NCBI RefSeq assembly: GCF_021134715.1
Contig: NC_060025.1
Span: forward strand, 2,046,001 to 2,110,000
Direction of reading: 5' to 3'
Source of the DNA: Daphnia pulex
Lineage: Eukaryota; Arthropoda; Branchiopoda; Diplostraca; Daphniidae
Length of the DNA: 64,000 nucleotides
In this document: positions 1 through 64,000 of the stretch, piece after piece
Layout of the letters: each line of letters begins with the position of its first letter
Position numbering within the stretch: position 1 is the stretch's first letter
Translations under genes and position numbers: made by a program
The notes under the pieces: generated by a model
What the model was told of the DNA's origin: nothing
Databases searched by the model: none
The model's input: only the letters and a program-made list of their open reading frames with translations

Positions 1-550
1 ACCTGGTAATTAATTCATTCTTGGAATTTTCCACCTACATGTAATTAAATTTATTTTGTAAAGGTCCACCTGGACTCGACGGACGTCCTGGCCGTAACGG
101 AAAGGATGGCGAGCCTGGCTCTTGCTCTTGCAACGATGGTGAGCCGGGAACTCCTGGTATTCCTGGTACACCAGGCGTTGACGGTCCCAAAGGTCCTCCA
201 GGTGAGCCGGGAGTTCCAGCCATGCCAGCTCTTCCAGCTCCTTGCGCACAACCTCCATGCCAAATGGCAATGCCACCAGCTCCTTGCGCACAACCTCCAT
301 GCCAAATGGCAATGCAAGTTCCAATTCCTCAAGTTCCAGTGAGCTGCTGCGGTGGGACATTGAACTGCAACTCTCCGGTATTGAATTTTCACTTATAATT
401 TTCAATGAAACATCACCTTTAATTCGTTAAATCTCTATATTTAATTTGTAGTGCCCTTACCCTTGCGCATCGCCACCGTGTTACTATCCACCACAGCAAG
501 CCCCTTGCGCCACTGGCGGTTGCGGAGGAGGATACCCATGGAAAGGTTAA
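1..550 (+). CDS. Collagen-like secreted protein, 3' part (copy 1)
   Basis: This is the last part of a collagen-like gene that starts before the window. Exons are 1-5, 64-377 and 452-550, ending in TAA at 548-550. The first junction is CCT G|GTAATT joined to GT CCA CCT, restoring a Gly codon. The second exon encodes an interrupted Gly-X-Y run ([19 protein letters not shown], then a CSCNDG break, then more triplets), followed by a Pro/Ala/Cys-rich segment in which a block containing [13 protein letters not shown] occurs twice. The last exon encodes a Cys/Pro/Tyr/Gly-rich tail starting [14 protein letters not shown]. Exon order, the SCCGGT motif and the tail match the complete copy at 2150-3859, so the two are tandem paralogs. 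It is probably an extracellular or cuticle-associated short-chain collagen; that role is inferred. Confidence 0.85.
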
Positions 551-2097
551 TTTAGCAACAAGTAACATGCCAGCGTTCGGCAGTATAATTTAGTTTGCAG
601 TTATTTGATTTCTCATAGTGGGCAGTGAGGGATAAGATTGAAAGAAAAAATGCATTAGACAATTAGCCAAAAAAGCTGTACAACAAAAAAAAAAAAAGAA
701 GTTTGATTTCACAGTTCATTTAAAAAAGTTAAACCATGAATTTGCTTTTCATCCTATTTAGCTTATTCACCATCTTTTGTAGCCAACCTCATTTTCTGTA
801 AGAATACACACAGTTTTTTTTTTATTATTATTTATTTTAAAAAGAAAGCTCGTACGGGAATAGTTGTGAATTGGTGCAAAGTTGGGAAGTCTGGAGAGGG
901 AAAACCGGGGGGGGGGGGGGAAACTTTGTGATTTTACAGGCACTCTACCAGGACCACTCCGCCAAACTTCCGTTGAAGGTGATAATTTACAGAGGAACTG
1001 AATTATTCATCAGTGGCTGTGACAACAAAGGTAAGAACCCTTTGAACTTTTCCATCAAAGTCTCATTGCCTACGCTACTGACATTTCTCAATTGCGTGTT
1101 AAAGCAATTTCCCATCTTCAATTGATGCCCAATAAAAGGTAATTTAATTTTTATACTACATTTTCGGCGGAAAGAGCGGATATGTCTTAAAGAATTATTT
1201 AGTTCTCTTCAACACAGTGGAGGCATTAGATTCATGTCCATAATTGAGTTTTGAAATTGTGTGGGTCTAGCTAAATAGTGATCTGTTCTGAGTGCTTCTG
1301 TTTAAGGCAGAGCAGATTACAAGAGCTCCAAATGACGGTTCTATTCCTATGAATTACTAATGCTCCGTCGTCTGGGGATTTAATCATTCAATTCTCTCCA
1401 GTGAAATCCGGCAGCCAAGAAAATGGGATCGATACTCCAACAGCCGTCCATATTAAATATCACTCTTCATTTATTTGATAACGATTTCTACATTCCATTT
1501 AAGCCAACGCTTTTTCTATGTTTTAATTTCGTTCACAATTGGTCTGAAATGCTTATAATCTGATTCTAGACAGTAGGCTATAAGGCCGTTCAGTCCTCGT
1601 AAAACGAAGCAGACATTGGGCAGCCTGCATGTTAACTTATCACTGAATTTTTCATACATTCAGACAAGATTTATTTTTCCAGAAATATAAGGCGGTGTGA
1701 ATGACATGTTTGTGACATTGAATCCGGATCGTGACAGGCCTGCGCCATGGATTCCAGACGATACCGCATAGGAGTGGTGTCTAAAGATCGAGACATGTAT
1801 ATACGAGGTATATAGTACCATATGTTTATCTTCGTTAGTGACTTTATTTTGCATCAGAAACTTAAATTTTATTTCATGTTTTAATCCAAGGCCGGACGTG
1901 AAATCAGAGTGGAATTGCTGGACGATAGATACGAGTTTGTCGGCGGGTCATCACCAGTGCTTTGAGTTCATTTTAGCTCTACAAATTTATAGAGGTTATC
2001 TGTAGAGGAGCTCGTGCACTGATGGTGGACTGCTGGCCAACCCATTTTGGGAATTTCCATTCCTTTAGGCAACCGTATCCCGCAGAAAAACGAAGCC
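551..2097. other. Intergenic stretch between two collagen-like genes
   Basis: I see no convincing coding exon here. It holds a 14-base G run at 907-920 and an AATAAA at about 1129-1134. The short frames at 871-1125 and 1660-1854 have no splice or promoter context and no recognisable product. Confidence 0.6.
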
Positions 2098-2135
2098 TTT
2101 AAAAGCTGCCCAGTTGATTAAGATGCCCATCAGTC
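2098..2135 (+). promoter_or_regulatory. Core promoter: TATA-like box and TCAGTC initiator
   Basis: TTTAAAAG at 2098-2105 lies about 30 bases before CATCAGTCATT (about 2127-2137), a good match to the arthropod TCAGT initiator. This places the transcript start near 2130. The upstream ATG at 2123 would then be outside the mRNA and the ATG at 2150 (context CACCATGA) would be the start codon. Confidence 0.6.
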
Positions 2136-2149
2136 ATTTCGCAGTCACC

Positions 2150-3859
2150 ATGAAGTTGTTTCTAATTTTGTGTTGGGTGGCTTTAGCAACCTGCACCTAC
2201 CCACCACCCAAGTCGTGGGGAAGGCAACCTGCTCCTGCTCCTGCTCCTGCTCCTTGCGCCAGACAGAGTATCGAACTTGTGCGCAAGAATGCCGATAATT
2301 TGCTCTACCTGGAATACATGAGGAAACAGGCCCAGGGCGACGACGATTTCCTTTCGTGGACGGGCACCGACGAGTACCAGCAACGTCTCAACGAATTGCA
2401 ATACGGAAACTGCGAAACGGAATCGTCCGTCATTTGTCCCAGTGCTCCGTCTTGCGAATATAACTGCGGCAGCAGCTGCGAAACTTACGGACCGAAAATC
2501 GCCATGTTCCAGGCTGAATTGAAACGCCAAAGGTTGATGATTCAACGTCTTTATGCGCAGATCCTCGTCATTTCGCAAACCAAAAGCTCGTCGTGTGACT
2601 GTAAGTAATTATTTCAATTGTTAATTATAATATAGAAGTGATTTTGTAGCTGTACGACATTTGTGATCCTGCTGAATTCGCTCGCTCGTGTGTCGGCTAG
2701 AATTACAATAATCTGACGTTTGACCTTTTGGATGAGTCTGACTGGCGCTATACAGTTGCCACCGCCCAGACGGCGCTATTTCGTCTTTCATTTGAGAAAA
2801 TTATGTCTAGAATTATTGATGGGATCTCTTTTTATCTGGACAAGCCCTTCTGTATTTCTCCTTGACCCCTAATAAGAAGCTGACTGTTAACGAAATGTTT
2901 TTCTTGTTTTTTCCTTTTTTTATTTGATTTTTCAAGATGATACCTGCCTTCCCGCTCCTTCCTGTGAGACGAGATGTCCTTCTCCCGCTCCTTGTGAAGT
3001 GGAATGCCCTGCTCCCGCTCCGAGATGCGAAAGCTCCTGCGATAGTTACCCAGGACCTCGAGGACCACCTGGTAATTAATTAATTCTCGGAATTTTCCAC
3101 TTAAATGTAATTTAATTGATTTTGTAAAGGTCCACCTGGCCCTCCAGGACCCCCAGCATGCGAGACCGCAGGTGAAATGGGACCAATGGGCCCACCTGGT
3201 AAGTTGAACAACTATTCAAACTTTATTTTCTGATTCATTGAATTTAATATAATCCGTTAATTTTGGTAAACAGGTCCTCCCGGAAACAACGGTCGTCCAG
3301 GCAAGGATGGTGCTCCTGGCACTTGTTCCTGCCAAGACGGTGAACCAGGAAATCCAGGAACTCCTGGCAAACCTGGTACCGACGGCAAACGCGGTACTCC
3401 TGGTGAACCAGGTATTCCAGGCATTCCAGGTAGTCCAGGTACTTCAACTACTTGTCAAACTCCCTCGTGTCCACCAGCACCAATACCATTACCAGCACCT
3501 GCACCGGTTCCAGTAAGCTGCTGCGGAGGAACATCCACTTGCAACCAGCCGGTACTATTAACACAATGAGAGATTTAAATGAATTCAACTATGTAATTTG
3601 GCTTTTCTCTCTTTAGTGTCCATACCCTTGCCAATCGCCGCCGTGCTTCTATCCGCCAGTTCAATCCCCCAACTGTTGTGGCGGATCTATGGGTTCCGTT
3701 TGCGGAAATCCTTGCCCACCACAAATCTCGTGCAACACTAGTCCTTGCTTCTACGGAACTCCCATGATGCCATCAATGCCCGCTCCTTGCGGATCTGCCA
3801 CCGGATGCAACACGGGCTACTCCCACATCAAAGGCTATACTCATAACATGTATGGTTAA
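2150..3859 (+). CDS. Collagen-like secreted protein (copy 2, complete)
   Basis: Five coding exons (2150-2600, 2937-3071, 3130-3198, 3274-3551, 3617-3859) join in phase to give 391 residues. It begins with a signal peptide ([17 protein letters not shown]). A short Pro-Ala repeat and a non-collagenous region with heptad-like hydrophobics follow (around residues 30-150), then Cys/Pro-rich linkers. Three exons then carry interrupted Gly-X-Y triplets ([15 protein letters not shown], then [13 protein letters not shown] with a TCSCQDG break). The C-terminus is Cys-rich ([28 protein letters not shown]). The triplet domain is short and imperfect, so this is not a fibrillar collagen. The many cysteines suggest disulfide-linked extracellular assembly (inference). 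The start is chosen from the initiator position and signal peptide. No matching named gene is recognised. Confidence 0.88.
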
Positions 3860-4517
3860 GAACAGGGATCGACTGAATATGATGGTCTTTTTTATTATTT
3901 CGGTTTTTTCTTCAAGGGGAAAACATATTGACTGAAAGTGTTCATGGGTTTAGCACTATAACCGTTTTCAATTACTTTACAGATTAACCAGCAAATATAA
4001 TAATCTAATTCTTTAGTTTCATCTTCTTCCTTCTTTGTTGTAGACGTATTTAGACACCTCTTGAAATAATATCACGTAACGATTTCTGTTTAATTCTCGT
4101 TCCACTGCCATTATTCTCACAAAAACAAACACTAAAATGATCCCATCCATTCCGACATTGTAGAAATTTTTCCCCTAATACAGAAACACCAAACACAAAC
4201 TTTTTGTTTATTTTTCATCACAGTAGGCCCTATGGCTTCAACAGTGATTCTGTCTGCAGTCAGCTGATGAGCTGCTGTCCTGCGGATTACTATTACAGCA
4301 GAGAGCAGACGAATCGTAAAATAACGAGACAATCGTGCGTTACACTTACACCTGCTCATCTGCTAATCGCTTCGCAAGGTATGATGTTTGAACTATTTCT
4401 CTTCTTTGATTATTTGTCTAGTTATAATATATATGATAAGTTAATGTTAATAAGTTCTTGCCTAAAGAAAATAAGTTGAGGCATTATTTTATGATACCAA
4501 ATCAAATTTTTTGGTTC
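3860..4517. other. Intergenic, tail-to-tail
   Basis: This AT-rich stretch lies between the stop of the collagen-like gene and the poly(A) signal of the minus-strand methyltransferase gene. Frames at 4132-4359 and 4204-4479 overlap each other on opposite strands and look like chance reading frames. Confidence 0.6.
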
Positions 4518-4523
4518 TTTATT
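4518..4523 (-). terminator. Poly(A) signal (AATAAA on the minus strand)
   Basis: TTTATT on the plus strand reads AATAAA on the minus strand, about 85 bases after the methyltransferase stop codon. Confidence 0.5.
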
Positions 4524-4604
4524 TATTGATATATACGTAATCGCAGTTCATTCCAGTTTTCAGTTTAACAGTGAAATATTTTAAATATATTCTCGACTAG
4601 ATTT

Positions 4605-5495
4605 TCAGGGTAGGATCTGGTACCAAGCTATCTCGTAACCCAAAGAATCAGTCATGTTGTTCATGGCAGGCATTATCCCGTTGAACCATGGGTTGTATTT
4701 CGAATCAAATCGTACCATTCCGGCATCTTCGATTGATTTTACGATTTTGACACTATCGTAAAACCAGTTAATTTCTGTAGCGGGAGCGTACAAGTGGAAT
4801 TCTATGCCCATCTGTCTCACTTTCGACAACATCCCTGATTGAATTATGTTTGGGATGACAGTCCATTCATTGTATTCAATATCAATTTTCAAATAGTCAA
4901 TAATGGCATCCCCATGATCCAGCTTGAGCATCGAGTAAATAGACGAAAGTGTTTTAAAATTTCCACCGTCGTCCTTATCCGCGATGCCGAGGTTATAAAA
5001 ATTAACATCTTTGCTGTGTTTGTGAGTTTCTACTTTCATTGTCGGATCGAATGAATAGACTTTGCAGCCGTAATTTTCCATAGTTTCATCAAAAGACCAC
5101 TCGTTGTTGATTCCGAACGAATAGACGACACAACTGCCCGCTTTTGGTGCGATTTTATCGTCAAGGCAAACTGCTTTCTGTCCGTCGAGTCCGCTTGGAT
5201 TCTGAAGCATGTGTCCTCCAAAATCGTGTGTGAGTTTACAAGACGTTTGATTTGACCATTTAAAGTATTCAATTATTTGGTCAGGAGTTAATGTAGTAAC
5301 ATTCATAGTTTTCCAATCAATTTCTAATTCTTTGGGCTCCACAACAGAACTTACGAAGAGTTGCGCGTAATTTTGATAGTCCAGTACTGATGAAACCTTG
5401 TGAATTTTAGCACTGAGAGCAACAATTACTATAAAACCAATTGCCAGCGCAACTAAAACTGTCAGCCATTTACGCCCGAACCACAAAATTGACAT
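4605..5495 (-). CDS. METTL24/FkbM-type methyltransferase, type II membrane anchored
   Basis: Single-exon frame of 296 residues. Residues about 10-30 (WLTVLVALAIGFIVIVALS) form one N-terminal membrane segment with little before it, suggesting a signal anchor with the enzyme in the secretory lumen. The catalytic domain shows the family's CVVYSFGINNEWSFDE stretch (SAM-binding first strand and loop), CKVYSFDP, the KIDIEYNEW motif and IEFHLYA near the C-terminus. These match methyltransferase-like protein 24 and the Methyltransf_21/FkbM fold as I know them. Length is normal for the group. Substrate is unknown. A CAG at 5497-5499 (minus strand) lies just before the ATG, so a spliced 5' UTR is possible. 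Confidence 0.88.
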   Translation of the reverse strand: MSILWFGRKWLTVLVALAIGFIVIVALSAKIHKVSSVLDYQNYAQLFVSSVVEPKELEIDWKTMNVTTLTPDQIIEYFKWSNQTSCKLTHDFGGHMLQNPSGLDGQKAVCLDDKIAPKAGSCVVYSFGINNEWSFDETMENYGCKVYSFDPTMKVETHKHSKDVNFYNLGIADKDDGGNFKTLSSIYSMLKLDHGDAIIDYLKIDIEYNEWTVIPNIIQSGMLSKVRQMGIEFHLYAPATEINWFYDSVKIVKSIEDAGMVRFDSKYNPWFNGIMPAMNNMTDSLGYEIAWYQILP

Positions 5496-5840
5496 ACTGG
5501 TAATTATTGTGTCAATCGAAATTAATTATAGCACAAAATTGGCATGTAACACATGTACGCTACGCAGCACCAGCTTTTTTCGTTTATGCTGTTCATTTAT
5601 GGCCTCGATAGGCAAATGAAACGAGATAAACGATCTTTTTGTTTGTCTTATCAGTATTTCACATCAATGTCCTTATCATTAGGTCAACAGTTTTACTTTT
5701 TTCAACTGTTTTTAAATAACAAAAAAATTTTGTAAAATTTTTTTCAGACCAAAAAATGAAATATTTGGAATTTTGTAATTATGTGTCTTGAAATGTAGTG
5801 TACTTTTATTTTGCAATGAAATCATTTTTCAAACAATTGT
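5496..5840. other. Intergenic, AT-rich
   Basis: Short upstream region of the methyltransferase gene, facing the 3' end of the next minus-strand gene. TATAAT-like bases sit at 5525-5530 on the minus strand but too close to the ATG to be a firm promoter call. No gene is seen. Confidence 0.5.
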
Positions 5841-5844
5841 AATT

Positions 5845-5850
5845 TTTATT
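5845..5850 (-). terminator. Poly(A) signal of the DUF4789-type gene
   Basis: TTTATT on the plus strand (AATAAA on the minus strand) lies about 100 bases beyond the stop codon at 5947-5949. Confidence 0.55.
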
Positions 5851-5946
5851 CACAGTCTGTCAAACTAGTGAAACTACCATAGTTTTGGCAGTAAATTTGT
5901 TTACTAATTCTTATTAATTTTAATTCGAAGGTGAGGTAAGACGAAA

Positions 5947-8098
5947 TTAAATGGAAAAATTCCAATCGCGTTCGCATCGGGCGTGGCCCAAAACGTAATC
6001 TGTAACAATGAACGTGCTTCTTTCTGGGCAAGGTCCGCGAGTGCCCGGTTTGTAACATCCGGCTGGACCGTGAAAATGTCCTTTCCAGTAGAAATGTTTG
6101 CCGTCGATCTGTTTTTCCGGGCAAGGACTAGGGCGACAATTGGCTTCACGACGACTAGATGGCACCAGCCACATGTTCTTCTCACAAGGCCCGCGAGTGA
6201 AAGGCTCATAGCATTTATTCTCGGCAGTGTAAATAAGGTGAAATTCCTTCATGCATTGACACGAACCCATTTGTCTATTCAATCCGATGTAGACTTGATC
6301 CGTACCGCATTCGTAAACCAGCCAATCTCTATGTCGAGAATGTCGTTAATCTCTTGAACGTTAGTTTGCCTATGCAAATGTTATGGTTGTCAATCATTAA
6401 ATTGATTTGAAAAGAAATACCCCTTAGAAGATGCCGCGGGACGACAGGTTTTCGTGACAGGATCATAGCGGTAGCTAGGTGGATATCCGGTGCAGGGTTC
6501 TGCTGTCGATTTCAAATTGCATCTGGCCGATAACGAGGAAGATTCAGTTTCTTGACTGACTTTTGATAAGCAACCGTCCCATGGGTAATTTGAATAGGCG
6601 GAGCAATATGACGGCGCCTCTGCAGCTGGATTGTCACTTCCGTTTTCTTCGACCAAAATCTCGTTGGCCGGACACGGACCTCGGCTTCCTTTTGGACAGT
6701 AATAGCGTTGACCACACCTTGATGAAATAGATGAATAATTGATGTTAGCCTTTTCATGCGTTGTTTTGGCCGGATGTGACAACAAGCTTTTTCTCGCATA
6801 GTTTTGTGACTCAACAGTGTATACTATATTTATTTGTTAGATTTGGTTTATCTCTGATTCGGAACGGCCGCTTAGTTTGCCCTCATGTTATCAAGGTGTG
6901 GCAACTCCAAGCCAAGCACTTTGTGTTGCACTCTGCTGATAAGAATTATTTTTCAACACAAATATTTCTGTTACTTGAAAAAAAACTTTACAAAACGAAA
7001 TGCATATTTTCCAGCCCAAAATATTATGCGTTTCTTCCGGTTTCCGTTTTACTTGGAATCATTTTTAATACGTACTTGAAGGCAAATAGAAAATGTATAC
7101 CATATTTACGATTTTTAGGTTTACAAAAGATATTTATGACTTCAATAATAAAACAACAAAATGCGAGAGATATTAGTTGAAAAAAAGAAGCACAATTTTT
7201 GTTTTAATGGATAAATTGTTTGACTTTACATGGCAATGCTGTTTTTGTTTTGATTATTTTCATGTGTTTCAAATTGGTTCATTTATTTCTTATTTATCTC
7301 TAGATCTGCAATTAAATTCAAAGGAAGCTCCAAAGTATTGAAAATTCCCACTTTAGAATTTGATAACTATGTGCATAAACAAATGTTCAGGTCTCTGACC
7401 TCCCAAAATTAATCAATTTTTAGTAGTGAACATACATAGTAATTTTATAGTACTTACACTTTAATTGACACCAGCTCTAGTGGGGGTGGTCTAATTGTTG
7501 GAATTAAAACTGAATTTTGCTCAGTTGTTTCAGGTTTAGGTTGAAATCCTGGTTCAGATTCTCCATCAGGCTTGTCACCGTTACCATCTACCAATCCTGA
7601 CTCAATTTCTTCATCAGACTTGTCATCATTACCATCTACCAACTCTGATTCAGTTTCTCCACCTTGCTCGTTATCATTACCATCTACCAAGCCTGATTCA
7701 ATTTCTCCATCTGGCTCATCACCACTACCATCAACCGATGCTGACTCAAATTCTTCATCTGGTTCACCATCATTACCATCTACTAACCCTGACTCAATTT
7801 CACCGTCTGGCTGGTCACCACTACCATCTAACAACCCTGATCCAATTTCTTCATCCGGCTCGTCACCACTACCTTGATCAATCATCGTGTCATCCAGTAT
7901 TGTTTTTATTGCATTATTATTGATTTTCGATGTCTGGAATTTCTTTTGAACAATACCTCGTCGTACCAATGTGTGGGGCTCATCTTGGAAGAAAAACTCG
8001 TTGGTTGGATAAGCATCCCCGGAGCAAATAAACAGAATTTGCCCAGCAAAACTCCAAGCCACAACTGCAGTAAGCAAAAATTTGACACTAACCCCCAT
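5947..8098 (-). CDS. Secreted acidic Ser-Gly repeat protein with C-terminal DUF4789-type cysteine domain
   Basis: Three coding exons (8098-7458, 6717-6421, 6328-5947) join in phase to 439 residues. Exon 1 encodes a signal peptide (MGVSVKFLLTAVVAWSFAG), an NEFFFQDEP motif, a dibasic RR, then about six imperfect 20-22-residue acidic repeats of the type PDGEIESGLVDGN with several DGSGD sites. The reading frame appears to stop (GTG TAA), but AAAGT|GTAAGT is a strong donor, and splicing to the AAG acceptor at 6718 gives KVCGQRYYCPKGSRGPC. That junction matches the paralog at 10744-12559 in position and phase. The C-terminal 225 residues carry repeated GPC and CPE-type cysteine motifs typical of DUF4789. 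D/E-G-S-G-D sites fit glycosaminoglycan attachment (inference). Function unknown. Confidence 0.82.
7560..7880 (-). repeat. Coding tandem repeat, about 60-66 bp units
   Basis: Six imperfect copies encode acidic units ending VDGND or VDGSGD. On the plus strand the same units read as repeated CCATCTACCAA and GACTCAATTTC blocks. The copies differ at many third positions, so the array is not very recent. Confidence 0.8.
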
Positions 8099-8183
8099 TT
8101 CGGTAAGCAATATGTTGCAATAGTAACTTTTGGTGTAATTTCTTTAAACAGAATTTTATAACCGACTTCCACTCAGGACAACC

Positions 8184-8240
8184 GTGCAACTGATTGAACC
8201 GTTTCATTCGTTACCCATTTCATTTTTTATTTTTCATGAC
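8184..8240 (-). promoter_or_regulatory. Initiator AATCAGTTGCAC with upstream A/T box
   Basis: On the minus strand AATCAGTTGCAC (8195-8184) gives a start site near 8191, about 93 bases before the ATG. About 38-40 bases further upstream is an ATAAAAAATG run. The same initiator word occurs before the 9025-9609 gene. Confidence 0.5.
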
Positions 8241-8899
8241 CTGAATCAGCGATGATAAGGTGATAGGTGATTCAGATGATATCGGTACAAGCAACATATT
8301 TCACTTTAACAAATCCTACGTCGTGTAAAATCCCGCGTTTACATTTCATCCTGGTATTACACATCTCAAGTGATTTCGCAAGTAAGTGTGTCACAGGCTA
8401 ACAAATACCATGGGTCGCATGGCATTATTTCATTTATTACTAACCGGAATCATTAAAATGTAATTAACCAGTCATCAAATAATTAGCGATGAGAGAATTT
8501 CCGGTTGATTAAAAAGTTGTGAAATATTGGCTCACATATTTCTTCAATATTTTAACTCACATACGTGGAGATAATTTGATAAAGAAATTGATAGGCCTAC
8601 CTACGCGTGAGGGTGAAGACTTATGCCAACGTGGATTATTTGATTATCACCTAGATAAAACACGTAGCCTACTATATGTATTTGCTTACATTAAAATGAA
8701 CAAAGACAATACCAAACTTCAAAATCCTAAAAAGTTGCCTAGATTATGGTTGAGGTATGTTAACAGTTTTTGTAGGGGACTACTTTTCTGTACGAAAAGG
8801 ACAAAAAAAAAATCCGCTTCAACTTACGAGGAAAAATGTGTCGCATAAAAAATCCAAAAGATGTTTTCATTGCGCAAAAGTGACGTAGTAGTTTTAATT
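8241..8899. other. Intergenic stretch
   Basis: No gene is supported. The frame at 8519-8848 on the plus strand (109 codons) has no promoter, splice partner or recognisable motif. A minus-strand AATAAA (TTTATT at 8900-8905) marks the end of the next gene. Confidence 0.5.
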
Positions 8900-9024
8900 T
8901 TTATTAAATTTTAATTTCTTAGATTGAATTGTTCTGTCTTTTGACTGGATGTCAGGTGGATGAGGGTTCGAAGGTTCGTTGTCTGTGTGTTCGGTGACTT
9001 TTCAGAATTTTTCGATTTCAATTT

Positions 9025-9609
9025 TTATTCATCGTCAATGAACGTTGATGCCCATTCTCCTCTGCTGCCATCTCCAGATCCGCTACCTTCTCCAGATCCG
9101 CTACCGTCTCCAATTCCGCTTCCCTCTCCAGTTCCGCTTCCCTCTCCAAATCCGCTCCCAGGCTTGCATCGGCTTGGATATCCGCTTCCCTCTCCTGATC
9201 CGCTTTCGTCACATTCTTCTTCAGTGTCTGTCTTGTATTCATACTTCAGTGTCTCATAATTCTCGTTTTCATTAGGTGACTCATTTTCTCCGTTGACAAC
9301 TGGACTCTCTTCCGTGTCTGTCGAGAATCCATTTTCTATCTGGTAATTCTTGTATTCAATAGGTGACACCTTTTTTCCGTTTACAAAATAACTCTCTTTA
9401 GTGTCTGCCGGATTTTCATTCGATATAGTCTCTTTCTCGTATTCTTCATTGGACACCAATTTCCCGTTTACAATTCGTCTAGAACTAGCCTTTTCACGAA
9501 TGACTTCATTCTCAAAGAAGAAATCATTCCCAGAATTGGCAGAGCAAATCACAACTTGCATGACAATTAATGCCAAACTGGTAATTAACACTTTATTTCC
9601 AAGCGCCAT
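9025..9609 (-). CDS. Secreted Ser-Gly-rich protein, putative small proteoglycan core
   Basis: Single-exon frame of 194 residues starting MALGNKVLITSLALIVMQVV, a clear signal peptide. The mature N-terminus has NDFFFENE followed by SSRRIVNG, mirroring NEFFFQDE and VRRGIV in the gene at 5947-8098. Three imperfect repeats containing VNGK or VNGE follow. The C-terminal third has ten Ser-Gly dipeptides, mostly spaced four residues apart in an acidic setting (GEGSGTGEGSGIGDGSG), which is the classic serglycin-like context for glycosaminoglycan chains. Two cysteines flank a short basic patch. There is no splice donor at its end and AATAAA overlaps the stop codon, so it seems to lack the cysteine domain of its relative. 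Role in matrix or mucus is inferred. Confidence 0.78.
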   Translation of the reverse strand: MALGNKVLITSLALIVMQVVICSANSGNDFFFENEVIREKASSRRIVNGKLVSNEEYEKETISNENPADTKESYFVNGKKVSPIEYKNYQIENGFSTDTEESPVVNGENESPNENENYETLKYEYKTDTEEECDESGSGEGSGYPSRCKPGSGFGEGSGTGEGSGIGDGSGSGEGSGSGDGSRGEWASTFIDDE

Positions 9610-9683
9610 TGCACACGTACGCTACACTTAGAACGACAGGAAATTTGATGGTGTTTAGGGTTGGATGAAATGCCAGCGACTGT

Positions 9684-9745
9684 CGCAGTGCAACTGATTC
9701 TTTCTTAATCATTTCATTCCTTTCCTTTTTTCCTCTTTTTTATTT
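9684..9745 (-). promoter_or_regulatory. Initiator AATCAGTTGCAC shared with the neighbouring paralog
   Basis: On the minus strand AATCAGTTGCAC gives a start near 9695, about 86 bases before the ATG. A GAAAATAAAAAA run lies about 48 bases upstream. The identical 12-base initiator in the same position before the 5947-8098 gene supports shared ancestry and similar control. Confidence 0.5.
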
Positions 9746-10570
9746 TCAAATTTATAACGATAAGAGTAGTCAATCGAAATATCATATTATCTACGTGTTA
9801 CTGACCTATTGTTGGCCAACCCCCCGCCCCACCAATATTGCAATCCGCCTTATAATTTAGATTTTAGGATTGTTTTTTATCAAGTTATATTAGCTTATTA
9901 CTATGTTTATTTGAACATTTCGTAAAATTAAACCGTTGAATATAAAGTAACAGTCTAGACAACAACTTTATAAGCAAGTCCAGATAACGATTTAAGCCCT
10001 TTGGTTAGGCTGCTATAAAAATTCAATATTTTATATGGCATGTACACCATGTTTTCTGGGTTTGTTTGATCAACCCAAAAGATCGTATATAATCCTAGAT
10101 TACCCTAGATTACGTCTTAGTGTAATATAATCGTGCTCTGAAACTCTACATTTTTTTACTGAAACTTGCAGACACGTTATCTCTGTAAACACGGGAGAAT
10201 GAGGTCTCCACGTCTTCAAACGATGTTCTAGCAGCGAAGTAGACACCGAAGCTTTTCTTGAATGTATATTACTCTTATCGAGGGAAAGCGAAAAGAAAAT
10301 GTCATTGCTCGCCCACGGCCTATCAGCCAGGAATGCTTATTATTTCACTTATATGGATTATTGTGTTTGTTTTGTTTTTGTTTTTTTCGAAAATTGAACA
10401 GCAGGTGGGTGGGGTCTCACAGGCTTCACACCTGTGTGTTTGGTCTCGTTCTTTTTCGGTTATGTTTCATTTCATTCTTGATATGGACTGTTTCTCTCTC
10501 TCACGAGTTATCTTACCGTTAAGACATTTCTCCCCTCGTGATTGTTTGACTATACTATCTTGTGAGAGTT
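9746..10570. other. Divergent intergenic region
   Basis: This region separates the Ser-Gly-rich gene from the plus-strand DUF4789 gene. Overlapping frames at 10258-10572 are hydrophobic and T-rich, with no splice context. I see no gene. Confidence 0.5.
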
Positions 10571-10576
10571 GAATGG

Positions 10577-10743
10577 TATAGAGGCGATCGTCATTTTCTT
10601 CCTCATTCGTCAATTCTCTCTATACTAAGTAGCTACCTCATCGCCGAGTCTGTCGAGAAAGAAAAGGTATGCGCTTCAAGTTTTCTATTTGTTCTTGTTT
10701 TTATTCTGCTGCTCATTTTTCTTCCTTGATTTTGGTATTACAG
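10577..10743 (+). promoter_or_regulatory. Promoter, 5' UTR exon and UTR intron
   Basis: GTATAGA at 10576-10582 lies about 28 bases before a CA at 10604-10605. The untranslated first exon would end at GAAAAG|GTATGC (donor at 10666). The acceptor TTACAG ends at 10743, immediately before the ATG. Splicing removes the in-frame upstream codons that would otherwise precede the signal peptide. Confidence 0.5.
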
Positions 10744-12559
10744 ATGGCAAAGTTTCGGTGGTGGATCTTGTTAATGGTAGTGTCGATTGCGATCCTGACG
10801 GAATCGACGACAACGACGAAGAAACCCAAATCACGCAAAGCACCTCTCCAAACCCCATATAGAACATCCAAAAGAGTTCAACAACCATCTGGCGCTGCAC
10901 AACCAGCTCAAAGATCAATCCCCAGACCACTTTCGGCATCTCAGCCCGGACCCTTAAGGGCGGAGGAATCGGTTGCTGCTCCTTCAGTCGTCCGACGGAA
11001 TCCGGCGTCGCTTCAATCATCATCGCAAGATTTGGGATTTGAAGACACTCCGGTTGATCGCTCTCGTCTTAAAGAGGACATGGCTGCATTAGGTCTGAGT
11101 CTGGATTCGAACGACAACAATGTTAACGCAATAGGACCCGCGAATACTGGTAACCAACAACGTCCTCCGGCACGAGCTCCCGCTCGCGCTCCTGCTCGCG
11201 CTCCTGCCCGCGCTCCTGCCCGCGCTCCTGCTCGTGCTCCCGCTCGTGCCCCCGCTCTTCGGCCACTTCCAGCCCCTAATCCTTACAGCGATTACGAAGA
11301 TTTACTTTTCGACGAATACGACCAACCATTGCAGGACAACAAACTTTTGGCTGAAACTGCATCACCAACATCCAACAAATTTCTCAAATCTGAAGTGTAA
11401 TTGTGTATTTTATTTTGATTATTCTTTCCTGAATGTTTATGTGAATTAATTCTTATCAGGTGCGGAAGGAAATTTTTCTGCCAGCGAGGCAATCGGGGTC
11501 CGTGTCATCGCAACGAAGTATTCCTTCCTCAGCTCAACGATTCCAGTATATTCACTCGCCCGTCTTGCGGCAATATGGTGTCCTATCCGTGGAACGGTTG
11601 CATGTCCGCTGGTAAAGTCGGAGTGGCGGCAAATAATGCAGCAGTGGGCGGAGGTTGTGCCGTTCGATTTCCCCAGAGGTATTTTGTTTTTTAAAAAAAT
11701 GTTTAAGTTAAAACTATCAAGTCATATTTTATTTGGCAAATTTGACAAGGCCTTGCTATGGATACCCTCCAAATTATCGATTTTACACGGAAACGAAACG
11801 ATGCTATCCCGTCTCTGTCGGGTACAAAACTTTCAACAAATTCAATTGATTTCGAAAATTAATTTATCTTTGATGAACAGATGGGAAGGCGGCATGTCTA
11901 ATTCAGGCCCATGCCCTTTGAACAAAGTGTTTACTGATATCGATGGAATCAATGGCATGTGTCAATGCCGCGATCGTAATCAGCTATTATTCAAAGGAGA
12001 TGATAGGTGCCACCGTATCTACGCTAAGGTATTAAGCTACGCTAAGTTATCGTATTTACATAACAAGTGTTGTCACGTCCGAATTTGAATCGGTCAATTA
12101 TCAATAATTGTTGTTCACATCTTCTTTCGACTCCAGGGCCCTTGTGACCATGGCAACTGGCTGGAACCGGATACCAACGGTTATGGTATGTGCAATCGAT
12201 CGCCTTGTCCGGAAAGCAAATGCGACGGCCGCCACATTTACTGGAAGTCAACACCAAACTCAGAAGGAGGCTGCTACAAGTCGTTTACACGTGGGCCCTG
12301 CAGGAGTGGTAGTTATTTCCTTGTCGAAGATTATGGCACCCGAAGAGGTCGCTGTGTCTCCCAGTATGGATCGTCTTTCAATCCCATGAATCCGTACGCC
12401 ATTCCGCCTCGCTATCCCGTGATGAGAAACCCTTACGATATGATGTACTCTAATAACATGTTGAGTCCCTGGTCGAAAATCGGAATGTATCCTCCGTTTG
12501 GTGGACAACAAGACTATGGGGGAGAGGACTATGATGACATTTCCAATCTCGACTATTAG
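10744..12559 (+). CDS. Secreted protein with ARAP repeat and DUF4789-type cysteine domain
   Basis: Five coding exons (10744-11396, 11460-11678, 11750-11821, 11881-12028, 12137-12559) join in phase to 504 residues. The start is MAKFRWWILLMVVSIAILTES, a signal peptide. A Ser/Pro/Arg-rich region follows, then about seven ARAP units and an acidic-aromatic patch (YSDYEDLLFDEYDQP). From residue about 218 (EVCGRKFFCQRGNRGPC) the cysteine domain begins, with YPWNGC, GYPPNYRFY, NGMCQCRDRN, two more GPC motifs and CPESKCDGRHIYW. The C-terminal tail is Pro/Tyr/Met-rich and acidic. The domain aligns along its length with the minus-strand gene at 5947-8098. DUF4789 is assigned from its repeated Cys pattern; no function is established. 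It is probably extracellular. Confidence 0.87.
11164..11266 (+). repeat. Coding minisatellite, 12-bp units (Ala-Arg-Ala-Pro)
   Basis: About eight units of the form GCTCGCGCTCCT run through this stretch and encode ARAPARAPARAP. Units differ mainly at synonymous C/T positions. Confidence 0.9.
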
Positions 12560-12704
12560 ACTAAATTAGTTTAACAGAACTTCACATCACATTCTCCTTG
12601 TTATTGTGTCTGAAATCAAACAAAGCTAAGTTTCTTTTCTATCCGTCGTAATATAGTTAGCCATTCTTAGTTAGGATAAATGTCAATCTTTGAGTTTATT
12701 AGTC

Positions 12705-12710
12705 AATAAA
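12705..12710 (+). terminator. Poly(A) signal AATAAA
   Basis: It lies 146 bases beyond the stop codon of the plus-strand DUF4789-type gene. Confidence 0.65.
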
Positions 12711-12779
12711 AAATACATTTCAGTTACATTTTATTAATCTTGGTTTACAAGAGGGTCCTGGGGGGTGTTATTGGGACTG

Positions 12780-13145
12780 GGTTTTCGTCGGTTTTTTGGA
12801 CAACTGGCGGGTTTCGTGGTTTTTTTTTACAAAGATCTTGTCCGTTCTGGGTGGGTGTAGTCAAGGTTGTTGAGACGAATAATTGGATGTGAAAATCATC
12901 ACGATCTGTTCAGCGGATCGTGAGCGCCGGCGATTAAACCGCTTTTTTCGTTTTTGCGGTTCGGATTGGGGGAAGGGGTCGATTTTTTTGGCAGGGGGTG
13001 CCCGGGTGGGTAGGAGACTGGGAAGGGGGTCGGTTTTTTAGGGTGGTGGGTGGGAGGGGGCTCTTTTTTGCGGGGGGCTGGTTTTTTGGAGGGGCGATAA
13101 GACGAGGAGGTGTTTTTTCTACTGGGGAGGGGCCACCCACCACCC
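12780..13145. repeat. G-run/T-run degenerate repeat, potential G-quadruplex cluster
   Basis: The plus strand alternates runs of three to six G with T6-T8 tracts. Recognisable units recur as GGTTTTTTGGA, GGTTTTTTAGGG, CTTTTTTGCGGGGGG and GGTTTTTTGGAGGGG. The stretch is much more G-rich than its AT-rich surroundings. The minus-strand frame across it (Pro/Lys-rich) is most simply a by-product of the repeat. Confidence 0.7.
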
Positions 13146-13509
13146 CCTATAGTTGGTGTCGTACGTACGTACTGCCATCTGCTTTCCATTTGTTTTATTT
13201 CAATCGTCAAGCAGACGACAGTCACGACACACACACACACAAAAAAAGACAACATCAAGAGGGACCTGACGCCACACCGGCACCTCCTGGTTAATCTTGG
13301 TTTATCTTGGTGATTTTAAGTGGATTTATACCTGCGTGGGATTTTGTGATTTCCCACACCGAAAGCAAAAGAACTTGACCTCCTCTTTTCTGGTGACCTT
13401 TCTTAACTATGTAATCTGAGTAATCCCAGATCAAGGTCTGGCCAAGGTTTAATTGCATGGTGATTATCTAGACACGACGAACTACGCGTCTGAGAAATTA
13501 ATGGGTACG

Positions 13510-13641
13510 TATATATATTTATGCTACTACAGCCTTCTTGCACCTTCAGTTTCATTTAAACGCTTACAGGTAACGGACATTTTATCTTCATACTGGCTAT
13601 GTTGTTTCCAGATTAATAATTTTATTTTTCCTATTTTACAG
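13510..13641 (+). promoter_or_regulatory. TATA box, TCAGTT initiator, 5' UTR exon and short intron
   Basis: TATATATATTTA starts at 13510 and TCAGTT lies at 13546-13551, placing the start near 13548 at normal spacing. The first exon is only about 22 bases and ends CGCTTACAG|GTAACG (donor at 13570). The 72-base intron ends TTTTACAG at 13641, eleven bases before the ATG of the 92-residue frame. Confidence 0.7.
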
Positions 13642-13652
13642 TTCACCGAGAG

Positions 13653-13931
13653 ATGGAGGACCGAAGAACCAACAGACAAATAAATAATCGCCGGTTTGAC
13701 GTGGAAAGAATAATTAGACAACATGAAAACGACGACCGACAACGAAGAATAAATGATCAAATTGACCGATTTGAAATAAGGGCAAGGCATGTCCGTGAGT
13801 TGCTTATGCAACAAACACATTCCCGCTATCACATAATGCAAGTGAATCAACGTATTCATCTAAATTGCCCTACTTTGCCTCTGTTGCGCTACCGCAGTAA
13901 TCCTAATAAGCCGGCCTATCAAGGAGGATAA
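13653..13931 (+). CDS. Small charged orphan protein, 92 residues
   Basis: The frame starts MEDRRTNRQINNRRFDVERI and is rich in Arg, Asp, Asn and Gln for about 60 residues, with a pattern suggesting an amphipathic helix (RRINDQIDRFEIRARHVRELL). The tail is less charged and Pro-containing. There is no signal peptide or membrane segment, so it is probably cytosolic or nuclear. Support comes from context: a TATA box and TCAGTT initiator at proper spacing, a 72-base 5' UTR intron with good splice sites, and AATAAA at 14074-14079. I do not recognise the family. A very small helical adaptor or a lineage-specific gene are both possible. Confidence 0.62.
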   Translation: MEDRRTNRQINNRRFDVERIIRQHENDDRQRRINDQIDRFEIRARHVRELLMQQTHSRYHIMQVNQRIHLNCPTLPLLRYRSNPNKPAYQGG

Positions 13932-14073
13932 ATAACAATTTGATCAATAACACTCATCATTCTGCTTGCATGTGAAGGAAGTCCAAGATTGCATTCCTTT
14001 AGGATTCAAGCCAACAAAAGTAGATTCAGTGCAATTTAGTTGACAATTTCATATGTTTGAATTGCTTCCCGGA

Positions 14074-14079
14074 AATAAA
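14074..14079 (+). terminator. Poly(A) signal AATAAA
   Basis: It lies 143 bases beyond the stop codon of the small orphan gene. Confidence 0.6.
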
Positions 14080-14434
14080 TTACTTGCACTATAACCGTCA
14101 ATTCTTGTAGGCCTAACTAGCTTTCTACTGTTGTGATTTAGGAAATAGTGCCATGTTTATCTTAGGTCAGGTTTGTCTTAATCAGGTTTTTTTTTTAAAT
14201 TTTGTTTTTAAAATTCTTAATACAGTTTTCTGTGTTATGAGTAATAAATTGTGACAAAGGTGAGTTTTTATTGACATCCTGCCAAGAGACTAAACAATGA
14301 GTCAATGAGCTATGTTAGCACCTTAAGAACGTAGAAATGAGAAAGATGTTCTATCCTGCAGTATTTTACATTTCCATCTGAATTATAATTTTAATATTTT
14401 TCGCCATGAAGAGCTATTTCACATTATCCCGCTC

Positions 14435-16590
14435 ATGTTGAAGCTGGTTGAAGTAAGTTCCTCGCTTTGTGATCGTCATTTGTTCGTGAGCTCGTGATGA
14501 CGTGATTGTAGATGCAGACGATATTAGAATCTTGCTCAAACAGTTGATGACCGACACGTGGACACTGTACTAACGTTGTGATTATTCTTCGTTATTTCAA
14601 ATGATATTTGCGTATTTGGGATTCTAGACATAGTAACAAAAACATCTAGTTTGATTAACGATAGTTGCTTTTCCTAATCTCCAGTAGTCTTGGGAACAAC
14701 GCTGTGGATTTGTTGGTAATTTTTGTAAATCCAACTCTGTACCCTCTTTGTATGCAGTTGGCAGCGTTTCTTTGCCTATGTTGGTGAGAGTGTGATGAAA
14801 ACTGAATCTACTTCTCATTTGAGTCACTTCGCGAACCGCTGTTTAAACCAGATTAGCAATTTACCAATATTTATGAAAAGCATTTCATCACAATTTGTTT
14901 TCTCATCTGATCAGATGATCTGATGCTGACATTACATCGCAACTAATCCTGGCCAGATTGTCAATCACCCTAGATGCACTTGTCTGATGTCATCCGAATT
15001 TTAGATAACTATTTAGTGGAATTAAGTGATAATACAACTACAGGGACCATGTCAAGATGACTGGCTACTGGTTAGAGATTTAGTTGGTTCATTCTACTGC
15101 GCTTCCCAATTCAACCCACTGACTGAGATGGCAAATTTATCAACTCACCATGTGGTTTCCTCCACTGAAACATGGAATTCGAGTATTTATTTAAATATTC
15201 AGCCTTTGTCTAAGCCTTATTATAATTTTCATCTTCTTTATCCAGGATTGAAATTGAACTTCTCCACTCAGGAGTGTCAAATGAACTATAATTTTTCCAA
15301 TAATCAAACCAAGCAACAAAATTCTCAAACAAAAGATGATTTTACTACTTCCGTTTTAAGCAGTGGGGAACTGTCTTCAAGTTCAACAGAAAGTCAAGTT
15401 AAGAAAAAAGAAATTCAAGAGAGGAGAAGAAAAAAGAAAGAAAAGAAACGGGTTAGAGAAGAGAGAAGAAGAAAAAAAGAAGAAAAAAGGAAAAAAGAAG
15501 AAAGAAGAAGAAGGAAGGTTTGCTACAAATGATCTTGATATTTTTAATCAAGTAAATTATTACACTCAAATTTTATATTCTAGGGCAACATTAAAAAACA
15601 TGCAGAGAACTACATTAATCCACCTTCCCCGGCTTACAAACGAGTTAAACGTGCTTATGCATCTAAAAGATTTGCCAGAAACGCATATGATGACAGTAAA
15701 TTCAAGGATATTGCTACCTGGGTAGCTCTCAAGGCCACACGAACAAAATTAATTGATGATACTTGGGTAGCCCCTTCTTCCCCTAACTCCCAGAACGGCG
15801 AAGTTACCAATGACTTGTACGAGGCCATATCTAGCGACGAAGATTCTCTTCTAGACTTTACACCGACCCCTTCTGAAGCCAATTTGACGCTTCCCTCCAA
15901 TGACCAATCCGAGTCTGAAGTAGTGGCATCTGTGAAGAAACTGTCCAGAGAGGTACAGTCTAGTTTGGACAAACTAACAATGTTGCGCATGGATTTACAG
16001 AGCGTTTCTCCTCCCTTTATGTAGGAATTAGAAAAGGTCGCCATCAGACACATTGAAATGTGTGAGAAATATACGAAAACTGAGCTAGAACTGGACATGT
16101 GTAAAGGAAGGGAAGAAACCTTTCATAGTATGATTCTTGAATTAAACCAAGAGGTTATTATTAAAATCTATAGGTTTTGAATGTCAAAAACAGTATTGAT
16201 TTATTTTTTTGCAGGTGATCAAACTAAAATCCATGATTCCGCCATCTAAGACGACTCGATCTATCGGTGTGCAAATGCAATTGGTAAGTAACTCGACGAT
16301 GGGCAACTTAGAAATTTCCATCTACTATTGATAAAGATTTTTCTTGTTTTCAATAGCAATCCTCGTCTGGACAGCAAAACAGTTCTTCAATTCTCTATCC
16401 CTTCCTGACTCGAATAAAAATCGAACAAGTTGAAGGAAACAGCGACAAGGAGTCCATCGCATTGAACGAAATTTGTTCAAATAACCTTCATACCCACCCT
16501 TCATTTTTTGGTAGCAGTGTCCTGCGTACGCCAGTATCTTCAGTCAATGGCAACCAAATCCATTCGGTTGTTAAACAAGAAAAAAGTTAG
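14435..16590 (+). CDS. Unrecognised protein with Lys/Arg/Glu single-helix segment and C-terminal coiled coil
   Basis: Exons 15044-15517, 15584-15952, 16025-16153, 16215-16283 and 16357-16590 join in phase 0. A short first exon at 14435-14452 (MLKLVE, donor GTAAGT) fits the phase but is tentative; translation could instead begin at the in-frame ATG at 15128. With that exon the product is 430 residues. Exon 2 opens GPCQDDWLLVRDLVGSFYC, which resembles one DUF4789 Cys unit. A Ser/Asn/Gln-rich region follows, then about 45 residues of Lys/Arg/Glu (RRRKKKEKKRVREERRRKK), typical of a single alpha-helix. Next come a basic Tyr/Lys patch (AYKRVKRAYASKRFARN), an acidic patch (AISSDEDSLLDF), a predicted coiled coil (EELEKVAIRHIEMCEKYTK) and a TTRSIGVQMQL motif. 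AATAAA at 16887-16892 ends the unit. Function unknown. Confidence 0.7.
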
Positions 16591-16886
16591 AACATTAGTC
16601 GTAGCAAAAGTGTTTCAAGTGACAAGAAACGGGGAAATCGTTGGGAAAGAGATTCCCATCCTCCTGTCAATCAATTTCAGCCGTGATCATCAAATTAGCT
16701 CCAGTCCCAGCTGTATTCGTTGAAAGCTCATTCTAAGCTCAGTCTTTTTTATTTTAATACCTTTAGCCGGGCAAAGGTCGTTGGAAAAAGAAGGTCGTTA
16801 AAAAGTAAATTATTTCTCTAAGTATTACTCTAAGTATTTCTCTAAGTCTGTTGTTCATGGAATAAGGAGTCGGAAAAAGCCAGAAA

Positions 16887-16892
16887 AATAAA
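16887..16892 (+). terminator. Poly(A) signal AATAAA
   Basis: It lies about 300 bases beyond the TAG at 16588-16590. Confidence 0.5.
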
Positions 16893-17011
16893 TTTTCGTA
16901 ATTAGTTGAGAAGCACTTTTAAAATCTTGGTAGGCCTAATATTTTTTATTTTAACAAAAAAAGGAAAGAAACAGGATAAGGAAACAGAAAAAAGTTTGTC
17001 CAAACCAGGTG

Positions 17012-17488
17012 TTATGTCTGATTCCCAATAGAAATTTCGGTTTGCAACTTTTTTTTTTTTTTTAATTTAGTAAACTCGGTAATACTACGTATTGCAACTA
17101 AGCTGATACCAAATCTTGGCCCGATTTTAAGTCTTCGCAAAAAAAAAATTAAATGTCCCATCATAATATTAAACTTAGCAGATTGTTTCGTATTGATTGC
17201 CAATAATGTGTCTAATCTTTTCTGTAAAAATTTTTCTGTTAATGGTTTTGGCTTATTACGTTGTCCTGTCCAGTAAGTTTTATAAGGAATAATACGAATA
17301 CAATAACATATTCTAGATTTCGTTTGTGTCAAACGAACCTGATTTTTGAGATCCTCGTTAAATTCCCATTCAGTTTCGTATGTCAATAGAAAGTAAACCC
17401 AAGCCAAAATCACCCTTAATCGAAATTTTCCCTGAACGTTCCTGACCAAATCCAGACTTTTGCTATTTGATGATGCAGACCTTTTCAC
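17012..17488 (-). CDS. Doubtful minus-strand frame of 158 codons
   Basis: This is an unusually long open frame for such AT-rich DNA. It starts MKRSASSNSKSLDLVRNVQG, contains one hydrophobic stretch (VILAWVYFLLTY) and is otherwise basic with a polylysine from an A/T tract. I find no promoter, splice partner or known motif. It could be one exon of a gene disrupted by the neighbouring palindrome, or chance. Confidence 0.25.
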   Translation of the reverse strand: MKRSASSNSKSLDLVRNVQGKFRLRVILAWVYFLLTYETEWEFNEDLKNQVRLTQTKSRICYCIRIIPYKTYWTGQRNKPKPLTEKFLQKRLDTLLAINTKQSAKFNIMMGHLIFFLRRLKIGPRFGISLVAIRSITEFTKLKKKKKLQTEISIGNQT

Positions 17489-17939
17489 GAATTGAATTTT
17501 TTATTCATAAACTTCCGACGTGCCGGCTGTTTTACTCGGTAGGGTAGAATTTGATGTACGTCATGTTTGAGACGAAGATAATGTTGAGATTAATTATGTG
17601 TCGTCACTCTATGTACGCTAGAACTAGAAGATGATCGTTCGTCCTACTCTTCCTATTGTTGTCAGGCTTGTTTTAAGTATTTATTTAAATTTTAATGTGT
17701 TTATTAATTTCCTAATTGAAGACCAGAGAGTAGATCCCTTTGTTTAATTTTGGTGTCATTTATTTACGTAAAATCTTAAGATGTGGTTTTTATATGTGAT
17801 TGCATTTTCATCATTTACCCCATTTTTTTTTGTAATTGGGTAAGCTTGTTTACCCTTTTAGAGTCCGTGAAATCTCTTACATAGCTTAACAAATTTAAGT
17901 AACTGCTTAATTCTACTTTACTCCGTTCATATGGCTCGT

Positions 17940-18030
17940 AGGCCTAGTGAACAGAAAGTTACCGACAACGAAAGTCCAGCCATCAACTGCATTCTTCCGA
18001 CTCGCAATAATAAATGAGTAAACTTTTAGT
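17940..18030 (+). pseudogene. Remnant leader of a third tyrosine-rich repeat gene
   Basis: CATCAACTGCATTCTTCCGACTCG, then AATGAGTAAAC, resembles the leaders of the two pseudogenes downstream (CCAACTGCATTCCTCATCG then ATGGGTAAAT; and the one before 19178). No coding body follows. The mirror copy is at about 29658-29748. Confidence 0.35.
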
Positions 18031-18189
18031 TTTTTTACATGGAGTTTCGTATCAATTCAATTAGTTTTTCTCTATGTGCACTCTTCCGTTACTTTATAAT
18101 GTCTTAAGTTAAATTTAGATATATTTTCAACATGTTCCAACTGATGCAGTGTTTATTAATTATTTTTCAATTACCAGTGTAGAGTTCAA

Positions 18190-19035
18190 CCTGCAGACCA
18201 GTTTGCATGTCCTTCATTTTCGAAGGTTACGTAGATCATTACGTAAAACTGTCAATGCGGTGGTGTAGAGGGTGGGTGAGAACTGGACGCGTTGCATCAT
18301 TTTCAAGCAGGTACAATAGCCGCAAGGCTCAGCCATTTGGTATTCATTTTGATTTTGGTTATTGTAGACCCATCCCCAGCAACGTCAACTTAAAGAAGGA
18401 AAGGCCAGTTTGCATTTTCTTCACGCTCGAAGGTCACGGAGATCATAACGTAAAACGTGTCATGCGACGGGGTAGAGGTTGGGTGAGAAAGGGACATGTT
18501 GCTTCATTATATGCTTCATAACCATTTGGTATTCATTTTGATATTGGTTTTTGTAGACCCATCCCCTGCAAAAGGAAAGGCCAGTTGGACGTTCGAAGGT
18601 CACGGAGATCATTACGTAAAACGTGCTATGCAGTGGTGTAGAGGTTGGGTGAGAACGACACGTGTTCATAACCATTTGGTATTCATTTTGATATTGGTTG
18701 TTGTAGATGTAGACCCATCCCCCAGCAACGTCAAAATGCAGAAGGAAAGGCCAGTTTGCATGTCTTTCATAATCGAAGGTCACGGAGAGTATTATTTAAA
18801 ACGCGTCATGCAGTGGTGTAGAGGTTGGGTGAGAACGGGATGTGTTACATAACCATTTGGTATTCATTTTGATATTGGCTGTTGTAGACCCATCCCCAGA
18901 AACTTCATCCTGCAAAAGGAAAGGGCAGTCCGCCTTTCCTTCACATTCGAAGGTCACGGAAATCATTACATAAAACGTATCATACCAGTGGTGTAGAGGT
19001 TGGGTGAGAACGGGACGTGTTTCATCATTTTTAAG
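18190..19035. repeat. Tandem array, about five copies of a 165-206 bp unit (left arm)
   Basis: Each unit contains GTAGAGGTTGGGTGAGAAC (at about 18262, 18468, 18634, 18813 and 18991), the word CATTTGGTATTCATTTTGAT, GTAGACCCATCCCC, GAAGGTCACGGAGATCATTA and a variable GGAAAGGCCAGTTTGC block. Units are open in some frames on both strands, which I read as a property of the repeat rather than coding. The array lies directly upstream of the first tyrosine-rich pseudogene. Confidence 0.85.
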
Positions 19036-19084
19036 CAGCTGCAATAGCCGCAAGGCTTATGAGGTGAGGGTGATCAAAAAATCG

Positions 19085-19121
19085 TATAAAACGAGAGAGA
19101 AAAGGCGCAGGTAAATCAGTT
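19085..19121 (+). promoter_or_regulatory. TATA box and TCAGTT initiator of the tyrosine-rich pseudogene
   Basis: TATAAAA at 19085-19091 and ATCAGTTGAG with the A at 19118 are 33 bases apart, an intact core promoter. It is mirrored at 28567-28603 in the right arm. Confidence 0.7.
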
Positions 19122-20163
19122 GAGGGAGCATCTCCGACACGGCAACAACTGCAGAGCTCTGTCTGTCAGTTCGCATCTATGGGTAAATATTCTGTCTTTT
19201 ACAAAGAGTGTGGTCTATCAATCCTTCTTTTGTTTATGTGTGCTTGTTATAATGTAATATTTATATTTAAATTTATAATTGTCTAGTAAACTGTGGCGTC
19301 GTGCTGCTGTTGGGTGTTTAATCATTAATGGCTGGGTCGACCACTGGTGTACCGATGTCTTCTTGGTATGGCGGATACCAAACCGCAACGCCACCGCCTT
19401 ACTACCCAAAAGCAACTTACGCAACGACCAGTTCCTGCACCGAGGTCTTCAAGTACTACACCACTAAAGCACCGGAGTTTTATAGCACAACTTACGCTGC
19501 CCCGAGCCACTACACTGACGCCATGAAGTTTTACTGTGCCCCGAGTTACTACACCACCAAGGCGACGTAGCAGGATTACGCATGCTGCCTCATCCTACTA
19601 CACCGAAGCTCCTAAGTATTACTCTGTTCTCATCTACTTATTGCACCGATTTTCCTAATTACTACTCTGTTCCCAGCTGCTACACCGAGACTCCCGCTGA
19701 TTACTACACCGAAGCGGCAAAGTACTACTCTGCCCCGATCTACACAACCACAACTGAGGCGGCCAAGTATTACGCTGCCCCGACTCACTGCACAGAAGCT
19801 GCTCTTTCGTACTACGTTGAACAGAAATACTACACCGATGCTCCAGTTCACTACACCACGGCCTACGCTACACCACGGCCTACGCTACACCACGGCCTAC
19901 GCTACACCGCAGCCTCCAAGTACTACACTGAAGACGCCGCCTACAACAACGTATGCTGCCTAGTTTACTACACCGAGGCTCCTAAGTACTAGATCACTAA
20001 GGCGTCGGAATTCTACACGTCTATGCATGCTGCCCCTGCCTACTCCACCGAGGCCCCGCATTACTACAACACTGAAGCGCTCAAGTACTACACTACAACC
20101 TGCGCTGCCCCGAGCTACTACACCTACGTCCCGGAGTATTACTGTGCGTATAAGGAGTCGTAA
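19118..20163 (+). pseudogene. Tyrosine-rich repeat protein gene, decayed (copy 1, left arm)
   Basis: The leader ends ATGG|GTAAAT and the acceptor TTGTCTAG precedes a signal peptide-like frame (NCGVVLLLGV) that hits TAA where the sister copy reads GTA. Beyond the stop the same frame continues as MAGSTTGVPMSSWYGGYQT, then units of the type KYYTTKAPEFYSTTYAAPSHYTD. More breaks occur at the TAG at 19568-19570, through a frame change near 19580, and at a TAG near 19990. The last unit ends PEYYCAYKES. Such Tyr/Thr/Ala/Pro repeats resemble secreted, cross-linkable structural proteins of arthropods (inference). The intact promoter and broken frame suggest a recently lost gene, or one started from the later ATG at 19328. 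Confidence 0.7.
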
Positions 20164-20237
20164 GAAAAAAGAGTGCCCGAACTGCAGTGCCCTATCTGTC
20201 ACCAACTGCATTCCTCATCGTGTAACCGATTCGCAAT

Positions 20238-20966
20238 TATGGGTAAATATTCTTTTTCTATTTGTTAAAATGCCTGTTAATATTTAATAACTATGGCGTC
20301 GTGCTCCTGTTGGCTGTTGTATCGTTGATGGCTGGGTTGACTGCTGGTGTAGCGATGTCTCCTTGGTATGGCGGAAACTGAACCGCAACGACGCCGCCTT
20401 CCTACACAACTAACGCAACAACCAGTTCCTGCGCCGATGTCTTCAAGTACTACACCACCAAAGCACCGGAGTTTTATAGCACAACTTACGCTGCCCCGAG
20501 CCACTACACTGATGCCCTGAAGTATTACTCTCCCTGAGTTACTACTCCATCTAGGCGACGGAGTTCTACATGACTACGCATGCTGCCACATTCTACTACA
20601 CCGAGACTTCTAAGTATTACTCTGTTCTCAGCTACTTATTGCAACGATTTTCCTAAATGCTACTCTGTTCCCAGCTGCTACACCGAGGCTCCCGCTGATT
20701 TCTCCACCAAGACGGTCGAATACTACACCGAAGCGGCAAAGTACTTCTCTGCCCCGATCTACACAACCACAACTGAGGCGGCCAGGTATTACGCAGTCCC
20801 GACTGGCTACACACAGGCCGCTCTTTCGTGCTACGTTGAACAGAAATACTACACTGATGCTCCAGTCTACTACACCACGACCCACGCTACACCTAGCTTC
20901 AACACCGCAGCCTCCAAGTACTACACCGAAGAAGCCGCCTATTACACAACTACGTACGCTGCCTAG
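20238..20966 (+). pseudogene. Tyrosine-rich repeat protein gene, decayed (copy 2, left arm)
   Basis: It begins at ATGGGTAAATATTC (20238), homologous to copy 1. The intron acceptor is missing. The signal peptide frame is intact (YGVVLLLAVVSLMAGLTAG) but soon reaches TGA (GGN then stop, where copy 1 reads GGYQT). The body shows the same units (KYYTTKAPEFYSTTYAAPSHYTD, EAAKYFSAPIYTTTTEAARYY) with frame shifts, ending TTTYAA then TAG. The damage differs from copy 1, so the two decayed separately after tandem duplication. Confidence 0.7.
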
Positions 20967-22487
20967 TTTACTACATCGACGAATTTAAGTATTGCCCTGC
21001 TCCAAACTACCAAACTTAGGTTCATATGTATTGCAATTTTTATGACTATCACCACTGCTCCGACCTACCTAAGTTCTGAAGTATTTCTCTGTATTTGTGA
21101 AAGATTGCTGAAATACAAGATTGATTTTTAAATTACAAGTGCATGTTTCTATTTTCTCCTTAAATACCTTCTCCTGCTGACAATTGCAAACTTGAAACTT
21201 GAACTTTGTAAACTTAATTGTTCTTGCCAAATACACTGATAAAAATTCAAACTCTTTTACATTTCAATAATATTTAAACTCTTCCCTTTTTATAAACTCG
21301 AAGATTGAAAGTCCAACAACCAAATTCTATTAAAAATTCAAAGTCCACACACCTATTTTTCTGCTAAGTCCAGACTTGTTTTTGAAAAAAAATTTAAAAA
21401 AATTCCCCTTACGAGATTTTCAAAAATTTATCGCGAAAAAGATTGATACGAATATTTTATTGCATACAAAATTTATTTTTATAACATTTTACATACATCA
21501 TATACATTTTTCCTGTGGCCCCCAGGAGGGGGGGCCTGTCGCTTTCTCTACCGCGATAATAACATGTTGCAAGTTATATGCAAATTATTATTTGTTTGGC
21601 GCAGAAAGCTTGTTTTATCTAGCAGTTCTCGACTGTTTCAAACCTGACATTGATCAGGTTGCCTCAGTCGTATACTGCATGATTGAATGAACTCAAAAGA
21701 CAACAGATCAAAATTTTAAAGCAGCATCACGAAATATAACTGGCAGAGCAATTTCATATGGCATGGATGAAAACACAAACACAAAAATTTTTAAATCAGG
21801 AACCCAGTTGCAACAGCTCAGCTACAACAGCACAGCAACTCCTGGATTACACTGCAACTGCATACAAAGGCTCAATCTGTCTTCGTCACACTTTCACCAT
21901 TTGGCTGCAACAAGGTAACCACCAGCGTTAAAGAAGTGTTTGTTATACCTGTTCAAGAAAACAAAATTAGTTTCGAGAAACACAACTGTGTACATATGCA
22001 TACTCATTATAACAAAAGAAAACAAAGAGTAACAGAAAACTATGCAGACTAACAGAATAACTTTGATATCTGATTCAAACTTTCTATAGAAGCAGAGCAA
22101 ATCGGTCTACTCTCTAGTCATGTTAACCAAATCTGTAGTACTTTAGCAAGACATTTGATCAAAATAATTACTTTTTTCTGTTGCATGAGATGAGACGTAC
22201 GCCTAAGAAGAGGCAGCGAGACACACGAGGCACGCCATTTCGGAAATGTACAGGCACTTCCAAGTCTGAGTTGAATGATTTGGCAAATTAGTTTCAACGT
22301 GCTAAATCACCTGTAAATTTTCAAATCAACATTTTACATTCAGTAACAATAGAAAATTAACAATAAATACCTTTTAATTTTCATCGTGAGGAGCGTGACA
22401 GCCAACAACCTACTTCAACTGCGTCTTGGAACAAAATGGCCGCTAAACGTCCCTGAAGACACTCGCGCTACCTGGTGGATTCATCCA
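20967..22487. other. Inner part of the left arm, no gene seen
   Basis: AT-rich DNA. Frames at 21376-21690 and 21894-22100 are perfectly mirrored in the right arm but lack coding features. The closing 100 bases are more GC-rich and mark where the arms stop matching. Confidence 0.5.
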
Positions 22488-22703
22488 CTTATTTAGGGTA
22501 TTGTTCCTAATTCGGGACACTTTTTGGCTATTGCCGTTTCGCATGCTTTAGTATAGGCCGAACACCTTCCTAAGTCGGGACACCGATAAAAAGTATGGGA
22601 CAAAGAAACCAAATGCGGGACAGTCGCCAGCGCCATCTACCGTTGGTTGTGTAGCAACAACCACTTTTTGACAGTAATGAAAACAGAAATCAAAACACAC
22701 GAT

Positions 22704-22769
22704 TGGTCTTACGGATAGCATGTTGACCTATCAATCTCACGTACAACAGGTTAGGGTTCGACTCCCTTC
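22704..22769 (+). repeat. tRNA-like module (weak A box, good B box)
   Basis: TTACGGATAGCATGTTGACC followed about 35 bases later by GGGTTCGACTCCC. The B box is good, the A box weak. It is probably a tRNA-derived SINE fragment rather than a tRNA gene. Confidence 0.4.
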
Positions 22770-23110
22770 ACATCTAAAAGTGTCTTTATATGAATAAACG
22801 TTAATCAACATATTTGACTGTCAGCATCCCTCTTATTCCGAATTGCACGACTATTGTCAACGGTATTACACAAGAGATCATTTTCGACAGTGTTTCATGG
22901 CACGTTGGATTGAGTGACGGATAACGAAACCGTTACTGTTTTTTGTTCATGTTTCAAATCCCAGGAAAGGCATTTTTTAAAATATTTCGAATATCGCCTC
23001 AGGGCTGTCCCGAATTTATAGCACAGTAAGGATACCCGTAAAATTAATTCTGCGTGTTCTATCCTACGATTTGCATCATACATTGAAGAGATCGCCCTAT
23101 TTTTGTATGT

Positions 23111-23183
23111 TCCCATGACTCAGTGGATAAGTGGCTGCCTGAGAATTGGATTATCTTTCTTGGTCGTTGGTTCGAATCTCGGG
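23111..23183 (+). repeat. tRNA-like module with A and B boxes
   Basis: ATGACTCAGTGGATAAGTGG and GGTTCGAATCTC at tRNA-like spacing. The ends pair only partly as an acceptor stem. It lies just after a block beginning GTCCCGAATTTATAGCACAG. Confidence 0.55.
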
Positions 23184-23266
23184 TAAGACATTTTTTAAAA
23201 TATTTCGAATATCGCCTCAGGGCTGTCCCGAATTTCTAGCACAGTAAGGATACCCGTAAAATAAAT

Positions 23267-23702
23267 TTGACGGTCATTTCCCTTTGGTTTTCATCACCTG
23301 TTGAAGAGTTCATCACATATTGTCGTATTCCGATGGCACAGTGGGTTCAGTCGTTGGCTGGGAACCACGTTATACTTTTGATTATTGGTTCAAATCCCAG
23401 GAAAGGTATTTTTAAAATTATTTCGAAAAACGCCTTAGGGCTGTCCCGAATTTATAGCACAGTAAGGATACCCGTAAAATAAATTTGACGGTCATTTCCC
23501 TTTGGTTTTCATCATCTGTTGAAGAGTTCATCACATATTGTCGTATTCCGATGGCACAGTGGGTTCAGTCGTTGGCTGGGAACCACGTTATACTTTTGAT
23601 TATTGGTTCAAATCCCAGGAAAGGTATTTTTAAAATTATTTCGAAAAACGCCTTAGGGCTGTCCCGAATTTATAGCACAGTAAGGATACCCGTAAAATTA
23701 AT
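23267..23702 (+). repeat. 218-bp tandem duplication containing tRNA-like modules
   Basis: Two nearly identical 218-bp units, seen as the same reading frame starting at 23267 and 23485. Each holds a tRNA-like module (TGGCACAGTGGGTTCAGTCG then GGTTCAAATCCC, at 23331-23401 and 23549-23619) followed by TTTTTAAAATTATTTCG and GTCCCGAATTTATAGCACAG. A diverged half-copy with its own module follows at 23769-23836. Confidence 0.85.
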
Positions 23703-23768
23703 TCGACGGCCACTTCTCATTGGTTTTTATCTTACATAAAAGAGTTCGAACAATATCGATATGTTGTA

Positions 23769-23836
23769 TTGACACAGTGGTTTAGTGCCTGTCTCTTACA
23801 AAATTTTTGGTTTGGTTCTGTGTTCGAATCTTACTT
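23769..23836 (+). repeat. tRNA-like module (diverged)
   Basis: TTGACACAGTGGTTTAGTGCC and TGTTCGAATC at tRNA-like spacing, in the third and most diverged copy of the local array. Confidence 0.45.
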
Positions 23837-24124
23837 TGGTTATTTTTAAAAAATATTTCAATCTGAAGTCTATCGAAATTATCTTTTGAATTTGAACACG
23901 GGGCTGAAAACGACATTCAATGAAAATGTCATCTATGTCAGCAATTAACCCGTTGAGCCATGAGAACAACGAAAGTCTTCTACATCGGGGAGATTATGTT
24001 GCCTGTCGAATTATTTTTACATACGGGTACACTACTGGCTATGGCTATGGCTTTTAGCTAACCCCTGTGTTATAAATTCGGGACACCCCTTGGGCGATAT
24101 TCGAAATATCTCAAAAAATGCCTT

Positions 24125-24197
24125 ACCCGAGATTCGAACCAACGACCAAGAAAGATAATCCGATTCCCAGGCAGCCACTTTAACCACTGAGCCATGG
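24125..24197 (-). repeat. tRNA-like module, inverted copy
   Basis: The reverse complement reads ATGGCTCAGTGGTTAAAGTGG and GGTTCGAATCTCGGG. It is the inverted counterpart of the module at 23111-23183, and homology continues through the flanking blocks (about 23007-23195 with 24118-24304). Confidence 0.55.
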
Positions 24198-24342
24198 GAA
24201 CATACAAAAATAGGGCGATCTCTTCAATGTATGATGCAAATCGTAGGATAGAACACGCAGAATTAATTTTACGGGTATCCTTACTGTGCTATAAATTCGG
24301 GACAGCCCTGAGGCGATTTCCGAAATAATATCAAAAATGCCT

Positions 24343-24412
24343 TGGATTTGAACCCACGACTGAGAGTTTATAAATGCGATTCTTAGTAGAGTCACTCAAC
24401 CCACTGTGCCAC
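24343..24412 (-). repeat. tRNA-like module, second minus-strand copy
   Basis: The reverse complement reads TTGTGGCACAGTGGGTTGAGTG and GTGGGTTCAAATCC, a good A box and B box pair. Confidence 0.5.
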
Positions 24413-26721
24413 AAGAATTTTTTGGAAAGTGTCTTAACAAAATTATATAGAATTAACAATTAGGGGCAAGACTCTTATACAAAATCATAAAAGACGTAAT
24501 GAAAAAAACTTTCATCATCAATATTCGACCTCACAATAAGTGTCGTCCAGGACGGAACTTAGAAGTTAGATAGTAAAACCCTGATTTTGACAGTTCAACT
24601 AGTGCCATCTTGCGTACATTATACTGTCCCGATTTTGTGTACTTGGGTGTCCCGATTTTGTGTTATGGGATTTATCGCCAGCAAGCTTCAAGTTCGATTT
24701 GATGGAAATTTCTTTATTTTTCTTGCATTTCTATGCATTGAATCTAAAGATTCTGTCGAGCTCTTTATTTTAAGACTAAATTCAGCTCAAAATAACCCCT
24801 AAATATCTTAAGATTGCAAGATTGCAAACGTCCCAAATCTAGCTTTTTTCTAAGTCCTTTTTCCCAATATATTTTTTGTCATATCTTTAAAATTTGTACA
24901 GCTACATTGACATAGTTGTATATAAACGTAGATCCGTTCATTTTCTTTAATTTCAGCAACTTTTCTTATCGAAACTCGGGTTAGTTTTTGTTTTAAACTG
25001 AAAAATGTTATTTCGTCCCAAATAAGAAATTTTCGGGCCTGTCCCGAATTAGGTACTTTACCCTAGTTAGCAGTTAGTCATGTTGAATCTAAAGGAAATA
25101 TGTCAATAAATATTCCAATATTCATCCATTAAAGTTAATGGTTACCTACTGCTCGTGTTTAACATTCAGAAAAATACTTATGAATGATGAATGAATGATA
25201 TCCACCAGGTAGCGCGACTGCGCGAGTGTCTTCAGGGACGTTTAGCGGCCATTTTGTTCCAAGACGCAGTTGAAGTAGGTTGTTGGCTGTCACGCTCCTC
25301 ACGATGAAAATTAAAAGGTATTTATTGTTAATTTTCTATTGTTACTGAATGTAAAATGTTGATTTGAAAATTTACAGGTGATTTAGCACGTTGAAACTAA
25401 TTTGCCAAATCATTCAACTCAGACTTGGAAGTGCCTGTACATTTCCGAAATGGCGTGCCTCGTGTGTCTCGCTGCCTCTTCTTAGGCGTACGTCTCATCT
25501 CATGCAACAGAAAAAAGTAATTATTTTGATCAAATGTCTTGCTAAAGTACTACAGATTTGGTTAACATGACTAGAGAGTAGACCGATTTGCTCTGCTTCT
25601 ATAGAAAGTTTGAATCAGATATCAAAGTTATTCTGTTAGTCTGCATAGTTTTCTGTTACTCTTTGTTTTCTTTTGTTATAATGAGTATGCATATGTACAC
25701 AGTTGTGTTTCTCGAAACTAATTTTGTTTTCTTGAACAGGTATAACAAACACTTCTTTAACGCTGGTGGTTACCTTGTTGCAGCCAAATGGTGAAAGTGT
25801 GACGAAGACAGATTGAGCCTTTGTATGCAGTTGCAGTGTAATCCAGGAGTTGCTGTGCTGTTGTAGCTGAGCTGTTGCAACTGGGTTCCTGATTTAAAAA
25901 TTTTTGTGTTTGTGTTTTCATCCATGCCATATGAAATTGCTCTGCCAGTTATATTTCGTGATGCTGCTTTAAAATTTTGATCTGTTGTCTTTTGAGTTCA
26001 TTCAATCATGCAGTATACGACTGAGGCAACCTGATCAATGTCAGGTTTGAAACAGTCGAGAACTGCTAGATAAAACAAGCTTTCTGCGCCAAACAAATAA
26101 TAATTTGCATATAACTTGCAACATGTTATTATCGCGGTAGAGAAAGCGACAGGCCCCCCCTCCTGGGGGCCACAGGAAAAATGTATATGATGTATGTAAA
26201 ATGTTATAAAAATAAATTTTGTATGCAATAAAATATTCGTATCAATCTTTTTCGCGATAAATTTTTGAAAATCTCGTAAGGGGAATTTTTTTAAATTTTT
26301 TTTCAAAAACAAGTCTGGACTTAGCAGAAAAATAGGTGTGTGGACTTTGAATTTTTAATAGAATTTGGTTGTTGGACTTTCAATCTTCGAGTTTATAAAA
26401 AGGGAAGAGTTTAAATATTATTGAAATGTAAAAGAGTTTGAATTTTTATCAGTGTATTTGGCAAGAACAATTAAGTTTACAAAGTTCAAGTTTCAAGTTT
26501 GCAATTGTCAGCAGGAGAAGGTATTTAAGGAGAAAATAGAAACATGCACTTGTAATTTAAAAATCAATCTTGTATTTCAGCAATCTTTCACAAATACAGA
26601 GAAATACTTCAGAACTTAGGTAGGTCGGAGCAGTGGTGATAGTCATAAAAATTGCAATACATATGAACCTAAGTTTGGTAGTTTGGAGCAGGGCAATACT
26701 TAAATTCGTCGATGTAGTAAA

Positions 26722-27450
26722 CTAGGCAGCGTACGTAGTTGTGTAATAGGCGGCTTCTTCGGTGTAGTACTTGGAGGCTGCGGTGTTGAAGCTAGGTGTA
26801 GCGTGGGTCGTGGTGTAGTAGACTGGAGCATCAGTGTAGTATTTCTGTTCAACGTAGCACGAAAGAGCGGCCTGTGTGTAGCCAGTCGGGACTGCGTAAT
26901 ACCTGGCCGCCTCAGTTGTGGTTGTGTAGATCGGGGCAGAGAAGTACTTTGCCGCTTCGGTGTAGTATTCGACCGTCTTGGTGGAGAAATCAGCGGGAGC
27001 CTCGGTGTAGCAGCTGGGAACAGAGTAGCATTTAGGAAAATCGTTGCAATAAGTAGCTGAGAACAGAGTAATACTTAGAAGTCTCGGTGTAGTAGAATGT
27101 GGCAGCATGCGTAGTCATGTAGAACTCCGTCGCCTAGATGGAGTAGTAACTCAGGGAGAGTAATACTTCAGGGCATCAGTGTAGTGGCTCGGGGCAGCGT
27201 AAGTTGTGCTATAAAACTCCGGTGCTTTGGTGGTGTAGTACTTGAAGACATCGGCGCAGGAACTGGTTGTTGCGTTAGTTGTGTAGGAAGGCGGCGTCGT
27301 TGCGGTTCAGTTTCCGCCATACCAAGGAGACATCGCTACACCAGCAGTCAACCCAGCCATCAACGATACAACAGCCAACAGGAGCACGACGCCATAGTTA
27401 TTAAATATTAACAGGCATATTAACAAATAGAAAAAGAATATTTACCCATA
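26722..27450 (-). pseudogene. Tyrosine-rich repeat protein gene, decayed (copy 2, right arm)
   Basis: Mirror of 20238-20966 with the same stop codons and missing acceptor. The only base difference noticed near it is A/T at 27419 (position 20269 on the left), in the lost intron. Confidence 0.7.
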
Positions 27451-27524
27451 ATTGCGAATCGGTTACACGATGAGGAATGCAGTTGGTGACAGATAGGGCA
27501 CTGCAGTTCGGGCACTCTTTTTTC

Positions 27525-28570
27525 TTACGACTCCTTATACGCACAGTAATACTCCGGGACGTAGGTGTAGTAGCTCGGGGCAGCGCAGGTTGTAGTGTAG
27601 TACTTGAGCGCTTCAGTGTTGTAGTAATGCGGGGCCTCGGTGGAGTAGGCAGGGGCAGCATGCATAGACGTGTAGAATTCCGACGCCTTAGTGATCTAGT
27701 ACTTAGGAGCCTCGGTGTAGTAAACTAGGCAGCATACGTTGTTGTAGGCGGCGTCTTCAGTGTAGTACTTGGAGGCTGCGGTGTAGCGTAGGCCGTGGTG
27801 TAGCGTAGGCCGTGGTGTAGCGTAGGCCGTGGTGTAGTGAACTGGAGCATCGGTGTAGTATTTCTGTTCAACGTAGTACGAAAGAGCAGCTTCTGTGCAG
27901 TGAGTCGGGGCAGCGTAATACTTGGCCGCCTCAGTTGTGGTTGTGTAGATCGGGGCAGAGTAGTACTTTGCCGCTTCGGTGTAGTAATCAGCGGGAGTCT
28001 CGGTGTAGCAGCTGGGAACAGAGTAGTAATTAGGAAAATCGGTGCAATAAGTAGATGAGAACAGAGTAATACTTAGGAGCTTCGGTGTAGTAGGATGAGG
28101 CAGCATGCGTAATCCTGCTACGTCGCCTTGGTGGTGTAGTAACTCGGGGCACAGTAAAACTTCATGGCGTCAGTGTAGTGGCTCGGGGCAGCGTAAGTTG
28201 TGCTATAAAACTCCGGTGCTTTAGTGGTGTAGTACTTGAAGACCTCGGTGCAGGAACTGGTCGTTGCGTAAGTTGCTTTTGGGTAGTAAGGCGGTGGCGT
28301 TGCGGTTTGGTATCCGCCATACCAAGAAGACATCGGTACACCAGTGGTCGACCCAGCCATTAATGATTAAACACCCAACAGCAGCACGACGCCACAGTTT
28401 ACTAGACAATTATAAATTTAAATATAAATATTACATTATAACAAGCACACATAAACAAAAGAAGGATTGATAGACCACACTCTTTGTAAAAGACAGAATA
28501 TTTACCCATAGATGCGAACTGACAGACAGAGCTCTGCAGTTGTTGCCGTGTCGGAGATGCTCCCTCAACT
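27525..28570 (-). pseudogene. Tyrosine-rich repeat protein gene, decayed (copy 1, right arm)
   Basis: Mirror of 19118-20163 with the same TAA in the signal peptide and the same later breaks. The TATA box and initiator are intact at 28567-28603. Shared lesions mean the gene was already broken before the arms became identical. Confidence 0.7.
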
Positions 28571-28652
28571 GATTTACCTGCGCCTTTTCTCTCTCGTTTT
28601 ATACGATTTTTTGATCACCCTCACCTCATAAGCCTTGCGGCTATTGCAGCTG

Positions 28653-29498
28653 CTTAAAAATGATGAAACACGTCCCGTTCTCACCCAACCTCTACACCAC
28701 TGGTATGATACGTTTTATGTAATGATTTCCGTGACCTTCGAATGTGAAGGAAAGGCGGACTGCCCTTTCCTTTTGCAGGATGAAGTTTCTGGGGATGGGT
28801 CTACAACAGCCAATATCAAAATGAATACCAAATGGTTATGTAACACATCCCGTTCTCACCCAACCTCTACACCACTGCATGACGCGTTTTAAATAATACT
28901 CTCCGTGACCTTCGATTATGAAAGACATGCAAACTGGCCTTTCCTTCTGCATTTTGACGTTGCTGGGGGATGGGTCTACATCTACAACAACCAATATCAA
29001 AATGAATACCAAATGGTTATGAACACGTGTCGTTCTCACCCAACCTCTACACCACTGCATAGCACGTTTTACGTAATGATCTCCGTGACCTTCGAACGTC
29101 CAACTGGCCTTTCCTTTTGCAGGGGATGGGTCTACAAAAACCAATATCAAAATGAATACCAAATGGTTATGAAGCATATAATGAAGCAACATGTCCCTTT
29201 CTCACCCAACCTCTACCCCGTCGCATGACACGTTTTACGTTATGATCTCCGTGACCTTCGAGCGTGAAGAAAATGCAAACTGGCCTTTCCTTCTTTAAGT
29301 TGACGTTGCTGGGGATGGGTCTACAATAACCAAAATCAAAATGAATACCAAATGGCTGAGCCTTGCGGCTATTGTACCTGCTTGAAAATGATGCAACGCG
29401 TCCAGTTCTCACCCACCCTCTACACCACCGCATTGACAGTTTTACGTAATGATCTACGTAACCTTCGAAAATGAAGGACATGCAAACTGGTCTGCAGG
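28653..29498. repeat. Tandem array, right-arm copy
   Basis: Mirror of the five-unit array at 18190-19035, same unit lengths and order. Confidence 0.85.
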
Positions 29499-30073
29499 TT
29501 GAACTCTACACTGGTAATTGAAAAATAATTAATAAACACTGCATCAGTTGGAACATGTTGAAAATATATCTAAATTTAACTTAAGACATTATAAAGTAAC
29601 GGAAGAGTGCACATAGAGAAAAACTAATTGAATTGATACGAAACTCCATGTAAAAAAATCTAACAATTTACTCATTATTGCGAGTCGGAAGAATGCAGTT
29701 GATGGCTGGACTTTCGTTGTCGGTAACTTTCTGTTCACTAGGCCTACGAGCCATATGAACGGAGTAAAGTAGAATTAAGCAGTTACTTAAATTTGTTAAG
29801 CTATGTAAGAGATTTCACGGACTCTCAAAGGGTAAACAAGCTTACCCAATTACAAAAAAAATGGGGTAAATGATGAAAATGCAATCACATATAAAAACCA
29901 CATCTTAAGATTTTACGTAAATAAATGACACCAAAATTAAACAAAGGGATCTACTCTCTGGTCTTCAATCGCTGAAATTTACAACTTGCTTTTTAGGAAA
30001 TTAATAAACACATTAAAATTTAAATAAATACATAAAACAAGCCTGACAACAATAGGACGAGTAGGACGATCAC

Positions 30074-30557
30074 TTCGTTGTCTATGGTTTCAACTAACAT
30101 GGCCAAAGCCAAACACTACAATTAACAGGGAATCAAGAAGAAGGTAGGGGCTTAAGGGATAAACAGATGAGTATCTAACTTGTTTTAAAAGCAACATGAT
30201 ACATATAATCTAGAATTTTAAGTAGAAACAATATAGAAGTATAATGATAAACAATGCAGGCACTAGAATCAGTAAAGACTTACATTTTAAATGGCGTTGA
30301 ATTTATTACACACACAAAGAAAATTACGAAGAACATGAAGAAAACACAAGAACTTTCCAAATGTGTGAAGACAACAATGCGATGCTAGCGACATCTAACT
30401 ACAATCAAAGTGACCGTTTTGTCCATCATTTTCTTTTATGGGTAAAAAAAAGAAATTGCCACTTGCCAGCTTAGCAAGGTATATTCGAAGGGTTGCCTGT
30501 GATTTTTGTTTCATTTAAAAAATCACAATAGCATATGACGTTCAATAAATGGCCGTA
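30074..30557. other. Intergenic, AT-rich
   Basis: Flank of the palindrome. I see no exon, promoter pair or repeat here. Confidence 0.5.
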
Positions 30558-30559
30558 AT

Positions 30560-30674
30560 AGACGAGTTGCGGATGCTGAGTCTGTCGCCTCTCTTTCTCC
30601 TCTCTTCGCCTCGAGAGGCCAAGATAGGGATGAATCCTCCAGATGACATGCAACTCAGCATCCGCAACCCGTCT
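30560..30674. ncRNA. Inverted repeat able to form a long hairpin (possible small-RNA precursor or MITE remnant)
   Basis: AGACGAGTTGCGGATGCTGA (from 30560) and TCAGCATCCGCAACCCGTCT (to 30674) pair over 22 bases with one mismatch. The 71-base loop contains a second small stem (CCTCTC with GAGAGG, around 30599-30618). The stem length suits a microRNA-type precursor, but a miniature inverted-repeat element is equally possible. Confidence 0.35.
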
Positions 30675-30689
30675 ATACACTTCGTGTAG

Positions 30690-31410
30690 ACCATGAAGTC
30701 TACAGACCCGGCAAAAACTAATTAAGGAAAAAAGTTGTAAAATCAATCTACAGCTTTTTGGCTCGTGAATAAAGAACTCGATAACTTCGACAACCTAACT
30801 CAACCTAAACTCGACACCTCGATCCGCGCTGGAAAGTCGCTTGATGATCCCCAGTTGTTGAGTACAATTGTTCATGCCATAAATCACTCAATGGCAACCC
30901 TATTAACTTTTAGTTCTACTCCTGCAATTGGGACAAAAAAAGTGAAAGGTTGCAAGGTGATCTAATGAAATTGCCGAATTGTTGATGTCGTGAGTCATCT
31001 TGAGGTATACGTGCACACTGCACAGCTCAATTTACAGGTTAGATCACATAAATGGAATGGTCTCTTGAATCAGAGAGCAATAAACTTACTGACCGAGATT
31101 CCAATTATAACTGAAAACACACAGATATCCTTGTTTCAGACTCACGCCAAACATAGTCACGCCCTGCAATTCGAATGTTTAACGTGTATCCACTTCTAGG
31201 CTTTGCCGATTCCAAGAAGAAACATTTACATACAACACGGGGAAGGTCTCATACCTAAAAAACAAAGTGGTCGATAATCTGTTTAAACACAAGTAAAATA
31301 AAAAAAAAATTTTTAAGGAAGAAATTAATAATAATTGGTGTGAATATATCCTATGACTAAAAGTCTAAAACATAGTTTTGGCAAAATATTATTTAACAGC
31401 AGTGACTTCC
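30690..31410. other. Intergenic stretch downstream of pelota
   Basis: Short frames at 30765-30965 and 30990-31199 have no supporting splice or promoter signals. No gene is called. Confidence 0.5.
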
Positions 31411-31414
31411 TTAT

Positions 31415-31420
31415 TTTATT
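31415..31420 (-). terminator. Poly(A) signal of pelota
   Basis: TTTATT on the plus strand (AATAAA on the minus strand), 82 bases beyond the pelota stop. Confidence 0.5.
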
Positions 31421-31501
31421 TACACCTCTAACATAAGTGCAGTGGGGAAATATTTGGACTGGACTTAAAAAAGGCAAGGAATCTCTCGATTGTTAGCTTT
31501 A

Positions 31502-33135
31502 TTATTCTGAGTCTTCATCACTGTCCAACGGTTCATCTTCCAACTCTGGCATAGGAAACCTAAGCACTGCGGCCACACCAGTTAACTGCATAAGTTCTGT
31601 TTCAAAAGAGATATTGTAGTCAAGTTTCCGTTTTCGTATGATTCAGTCATTAAAGGAAAGCACTTACGTTCCCCCGAAACGTGAAGTGAGGAGAAAATGC
31701 GGGCAATACCTCCATTGTCTCGCACACTTTCAACGAGCTTAACGTACTTTTTACGTTCCTCAACACTTTGAGACCTGATAGAACAAGCTGATTAATAATT
31801 TGCATTTGAAAGTAGTTTATACTTCAATGTATACCTGAAAAGATTATCGGAAACCAAAAGAGTATCAATAGCTTGACCTTCATTGGCTTTTAGAACGTGT
31901 TTCAGGCCGTAGAAGGCACGACTTGGCTCTGTTTGTAGAATTGAATAAAAATTTTCTAGTGCTTTCACTTCGGCCATGGCTTTAGTATCGGCCATTCGCG
32001 ATGTGACAGCGGGATCGGCTAAAACTTCTACAAAACGTGGAATGTTAGCTGAGAAAAAAAAGTTAAATAATTCATGTTCCCGACCTTGCACTTGCCTTTT
32101 AATGAATGTTTAAATCCTGACGAGGCGTGAATAAGAAGAAATTTTGATTTGTTATCGATCAGCATTCGATTATCATTTTTCGAAGCCCATTGCATCATGT
32201 ATTCAAAGAAATGATCCTTCACAAAACCGGGAGAGGCGAGCAAAATGCATCGGGTGACTTCAAAATTGACGTGCCGAAGAATGGCTTGTAAGACGGTGTC
32301 GTAAAACTTTTGTAAACCCTGCGTCATAAATTCAAATGTCAATGCTGAAAATTTTGTAAATAATGAAATCAGGCCTTTAATAAACCTTTTCATGTTGTGA
32401 TGTGCTTCCTTTTCTCTTACGAGGAATGGTAACATCAATTTTAGCTCTGACAAGGGTCATTGCTCCTGTGACCAGACAGACATTTGCCAAACCTTCATGC
32501 ATAATAACTGCAGCAACATCTGCATTCTGACTCGGGTCACAAGCCATATCAATGCGTTCAAGGGCCACAACATCCCAGCAAGCTTTGGTTAGCGAAAATT
32601 TTCTGTTTGGCTCAATATCAACTGTGTGGTACGCTCCCATCTGAAAGTCAATTGTATGTATGAATTAATTGGTAGATGGACACTAAAATATGAAGTCATT
32701 CCATGATACCTTGACATATTGATTTTCTTCTATATTTCTTCCTTTTAACCTTAATACACAGGCCTGAGTATCAAAATCTATGGTTTCAACTTCTATAGTG
32801 AGCATTGTCCTTACTCGGCTGCTGGAAGATGAGCCAGTTGCCGATTCAGTTTGGACTTTCCTAAGTTTTATCAAAACAAAAATTTTTGTGATCAACATCG
32901 AGACACGTTTGTTTGTATTTGTTTTTAAAGGAAGATACCGAATTGTTGAGGCTCTGATGGTGTCTCCATGAGAAATAAGGTTGTAAGCATGCCACATATC
33001 TTCGGGATTCTCGGGGATGAGAGCGACCCGTCTAGAACATAACTAATATTACCAACTATCACAATTGATTTCGGATTTTCGAAGGTACACTGACCCTGTG
33101 CCGTCTCTGTCAATATATCTGCTGACGAGTTTCAT
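31502..33135 (-). CDS. pelo: Pelota (Dom34), mRNA surveillance and ribosome rescue factor
   Basis: Eight exons (33135-33095, 33031-32939, 32860-32710, 32640-32386, 32318-32096, 32027-31835, 31774-31668, 31596-31502) join in phase to 385 residues, the usual animal length. It begins [20 protein letters not shown], then [10 protein letters not shown], the RASTIRKVQTES loop of the Sm-like N-terminal domain, the IPRKRKG basic motif and the [13 protein letters not shown] and LVASPGF-type central domain ([13 protein letters not shown]). The C-terminal domain has [29 protein letters not shown] and an acidic end ([11 protein letters not shown]). Pelota binds the empty A site of stalled ribosomes with Hbs1 and ABCE1 in no-go and non-stop decay (known for the family). 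The fifth intron has a GC donor (AAAAG|GCAAGT), needed to give SLKEVLADP. Confidence 0.97.
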
Positions 33136-33484
33136 CTTAAATTAGTTAGATTTAAAGTAATTGAGGAAGATTGAAGTAGAAAGTCAACAATCATGTTTGT
33201 GGAACACGAACGAAAGAACGCCATCTACACTTGGTAGGCGAACCGGTCAAATAGTAGAAAAGAAAGACGTCAGATGGCGAAAGTTTGATAAAATTTCAAA
33301 ATTCAAATGATGTTTTCATTACGTTTGCTTTTAGCGCTTTCTTTGCGGAACGAGTGGCCATGCCATTTTGCATAAAAACAAGCGACTCACAATTTATCTA
33401 CTATTTCCCTATTTGTCTGGTCTACCGATGACGGTAGACATCAAGCGAATGAAAGAAAAATGAATAAAGAATTGGCTTGATCGC

Positions 33485-33664
33485 TCAAAGAGTGTCATCC
33501 TTGTCTTTAATCTTAGTAGCCCAAGGCCGAACAACACTCACGAAACAAGAATTTTGTTTCATTTCGAAATGGCCGCTTTGCAGCAAGGCTGCGACGGTTT
33601 TATCAGCAGCGCCGGCCTTAATGAAATGCAGACATTTTTCAGGGAAAATTTCAGTTGCAGGCAT
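33485..33664 (-). CDS. Possible small protein, 59 residues
   Basis: Frame starting MPATEIFPEKCLHF, ending WATKIKDKDDTL. Composition is balanced and protein-like, with mixed Lys, Asp, Ala and Cys and no low complexity. A TATAAAAA lies on the minus strand at 33758-33751, about 90 bases before the ATG. There is no poly(A) signal nearby on this strand and the plus strand is also open here. I do not recognise it. Confidence 0.25.
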   Translation of the reverse strand: MPATEIFPEKCLHFIKAGAADKTVAALLQSGHFEMKQNSCFVSVVRPWATKIKDKDDTL

Positions 33665-33669
33665 GGGCG

Positions 33670-34935
33670 TCTTTCGATTTATTTTTGCACGTAAATCGAT
33701 TGAAAGCGACACGCCTTGTTTGTTGTTCACAAAAGTTGTTGTGACTCCAATTTTTATAACCCCAATCCAAGTTCAATTGCTTGTTACACTTCAAACTAAA
33801 CTAACCCAACATGCAACAAAGAAAAAATCAGTGACATCATGATTTGAAAGCTGTCGGCTATTAATTGGCTAATAACGTTGCTTTTCTTGGCCAAACAAAG
33901 TGTCGCCCACATATTCTACCCCGTTTCCCTTATCTTTCAGGTCGAATGGGCGAGAAATCAAAACAACCAAAACGACCTTTGTTCGTCGTCGTACTGTCGA
34001 CCAGTTAGAACCTTCCGCGATTGCGTAAATTCATTCCCGCAGCAACTGCACGATGACGTGTTACGTTCGACTTTTTCGTTGGAATAAAACCCCCCACGCT
34101 CACAGTACCTTATTTGCTGATGGAACGATTTCCCGTCCAAAAGAAAATGCGGTGACGCATTTTACACACATATTGAGTCTGCGCTGTCTAGTTCCACAGC
34201 ATGGTCTGCGCTATTAGTTTTTTATCCCGCGTGTAATTCACCTTTTTTTTTCTTTCTTTTGGCAAAACACAAAACTGCCAATAAATGCGTTGAGTGTATA
34301 AATCCAGGTTTTCCTTTCACCTTGCATAGCGAGGCGGACATGAAGTGCTGCTGCTGCGTTTATGGGCGTCGCTTGATATTCCATGACGTGTCCGTAATTT
34401 CACTTTTCAAAGAGAAGAAAAAAAAGAACTGCAGCAGCAGAAATCTTGTCCCGTTTTGGCATATGCAAGGTTTTCTTTTTCATCCATCAACTCGTCGTTA
34501 AATCGACATTATCTAGCGTGATAAGCAGCAAATACGCTTAACAAATCTACCGTCGATATCACAAAGAGGTATTTCGGGTCCAGTTTGTTGGTCACCTTGT
34601 TATTTTTCACCAACTTCCTGAAGGCACCATCACGTCATCTTGGCAAATGTTAACACATTCAGGTGGGCAAAAACGCCCATTGCAGAAATCCTTTTTGATG
34701 AAATCGTCCATATTTCCGCTAAAGAACGAAAGAAAGAAAGAAAAAACCCGGTTGAAGCTAATGAATACGCACATGCAATGTGTTGTGTGTGCAAGCAACA
34801 ATCAAGGTCGCTTCCTCTCTGCGTCCACTAAACCTGAGAAACGGCCAAGACACACGTGTGTAACATCTACCATCCAGCAGCAGCTAAAACATAAGAGGGA
34901 GGTGCTCTCCTCCTCCGGCCGGGAGGAGGACAATA
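33670..34935. other. Intergenic between pelota and the EGF-repeat gene
   Basis: No supported gene. An AATAAA at about 34084 and an acceptor-like TTATCTTTCAG at about 33930-33942 on the plus strand are isolated. Confidence 0.5.
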
Positions 34936-34940
34936 TAGAC

Positions 34941-35246
34941 TGACGTCACAAACTTGATTTTTCGTTTTTCTTCTTTCCCTCTCCTGTTTCTCCCGAAAAG
35001 AAAGAAAAAAAAGTGACGGAGACTCTCTAACCAACCAGCCAACAGAGCTCCTAACCCTCCAACACGTGATCCTTGAAGGAGATAAAAAGAGACGCTGGGC
35101 GCCAGTCCACCTTCAGTTTGTTTCTGACTGAACGTCCGCACGCACAGGTGTACGATTCCTATTTTCACCGCTCACAGCGACGATCTCCAACGGACCACAG
35201 CAGCAGAGGAAAAACGTTTCCTATTCTTCTTACAAAACAACAACAG
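34941..35246 (+). promoter_or_regulatory. Promoter and 5' UTR exon of the EGF-repeat gene
   Basis: CRE-type TGACGTCA at 34941-34948, E-box CACGTG at 35063-35068, TATA-like ATAAAAAG at 35082-35089 and initiator TTCAGTTTG with the A at 35115, 33 bases after the TATA box. The untranslated exon runs to AACAACAACAG|GTAAGT (donor at 35247). The intron is about 1.77 kb and ends TTTTTACCAG at 37016. Confidence 0.75.
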
Positions 35247-37016
35247 GTAAGTGTTTTTACCTCGAGTAATTCATTTAGTAATTGATTATCTAAAATGGGA
35301 TTTCCGTGTAAATAAAGACCAACTTTGCACACACGAAGAAAAAAACACACGAATTAGATTAGAAAGGATTTAAGAAAGTTTTAGATGAATAAGAAATATG
35401 TGACGTAACCTGCGGGCCATCTGTTAGCTCATCCATAATTCAAATTTCACTTTCATCTGCTATCCTTATTTATTTTTTCTCCTCCTCTTGTAACAGCGCA
35501 ACCCATTTGGCCCTCAGCTGAAAGAACCCATAAAAATCCGATTATATATATATAGCATAAGTCAATTCCCTCGGCCAGCCAAGAAAATTAACAGTTGAAC
35601 TGATGGGAACGTTAAGATAAAAGGGGGGAAGAATCTTACGTCGGCAGATGGTTCCATTCGGATGGCCGTTGCCTTCAAGGTTGTCTGGGGCGGTTTGAAC
35701 GCTGGTCTTTTTTTTTTCGTTTAAGATCTCTAGTCACAGATTCTTCTTCTTTCCAGTTTTCTTCCTCCATCAAATAAAGTCAAAAGAAAAAAAGAAGAAG
35801 AAGAGTTTCTTGATCCCTTAACTAATAAATGCGCTTGTTAGAAACACAAAGAATCAGCATCGACCTTGAGTGAACGAAAATGTCGTTCGGGAACATCTCA
35901 ACCAAACCCAAAAGAGAACAACTTTTGATGTTGTTCTTTTTTTAAAAAAGGGTTATGACACAGCAAAAAAAAAAAGAAATAATAAAATAAAAAGGGATTT
36001 GCTAAAATTCGAAAGTTTGGTAGCGATCCAAAGTGGAAAAAAGATACTGGTTAGAGAACACAAACGAAAAAAAAAACGATACCGTGTGGCGTGTTGTTCG
36101 TGAAACTTCGGTCGGATCAAATAGGATGGGCTCTTGTATTTGTTTTTTTTCTCTCCTTCTCTCTTATTATTCGATTGTTGTGTTGGCTTTCTGTCGAGGC
36201 TAGAAGGGTGTGGGTCAGCAGCACGCAGCAACTATCTCTCTCCACTCTTGCTCTCTCTGCTGGCTTTTTTAAGCTTCTTCCTTAGATGGTAAGTTTCTGA
36301 AATCACCAGCTCAGCACTACCCACCTGAGAAGAGTATAGGAGAAGAAGAAGGTCACTCGATGGCGAGACCCGCCCATAATCAAATCGACACGACAGAATT
36401 GAATCACGTCCGTTTCTGCCCCCACCTCGGGATGTAACAAACAAATAAAGATGTCATTTCGTTTGGATGCGCGAATTTGTAGTTGGTGGGGTTTTTTCTC
36501 TCTCTCTCTCTTTTCAACCAAAGTTAATTTGGCGCTGCCAATGCCCTTACATGGCGACACTCGCCTGTGTGTGCAATGCCCAAGTAAAAGAAAAATAATC
36601 CGGGACTGTGTTGTTTTGTTTTATTCGGGAGGAAGCCGGTCGTTGTCAAGGTTGCGTGACCAGCCGGCAAACCAACAAAATAAAGAACTCTTGCAAGCCG
36701 ATTATGGAATTGCGTGAATTGGCAAGATGAATGTTATCCCTCCCTCAGTCGACCTCGACAGGCAGACACGTTAAACGTAAAGGAAAGGAATAAAATAAAA
36801 ATTACATTTGACGACCCATGAAAGGGATAGTTTTCAACTGGTTTCTCAACTGGTTCAATGTCTCTTGGGTTTTTACCTTCCTATCAACAAAAGGCATAAA
36901 AATAGATTAAAAACTAGGCTTTTCTATCCTACTCACATACTAGAATGGACACTTGACGACTGATAAAATTTTAAAAATTTTGACTTTTTCTTATTTGGGT
37001 GTCTTGTTTTTACCAG
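35247..37016 (+). other. First intron (5' UTR) of the EGF-repeat gene
   Basis: Large for this neighbourhood. It is mostly simple sequence and purine- or pyrimidine-rich tracts, with frames open by chance on both strands. No nested gene is seen. First introns of this kind often hold enhancers, but no specific site is identified. Confidence 0.6.
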
Positions 37017-37024
37017 ATCTTAAA

Positions 37025-39785
37025 ATGGTCGGGATGCTGGCCTTGTCTCTGCTGATTGCCCAGGCGGCCGCCATGGGAGGCTTTTCAGGTAAAATGAAAT
37101 TCAAACATTAACATTTTCTGGGTCAGTGGATTATGAAGTCAGTATGTGAATCATAATAATCTGTCGGGAAATAACCAAAGAAAAGAAAATATTTGGAAAC
37201 TTTTAATGGAATAAACCTGTCAGTTTGCAAACCTTAATGCCACCTGAAGGCTGTAAATTGGCCCGTTTTCCTTGTTTCTCTGCAAAGAAAATGGGAATGA
37301 GGAAATATATCCCCAGTAAGTAGGTGAACTTGATTCGCTTAACGTCACCCCAGTTAGTACAACAATTTTCCATCCTTGGAAAATTACCGGTTATCCACTC
37401 ATCAATCATTTTCATAAATGAAGCGACCTGTTTTTTCTTATGGATTTTGAATATAAACCTGGACGTGACCCTGTGGCACCAATGTCTTATTGTGTTTGGG
37501 TAAAAATTTGACATTCTGTTCCATTTCTTCTAATTGCTTCTGAAGGTAACGACCCGTGCAGTCCTTATCCTTGCGGCCCCAATACAGATTGTATGGTTAG
37601 CCCGCTCGGTGTGGCCGTCTGCCGCTGCAAGTCGGGTTATTTCCCCAAGCCGGACACGATTACCGGCTGCGGGCATCAGTGCGATGATGACGATGATTGT
37701 TCAAACTCGCAAAACTGCGCCAACGGACGTTGTGTCAACATTTGCGAAGAAGGAATTTGCGGAGTGAACGCCCTCTGCGAGCCAAGAAACCGACGTGCCA
37801 TTTGCCGTTGCCCGTCTGGATATTCTGGCGATCCATTCACTCGCTGCTCTGCTGGACAAACCGGTAAAACGAAGGTTTCAAATACTAAAAGAAAAAAAGA
37901 AAAATTAACTGGGAAATTTCATGTGAACAGATCAACGAATTTTGACCGGATCCAGCAGCAGTCACAGCAGTTTCAACAATCCTTTCGGTGGTAATCGCCA
38001 GACGATTGTCACTGGATCCAGCGATTTCGGTGGCTCTTCTTCCTCCTTCAACAGCCCATCTTCTTTCAACAGCCCGTCTTCTTTCAACAGCGGCTCATCC
38101 TTTAGCAGCGGATCCTTTAGCAGCGCCCCTGCAGTGGGCTCTTCCTTTAGCTCCGCCGGATCTTCGTTCAACAGCGGCGGTTCCTCATCTTTCGGTGACG
38201 ATCCTTGCTCAAACTTCAAATGCGGATCCAACGCCAACTGCTTGACCAGAAGCTTCCGGGCTGCTTGCGCTTGCCGTTCTGGTTACGAAGGTGATCCGTA
38301 CACTGGATGTCGTCGCTCCGAGTGTGTCGGTAAGTTGCATTCCTCTTCGATTGCATCCAACAATTACAGCATCATGATGAAATTTGGCCGGTCAAAACAG
38401 AAAACACCGAATGCCCCAGCGATAAGGTCTGCCACAATTTCCGTTGCATCAATCCATGCTCGACCTCTTGCGGTGTCGACTCCGAATGTACCGTTCGCAA
38501 TCACGTCACCGTTTGCCAGTGCCCCAAGGGATTCACCGGTGATCCATTCGTCTCCTGCACTCCATCATCCAGCTCCAATGTCGCTGGCCGCCAGAGTATG
38601 AATAACTTTCCATGACGTTACCTTTTTCTTTTGAAATTTAAAAAAGAAAATTTGGAATTGTCGTTAAACGAAACAAATAAATAATAAATAAATAATCGTT
38701 AAACCAAACAGGCAGCGATTATTGTACCCCTTCGCCGTGCGGAACCAACACCAAATGTCGTGTGGAGAACAACCGGGCTGTCTGCTCTTGTCAGGATGGA
38801 TTCATGGGCAATCCTATCCAGGGATGTCGTCGTGAATGTGAAACCGACTTTGAATGCGACGCTAACCGAGCCTGCATGAACTTCCGTTGTCAAGATCCTT
38901 GCGGCACCTGCGGAACTTACGCCGACTGCAACGTCCGGGTAAGAAAATCAAAAAGAAATTTAACATTTTAAGTTTCTCTCTCGCATCAATCACCAAATTC
39001 CTCGCGCTCATGATTATGCAAATGATATGATTTTTCGATTTGTGTTGAAATTTCTTCCAGAACCATCGCGCAATCTGCTCTTGCCCGGCCAACTTCTTGG
39101 GCGATCCGTTCACCCGATGCTACCCCGAGTGCACGCAACACGAGGAGTGCCGAGCCACCCAAGCTTGCTTCAACCTCAAGTGTGTCGACCCTTGCACAGG
39201 CGCTTGCGGCATTGGCGCCGAGTGCCGTGTCGAGAGCCACAAGGCCATTTGCTCTTGCCCCAAGGGCCACACTGGACATCCATTCGACCGCTGCCGACCC
39301 TTCGACAAGAGTAAGAACAACGTAATCAAATCTCCCAAGGATCTTTTGCTAAAAAATACCCACCCGATATTTCTAGGCGATCTTTGTAACCCGAATCCTT
39401 GCGGCACCGATGCCGACTGCAAACCAGGCACGGACCGTCAAGGAAACGACAGGCCAGTTTGCTTCTGCCGCACCGGATATCTGGGAGATCCCCTCGTCGG
39501 TTGCCGAAAGGGCCAATGTATCGACCATGCCGTAAGGAAATCCGCTAAAATATTTTAAGAGAATGTTAGGACTAATTTTTAAAATGTGCCCAGGATTGTT
39601 CTGGCAATCAAGCTTGTTACGGTTACCAATGCGTTGATCCATGCACCAGCACTTCTTCATCCAGATCTTCCGTTTGCGGAATCGGAGCACGATGCGACGC
39701 ACGAAACCACGGAGCCGTATGCTCATGTCCCGTCGGCCAGGACGGTGATCCTCTGGTTGAATGCCGTGCTTCCTTCAGGGGTTAA
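37025..39785 (+). CDS. Secreted protein with dumpy-type EGF-like repeats
   Basis: Eight coding exons (37025-37088, 37546-37863, 37931-38329, 38401-38595, 38712-38938, 39061-39310, 39377-39531, 39594-39785) join in phase to 599 residues. A signal peptide (MVGMLALSLLIAQAAAMG) is followed by EGF-like modules of the paired type seen in dumpy, with DPCxxxPCGPNxxC, CRCPSGYSGDPFTRC and CEPRNRRAICRC spacing. A Ser/Phe/Asn/Gly-rich linker (SSFNSPSSFNSGSSF) occupies most of exon 4. There are roughly eight to nine modules. No membrane segment or GPI signal is present, so it should be an extracellular matrix or apical-surface protein. Poly(A) signals are at about 39885 and 39926-39931. Compared with giant dumpy it is a short family member; naming beyond that is not justified. 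Confidence 0.9.
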
Positions 39786-39925
39786 ACAAAAGTTATTGCA
39801 AATTTTAGAAAAGAAAAACACACACACAAAAAAAAATCTTCCTTCTTCTTTCTCTGTCCCCACACATCCGGAGTTCTCTAGAACAGAATAAAAAAAAAAA
39901 AATTTACGAAGATGAAAAGTGAAAC

Positions 39926-39931
39926 AATAAA
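39926..39931 (+). terminator. Poly(A) signal AATAAA
   Basis: It lies about 140 bases beyond the stop of the EGF-repeat gene. Confidence 0.6.
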
Positions 39932-39939
39932 GCAAACTC

Positions 39940-40587
39940 AGCAAACGCCTAGACGATGTTTTTCATCTCTCACGCTGTAAAAAAAAAGAATCGCTTTATT
40001 ACTTGTCCAATTTTTCTTTACCTTTTGGCAGACCGGGAAGGGTGGGGCAACACGCCTTTTGTTTTAGGACAAAAACAACGGAAACTAATCGTAAGACAGA
40101 TGTTGTTTTTTTTACTCCTTGTGTTTTTTTTATTCGGCTTTGTACCTAATTTAACGTGTCTCAAAACTGCTTATTTCCTGCGAATGGCATGATATTATAC
40201 CTTTAATATTATACCTGAATGATTAACTCTGGCCTTTTTAAATACAACAAGAAAATTCGTTTTCTAAAATAAAATTTGTTTTTGATGATGTTGTATACTT
40301 ATTATATCCGTGGCTGTATTCGTAGTAGAGACTCCAAACACAATCAAATGTTGATTCATATTATAAGGCAGATTTAAAGAACGAATTCTTTGGCACTGAA
40401 AGAATTTTAAAATTGAACAAATTTAAGGCACCACATGAATGGAAGTGATTGGTCAACTGGATTTCATATAAAAAAAGAGAAAACGTAGCTAACAGGTGAA
40501 TACACCTAAAATTAATTAAAGAGATTGCCGTTGAGATAAAATGTTAGGAGACAATTAACAAGAAGCTGTCATGAAAAACCTGAAAAG
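39940..40587. other. Tail-to-tail intergenic region
   Basis: AT-rich DNA between the EGF-repeat gene and the CRTAP-like gene. A minus-strand AATAAA candidate is TTTATT near 40127. No gene is seen. Confidence 0.5.
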
Positions 40588-42034
40588 TCATGTGCTATGG
40601 GGGATTTCATTGTCGCCGATGTTGTCGGTGGAAATGACTGCCAAGTCAGTACCGATAGGGATAACTGCCGGACCAGTGGCTTCTAAAATTTCGCCCTCGT
40701 CGAACTGGAAATTGTCCTCTATAAACTGAAGTAGGGCTTTCTCTCCTTGATCACGCTCGTAGTAGTTGACCGCTTCGGTTCTTGGAACGAACATGCCTTC
40801 GTGCACGTTTCCCAGCGTCATGTAATAGATCTTGTTTTCATTCATAGTCTCGTCATTAGGGAAAAATAGGAGATAGGAGGCAGCGGCCTGGCAAGCCTTT
40901 TCGATGTTGCCCACTGCAAGAAAACGAATGTTTTGATTTCTTATTTGTGATTGATTAAGAGAAACGTCTTACTTTTGAAATAGGCAAACTGCAAGTAATG
41001 GTAGTGACTGGGAAGGAGATCGTCATGTTTCTCGCCATTCAAGTTTCCCAGTTTGTTAGCACACTTTCGCTTACAGCGCAATGTGAAAGTGTAGTGATCT
41101 AAACAAATAATCAATCTCCATATTTATAGGTACCACTGAAACCTGCTTTGATGTTGTATAAACATACTTGAGATGCTGGAAATGAAATCAGGAAACCAGC
41201 CTTGATCAAAGGGACCCTCACAATGAGCTCTGCATTCTTCTTCTGCTTGCAAGTATTCTACCAAGGAAAGCTCCATGTTGGTTGTAGTTCTGTCATAGTC
41301 CTTCTTTTTGTAGGATTCACTGCCACGAATGTAGAATTCAACATAGGGTTTAGCTTCAAGGTTGATGACATAGTTGGGATCCACTTTCAATTCATTGATG
41401 AAAAATCTAAGATTTTCTTTCATCACAGTATGGTTTAAATTCATAGTTAAGAAAGTGTAGGCACAGGAAGCTGCCTTGATATTATCGTTGGTCTGAAATA
41501 ATCCAAACACAAAAGTTTAAGTAAATAATAAAGAAAATGTGATGTAGGATACTAACCTTGAAGTAGCAAAGCTGAAGATAGTCATAAGGTTTCAAAGTGT
41601 CAAAATCATCTGTTTAAAATGTAAAAATTTTTAAAAACAGAAAACATATTTGATGAAGATAAGACTGTCTAACCTGCAACTTTACGGTCAACAATTTCTG
41701 CACGGTTCTTCAAAATATCTTTCTTGCATTTCAGTAAGCAAAGTGTCTTCTTTATCATCTTTTCCCATAATTTCATATCTTCCAACTGTGGAGACACCAA
41801 CGGTTTGTCAAAAGATTCCTTGAGACATTCCAATCGACAGCCCACCACAGCATCTTTGTAAAAATGATAATCTTCAATGGCTTCGTTCATACGCGTGACG
41901 CACTCATCCCATTGCTCATTTAGATATGCTTCTACTGCCTGGCTGTAAAGAATATCGTACGAATTGGCAGGATCAGCTTTTGTAGCAGAGCAAAAGTAAA
42001 CCAAGAGGGACAAAAAACAAGCTTTAAACAACAT
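40588..42034 (-). CDS. CRTAP: Cartilage-associated protein / leprecan family (CRTAP-like)
   Basis: Five exons (42034-41674, 41609-41557, 41492-41168, 41098-40973, 40913-40588) join in phase to 396 residues, close to the vertebrate CRTAP length of about 400. A signal peptide (MLFKACFLSLLVYFCSATKA) is followed by tetratricopeptide-like leprecan repeats with paired cysteines: YSQAVEAYLNEQWDECVTRM, CRLECLKESF, CLLKCKK, KPYDYLQLCYFK, ECRAHCEGPFD, FTLRCKRKC, HYHYLQFAYFK and NIEKACQAAASYLLFFPND. There is no C-terminal prolyl-hydroxylase domain and no KDEL, as in CRTAP and P3H4. In vertebrates CRTAP forms an ER complex with prolyl 3-hydroxylase 1 and cyclophilin B on procollagen; a similar collagen role here is inferred. 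It faces Gemin2 head to head. Confidence 0.88.
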
Positions 42035-42352
42035 ATTCTTACAATATATAATAAGGCTTGACAAAATAAAATAACATGGGCAGACTATGGAGCTATGGAG
42101 CAAGGGGAGGTTATCTTTGTGACTGCTCCACGTTAACAGTCAAGATGCCCTATGCAAAGAAGAGGGGTACATATATGCGTGAGAAAACATCTGTTAAAAA
42201 CCTTAAACAAATTCTCGTGTTTCAATGTTTTGACTTAAAAGCAACATTGCCAATTATGAATAACGCAATCATGAAATTAATTAATCTTGAATTCTTTCAA
42301 ATTTGAATTATATTTTTCAATTGCTGGTGGTTTTTTAACCGTGAATCGTGAG
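42035..42352. promoter_or_regulatory. Compact divergent promoter region, CRTAP-like / Gemin2
   Basis: Only 318 bases separate the two start codons. There is no clear TATA pair for either gene, which suits a shared housekeeping-type promoter. Transcription start sites cannot be fixed from sequence alone. Confidence 0.45.
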
Positions 42353-43501
42353 ATGACAGGTAAGTGCAATAATTTAAATTTTTAAGTAAATAGAGCTGAC
42401 AAATTAAAGTGATGTAGATGTCGCTTGCGTCTGAGCAAATAGTGGCGCAGAACCGCAGACGACAACTTAAACTTCAAAACAAACAACTGAAATCATTTGT
42501 GAAATTCCAGGCATGGATGAGTTCCTCCATAAAGCGCTTTACGTCGAGGAAACAGACGAGGATATCGATTTTGAGTCTGCGCCCAGTACAGGCCAAGAAT
42601 ACTTGAGAAGAGTTATGTAAGTCATGAAAACTTGTGTGTTAATAAATTGTATCACTATAAATTCATGCTGCCGGTTTATTTGGATAGAGTCGAATCGCGA
42701 AAATGCGAAGCGGTTGTAGTTGCCGATATGAAAGGAAAGAAGCTCAAAGCCCAAACTGTCAAATACACTACGGTAAGTTTCATTTTATTCAAATTTATTG
42801 ATCTAGTCTGTCATTTCTGTGTAAATTCAGGACTCTGGCTGCCCACCTGCACCAGAAGTTTTCCTACCTTCAAAAGAATGGCAACAATTCCAAGTCTCTC
42901 AGTTTTCCTGCCTCAGGAGCCGCATGGCAAAACACTTGGCCAGGCTGAAAAAACAAGGAATTCAAATGAAACCGAATACAACCCTGGTAAGATCTTTGCT
43001 GTTGCAATGGCTTCCAGATAAATGAGTTTGGTCTTAATTATCCCTTCCAATTGTAGCCTGCTGGAGACAAAGAAAAGGAATGGTCAGTGTTGTGCTATGG
43101 TAACCCTGAGGATGAAAAGCCTTGTGGAACACCACCTATGCTCCCCATCATTTTATCCCTCAACCAGGTATATGAAAGTCACCTACTTCTCAGCATTCAC
43201 ACTATTATTTCTGTTGATGCAGTTTATGGTGGAGACTCTACTAGAGTACAACGTACAATGGCTGGAGGAGACGAATTTTACTCAGCAAAGGGGTCAGTGG
43301 CTCTACGCTCTACTTGCCAAATTGGAGAAACCTTTGAAACCCGAAATGTGTAGCCTCATCAGAACACTGGCACGTTTGTGTAGCACATTCCGAGTTCAAT
43401 TAACCTCGGTCGACGACCCGCTGTTGGCCCAGCTCAATCTTTTCATATGTCTAGTCGGTCGTTACTTTGATCAAAGTGATTTAGCCGATCCGATGAAATG
43501 A
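42353..43501 (+). CDS. Gemin2: Gemin2 (SMN-interacting protein 1)
   Basis: Six exons (42353-42359, 42511-42616, 42688-42772, 42831-42986, 43057-43167, 43223-43501) join in phase to 247 residues. The first coding exon is only 7 bases (ATG ACA G), spliced by GTAAGT and TTCCAG to GCATGGATGAG, giving MTGMDEFLHKALYVEE. Family landmarks are the GQEYLRRV motif near the N-terminus, EWQQFQVSQFS in the middle, FTQQRGQWLYALLAKLEKPL and, at the end, LICLVGRYFDQSDLAD in its ICLVGRYFDQ form. Gemin2 holds the Sm-protein pentamer in the SMN complex during spliceosomal snRNP assembly (known). A longer frame starting at 42418 is within the first intron and out of frame. AATAAA is at 43590-43595. Confidence 0.95.
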
Positions 43502-43589
43502 TTTAAACGCGAACAACGAACATTTCTGGTAACACATTTCCCGCATTGTATTTTTATTTTATTTTTCTTTTGCTCGCCATTTTGTAAGA

Positions 43590-43595
43590 AATAAA
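43590..43595 (+). terminator. Poly(A) signal of Gemin2
   Basis: AATAAA, 89 bases beyond the stop codon. Confidence 0.65.
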
Positions 43596-43599
43596 AAAT

Positions 43600-46500
43600 G
43601 ACTGATGGTAAATATAGTAAAGATCGTGGGTGAATAAGAACATGCATGTGGCTGATGGTATTACATTTAACACTTTTTTTGTTTTTTATTCGGGAGGGAT
43701 AGGAAGAGGAGCTGAGTTGCATTCGTTTTTTTTTTCTCCCCCATTTTTCAGTGATGGCAAAAGTGGTGGGTGAAAATAAGAAGATTATAGCAGTTACATG
43801 TATAATAGCTGGAGGAAGAAAGAATTGAAGGGAAGGTCGGACAGAGATTTTAGAATTAGAATTTGCGTGTGTTTCTTCACAATTCCATTGATTCAACAGT
43901 ATATAGAGATACGTTAGAAAAATTTGAACTTTCCCATCGATTGAACGAACCAACACAGGAAGGAAACGAAAAAGTGTAAGGAGAGGCGATGCCAATATAT
44001 TTCTTATATATATTGTTTCTTTTTTATTCATTTTTTTGTTTTTTGTTTTGTTTTATTTACTGCATCCAATCTCCTCCGTTGTGTTCTCCTTCAGCAGATG
44101 AAACTGTCGCAAAAATTCAATATTATATCATGAAACATTTTTTCTTCTTTTTTAAATATTGAAAGTGTGAATGTGACATCTGGGATCGACGGCGGAGGAG
44201 AAACTCGACAAAGTAAAAACGGATCCGACAAAAAGGAAAAAAACAAAAAAACACGATGAAAAAAAGGGGGGATATAAGGATATGGCCAAATATACTTTGG
44301 ATGGAGGGTAGAGGGGAGCATTGATTTTATGTGGGAGGGCAGACACTGGGGACAAGAGGTAGCAGCAGCAATAGCATAGATGGGCGGGCGTGGTGGTGAG
44401 GGCTGGTAAATAAAGAAAAAGAAATTTTCACGTCTTTTTTTCTTTTCTTCTTCTCATGTGAACGACACGCAGCAGTATATAAATGATGATGTTAAGACAC
44501 AAACACACACACACACTCACATGTACAAATATATTTATTATTATATTTAAAATGAAATTTAAAACTCAAGTGAATTTATTTTCTTTTTAGTTTTTTTTTT
44601 ATTTTGTGTGTATTTTTATTGCTTTTGACAGCCCGGAGTGTGTGTGTGTGTGTTGATGTATGTGTGTGTGTGATTAAATCTCTCCCTCATCTCTTATTAT
44701 TACAACTTTTTTTTTTGCTCAATCATAAAAAAAGATCAAGCGGAAGAGCCGACCGTCTTTGATTATCTCCATGGAAGAATTTGTCCCGTCTAGTTAGAAA
44801 ACCAAATTTCCCCCAAAAATCTTTCCTTATTTTGCATTCCTTCTTTCTTTACTTTCGTCTCTCAAAATGTCAAACATGGCGGTCGAGGGAGAACGTCGAT
44901 CAAACACAGGCAAGTAGACATGTATATAGTGCACGTAAAGTACTGAAACAGTATAGTTATATAGTATAGAATAGTTAGAAATAGTAATCATCGTAGAATG
45001 ATTGAAAAAACAAAAAAAAAAACGAAAAAATAAATGCCATAACACAAATCATTTATGACGAAGAAACCAACCAAATAAGAAAGAAGAGAGAAAAAAAAAT
45101 CTTTAGGTGTGTCTGTGGTGGTGGTGGTGGTGGGGTAATTCAATCGAGAAATGTATCATTTGACAACCGATATATAAAAGAAAAGAGGGAAGAAGATACA
45201 AGTTTCAGCGGTATAGCACGGACACACATTAAGATAATAAATCAAATCATTATATATCAATAACACACACAACACCCCAGAGAAGGGGAAGAGAGAGAGA
45301 GATGTAATGTTGCGTGTAGGATTCTTTTTTTCTTTCTCAACTGGGGGATGGAGGATAGTAGACAACAGCAATGAAAGAAATAGAGAGAAAAGGAAAAAAT
45401 TCGACAACACGAAGGGCGCAATATAATAACCGTATTTCGTTGTTTATGATTAATGACCGTGTGTGAATGCGTGTCTTGCATGGTAGGGTGTGTGTGTGTA
45501 GGTGTGTGCCTTTTTTTATTCGATAGTTATAAATTTTTGTTTTGTTTTCTTAAAATTTCGCGTGTTAGCTGCAATAATCCATCCACTCTTTTTTTTAAAT
45601 TCATTTCGTAGTCGCTTCGATTACCCTACACACACACACACACACACAGAAACTCGGTGTCTTTTTCTTTTGCATAAGGCACAGGGCTCTAAGTAATCTA
45701 GAACCAAAAAAAAACATAACAAAAAATATGTTATCGTTTTTTTCTTAAGGGGGGAATTGTGTTGTTGTAGTCTATCCAATAATTTGATGAGGTTATTTGG
45801 GTAGATTTTAGTTTTCCCGTTCAAACACAGACGTGGGGGGGAAGAGAAAAAGAGACAATGAAGAGAAATTTCCCAACAAATCCAAATATATAGAATTAGA
45901 GGCAGTGAAAGAAAAAGAAATATATAAAAAAACATACACGAATTAAGGGCAGCAGCAATTTCAGCGAAAAATTAGGGCAGTCATTTTGTTTGTGGGGGTC
46001 GATGGGCTCAATATGTTTTGTTTGTTTTCTTTTAGTTTTGTTTCTCTCCAACACTGGAATATTTTTCCATTATTTTTCACATTTTTAATTCGCAGTGTAG
46101 AATTATTCAAAAGAAAAAAAAACCATCGAGAAATGCATCAAGGAAAAAAAATGTGGATATGGCGGCGGATTTGTCTCATTTGAATTTCCCCCCTCGAAAA
46201 AATTAAATTTCTCCAAATGTTATGCATTTAAATGGCTGCAGTCTGCTCCAATTTTAGCCAAAAAACGGGGTCAACAAAAGAATTGAGGAGACATAACATA
46301 TCTCTTTGAGGATTAATAACCAAAAATAAAATGGAAAAAAATTATTGACATCCATCGCAATTCCGCACTAAAAATTGATGAAGAAACGGCGTATCACAAA
46401 TCGTCCAAATATTACTTTTCTCTTGCATAATTCCATTTTTTTTAGAACCTTCCATTTAACAAAAAAAAAAATTCGATTTTTCTTTCTTCTTTGATAACTT

Positions 46501-46856
46501 CCAGCTTATGAATGAAAAACGCCGCGAATTAGGGAACTCAAAACTGCCATTTGCACTTTGCGTCACACTTCATATTCCGCCGGATACGTTTTGTTCTCTT
46601 CACTTGCGCATAAACATCAACACACTTTTTCTTATAACACACAAAAAAAAACAATTCACTGCGTAATTGATGAATGAATCACAATTAAATTAAAAAAAAC
46701 AGAAAAAAAGTAACAACAAAAAAAAAATGTTATGGCAAAAAAAAAATTTTGAAAAACAAAAAAAAATTTTTTTTTCTTCTCAACTGTTCAATTGTTTTTC
46801 ATTTTCCCCAATTTTTATATGTTTTCCTCGATTTATTTTTTAAAGTTTTCTTCATT
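43600..46856. other. Low-complexity region, probably including the 3' UTR of the large minus-strand gene
   Basis: No coding exon is seen. It is rich in A/T runs and CA/TG microsatellites: AC repeats about 44498-44516, TG repeats about 44638-44673, a GTG run about 45114-45134, GAGA about 45291-45301 and CA about 45627-45649. The minus-strand gene must be polyadenylated somewhere here, and TTTATT occurs repeatedly, so the exact 3' end cannot be given. Confidence 0.55.
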
Positions 46857-49800
46857 TCACTGAAGCGCACAGCACGATTGACTTTCGGATTTGAGCCGTC
46901 TGTTATTAGTAGGAGTTGTAGTAGTAGCAGGTGTGGTGGCGTTAGTGGTCTTATCGTCACTCCTGGACATGTTGTGCACTGCCCGGTGTAAGAGAAGAAC
47001 ACGGCGCCACGAACTGCCTCGCTTCTTCTTCTTATTCTTCTTGGTTCCCGTCTCTTCGCATTGTGCTGGCGTCAACTTCTTGTTCTTGTTCTTCTTCTTC
47101 GATGGCGACAGCAACGAGCTGCTGCTGTTACTCAGACTGCACTGCTGGATCGAATCGTCCAGCGTCGTACATTTCACAGGGTCCGCAATCAAATGCGCCT
47201 CCTCCACTTTACTCCCGCCGTCTCCGAGGCCGGAATCGTCGTGATCGACAGACACGCCCAGTTGGTAGTAAACTGAAAACTTGGCCGGATCGCAAGTCTG
47301 AGTCAGTAGCTCAGAGGCAGGTTCGTCTTGTAGCAGCTCACCAGACAGATCCGCAGTGGAGTCCAGGGCTGAATCGGAACCGACCCTCCGCATTGCCGGT
47401 CCATCCGTGGTGACGGCCTGGCCGTCGTCATCACTGGATGGAGCAGTACGAAGGGTCGCTACCCCGTTTTTTGGAACGGTAGTAGTTGCTGTCATCTTCT
47501 TCATCGCCTCCTCTTCTTCTTCTTCTTCCACTTCCTGGTGGTGGAAGTAGAGGTCGTCGTCATCCTCGTCCGTCTCGTCTTCCATAAAAGCAACCGAACT
47601 GGAAGAGGCAATCAACTGCTGCTGGATCGGTGCCGATTCCAGCCAGAGGCTAACAGCTTTGGTGATGGGTCCAGTTTCCAATTTGGTTGTTGTTGTTGTT
47701 GTTGATGGTGGTGGTGCTCCTGTTGTTGCGTCATCCCCGTTGGGGCACTCGTTGGCTATCGGCGTAGGAGATGGAGTTCCAGCGCCAATTCCGGAATCAC
47801 TGCACAACAAAGGACTCATTTCTTTCGAATTAGGTTCGCTTTCTTCCAGGATGACTGTCCTCCAGAGCTCCAGAGGTTGCAGCATACAAGGCGGATCGCC
47901 GGGAGGTGGATCATCGCTTCCGCACAAAACCATGCCTTCCGGCTCGTCGTCTTCGAAGTAAACGTCGGGCGAAGTTTCTTCTTCTCCATTCTTTAGCAGC
48001 ATTTCTTCATCATCCATCTGAAGGTAAACAAAGTCGTCGGATGATGAAGTTGGCTCTTCATCATCGTCCAGGGAGTCTCGATCGATGGGCCCACTTTCTT
48101 CTTCCTGGACATGTTGTTGGCCCATTTTCTTGTCTAGACTATCTTCCTCGATGGAATCCGTCATGCTGCTGCTGCCGCTGCTGTTACCGGTCTCGGATTT
48201 GACTTGTTCATCGTTGAGTGGAGGAGAATCACCAGCCGGATGGTCACCCATTTCCGTTTGCTCCGCTTTCACTGGGACGGGCAAGAGTTCAGACAAAAGT
48301 TGGGCGGCGAATAAGACGGCGGCATCTGTCGCTTTCAGACTACTCGATTGAAACTCTTCTTCTTCTTCTTTGACTTCTTCTTTGACTTGAGGAGGGATGA
48401 CAAAAATTGCAGCCGAGCTGCTGGCGGGCGGCTCGTGTAAACTGGGAATTGACGACGGCAGCGTCGACAAAGGGAACGAGGGCGTCGAACAAAAGACGGG
48501 TGGCTCCAGCGTCTCTGGAGGATCGGCTAGAGCTGAGGATGACTCGGGTACAAAGGAAATACAATGTTCAGGCGAAGAAATCTGCTCTTCTTCTTCTTCT
48601 TCTTCCTGGGCAACTGCAACAACCGGAGGCGGTGAAATTCCATCATCACAGCACTGGCTGCTGCTGCTGCTGCTACTTATTATGTCGGGCACAGGATTCT
48701 CTTCGACGGTGGTGGAAGGCGCGTTGGAAGTGGTGGGTAACTCGGGAGAGGTCGATTCCGGCGGTGGCGGCGACAGAACGCCGGAATCGACTAAATGGGA
48801 TGGGGTGGTGGTGGTTAACAACGGGAGGGCTGGTGGTGTTGGTGTTGGTTCGACTCGACTAGAATGGTGATGCGGATGAACGGCCTCATCAACGAGCAAA
48901 ACATCACGGGACGACGACTCGGCTGGATCGTTGGCAACAACTAGACTAATACTTGGAGAAGCGGAGGCGGCCGGAATCGTCACTGCCTTCTCCTCCTCCT
49001 CCTCTTGTAATTCAACCGTCGCAGCCTCATCCTCGTCTTCCTCGTCTTGGGCCGCTCCGTCATCAGTAACCTGCGCGGAATAAAAATAAATAAAACACAC
49101 AAGACATTAGTCATCGAATCGGTTGCGCTCGACAGATTTCTTCTCGTGAGCATTCCCATGTCATTCATCATCTTTTTTTATCTTTTTTTTTCGTTTGCTT
49201 GTTTGTTGTTGTTGTTGTTGCTGTTGTTGTTTCTTTTATGGTAATCATGGCTACAGGAAAAATAGATGGGGTTAAAATAAAAGAAAAATAGGAAACTAAT
49301 GAAAAAGAAAAAAAAGAAACTGGGTTCCATCCAATCTAGCTTTCTCCGGTGCTAAAGATAACACGAGCTACATTAAAAGATTGCGTGTGTGTGTGTGTTG
49401 TTTTTGTTAGTCGAGCTTGTTGTTTTGTTTTGGAAAATTCGGACAGGAAAATTTTAAAAAAGAAAAAGAGAATGAATGTGACAAATGACTACAGAGACAG
49501 AAGGATATTCCGCAAAAAGAAAACATTCTCAAATAATAGTTTGGATAGGCAGTGATCAAAGATAGTACATGCTAGACTTGGCACAATGCTGCAAAGTAGG
49601 AGCTCCAGTCCCAAATACACACAAAAGACACAACAAATTGGAAACACACACACACAACAAACTCGCACACACACGTCTCTTATTTGTCTCTTTCACTCTC
49701 ACTTTCTCTCTCTCTCTCCCCTGTCGCCGCGTTTCAATTTAATTCGTTTCATTTGTCGGTTACTAAAAATACAAGTCGATTTGGCTTAAAAGTCTCTCAT

Positions 49801-52800
49801 CTATTCTGCCTTCCCAGTTGCGGGGAATGACACAAAATGGTTCTAAGGTGCGCGCGCGTGTGTGTGTTTTTGGCGGATTGAATTTTCAATTCGGGACAGA
49901 GAGAGAATGAGAGAGAGAGTGAGTGAGGGAGAAATCGCGGATTTGGGAGGTGGGCCAAGTGAGAGAGAGATGTGGACTGTTTGTCGTACCCTGGCTAATG
50001 GCTGACTGGCCGGTGGGGGTAGTAGCGATTCCGTACGATCCAGCGGTTCCAGCGTAGTCGTTGTTGTCGTCGCCGGAGTCTTATTCCGCTTCTTGCGCCT
50101 CTTCTTCCGTCGACCGGTCGCGCCATTTTCGCCAGCCGAAGGATTGGCCTCCACTTCTCGCCCGTCTTTGAGCTCTTTTGGCGCCACCTTCTCGCTCAAA
50201 TCGTCGCCGTCCAGCTGCTGCTGCTGCTGCTCCTGCTCCAGTCGAGTCTCATCCGCTTCAACGGCTTTCGACTCGGTCAACTGCACCTCCTCCGGACAGT
50301 CGACTGGCGTTGTCGCCATGACTACATCGGCATTGACATCCATGGCTTCCTCCATCTCTTCTTCTTCTTCCTCCTCAAATTGCTCGTACGGATCGGGGTA
50401 GTAGCCGTCAATGTCGGGGTAGTAGTAGTAGAGCTGAGCTTTATTCGGATCGCACAGTTGATCCGAGCTGCCGCCGCCTGTTTTGTTTGGTTCATTTGTT
50501 TTTGATTAAACTTTTTGGTTTGTGTTCCTAGCCCTCGTTTTCTCTCTTTCTCTCTTTTTCTAATTGGTTCATCACACAGCTCTCGACGTCGACAGGGCAA
50601 CAACAAGAGTCAGAGAGAGAGAGAGAGAGATAGATAAGATAGTCAAAGGGGGCCGGGGTTGGACCAGGGGAGCCGGAGGGAGGTATAACACGGCAGGTGC
50701 TTGATTGAGTGAAGGATTGTTTTATCACACGGGGGGGAAGCAGATTAAGAGAGAGAGAGACAGATGTATACTTTCTTAAATCAAAAGGTGACGGGCGCGT
50801 AAATTTGAAATTGGATTTTTAAAAAGGACGACGACGACGACTTTGGAAACTAAAATGGCCAGGGGGACAAAAACATCTTCGTCTCTCAACTACCAGCAGC
50901 AACAACAACAACCAACAAAAATACTCTTTGGCGAGATAATAGACAGGCAGCAGCAGCAGATCGGCCGCAACTCCAACCAACCCAAATATTTTAAAAAATT
51001 AAAAAAAAAAAGAAGCATTCGTCGTTTGAAATGGCCCATTGTTTTTTAAATTGTACGTTTTTTTCGTCAACTAAAGAATTAAAAAAATAAAGTCCGAAAT
51101 GTTCCATTAATCCCCAAAAATAGGGAGGGATGGGGGAGAGGGAGGGTATCAAATGTTAAAAATGAAAAATTAAATTCGATTGAAATTAATTAATAAAAAT
51201 CAAAATGGAGGGTGAATGGAGGAAATAGAAAGGAAGTTGTAACGAGGTCACATTGCACACAAAAACAATTAAAATAAAAGTTGGCAATAATTCAAAAATT
51301 ACGAATTGTCGGACCATGAAACTTACCGGAAGTGTAGAGGGGTGGTGCCAGGCCGTAGGCGGCGGGGTAAGGATAAACGAATCCGGCGACGGCCATTTTG
51401 CGGTGGTGTTGGTGGTGGTGGTGGAGATTATTCTCGTGATGCTGGTGGTGATGCGACATCATCGTCATGTCCATGACGACGGCTGCCGCGGCGGCCGCCG
51501 TCGCGGCTCCTCCGCCAGTCTGGGCTTTGGGGTCGATGGCGGGCGAAACCAGCTCACCCTGAGGGGAGGCCGGACCTTGAGATGAGGGACCCGTGCTCTG
51601 GCACGGGCTGCTGTTCTCCGATCCAGTCTCACTGCCCGTCATCACCTCCTGGCTGCTGGCCTATCCATTTCAAACGCAATTGTCAGATTTAGACCAAACG
51701 TCCCACATTTCATCTTTCGTTTTTTCGTTGTTGTTGTCAAGATGTAAAGAGAGGGAAGCAACGGCCCATAGTCATCCATCAAGGGCCCTATCTCAACTGG
51801 CAACAAATTTGAAATAAAAAGATGGCGGGAAAAAATGTCGAGCTATGCAAACTCGTGATATTTCGTGGCTAATGGAAATGAATTGGGGAAAAGACGACGA
51901 ACAACATCTTCTTCATTCCCTGTCCGCTTTCCAAGTCGGCCCGGAATTTCCGTCCCCTCCCCCGTCTCCCAACGTTCACCTCTCGCCCGTCTCTTTTAAT
52001 TCCTTCCGTAAAATAAGAAAAACGACCCATTAACGTCAAGTCGCAAAGGGACGAACCAAAATTCTTTTCTTCTTCTCTTTTGGCTTTGGCGCGTGTCTTT
52101 CTCCCGTTCGCTTCAAAAACAAAACAAATCTTTCAACCGTCCAATCATCAACGGCGCCGTTTGAATTCCGGCCAATTTTTTTTTTTTTTTTTTTTTGACA
52201 ACTTTTCCTGAGTGGGCACACGTAGGCAGAGTAGAAAATAGAAAACTTAAAAAAGTCTCAAGTTTAATTTTTGTGTTGGTCGGTGATTTTTCTTACTTGG
52301 TAAGATTCGAGTGAATTCCTTCGGCTGCTGGAACTCGTTTCCGGAAGCTGACTGGAACCGAGACCTAGCTCACTTCCGGCTGGATAGCCCAGCGCGTAGT
52401 AATAGCCAACCTCTCCGTTGGTACCGTCGGCGGCAGAGCCGGCGCCGTTGGCCCCGGCGGCTCCTCCTCGATACCAATCGATCGTCTGGACGGGCATCGG
52501 GACGGGAACGGCTGCCACAAGCGGTCCGCCAGGATAAGTTTGGACCAGCATACTACCGGGATACATGCCGCCGTAGCCGCCATAGAAATCGTACACTGAA
52601 AATTTAAAAAAAAAATTTAATTAAATCAATTGAATTTTTCAAAATGAAATTTAGTATTTATGAAATCAACTTAAAAATTAATTAAATTCAATGTGGAACG
52701 AGGAAAAGAAAACGGAAGAAACGTGGGAGACGGGCTCAGAATTAAAAAGTACAACCAAGAAAAAAGAAAAGAAAAATTATGGATTCATGAGACAGACGAG

Positions 52801-55800
52801 AGAAGAAGCTAAAAAGACATTCCAACCGGGCCAGCCCGTCTCTCTCTCTGGCTCCCTTTTCATGTGATATTGACGTGGTCTCTCCTGCTTTTTCCCTGCG
52901 TTCTATGAACGGAATGCGCTTGGGCATCACACAAAATCTCATTAGTCCGCCCAGTCACGCTGATTCACGATCGACGGGCCATCACAAATCCTTCGCGCAC
53001 ACACACAAAACAGAGGCCGGAATATGGCGGATGATGTCGTGCTCGTTTTCCTACCCGCTGTCGCTGCTTCGAATAGGAAAAAAAAAGTATCGACTCTTTT
53101 CAATGACTTTTCAGATAAGGAGCAACCCAGCAAAAGAAAAATAGGAGCCGATCCTTACAGCGAAAAAAAAAGTTTTTTTTTTTTCTTTTTCTTTTTGAAG
53201 AGGCTAGTAGAGAATAGGGGTGAGGTGGAATAGTGGGTGGATGATTGAAAGTTTCTGGAACACGGACAAAACACATTGGTATAGGGTTATGAGTTGGGTG
53301 GGGGAATAGGAGAAAAAGAAACAGAAAAAAATAAAAGAGTTTGTGTCTCTCTCTGGCAAACTGCCAAGCAAAAGCCGATTGGACTCTGTCACACATTCAA
53401 CGACATGTCATAGACTTTAGGGGTGGGGGAGGCCATGAACGTAAAAATAAGATTTGAAAACTCGGCACATCGACGCTGGCGCGGAATAAATATCGAACCC
53501 CCCAGAAAAGAAAAGAAAGTGGACTCTTAAGAGAGAATAGACAGTGTCTCTGTTGGCTTTGGTCACCTTTGGGCGTGCCAACAGAACAAAGTGAAAAATG
53601 ACTTAACAGATGACAAAAGAATATAGTACACAGTCAGTCCCCCCACACCACCAAGCCTCGAACAATTTTCCCGATTGATTAATGGCACTGACGCCATTTC
53701 GATTCGAGCCGACGTCACGGCGTCAAGCCGCAGACATCCGCAATCTCAAAAGAAGCCGAAACTCAATAGACGAAGCTAGAAAGAAAAGAAGAAAGAAAAA
53801 GAAGAAAGACAAAAAAAATCTTACTGGGAAAACAGACGAGTGGAGTGCCATCGCCGTATGCAGCTTGGAGCGCCGCTCCGGATGCAGCGGCAGCCATCGA
53901 GGCGGAATCGCAAGGTGCGGCCGATTCGCCGGCCGTGGAAGAGGCATCGCCCGTCGATCCACTATCGTTGCCTACAAACCAATCAACCAAAGTCGCACAC
54001 CAAACAATCAATATAAAATGAAATATGCAATTGATTAACACACACAAAAGACACTCCCACCATCCCCCATCCACCCACAGTGGGAGTCTTAAAGATCCCT
54101 GGGTACACACACCTATCAACCCCAAAAAGGATGGTATAGGGCGATAGACAAAAAAGAAGGAGCCGTACACTATATCCGCTAAGGATCGTTATCCGAGATT
54201 ATTGGGCCTATAAGGAGCGCGTGGGGGGGAAAGAGAAGGCGATAGATTTCTCCCTCCGCCGTCGGACTTGATGTTGTCGATCGATCAAGCCAAGGAGAGA
54301 GAAAGGGCGGATGGAAATGTGTGCGCAGAAAGTAGAGAATAAAAGCCAGTAGCAGTAGGAGAGGGATAAAGAAAGGAAGGAAGAAGAAGAAGAAGAGCGA
54401 AATAGTTACATAAGGATATCGACGACGAGCTAAAGGGACGATTGGTAGAGCGGTGCCAATCGATTTTCTTGTTTTGGGGGGGTTACCCTCGGCTCTAGGG
54501 TGCGGCCCTCCGATCCTGCCCAGGAAAAAAACGATATCGACACATTCGATCGTCCAGGAGTCAAATTTTGTTAACACACACACAAAAATAATTCTTGGGA
54601 AAATTTAAAAAAGAAAAGAAAAATGCGTGAGGTCAGATCGGTCAGACGTGATGTTCGTTTGCGCGTGTCTGTTCGTGATGTGGCAATCTAATGGGACACC
54701 TTTTTACAACAACACAAAAATAAGCCTTTCCTCCCCCCCCCCCCCAGACGTCTATAGCCTTTCCGTGTTAAGAGAGAAGGAGCTCTTCATTGATTATTGA
54801 TGCGGTTCTAGTTATATAGAAGAGCTAGCACTGGCCCCCTTCTCCCGCCTCGCTACATGTATAAATAACGAGGTAAATCAAGCCGACCAATTTGTATAGT
54901 GGGAAGCTAGCGGGAACGAGGAAAAAACCAAAAATAAAAATGGTGAATTTCCTAATAACAAATTATGGAATAGATCGGGTGCCCATAAAAGTGAAACACA
55001 CACACACAAACAACATCTCTATTTCACGGCGTCAATAGAAAAAGAAGCGCCGCACAGAATACTTTAAAGGTTCATCAAGACGTGGATATCGGTTGTGTTC
55101 GGCACCAATAAACAGCGCCAACCGATTCAAACCGGTGAGTTTTTATTTTCCCAACTCGACTAATAAATTCTACTCACTTTTGCCTCTTTTGTTTTCTGTG
55201 GGAGGGTTTTTTTATCATCATCATCATCATCGATATTCTCTCCATAGCACAGTATGGAAGAGAGTTAACGTTTTTATTTCGGATGTTGTAAAGATAAAAG
55301 CGGCCGGCGCTCCTGGGTTTCGTTAAAATCGGCGGATTAGGAAGGACGATTTGGGTCGGGTTTTCTTGAGTCTCATTAAAAAAAAAACCAAACTGATTAC
55401 ATTTATTTTCATTTAGGACTGAATGAGAGAGAGAGAAGATTAAAAACTAGTACGCACCGGCCCCCCATACAAAAAGAAAATGACTAAAAACTATGAAATT
55501 TTGACTATGATATTTTTGTTGGCGATTGCAGACAAGAGATTGGCTGTACGCCCAGGGGTGTGGGTGTGTAGCATCAGCCAGTCAGGTGAAATTCCAATCG
55601 AAATCAGCCAAAAAACTGAAAACCTGGAAACGAGACATGTCGTCGCGGTCGCTTGACTTTGATCAATTCCGACAGTTTTGAAAAGAAACAAAACATCCAG
55701 AAAAGCCAAAAAAAAAAAAAACGAAACGAAACGTATCAACCCCGTTTGAAAAAGAAAAAAAGTGAATGAAATAAAACAAGAAAAAGAATCCCAAATTGAG

Positions 55801-58800
55801 CATCCCGCTCGTTTCACGGACGGAACCGGTTCTTTTTTCTTTTTCAATGGCAAAGAAAATAAACCCGAATACTCCCAAGACTGGACACACTGTGGAAACG
55901 AGAAATGGAATCAACCAAAATGCAAATGCTGCCAATTTCGACAAGTTCGTTGGCCAGCCGAGCGGCCCTCGAGGTGTGACAGGAGAGTAACCATGGCGAC
56001 TTGATCGATTCCGCTGCATAAACAAACACGACACACACACAAGACAATCAAGAGGGACTTGTACTACAACAACCAAATAAAAAGCAACTTGCCCAGCGTA
56101 CGTGTAACAACGCAAGCCCAATTCCCTCCTTCCCCAAAGTCGGCCCAGCACAACCGCCGGGCCAATAGCGGTTCTCCGAAGAGAGACAAAACTTGTGTGT
56201 GTGTGTCGTGTGATTTATTAATAGAAAAACCTTAAAGAAACTTGCCTTCACTTTGAATGACACTCCCTATAGTTTACTTGGCCGTCGTAGACGACAAAGT
56301 CAGACAACGGCCAGACACGGAGAATAACCAAAAATAAATAGATACTTAACGACTCGTTCTGATTGGTCTTAATTAGGACCCTTTCTGTAGTACTACCTGA
56401 CTAGGCTTTACTGAGTTAGTCCATCTGGTTTTCTTTTAAAAAAAGGACCATTTTAGACGTTTGTAAGCGACTAGTTTATAGTCGTCATAATATATAAGGT
56501 AGCACTTTTTTTCCCCCGCGGTGTTAAGGGCAGACGGCCAAAAAAATGTTGAAACCCACTAGTCACTTGTCTCTGTCTTTCAGTCTGTGTATAAGAATAA
56601 GAAGCGTCTTCTATACACTTGACTTGTGTGTCTTTGACATTTCCGGACAGCCCAGTCAAAATACGAAGAAGAAATAAGTTCCTTCATCTTCTGGAAATCG
56701 TTAATGTCTCTCTCTCTCTCTCTCTCTTGGTGACTAAAAAAAGAAACAAGATGTTGGAGCGCCACGTTAATGATGATGATGACGGTTTCCAAAACCCCCC
56801 CACTACCAGCAGCACCGCCACCTCCACTTACAGCATCCCTTTCGTGACCTCCTCGAAGCCAACGAATAACTACGAAAAAGAATCTAGTTCTTCGTTCCAC
56901 TCGAAGCTCGTAAACTATAAAAGACCCAGAGCAAACGGTTCGCTTTTTCCAGACTCGGTTTCATTTCCTTCCCTTCCTTCCTCCTTCCCTCCTTATTACC
57001 ATATTTATGATGGGAGTAGACAAGATCTACTGTGAGATTGGAAATCATGTCTTACATAGAGGGAAGAAAAAAGCCCCCCCTCGTCAAATAATCGTAACGA
57101 ATTCAAATTAATTTCATTGCGTAAGAGGATCTATACAAGAGTAGTAGTAGGAGGAGGGTTCTTATTTGACTAGTAGTCCCTTTCGATTGGAAAATGTCAA
57201 TGTGAAATAGTCGCTGGTACTAAACATGTTTTTCAGCATCTTGCAAAGCCATTCTATTCCCTACTTCTCTTTTATATTTCTTGGTCTGGCGCCAAACATT
57301 TTCGGAGGTGAGTTGGATCCCTGGCCAACTTCCGATGGTCGTTCATCATGTGGCCCACAAAAAAACATAAAAAAATTGGCATGACGTAAGAGAGAGAGAA
57401 AAGGGGGGCACACCATTAAGAAAAATCATAGAGTTATTCTAGTTGGAGTTCCAAAAAGGTCTAGAAATTTACAATTCAACCGTAACACACAAAAGATGGG
57501 TTACTTCATGTTTCGACACGTATTTTCTCTTTGTATATACACCCAAAAAAAGATCTAGGGTGAAAATCATAAATAATTGATTAAGCATTTCTGTTCGTTT
57601 GAGAAAAATGTGCAAATGAAGTGGGGCACGTATTTCATCCAAGAAATTTTAAAAAGAATAACTTTTTCTAGGCCTTGATGTGTTTGCTTTTCCCCCCTGC
57701 CAAGAGTCACAGAGTCCGTTGTAAAAGACACCTAGAGAACGGACGGATCATTAAGGGCCCAGTCCCTCAGCTTCCCCCTCCTCTGCCCATCATCAATATG
57801 GACCCCTAGTCACCAGAGCACAGGTCCCTTGTTTCTTTAGACCACTCCGCCTACTTGACGTAATGAGCTTCCGCCAACACACAACTCACTGCCGAGCAGC
57901 TAGGACCATTTACTTTTTACACCGACCCCACCCTGTAACGAAACACAATGAGAGAGCTGATCTGGACTGTTTTTAATTCTCGGAAGAAAAAGAACAAACC
58001 CCCCTCACTTCTTTAAAAAATAAAATGAAGGAAAATGAAATTCAAGAAGTTGGGAGAACAAAAAATAAAAAAAGGGGGGCCCCCCTCTTTACTACCCCCA
58101 AAAACAGACAAACAAAAGAGAAAATAAAACTTAACCGAAACACGTCAAAGGTTTCATATCCCTGCCAAAGGGACTATGGACTCTCTTGGGTTGTTTATTT
58201 TTTAAAAAAGAATGGAGAGAAGAGTCTTATCTCTCTCTCGGATCAGTTTCCTTTTTTTATCTCATCGTCTTTGGTCCTTTTCCTTTTTTCGTTAGAGACT
58301 CGCTCTGAGCTGCCTTATAAGATGGGAGTCGAATATTGATATAACAGGGCAGCTAGGAGGAGAGAGAGTGTAGGGTCGTCAAGTTGTTTAACGAGACGTG
58401 CACTACAAAAACCAGTGGGCAAATATGACAAGACAGGAGGGAGGTGGTTGGTTCTGCTGATTAGAAAGAAATGGGGGGGGGACAACTGACAGACCCCACC
58501 TGGCGTGTGTTTCCCCCAGCAAACCGTTAACTTTTTGGTCGAAAAAATGGAAAAATTGATCTCTATGTTCAACCCCCAACGGAAATTTAATTCCACCCTT
58601 CCGTCTGTTTTAAAATTAAAATAACTGTGAAATTATTTGATGACGTACCGGTGTATTGAAATGGGTCGGCCGAGTCGCCCTGCGTCAGTGGCGAGACGGG
58701 CGATGCGGCGTTGCCGTTGACGCTGTCCTGCTCGCTGCCGCTGTCCGTGTGCGAAGCCGATCCCGCCGACGTGCCACCAGCAGTGGCGGCCGGCGCGCTC

Positions 58801-61800
58801 GTCGTCGTCGACAGCTTCTTCTTGGCTCCGATCGATCCTTTCTTGAAGAGAACCTCCTGGCGCGGTGTAGAGATTTTCGTGTACTCTTCTGCACAAAACA
58901 CACAAAAAGAAAAATTCATTAAACCATCACAACAACAACAACAACAAATTAAAAAGTTTGAATCACATCCCCCCCCCCCGTCAGTTAGGAGCCAAAAAGG
59001 CGAACAGAGGAATCTCGAAAAACAAACAGAAATTGTTTGTTTTATTTTTCCCGTTCCGAGTGGGAGGGAACCGGTTCGGCATTCCTGAATCAGAAAATTC
59101 AGAAACAGAAAAATGACACACACGTAAAATGCCTGCGAGTATTACGGGAGTCTGTTTTGAAAGGCTCTCCAAAGTCAAGTGTAGGTCATCAAAAAAGAGC
59201 CTCGATTGTTGCTCCTAACTGCTCCTAGTAGTAGGAGTCTATCGTGTGGCTTTTTTACACACACACTGTTATGCACCAAGTCCATAGAGAACAAACTTTT
59301 TTTTGGGGGGAAATAACTCCCGAAAAGAAAAAGAAGAAGGAAGAAAAAGCTATTTTCATACTACACGGGACTCTTGAAGGGAAAAATGTCAGCCCCGATT
59401 TGGCAGACGACTCTGTTCCTGCCTCGTAACTTAGTCTCCTCATTTGTGATGTATTATCTCTCCCTTTTCTCTTGTCCTTCAACTTATATTTTTAAAAATC
59501 CCCGTCCAACAACAGGAAGCCCCCCAAATTTCGTTTCCCAACCGACGCTGCGATTCATTTCGAAAATGGCGAACAAGTCAATCCGCACGGCCGAGTTTCC
59601 ATTCCGCCAGACTTGCGTCTACGTTCCGGTTGCCACGTTCCGGAGTCTCGAGAGAGAATCCGCAAAGACAAACGGAGGAAACCGTGGCAAACAAATAAGA
59701 AGAGATGGCTGCCGTTTGGTTCTTTTGGGCCGGACATGGACAAAAAAAAAGGAGAAAATGAGCCCCGTCAGCTAAATTGTTATCCCTCAAAACGCTGGGC
59801 AAACTGCTGCTGCTGCTGCTGCTGTGTATTCCCGGAGAGAGAGAAAAGAACAGAGTTTATTTTCAGTATATGTCACGGGGGCATGTTGGCTCTTATATAA
59901 GGTACACACACACAAGGATCGGCGGGGGGAAAAACACAAAAAAAAACCTCCTAGTATGAAGGAAGAGGCGTCGGCGCCGAAGAGAAAAGAATGTTTTTGT
60001 TTTTGCCTTAATTTTTTGTTTTATTTTTTTGTATTTTTAAAAAGGAACGGACTGGAACGCTGCCGGATGAGCAGCTTCAAAAGAGGAAAACGGGGATCCG
60101 TCCATCCGTATGTTGTGTTTTCTTCTTTCCCATCCCATTCCCCTCTATTCCTGGCCGGACGCACAGAGGAAAGAAACGCGAGCACATGACGTGTCTGACG
60201 TCATTCACTGCGTGTGTGTGCTGGCTGGTGGCTGGTGTGCAAAGGGGATTTCAGAGCGCGTGACTTTGCTACTTCCACCCACTCGACCCACACACTAGAC
60301 ATCCGAAACCCCCCCAGCCGCCCGTCGAGCTTAAACGTAGAAGAAAAAACGGACCTTGTGTGTCCCACCAACGGAATATCTTGAAAACGACATTTCGTCT
60401 CGTTTTTTCAATGAACTTTTTAATTCAATTGACCGGATGGCCGGCGGCTATAATGTCATGATCGACGACAAGGTCGATCGATATAGCCACTTCTTCATTT
60501 TATTTAATTCAATTCAATCTCGAAATTAAAAACAAAAACAGAAAGGTTTTAATTTCCAATATCAGGAAATTCGACTCGAATTGAAACTCGAGCGAACGAG
60601 AACTGGCCCAGCCAGTCGTCCAGCTGGTTCTTCTTCGAGTTTCGTCCGGTCAAGATGAGCGAGTTGCTGGTTCAAGGTTTTTTGTTCAGATTATTTTTCC
60701 AGTTTGATTAACTTTGGAGAGAGAGAGAAACCCACGTGATTCTCATATCCTCTGGGCTGCCCGTGGCCTCCACATTTTTTCCGTGGAATCGCGTGTGTGC
60801 GCGCGCGCGTCCCAGGCGCCGCCATTTTCTTCGGTGTCTGTGACCCCCATTCGCTTCATTACAAAATTTCAAATTCCCATTCAATTGATCCAGAAAAAAG
60901 AGAGAGAAACTGCGCCGTAAATATTCGACAGACTAAACGCGCAGAAAAAACAAACACCACAAACCGTTTGAATTTAATTTTCATTTAGAAAGTTGTGCGG
61001 GCGGCACACCTATTCCTGGAACATTCGACCCCAAGGGGAGGAGAGAAAGGGGATCATTGGAAAAGTCAACATTTGCCCCGGTGAGTCTCTCTCTACACCT
61101 GTGTCCCCTCTCCCACTGTTGTAGAGTTTGTCAGGAGAAGAAGCCCCTGGAAATGATCAGCTCCCCCCGCCCGTCACCCTGGTAGTCTACCCTCAACACC
61201 AAAGTCTTCCTTTCCTTCCGTCCGGTTCAGGGAAGACGGAAGAAAATCAATACACACATCCACTACCCCCCCACTCTCTTTCCTGGACTAGGGGTTATTT
61301 TTTTAAAACATGAAAAATGGACTGTACCGTCGTTGAAAATCTTTTTCTCGATGCCGTGCATTTTGCTCAGGCCGGGACCTCCGTGGTGATGGTGGTGGTG
61401 GTGGTGATGGTCGCCGTTCGTGTAGCCGTTGGACGAACTGCTGTTCCACGAGTTGGCCCGTCCGTAGCTGCCGTTGTAACCTCCTCCGCCGTTAGCGAAC
61501 GAGCCTCCGCCGTTGTTGTAGCGCGGCGACGGGCCGTTGTTGCCTCCGCCTCGACGGAATCCGCCGTTGGACGTGGCAGCAGCACTGGAGTTGGAAGAAC
61601 CTGGAGCCGGCCTGCTGGACGGAGAGTTGTAGCCGTTATTGACATTGTAATAGCCACCGCCTCCGCCGTTTTTGACTGGCGGCTGCTGTGAATTGTTGGC
61701 CGGCAGTTTCCAGGCCGGTCCGCCGCGCTGATTATTCTGTTGTTGATGATTGGAGACCATCATGTCGGATTTTGGGAGCTCGCCTTCCTGGCCGGATGCG

Positions 61801-63782
61801 CCCGAGTTACTGCAATTGTTAACGTCCAAAGGAGAAGACGAAGATGACGAGGTTGTTGTCGAATTGTTGTTGTTGTTCACTGTTGTCGTCACGACGACTG
61901 GCGAATCTTGGCGCAAGGCAAACTTTGCTGATTTCTTGTCGTGTTCAACGCAAACAGATTCCTCTCGCTCAGAGTGCAGCACTACGACGTCCACGTTCTG
62001 TCCGCCCACCAAACCAGTCGTCAACTCTTCTGGCTGTTGTTGTTGCTGTTGTTGCTGCTGAGTCTCATCGTCTTCCTCCTCAGGACCTGAGGCATCGCCT
62101 GTCAAACAACAAAACAAAACAAAAAAAAAAAGAGTTTCAATTAAATTGACAACATCACATCTACATTTCATCAATAGACACCAGACAGACAACACGCGCG
62201 TCAATCACAAGTCGTGTTGATTGGGACGTGAGTGGGTGGGTTGCAAATCAAAGGGAGGAGGAGGCGGTGGGTGGGTGGGGTGGGGTGGTAGGGAGAGAAA
62301 CTTATCGATCCAGCGACTGCGAGAGGATCGGGACGCGCGCAAGTCCTTCAACACGGAACGGAGCAGAAAATCGATGGCCCAACACACAGAAAAAAATAAA
62401 AATAAAATGTCGAAGGAAATTCGTCTGACGATGGCCATTTTTTTGTTTGCTATCCATGTGGGAGTGAGGGGGTGGTGGTGGAAGAAGGAGGAGGGAGGCT
62501 GTGTTGTATAATATTCGAATCCATCAAATGCTTCGCTCTCTTCACAGATTCCTCGGAAATGTCTTGAATTCAGATCGTGATATAACAAATAATAATAAAA
62601 AAAACAACCCAAAAGAAAATATCGCGTGACCCGGAGCCCACCACTGTACTTCATTTCCCGTGTCTACTAATAATAATAATTTTAAGACTTTCTATGTCAC
62701 TTTCACTAGACAGCTTTTTTAGTTGGTAATACCTGGAAATTTCTGGGGTATAAAAACAATGCGATATCTTTTTTCAATGTCTAGTCAGAGAATTGGACCG
62801 CCAGTATTTATACCGATTGGCAGACTCTGGGTAAAAGAGTTCAAACTCGCCGAAACAAAACTGTTAATGGATTGTTTGTGAACCCGCTTTCATTGCTGCC
62901 CCTTTTTTAACTTTAAGGAAGAAAAAAAGGAAGGAAGGAAAGAGAAAAATAAAATTGTATATCCCGTCACTGATAAGAGTAGAGAGATAGAAGAAAGAAA
63001 GAAAGATCCCATCCAACCTTCCTTCTCTCTCTCTCTCTCGTTTGGAGTCTTTTGCTATTTTAAGACGCTGGATGTTTTTGAAGCTCCAGTGTGTGTGCAA
63101 AGCTTGGAGAAAAACACCCAAAAAATCTGAAGGTATGGTGCCTGTTTCTTTCCTCCCCCCACCAACAGACTCTCCACGTCTTTTTCTATTAGATAGCGGA
63201 ATGGTCGGACCCGACGGACCTGTGCTCCACACCAGCAATTCTTCAGCAGCGTCAAGTGACTTTTGATCCATTTTTAGTTTTCTCTCTCTATCGCTCCCTA
63301 TATAAGAGATGATGTGCTGGTAAATGACGAGGACGGACGGAATCAAGTCAATCTGCAGACACAAGACACAGGCGCGCGCACAGCTCGGGAGACAATCAAG
63401 CACGACAACATCTTTTTTTCTCTCTTTGATTAACTCGACGGGCCAGCGCACGTCATCGAGTCTCTCTCGTTAAGGAGGGGGGCCCAACCGATGGAGCAGA
63501 GGGGAATGGAAATCCATCCGGTTGACATGAATCTATAGACACACACACACAACTGTACATATGAAGGGGAGAGGAAATAACAAGGGGGGGGCTGCAATAG
63601 AAGCAGCAGCTGGAAGAGCAGGAGCGAATCTAACGAAAAAATATGGCAGTTGCATGTGAAATGAAAATCTTTTCTAGAACTTTGACAAACAAATCAAATA
63701 ACAATTTTTCGAGAGAGAGATTCAACTTGCCTAGCGAGAGCCGCCTCCATTTGGTGCGCCTCGTACGGGTCTTGTTGCCCAT
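46857..63782 (-). CDS. Large disordered protein with C-terminal CaaX-like motif, unrecognised family
   Basis: Exons 62098-61328, 58888-58649, 53971-53825, 52595-52297, 51660-51327, 50477-49990 and 49070-46857 join in phase. A first exon at 63782-63731 (MGNKTRTRRTKWRRLSL) fits the phase but uses a GC donor and is tentative; the total would be 1,514 residues. The N-terminal half is Gln-, Asn-, Gly- and Ser-rich with an RRGGGNN patch and polyhistidine, then a conserved-looking block KKIFNDEEYTKISTPRQEV and LFKKGSIGAKKK across two exons. Next are Tyr/Gly/Pro segments (MYDFYGGYGGMYPG; YYYYPDIDGYYPDPYEQF) and a long acidic region with isolated structured-looking motifs (VYLQMDDEEML, ITKAVSLWLESAP, KFSVYYQLGV). 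The end is polybasic (KKNKKKKRG) then CCALQ. RNA-related or membrane-linked scaffolding is possible; nothing is established. Confidence 0.8.
49071..49989 (-). other. Intron before the last coding exon
   Basis: Donor AGG|GTACGA and acceptor CGCGCAG|GTTACT. It contains GTTGTT runs and CACACA/TCTCTC microsatellites (for example 49646-49672 and 49700-49720). No nested gene is seen. Confidence 0.7.
50595..50640. repeat. GA microsatellite in an intron
   Basis: An uninterrupted GA/AG run of about 20 bases followed by GATA units. Confidence 0.8.
53972..58648 (-). other. Large intron (4.7 kb) of the disordered-protein gene
   Basis: Bounded by ACCG|GTACGT and TTTGTAG|GCAACG. It holds a C run at about 54731-54743, CAT repeats near 55216-55231 and a TC run about 56707-56728. 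Long frames such as 55663-56151 and 56619-57035 follow simple-sequence tracts and have no splice or family support. Confidence 0.65.
58889..61327 (-). other. 2.4-kb intron of the disordered-protein gene
   Basis: Donor GACG|GTACAG, acceptor TGTGCAG|AAGAG. It includes a CRE-type TGACGTCA at about 60197 and a CGCG-rich patch near 60800. An alternative internal promoter is conceivable but not shown. Confidence 0.55.
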
Positions 63783-64000
63783 CGGTTGTGTAGGTTTAGA
63801 GGGGTGATCTCTTCTTGTCTTGGGGTGTGTATATCTTCTTCTTCTTCTTTCCTCCGGTTAGGTCTTTAAATCAATCAAGACTTTCTTTTTCTCTTTTTCT
63901 CTCAGCTCTCTCTCTCTCGGGTCTTTCGATTATTTTTTTTGTTTTATTCCTCCGCCTCTCTTCTTCTTCGCTGTGTGTCCGGAGGAGAGAATTAACTACA
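62099..64000 (-). other. Upstream region with two candidate first exons
   Basis: Two 52-base open segments could each supply the first exon. 63782-63731 (MGNKTRTRR) has a GC donor AG|GCAAGT; 63271-63220 (MDQKSLDAAEELLVWST) has a GT donor ACAG|GTCCGT. Both end in phase 1 and join to GCGATGCC to make Gly. Promoter elements cannot be placed, and the gene could extend past the window edge. Confidence 0.4.

Follow-up and report, generated by a model that had tools for sequence, protein, structure and literature searches.

A palindrome with nearly identical arms

Two long inverted copies that differ hardly at all raise the question of whether they were formed very recently, have been kept alike by gene conversion between them, or were joined by an error of assembly. 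We addressed this question for a locus of Daphnia pulex lying within a window of 64,000 nucleotides (C9:2046001-2110000), the whole stretch that was analysed, where the initial annotation had proposed a giant palindrome and had named all three origins. The alignment of the window with itself by blastn clearly showed the inverted pair 17639-22468 / 30069-25220 at 99.258% identity over 4,855 columns (8,739 bits), with six mismatches and four gap openings, which is far beyond chance and bears out the palindrome as real. The gap openings lie at 17716, 17831, 18012 and 18030, and the 4.4 kb that follow (18031-22468) are free of indels, so that mirrored positions do sum to 47688 over this stretch, as had been noted. 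One mirrored reading frame indeed differs at one residue (FVKMPVNI / FVNMPVNI). The indels were rightly placed at the arm edges: all four gap openings fall in the outer 392 bp, along with five of the six substitutions, which lie at most 386 bp from the outer end. The features of the arms are as follows.

17639 to 22468, plus strand: left palindrome arm by blastn; homology reaches about 13 bp further inward beyond a short indel, to about 22481 (inner end by eye)
25220 to 30069, minus strand: right palindrome arm by blastn; begins at about 25202 (inner end by eye)
17639 to 18030, plus strand: outer edge of the left arm, 392 bp (mirror about 29678-30069), with five of the six substitutions and all four gap openings
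18195 to 19029, plus strand: tandem repeats of about 174 bp in the outer arm region (mirror 28659-29490)
19286 to 20979, plus strand: tyrosine-rich repeat-protein gene, present twice in tandem, with fragmented frames (mirror about 26709-28402)
19286 to 22468, plus strand: core used for comparison between loci (mirror 25220-28402)
22455 to 22478, minus strand: motif T, CCACCAGGTRRCGCGAGTGTCTTC, at the inner arm end (C9:2068455-2068478)

Judging by their translations, the arm genes appear to be non-functional. The frames of the tyrosine-rich repeat protein are broken in all 12 loci translated (without intron modelling or an intact relative for comparison), the longest piece having 191 residues and one stop being common to eight loci; two pieces of the protein gave no match in Pfam. 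The idea that the arms are maintained through their genes was dropped because the frames are in pieces in every locus translated, and a by-product of the structure is thus likelier than selection for genes. Two further candidates were rejected: a structured RNA, for which six sources gave no Rfam match at the gathering score, and a THAP-like exon suspected by eye in the centre, which had no Pfam match up to an E-value of 10.

The spacer is a short loop interrupted by a transposon

The 2.7-kb spacer consists of a loop of about 0.15 kb, common to close relatives of the locus, and a transposon of 2.57 kb that was inserted into it later. The initial annotation had noticed neither this insertion nor the relatives of the palindrome.

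22482 to 22495, no strand assigned: left part of the original loop (by eye, against relatives)
22496 to 25063, no strand assigned: transposon within the loop, inserted at TA, with inverted ends GGGTA..CCTAATTCGGGACA (by eye, against uninterrupted loops)
25064 to 25201, no strand assigned: right part of the original loop, common to close relatives

The transposon is 2,568 bp long and lacks a long reading frame; two stretches of it, about 2 kb together, were found by genome search to be 98-100% identical on C6 and C7. In the close relatives on C1, C7 and C9 the loop measures about 135-165 bp, and the centres of other members are longer, up to about 1 kb, and still related. A 37-mer of the loop, with up to three mismatches, occurs at 55 places in the genome, and the reversed control at none.

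The palindrome belongs to a dispersed family

The genome searched comprised 133,188,837 bases in 13 contigs, twelve of them of chromosome size (133,173,504 bases in total) and the thirteenth (15,333 bases) of the size of a mitochondrial genome. Searches with pieces of the arm, combined with reading of the centres, revealed at least 21 two-armed members, the window included, on nine of the 12 chromosomes.

Two-armed members per chromosome: C1 4, C2 3, C3 1, C5 5, C7 1, C9 2, C10 1, C11 2, C12 2

A member was counted as two-armed by both orientations occurring within 15 kb and by the reading of centres. This count is a lower bound, since scoring in each main search was limited to the best 38-40 candidates; in a further arm-piece search, all 32 were scored. 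Reading covered both core arms in nine of the 21 and the region near the centre alone in ten, and two are known solely as search hits (C5 at 9.717 Mb and C12 at 9.823 Mb). In the 19 members where arm substitutions were counted, 13 showed at most 0.6% over the stretch read and six showed 1.1-6.2%. An extra palindrome, C2_6147 (C2, 6.147 Mb), has arms of 1,285 bp with two mismatches, which derive from a different portion of the repeat.

Several relatives (C9:816, C9:957, C7:8874, C2:1547, C2:793, C2:2060, C8:10714 and C10:13804) are one-armed in the sense that the second arm is absent from the stretch read, often just 1-2 kb past the centre. That these loci break off neatly at the centre is in part a matter of ascertainment, because they were found with an inner-arm query. 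Relatives also occur on C4, outside both tallies. Outer arm sequence is common to some loci and absent from others, so that the ends of the palindrome vary by locus; the outermost 0.55 kb of the window arm matched solely its own mirror in the genome search, among the best candidates scored. The members, spread over nine of the 12 chromosome-size contigs, are not confined to a sex chromosome; D. pulex is not known to have any.

Arms are alike within a locus and differ between loci

The core, about 3.2 kb in each case, was compared in nine palindromes. Arm against arm, it carried 0, 4, 0, 2, 0, 1, 23, 1 and 53 substitutions, that is, a difference of 0-1.67%, versus 1.4-9.6% between loci; the 23 of C10_13637 lie mostly at the inner edge of the alignment. 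A tree was built from 21 arms, and in eight of the nine palindromes it placed each arm next to its partner as a sister (100/100) unless the two were identical, the exception being C11_1988, whose arms formed an unresolved trio with that of C11_2068 (represented by one arm in both the alignment and the tree). Private indels of the core gave the same picture: in eight palindromes 70 were present in both arms and three in one, and in C11_1988 none was present in both and 15 in one. The palindrome has inverted arms of several kb that are more than 99% identical and separated by a short spacer, and arms within a locus are more alike than the age of the structure permits, this age being estimated by comparison of loci within one genome.

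C9_610 carries a short inner-end indel in each of its arms, and the window palindrome carries it in one arm, which hints that sequence is exchanged between loci too. GC bias was not seen: seven two-armed loci (the sum excludes C3 and C11_1988) showed 59 changes from A/T to G/C and 74 in the opposite direction, and two one-armed loci showed 13 and 16, respectively (p 1.0), both sets being small. The missing bias is neither for nor against conversion; it is also reported as absent in D. obtusa (PMC12926508).

Differences between arms are concentrated at the outer ends

The position of the differences is decisive here, because recent formation also predicts arms that are alike. In eight of the nine palindromes, the outermost 650 bp, a cut picked after the data had been seen, hold 81 of the 94 arm substitutions, and the remaining 36,321 bp hold 13 (1.56% versus 0.036%; binomial p 4e-59). 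The exclusion of the outer 50 bp left 65 substitutions in 4,800 bp (p 1e-47). The arms were also split at the core boundary, and an outer excess was then found at p <=0.02 in six of nine loci, with none in C1_4445 (0.13), C10_13637 (1.0) and C11_1988 (0.28). The last of these, the decayed ninth palindrome, shows no gradient with the 650-bp cut either (seven substitutions in 650 bp versus 54 in 4,172; p 0.85). The effect is most easily seen in single loci: all 24 substitutions of C9_610 lie within 320 bp of the end, the other 5.3 kb having none, and 28 of the 34 in C1_4669 lie within 438 bp. A single formation event gives the whole arm one age, so that differences concentrated at the ends are not predicted by it. 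They are expected if gene conversion between the arms breaks down close to where homology ends.

One-armed and decayed members point to an old structure

In the one-armed C9_957, the loop and the stem are followed by sequence that matches the outer end of the C9_610 right arm and then 0.18 kb of the C9_610 right flank. Most simply, this locus would have lost most of one arm, and because the outer end of that arm is still present, the palindrome looks old. The corresponding outer part is lacking on the left of C9_957, so that two losses or another route would be needed. Among the other one-armed loci, C9_816 shares with C9_957 a flank further out, and C2_1547 has a one-side flank joined at the inner end of its remaining arm. 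In the decayed C11_1988, the two arms differ by 1.67%, approximately as much as they differ from C11_2068 (2.0%), which makes that palindrome about as old as the split of the two loci.

Gene conversion between arms as the probable mechanism

Taken together, the results make it very probable, as judged from one assembly, that the locus is an old giant palindrome belonging to a dispersed family, and that gene conversion keeps the two arms nearly identical at each locus. Of the origins first proposed, ongoing conversion is thus supported by the likeness within loci, the differences at the ends, the shared private indels and the remnant in C9_957; very recent formation is not favoured, given the position of the differences and the outer end left in a one-armed relative. 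Mechanistically, the hairpin-prone centre might break or stall replication, and the other arm would then serve as a template for repair. The copied tract would mostly span the inner arm and seldom reach the last few hundred bases of homology, leaving the ends to decay. Repair that finished by end-joining would drop an arm, thereby producing one-armed members, and where the arms had diverged, as in C11_1988, conversion would have stopped.

Under a balance of mutation and conversion, the rate of conversion can be roughly estimated as 2u/divergence, where the divergence is 13/36,321 and u is the D. pulex mutation rate of 2.3-4.53e-9 given in PMC12926508; this yields 1.3-2.5e-5 per site per generation. 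The same paper reports a figure close to this, 2.62e-5, for loss of heterozygosity of the conversion type in D. obtusa; that loss and conversion between arms may be distinct processes. The conversion model does not explain how the unique outer sequence entered both arms in the window. Nor was there a convincing target-site duplication, or a transposase in arms or centres, that would account for the spread of the family. On a bolder extension of the model, which we regard as rather improbable, the palindrome maintains itself and is perhaps mobile: breaks at the centre would copy or shed arms, hairpin intermediates would seed new palindromes, and the family would persist as non-coding sequence.

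Other explanations

The best of the alternatives, though unlikely, is a transposon of the Foldback/Galileo type, in which the arms are long terminal inverted repeats equalised at each transposition. The family has the look of such elements, namely long inverted arms with internal tandem repeats, a variable middle and one-armed copies, and the repeats of Galileo are reported to be 98-100% identical within a copy (PMC3573991). Motif T occurs at 169 places in the genome with up to two mismatches (reversed control, none) and, among the matches listed, bounds at three loci units that measure about 7.3-7.5 kb, which suggests a DNA transposon; facing T motifs lie, for instance, at C1:3506259-3512157 and C5:6325128-6328256. 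As the end of an element, however, T was rejected, since the C2_6147 palindrome extends past it. The outer ends of the palindromes vary between loci, the frame list and Pfam gave neither a transposase nor any other match in the arm and centre pieces tried, and arms renewed at each transposition would not be expected to decay at their ends. In ten palindromes, direct repeats at the ends never reached 6 bp, and those of 5 bp, seen at four of the ten, are mostly of low complexity; a duplication like the 7 bp of Galileo is therefore absent from these ends, which may differ from the ends of the element. We conclude that the structure works like a converting palindrome and do not grant it membership among Foldback/Galileo elements, from which it may possibly have descended.

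Less probable still is fold-back copying, by which each palindrome would have arisen recently and independently from a one-armed progenitor already equipped with the loop and a stem some 30 bp long. Such a progenitor would resemble C9_816 and C9_957, where an arm and the whole loop are followed by just 20-30 bp or so of a second arm, and the copying would account for the locus-specific outer sequence included in the arms. It would, however, require that palindromes had formed very recently and many times over at loci that had by then diverged by 1.4-9.6%, with differences spread uniformly along the arms instead of lying at the ends as in most loci, and it is at odds with the retained outer end of the lost arm in C9_957. 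An assembly artefact by head-to-head joining of two haplotypes or of a chimeric read is very improbable even though near-identical arms are typical of such errors, since related centres recur at many loci with different flanks, the arm differences follow a regular pattern at the ends, a separate transposon lies in the window loop, and arm divergence ranges from 0 to about 6% among the 19 members measured.

Comparison with known systems

Arm-to-arm conversion has mostly been studied in sex chromosomes, where the effects of gene function, age and absent crossing over are hard to separate. The Daphnia family offers about 20 replicate palindromes of one ancestry on many chromosomes, with one-armed and decayed members as controls, in which the rate, polarity and end effect of conversion might be accessible to direct measurement. 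Literature searches on palindromes, gene conversion and inverted repeats returned, at the level of titles, no description of such palindromes in Daphnia.

In mammals, the palindromes of the Y chromosome have large arms more than 99% identical, homogenised by arm-to-arm conversion. Drosophila Hsp70 likewise has inverted gene pairs homogenised by conversion, but these are functional genes at one or two loci, whereas the Daphnia family has dead-looking genes at many. For the mammalian X chromosome, PMC8981503 describes palindromes with the features that we also see here: arms more than 99% identical, conversion between them and unstable spacers. The X and Y palindromes, however, have arms of up to more than 1 Mb, lie on sex chromosomes and carry genes thought to be functional, in contrast to arms of 4-6.5 kb on many chromosomes; conversion in primate X palindromes is reported as GC-biased (PMC8981503), a bias not seen in our loci. 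The likeness to sex-chromosome palindromes drawn in the initial annotation thus applies to the process and fails for the setting.

Galileo and Foldback of Drosophila, as presented in PMC3573991, share with the Daphnia family long, internally repeated inverted arms, solo arms, and arms that match within a copy while varying from copy to copy; of the Galileo features given there, the 7-bp target-site duplications were not found at the palindrome ends, nor P-type transposase relatives in the arm and centre pieces tried. Inverted blocks have also been proposed as sites of gene conversion in the parthenogens Adineta vaga and Folsomia candida, and the screen of 23 parthenogens in PMC7953838 counted 1 to 19 palindromes per genome in the species listed, D. 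pulex being omitted, according to that source, for lack of annotation. Those palindromes are collinear gene blocks, whereas the Daphnia palindromes belong to one repeat family, in a genus for which mutation-accumulation lines exist (PMC12926508). Converting palindromes are already known from sex chromosomes; the Daphnia family is dispersed over many chromosomes.

A second palindrome type and other features

The repeat from which the window palindrome (arms 17639-22468 and 25220-30069) is built also forms a second kind of palindrome, which derives from another part of this repeat. It lies on contig C2 of the same genome (C2:6145337-6153734), its arms are 1,285 bp long and 99.84% identical, and it is adjoined on one side by a centre-like sequence. 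The following features were found in the window itself:

4605-5495, reading frame with a match to methyltransferase families (PF13383, E 2.8e-14)
7548-7873, tandem array of 6.8 copies of a 48-bp unit, contained in the frame 7454-8110
22455-22478, reverse strand, motif T, CCACCAGGTRRCGCGAGTGTCTTC, at the inner arm ends of the palindrome
22496-25063, loop transposon, in the palindrome loop
43022-43501, reading frame with a match to SMN-interacting protein 1 (PF04938, E 2.4e-28)

The last frame is an ordinary host gene next to the palindrome.

Within the loop transposon, a unit of about 218 bp is repeated imperfectly in tandem at 22953-23731, and a copy in inverted orientation lies at 24065-24343. 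A relative of this transposon, 80% identical, was found at C1:8741-9582; the end of contig C1 is less than 10 kb away.

Motif T, with up to 2 mismatches allowed, occurs at 169 places genome-wide. It is similar to the core CTCF binding motif; were it bound, the palindrome repeat would spread sites of this kind.
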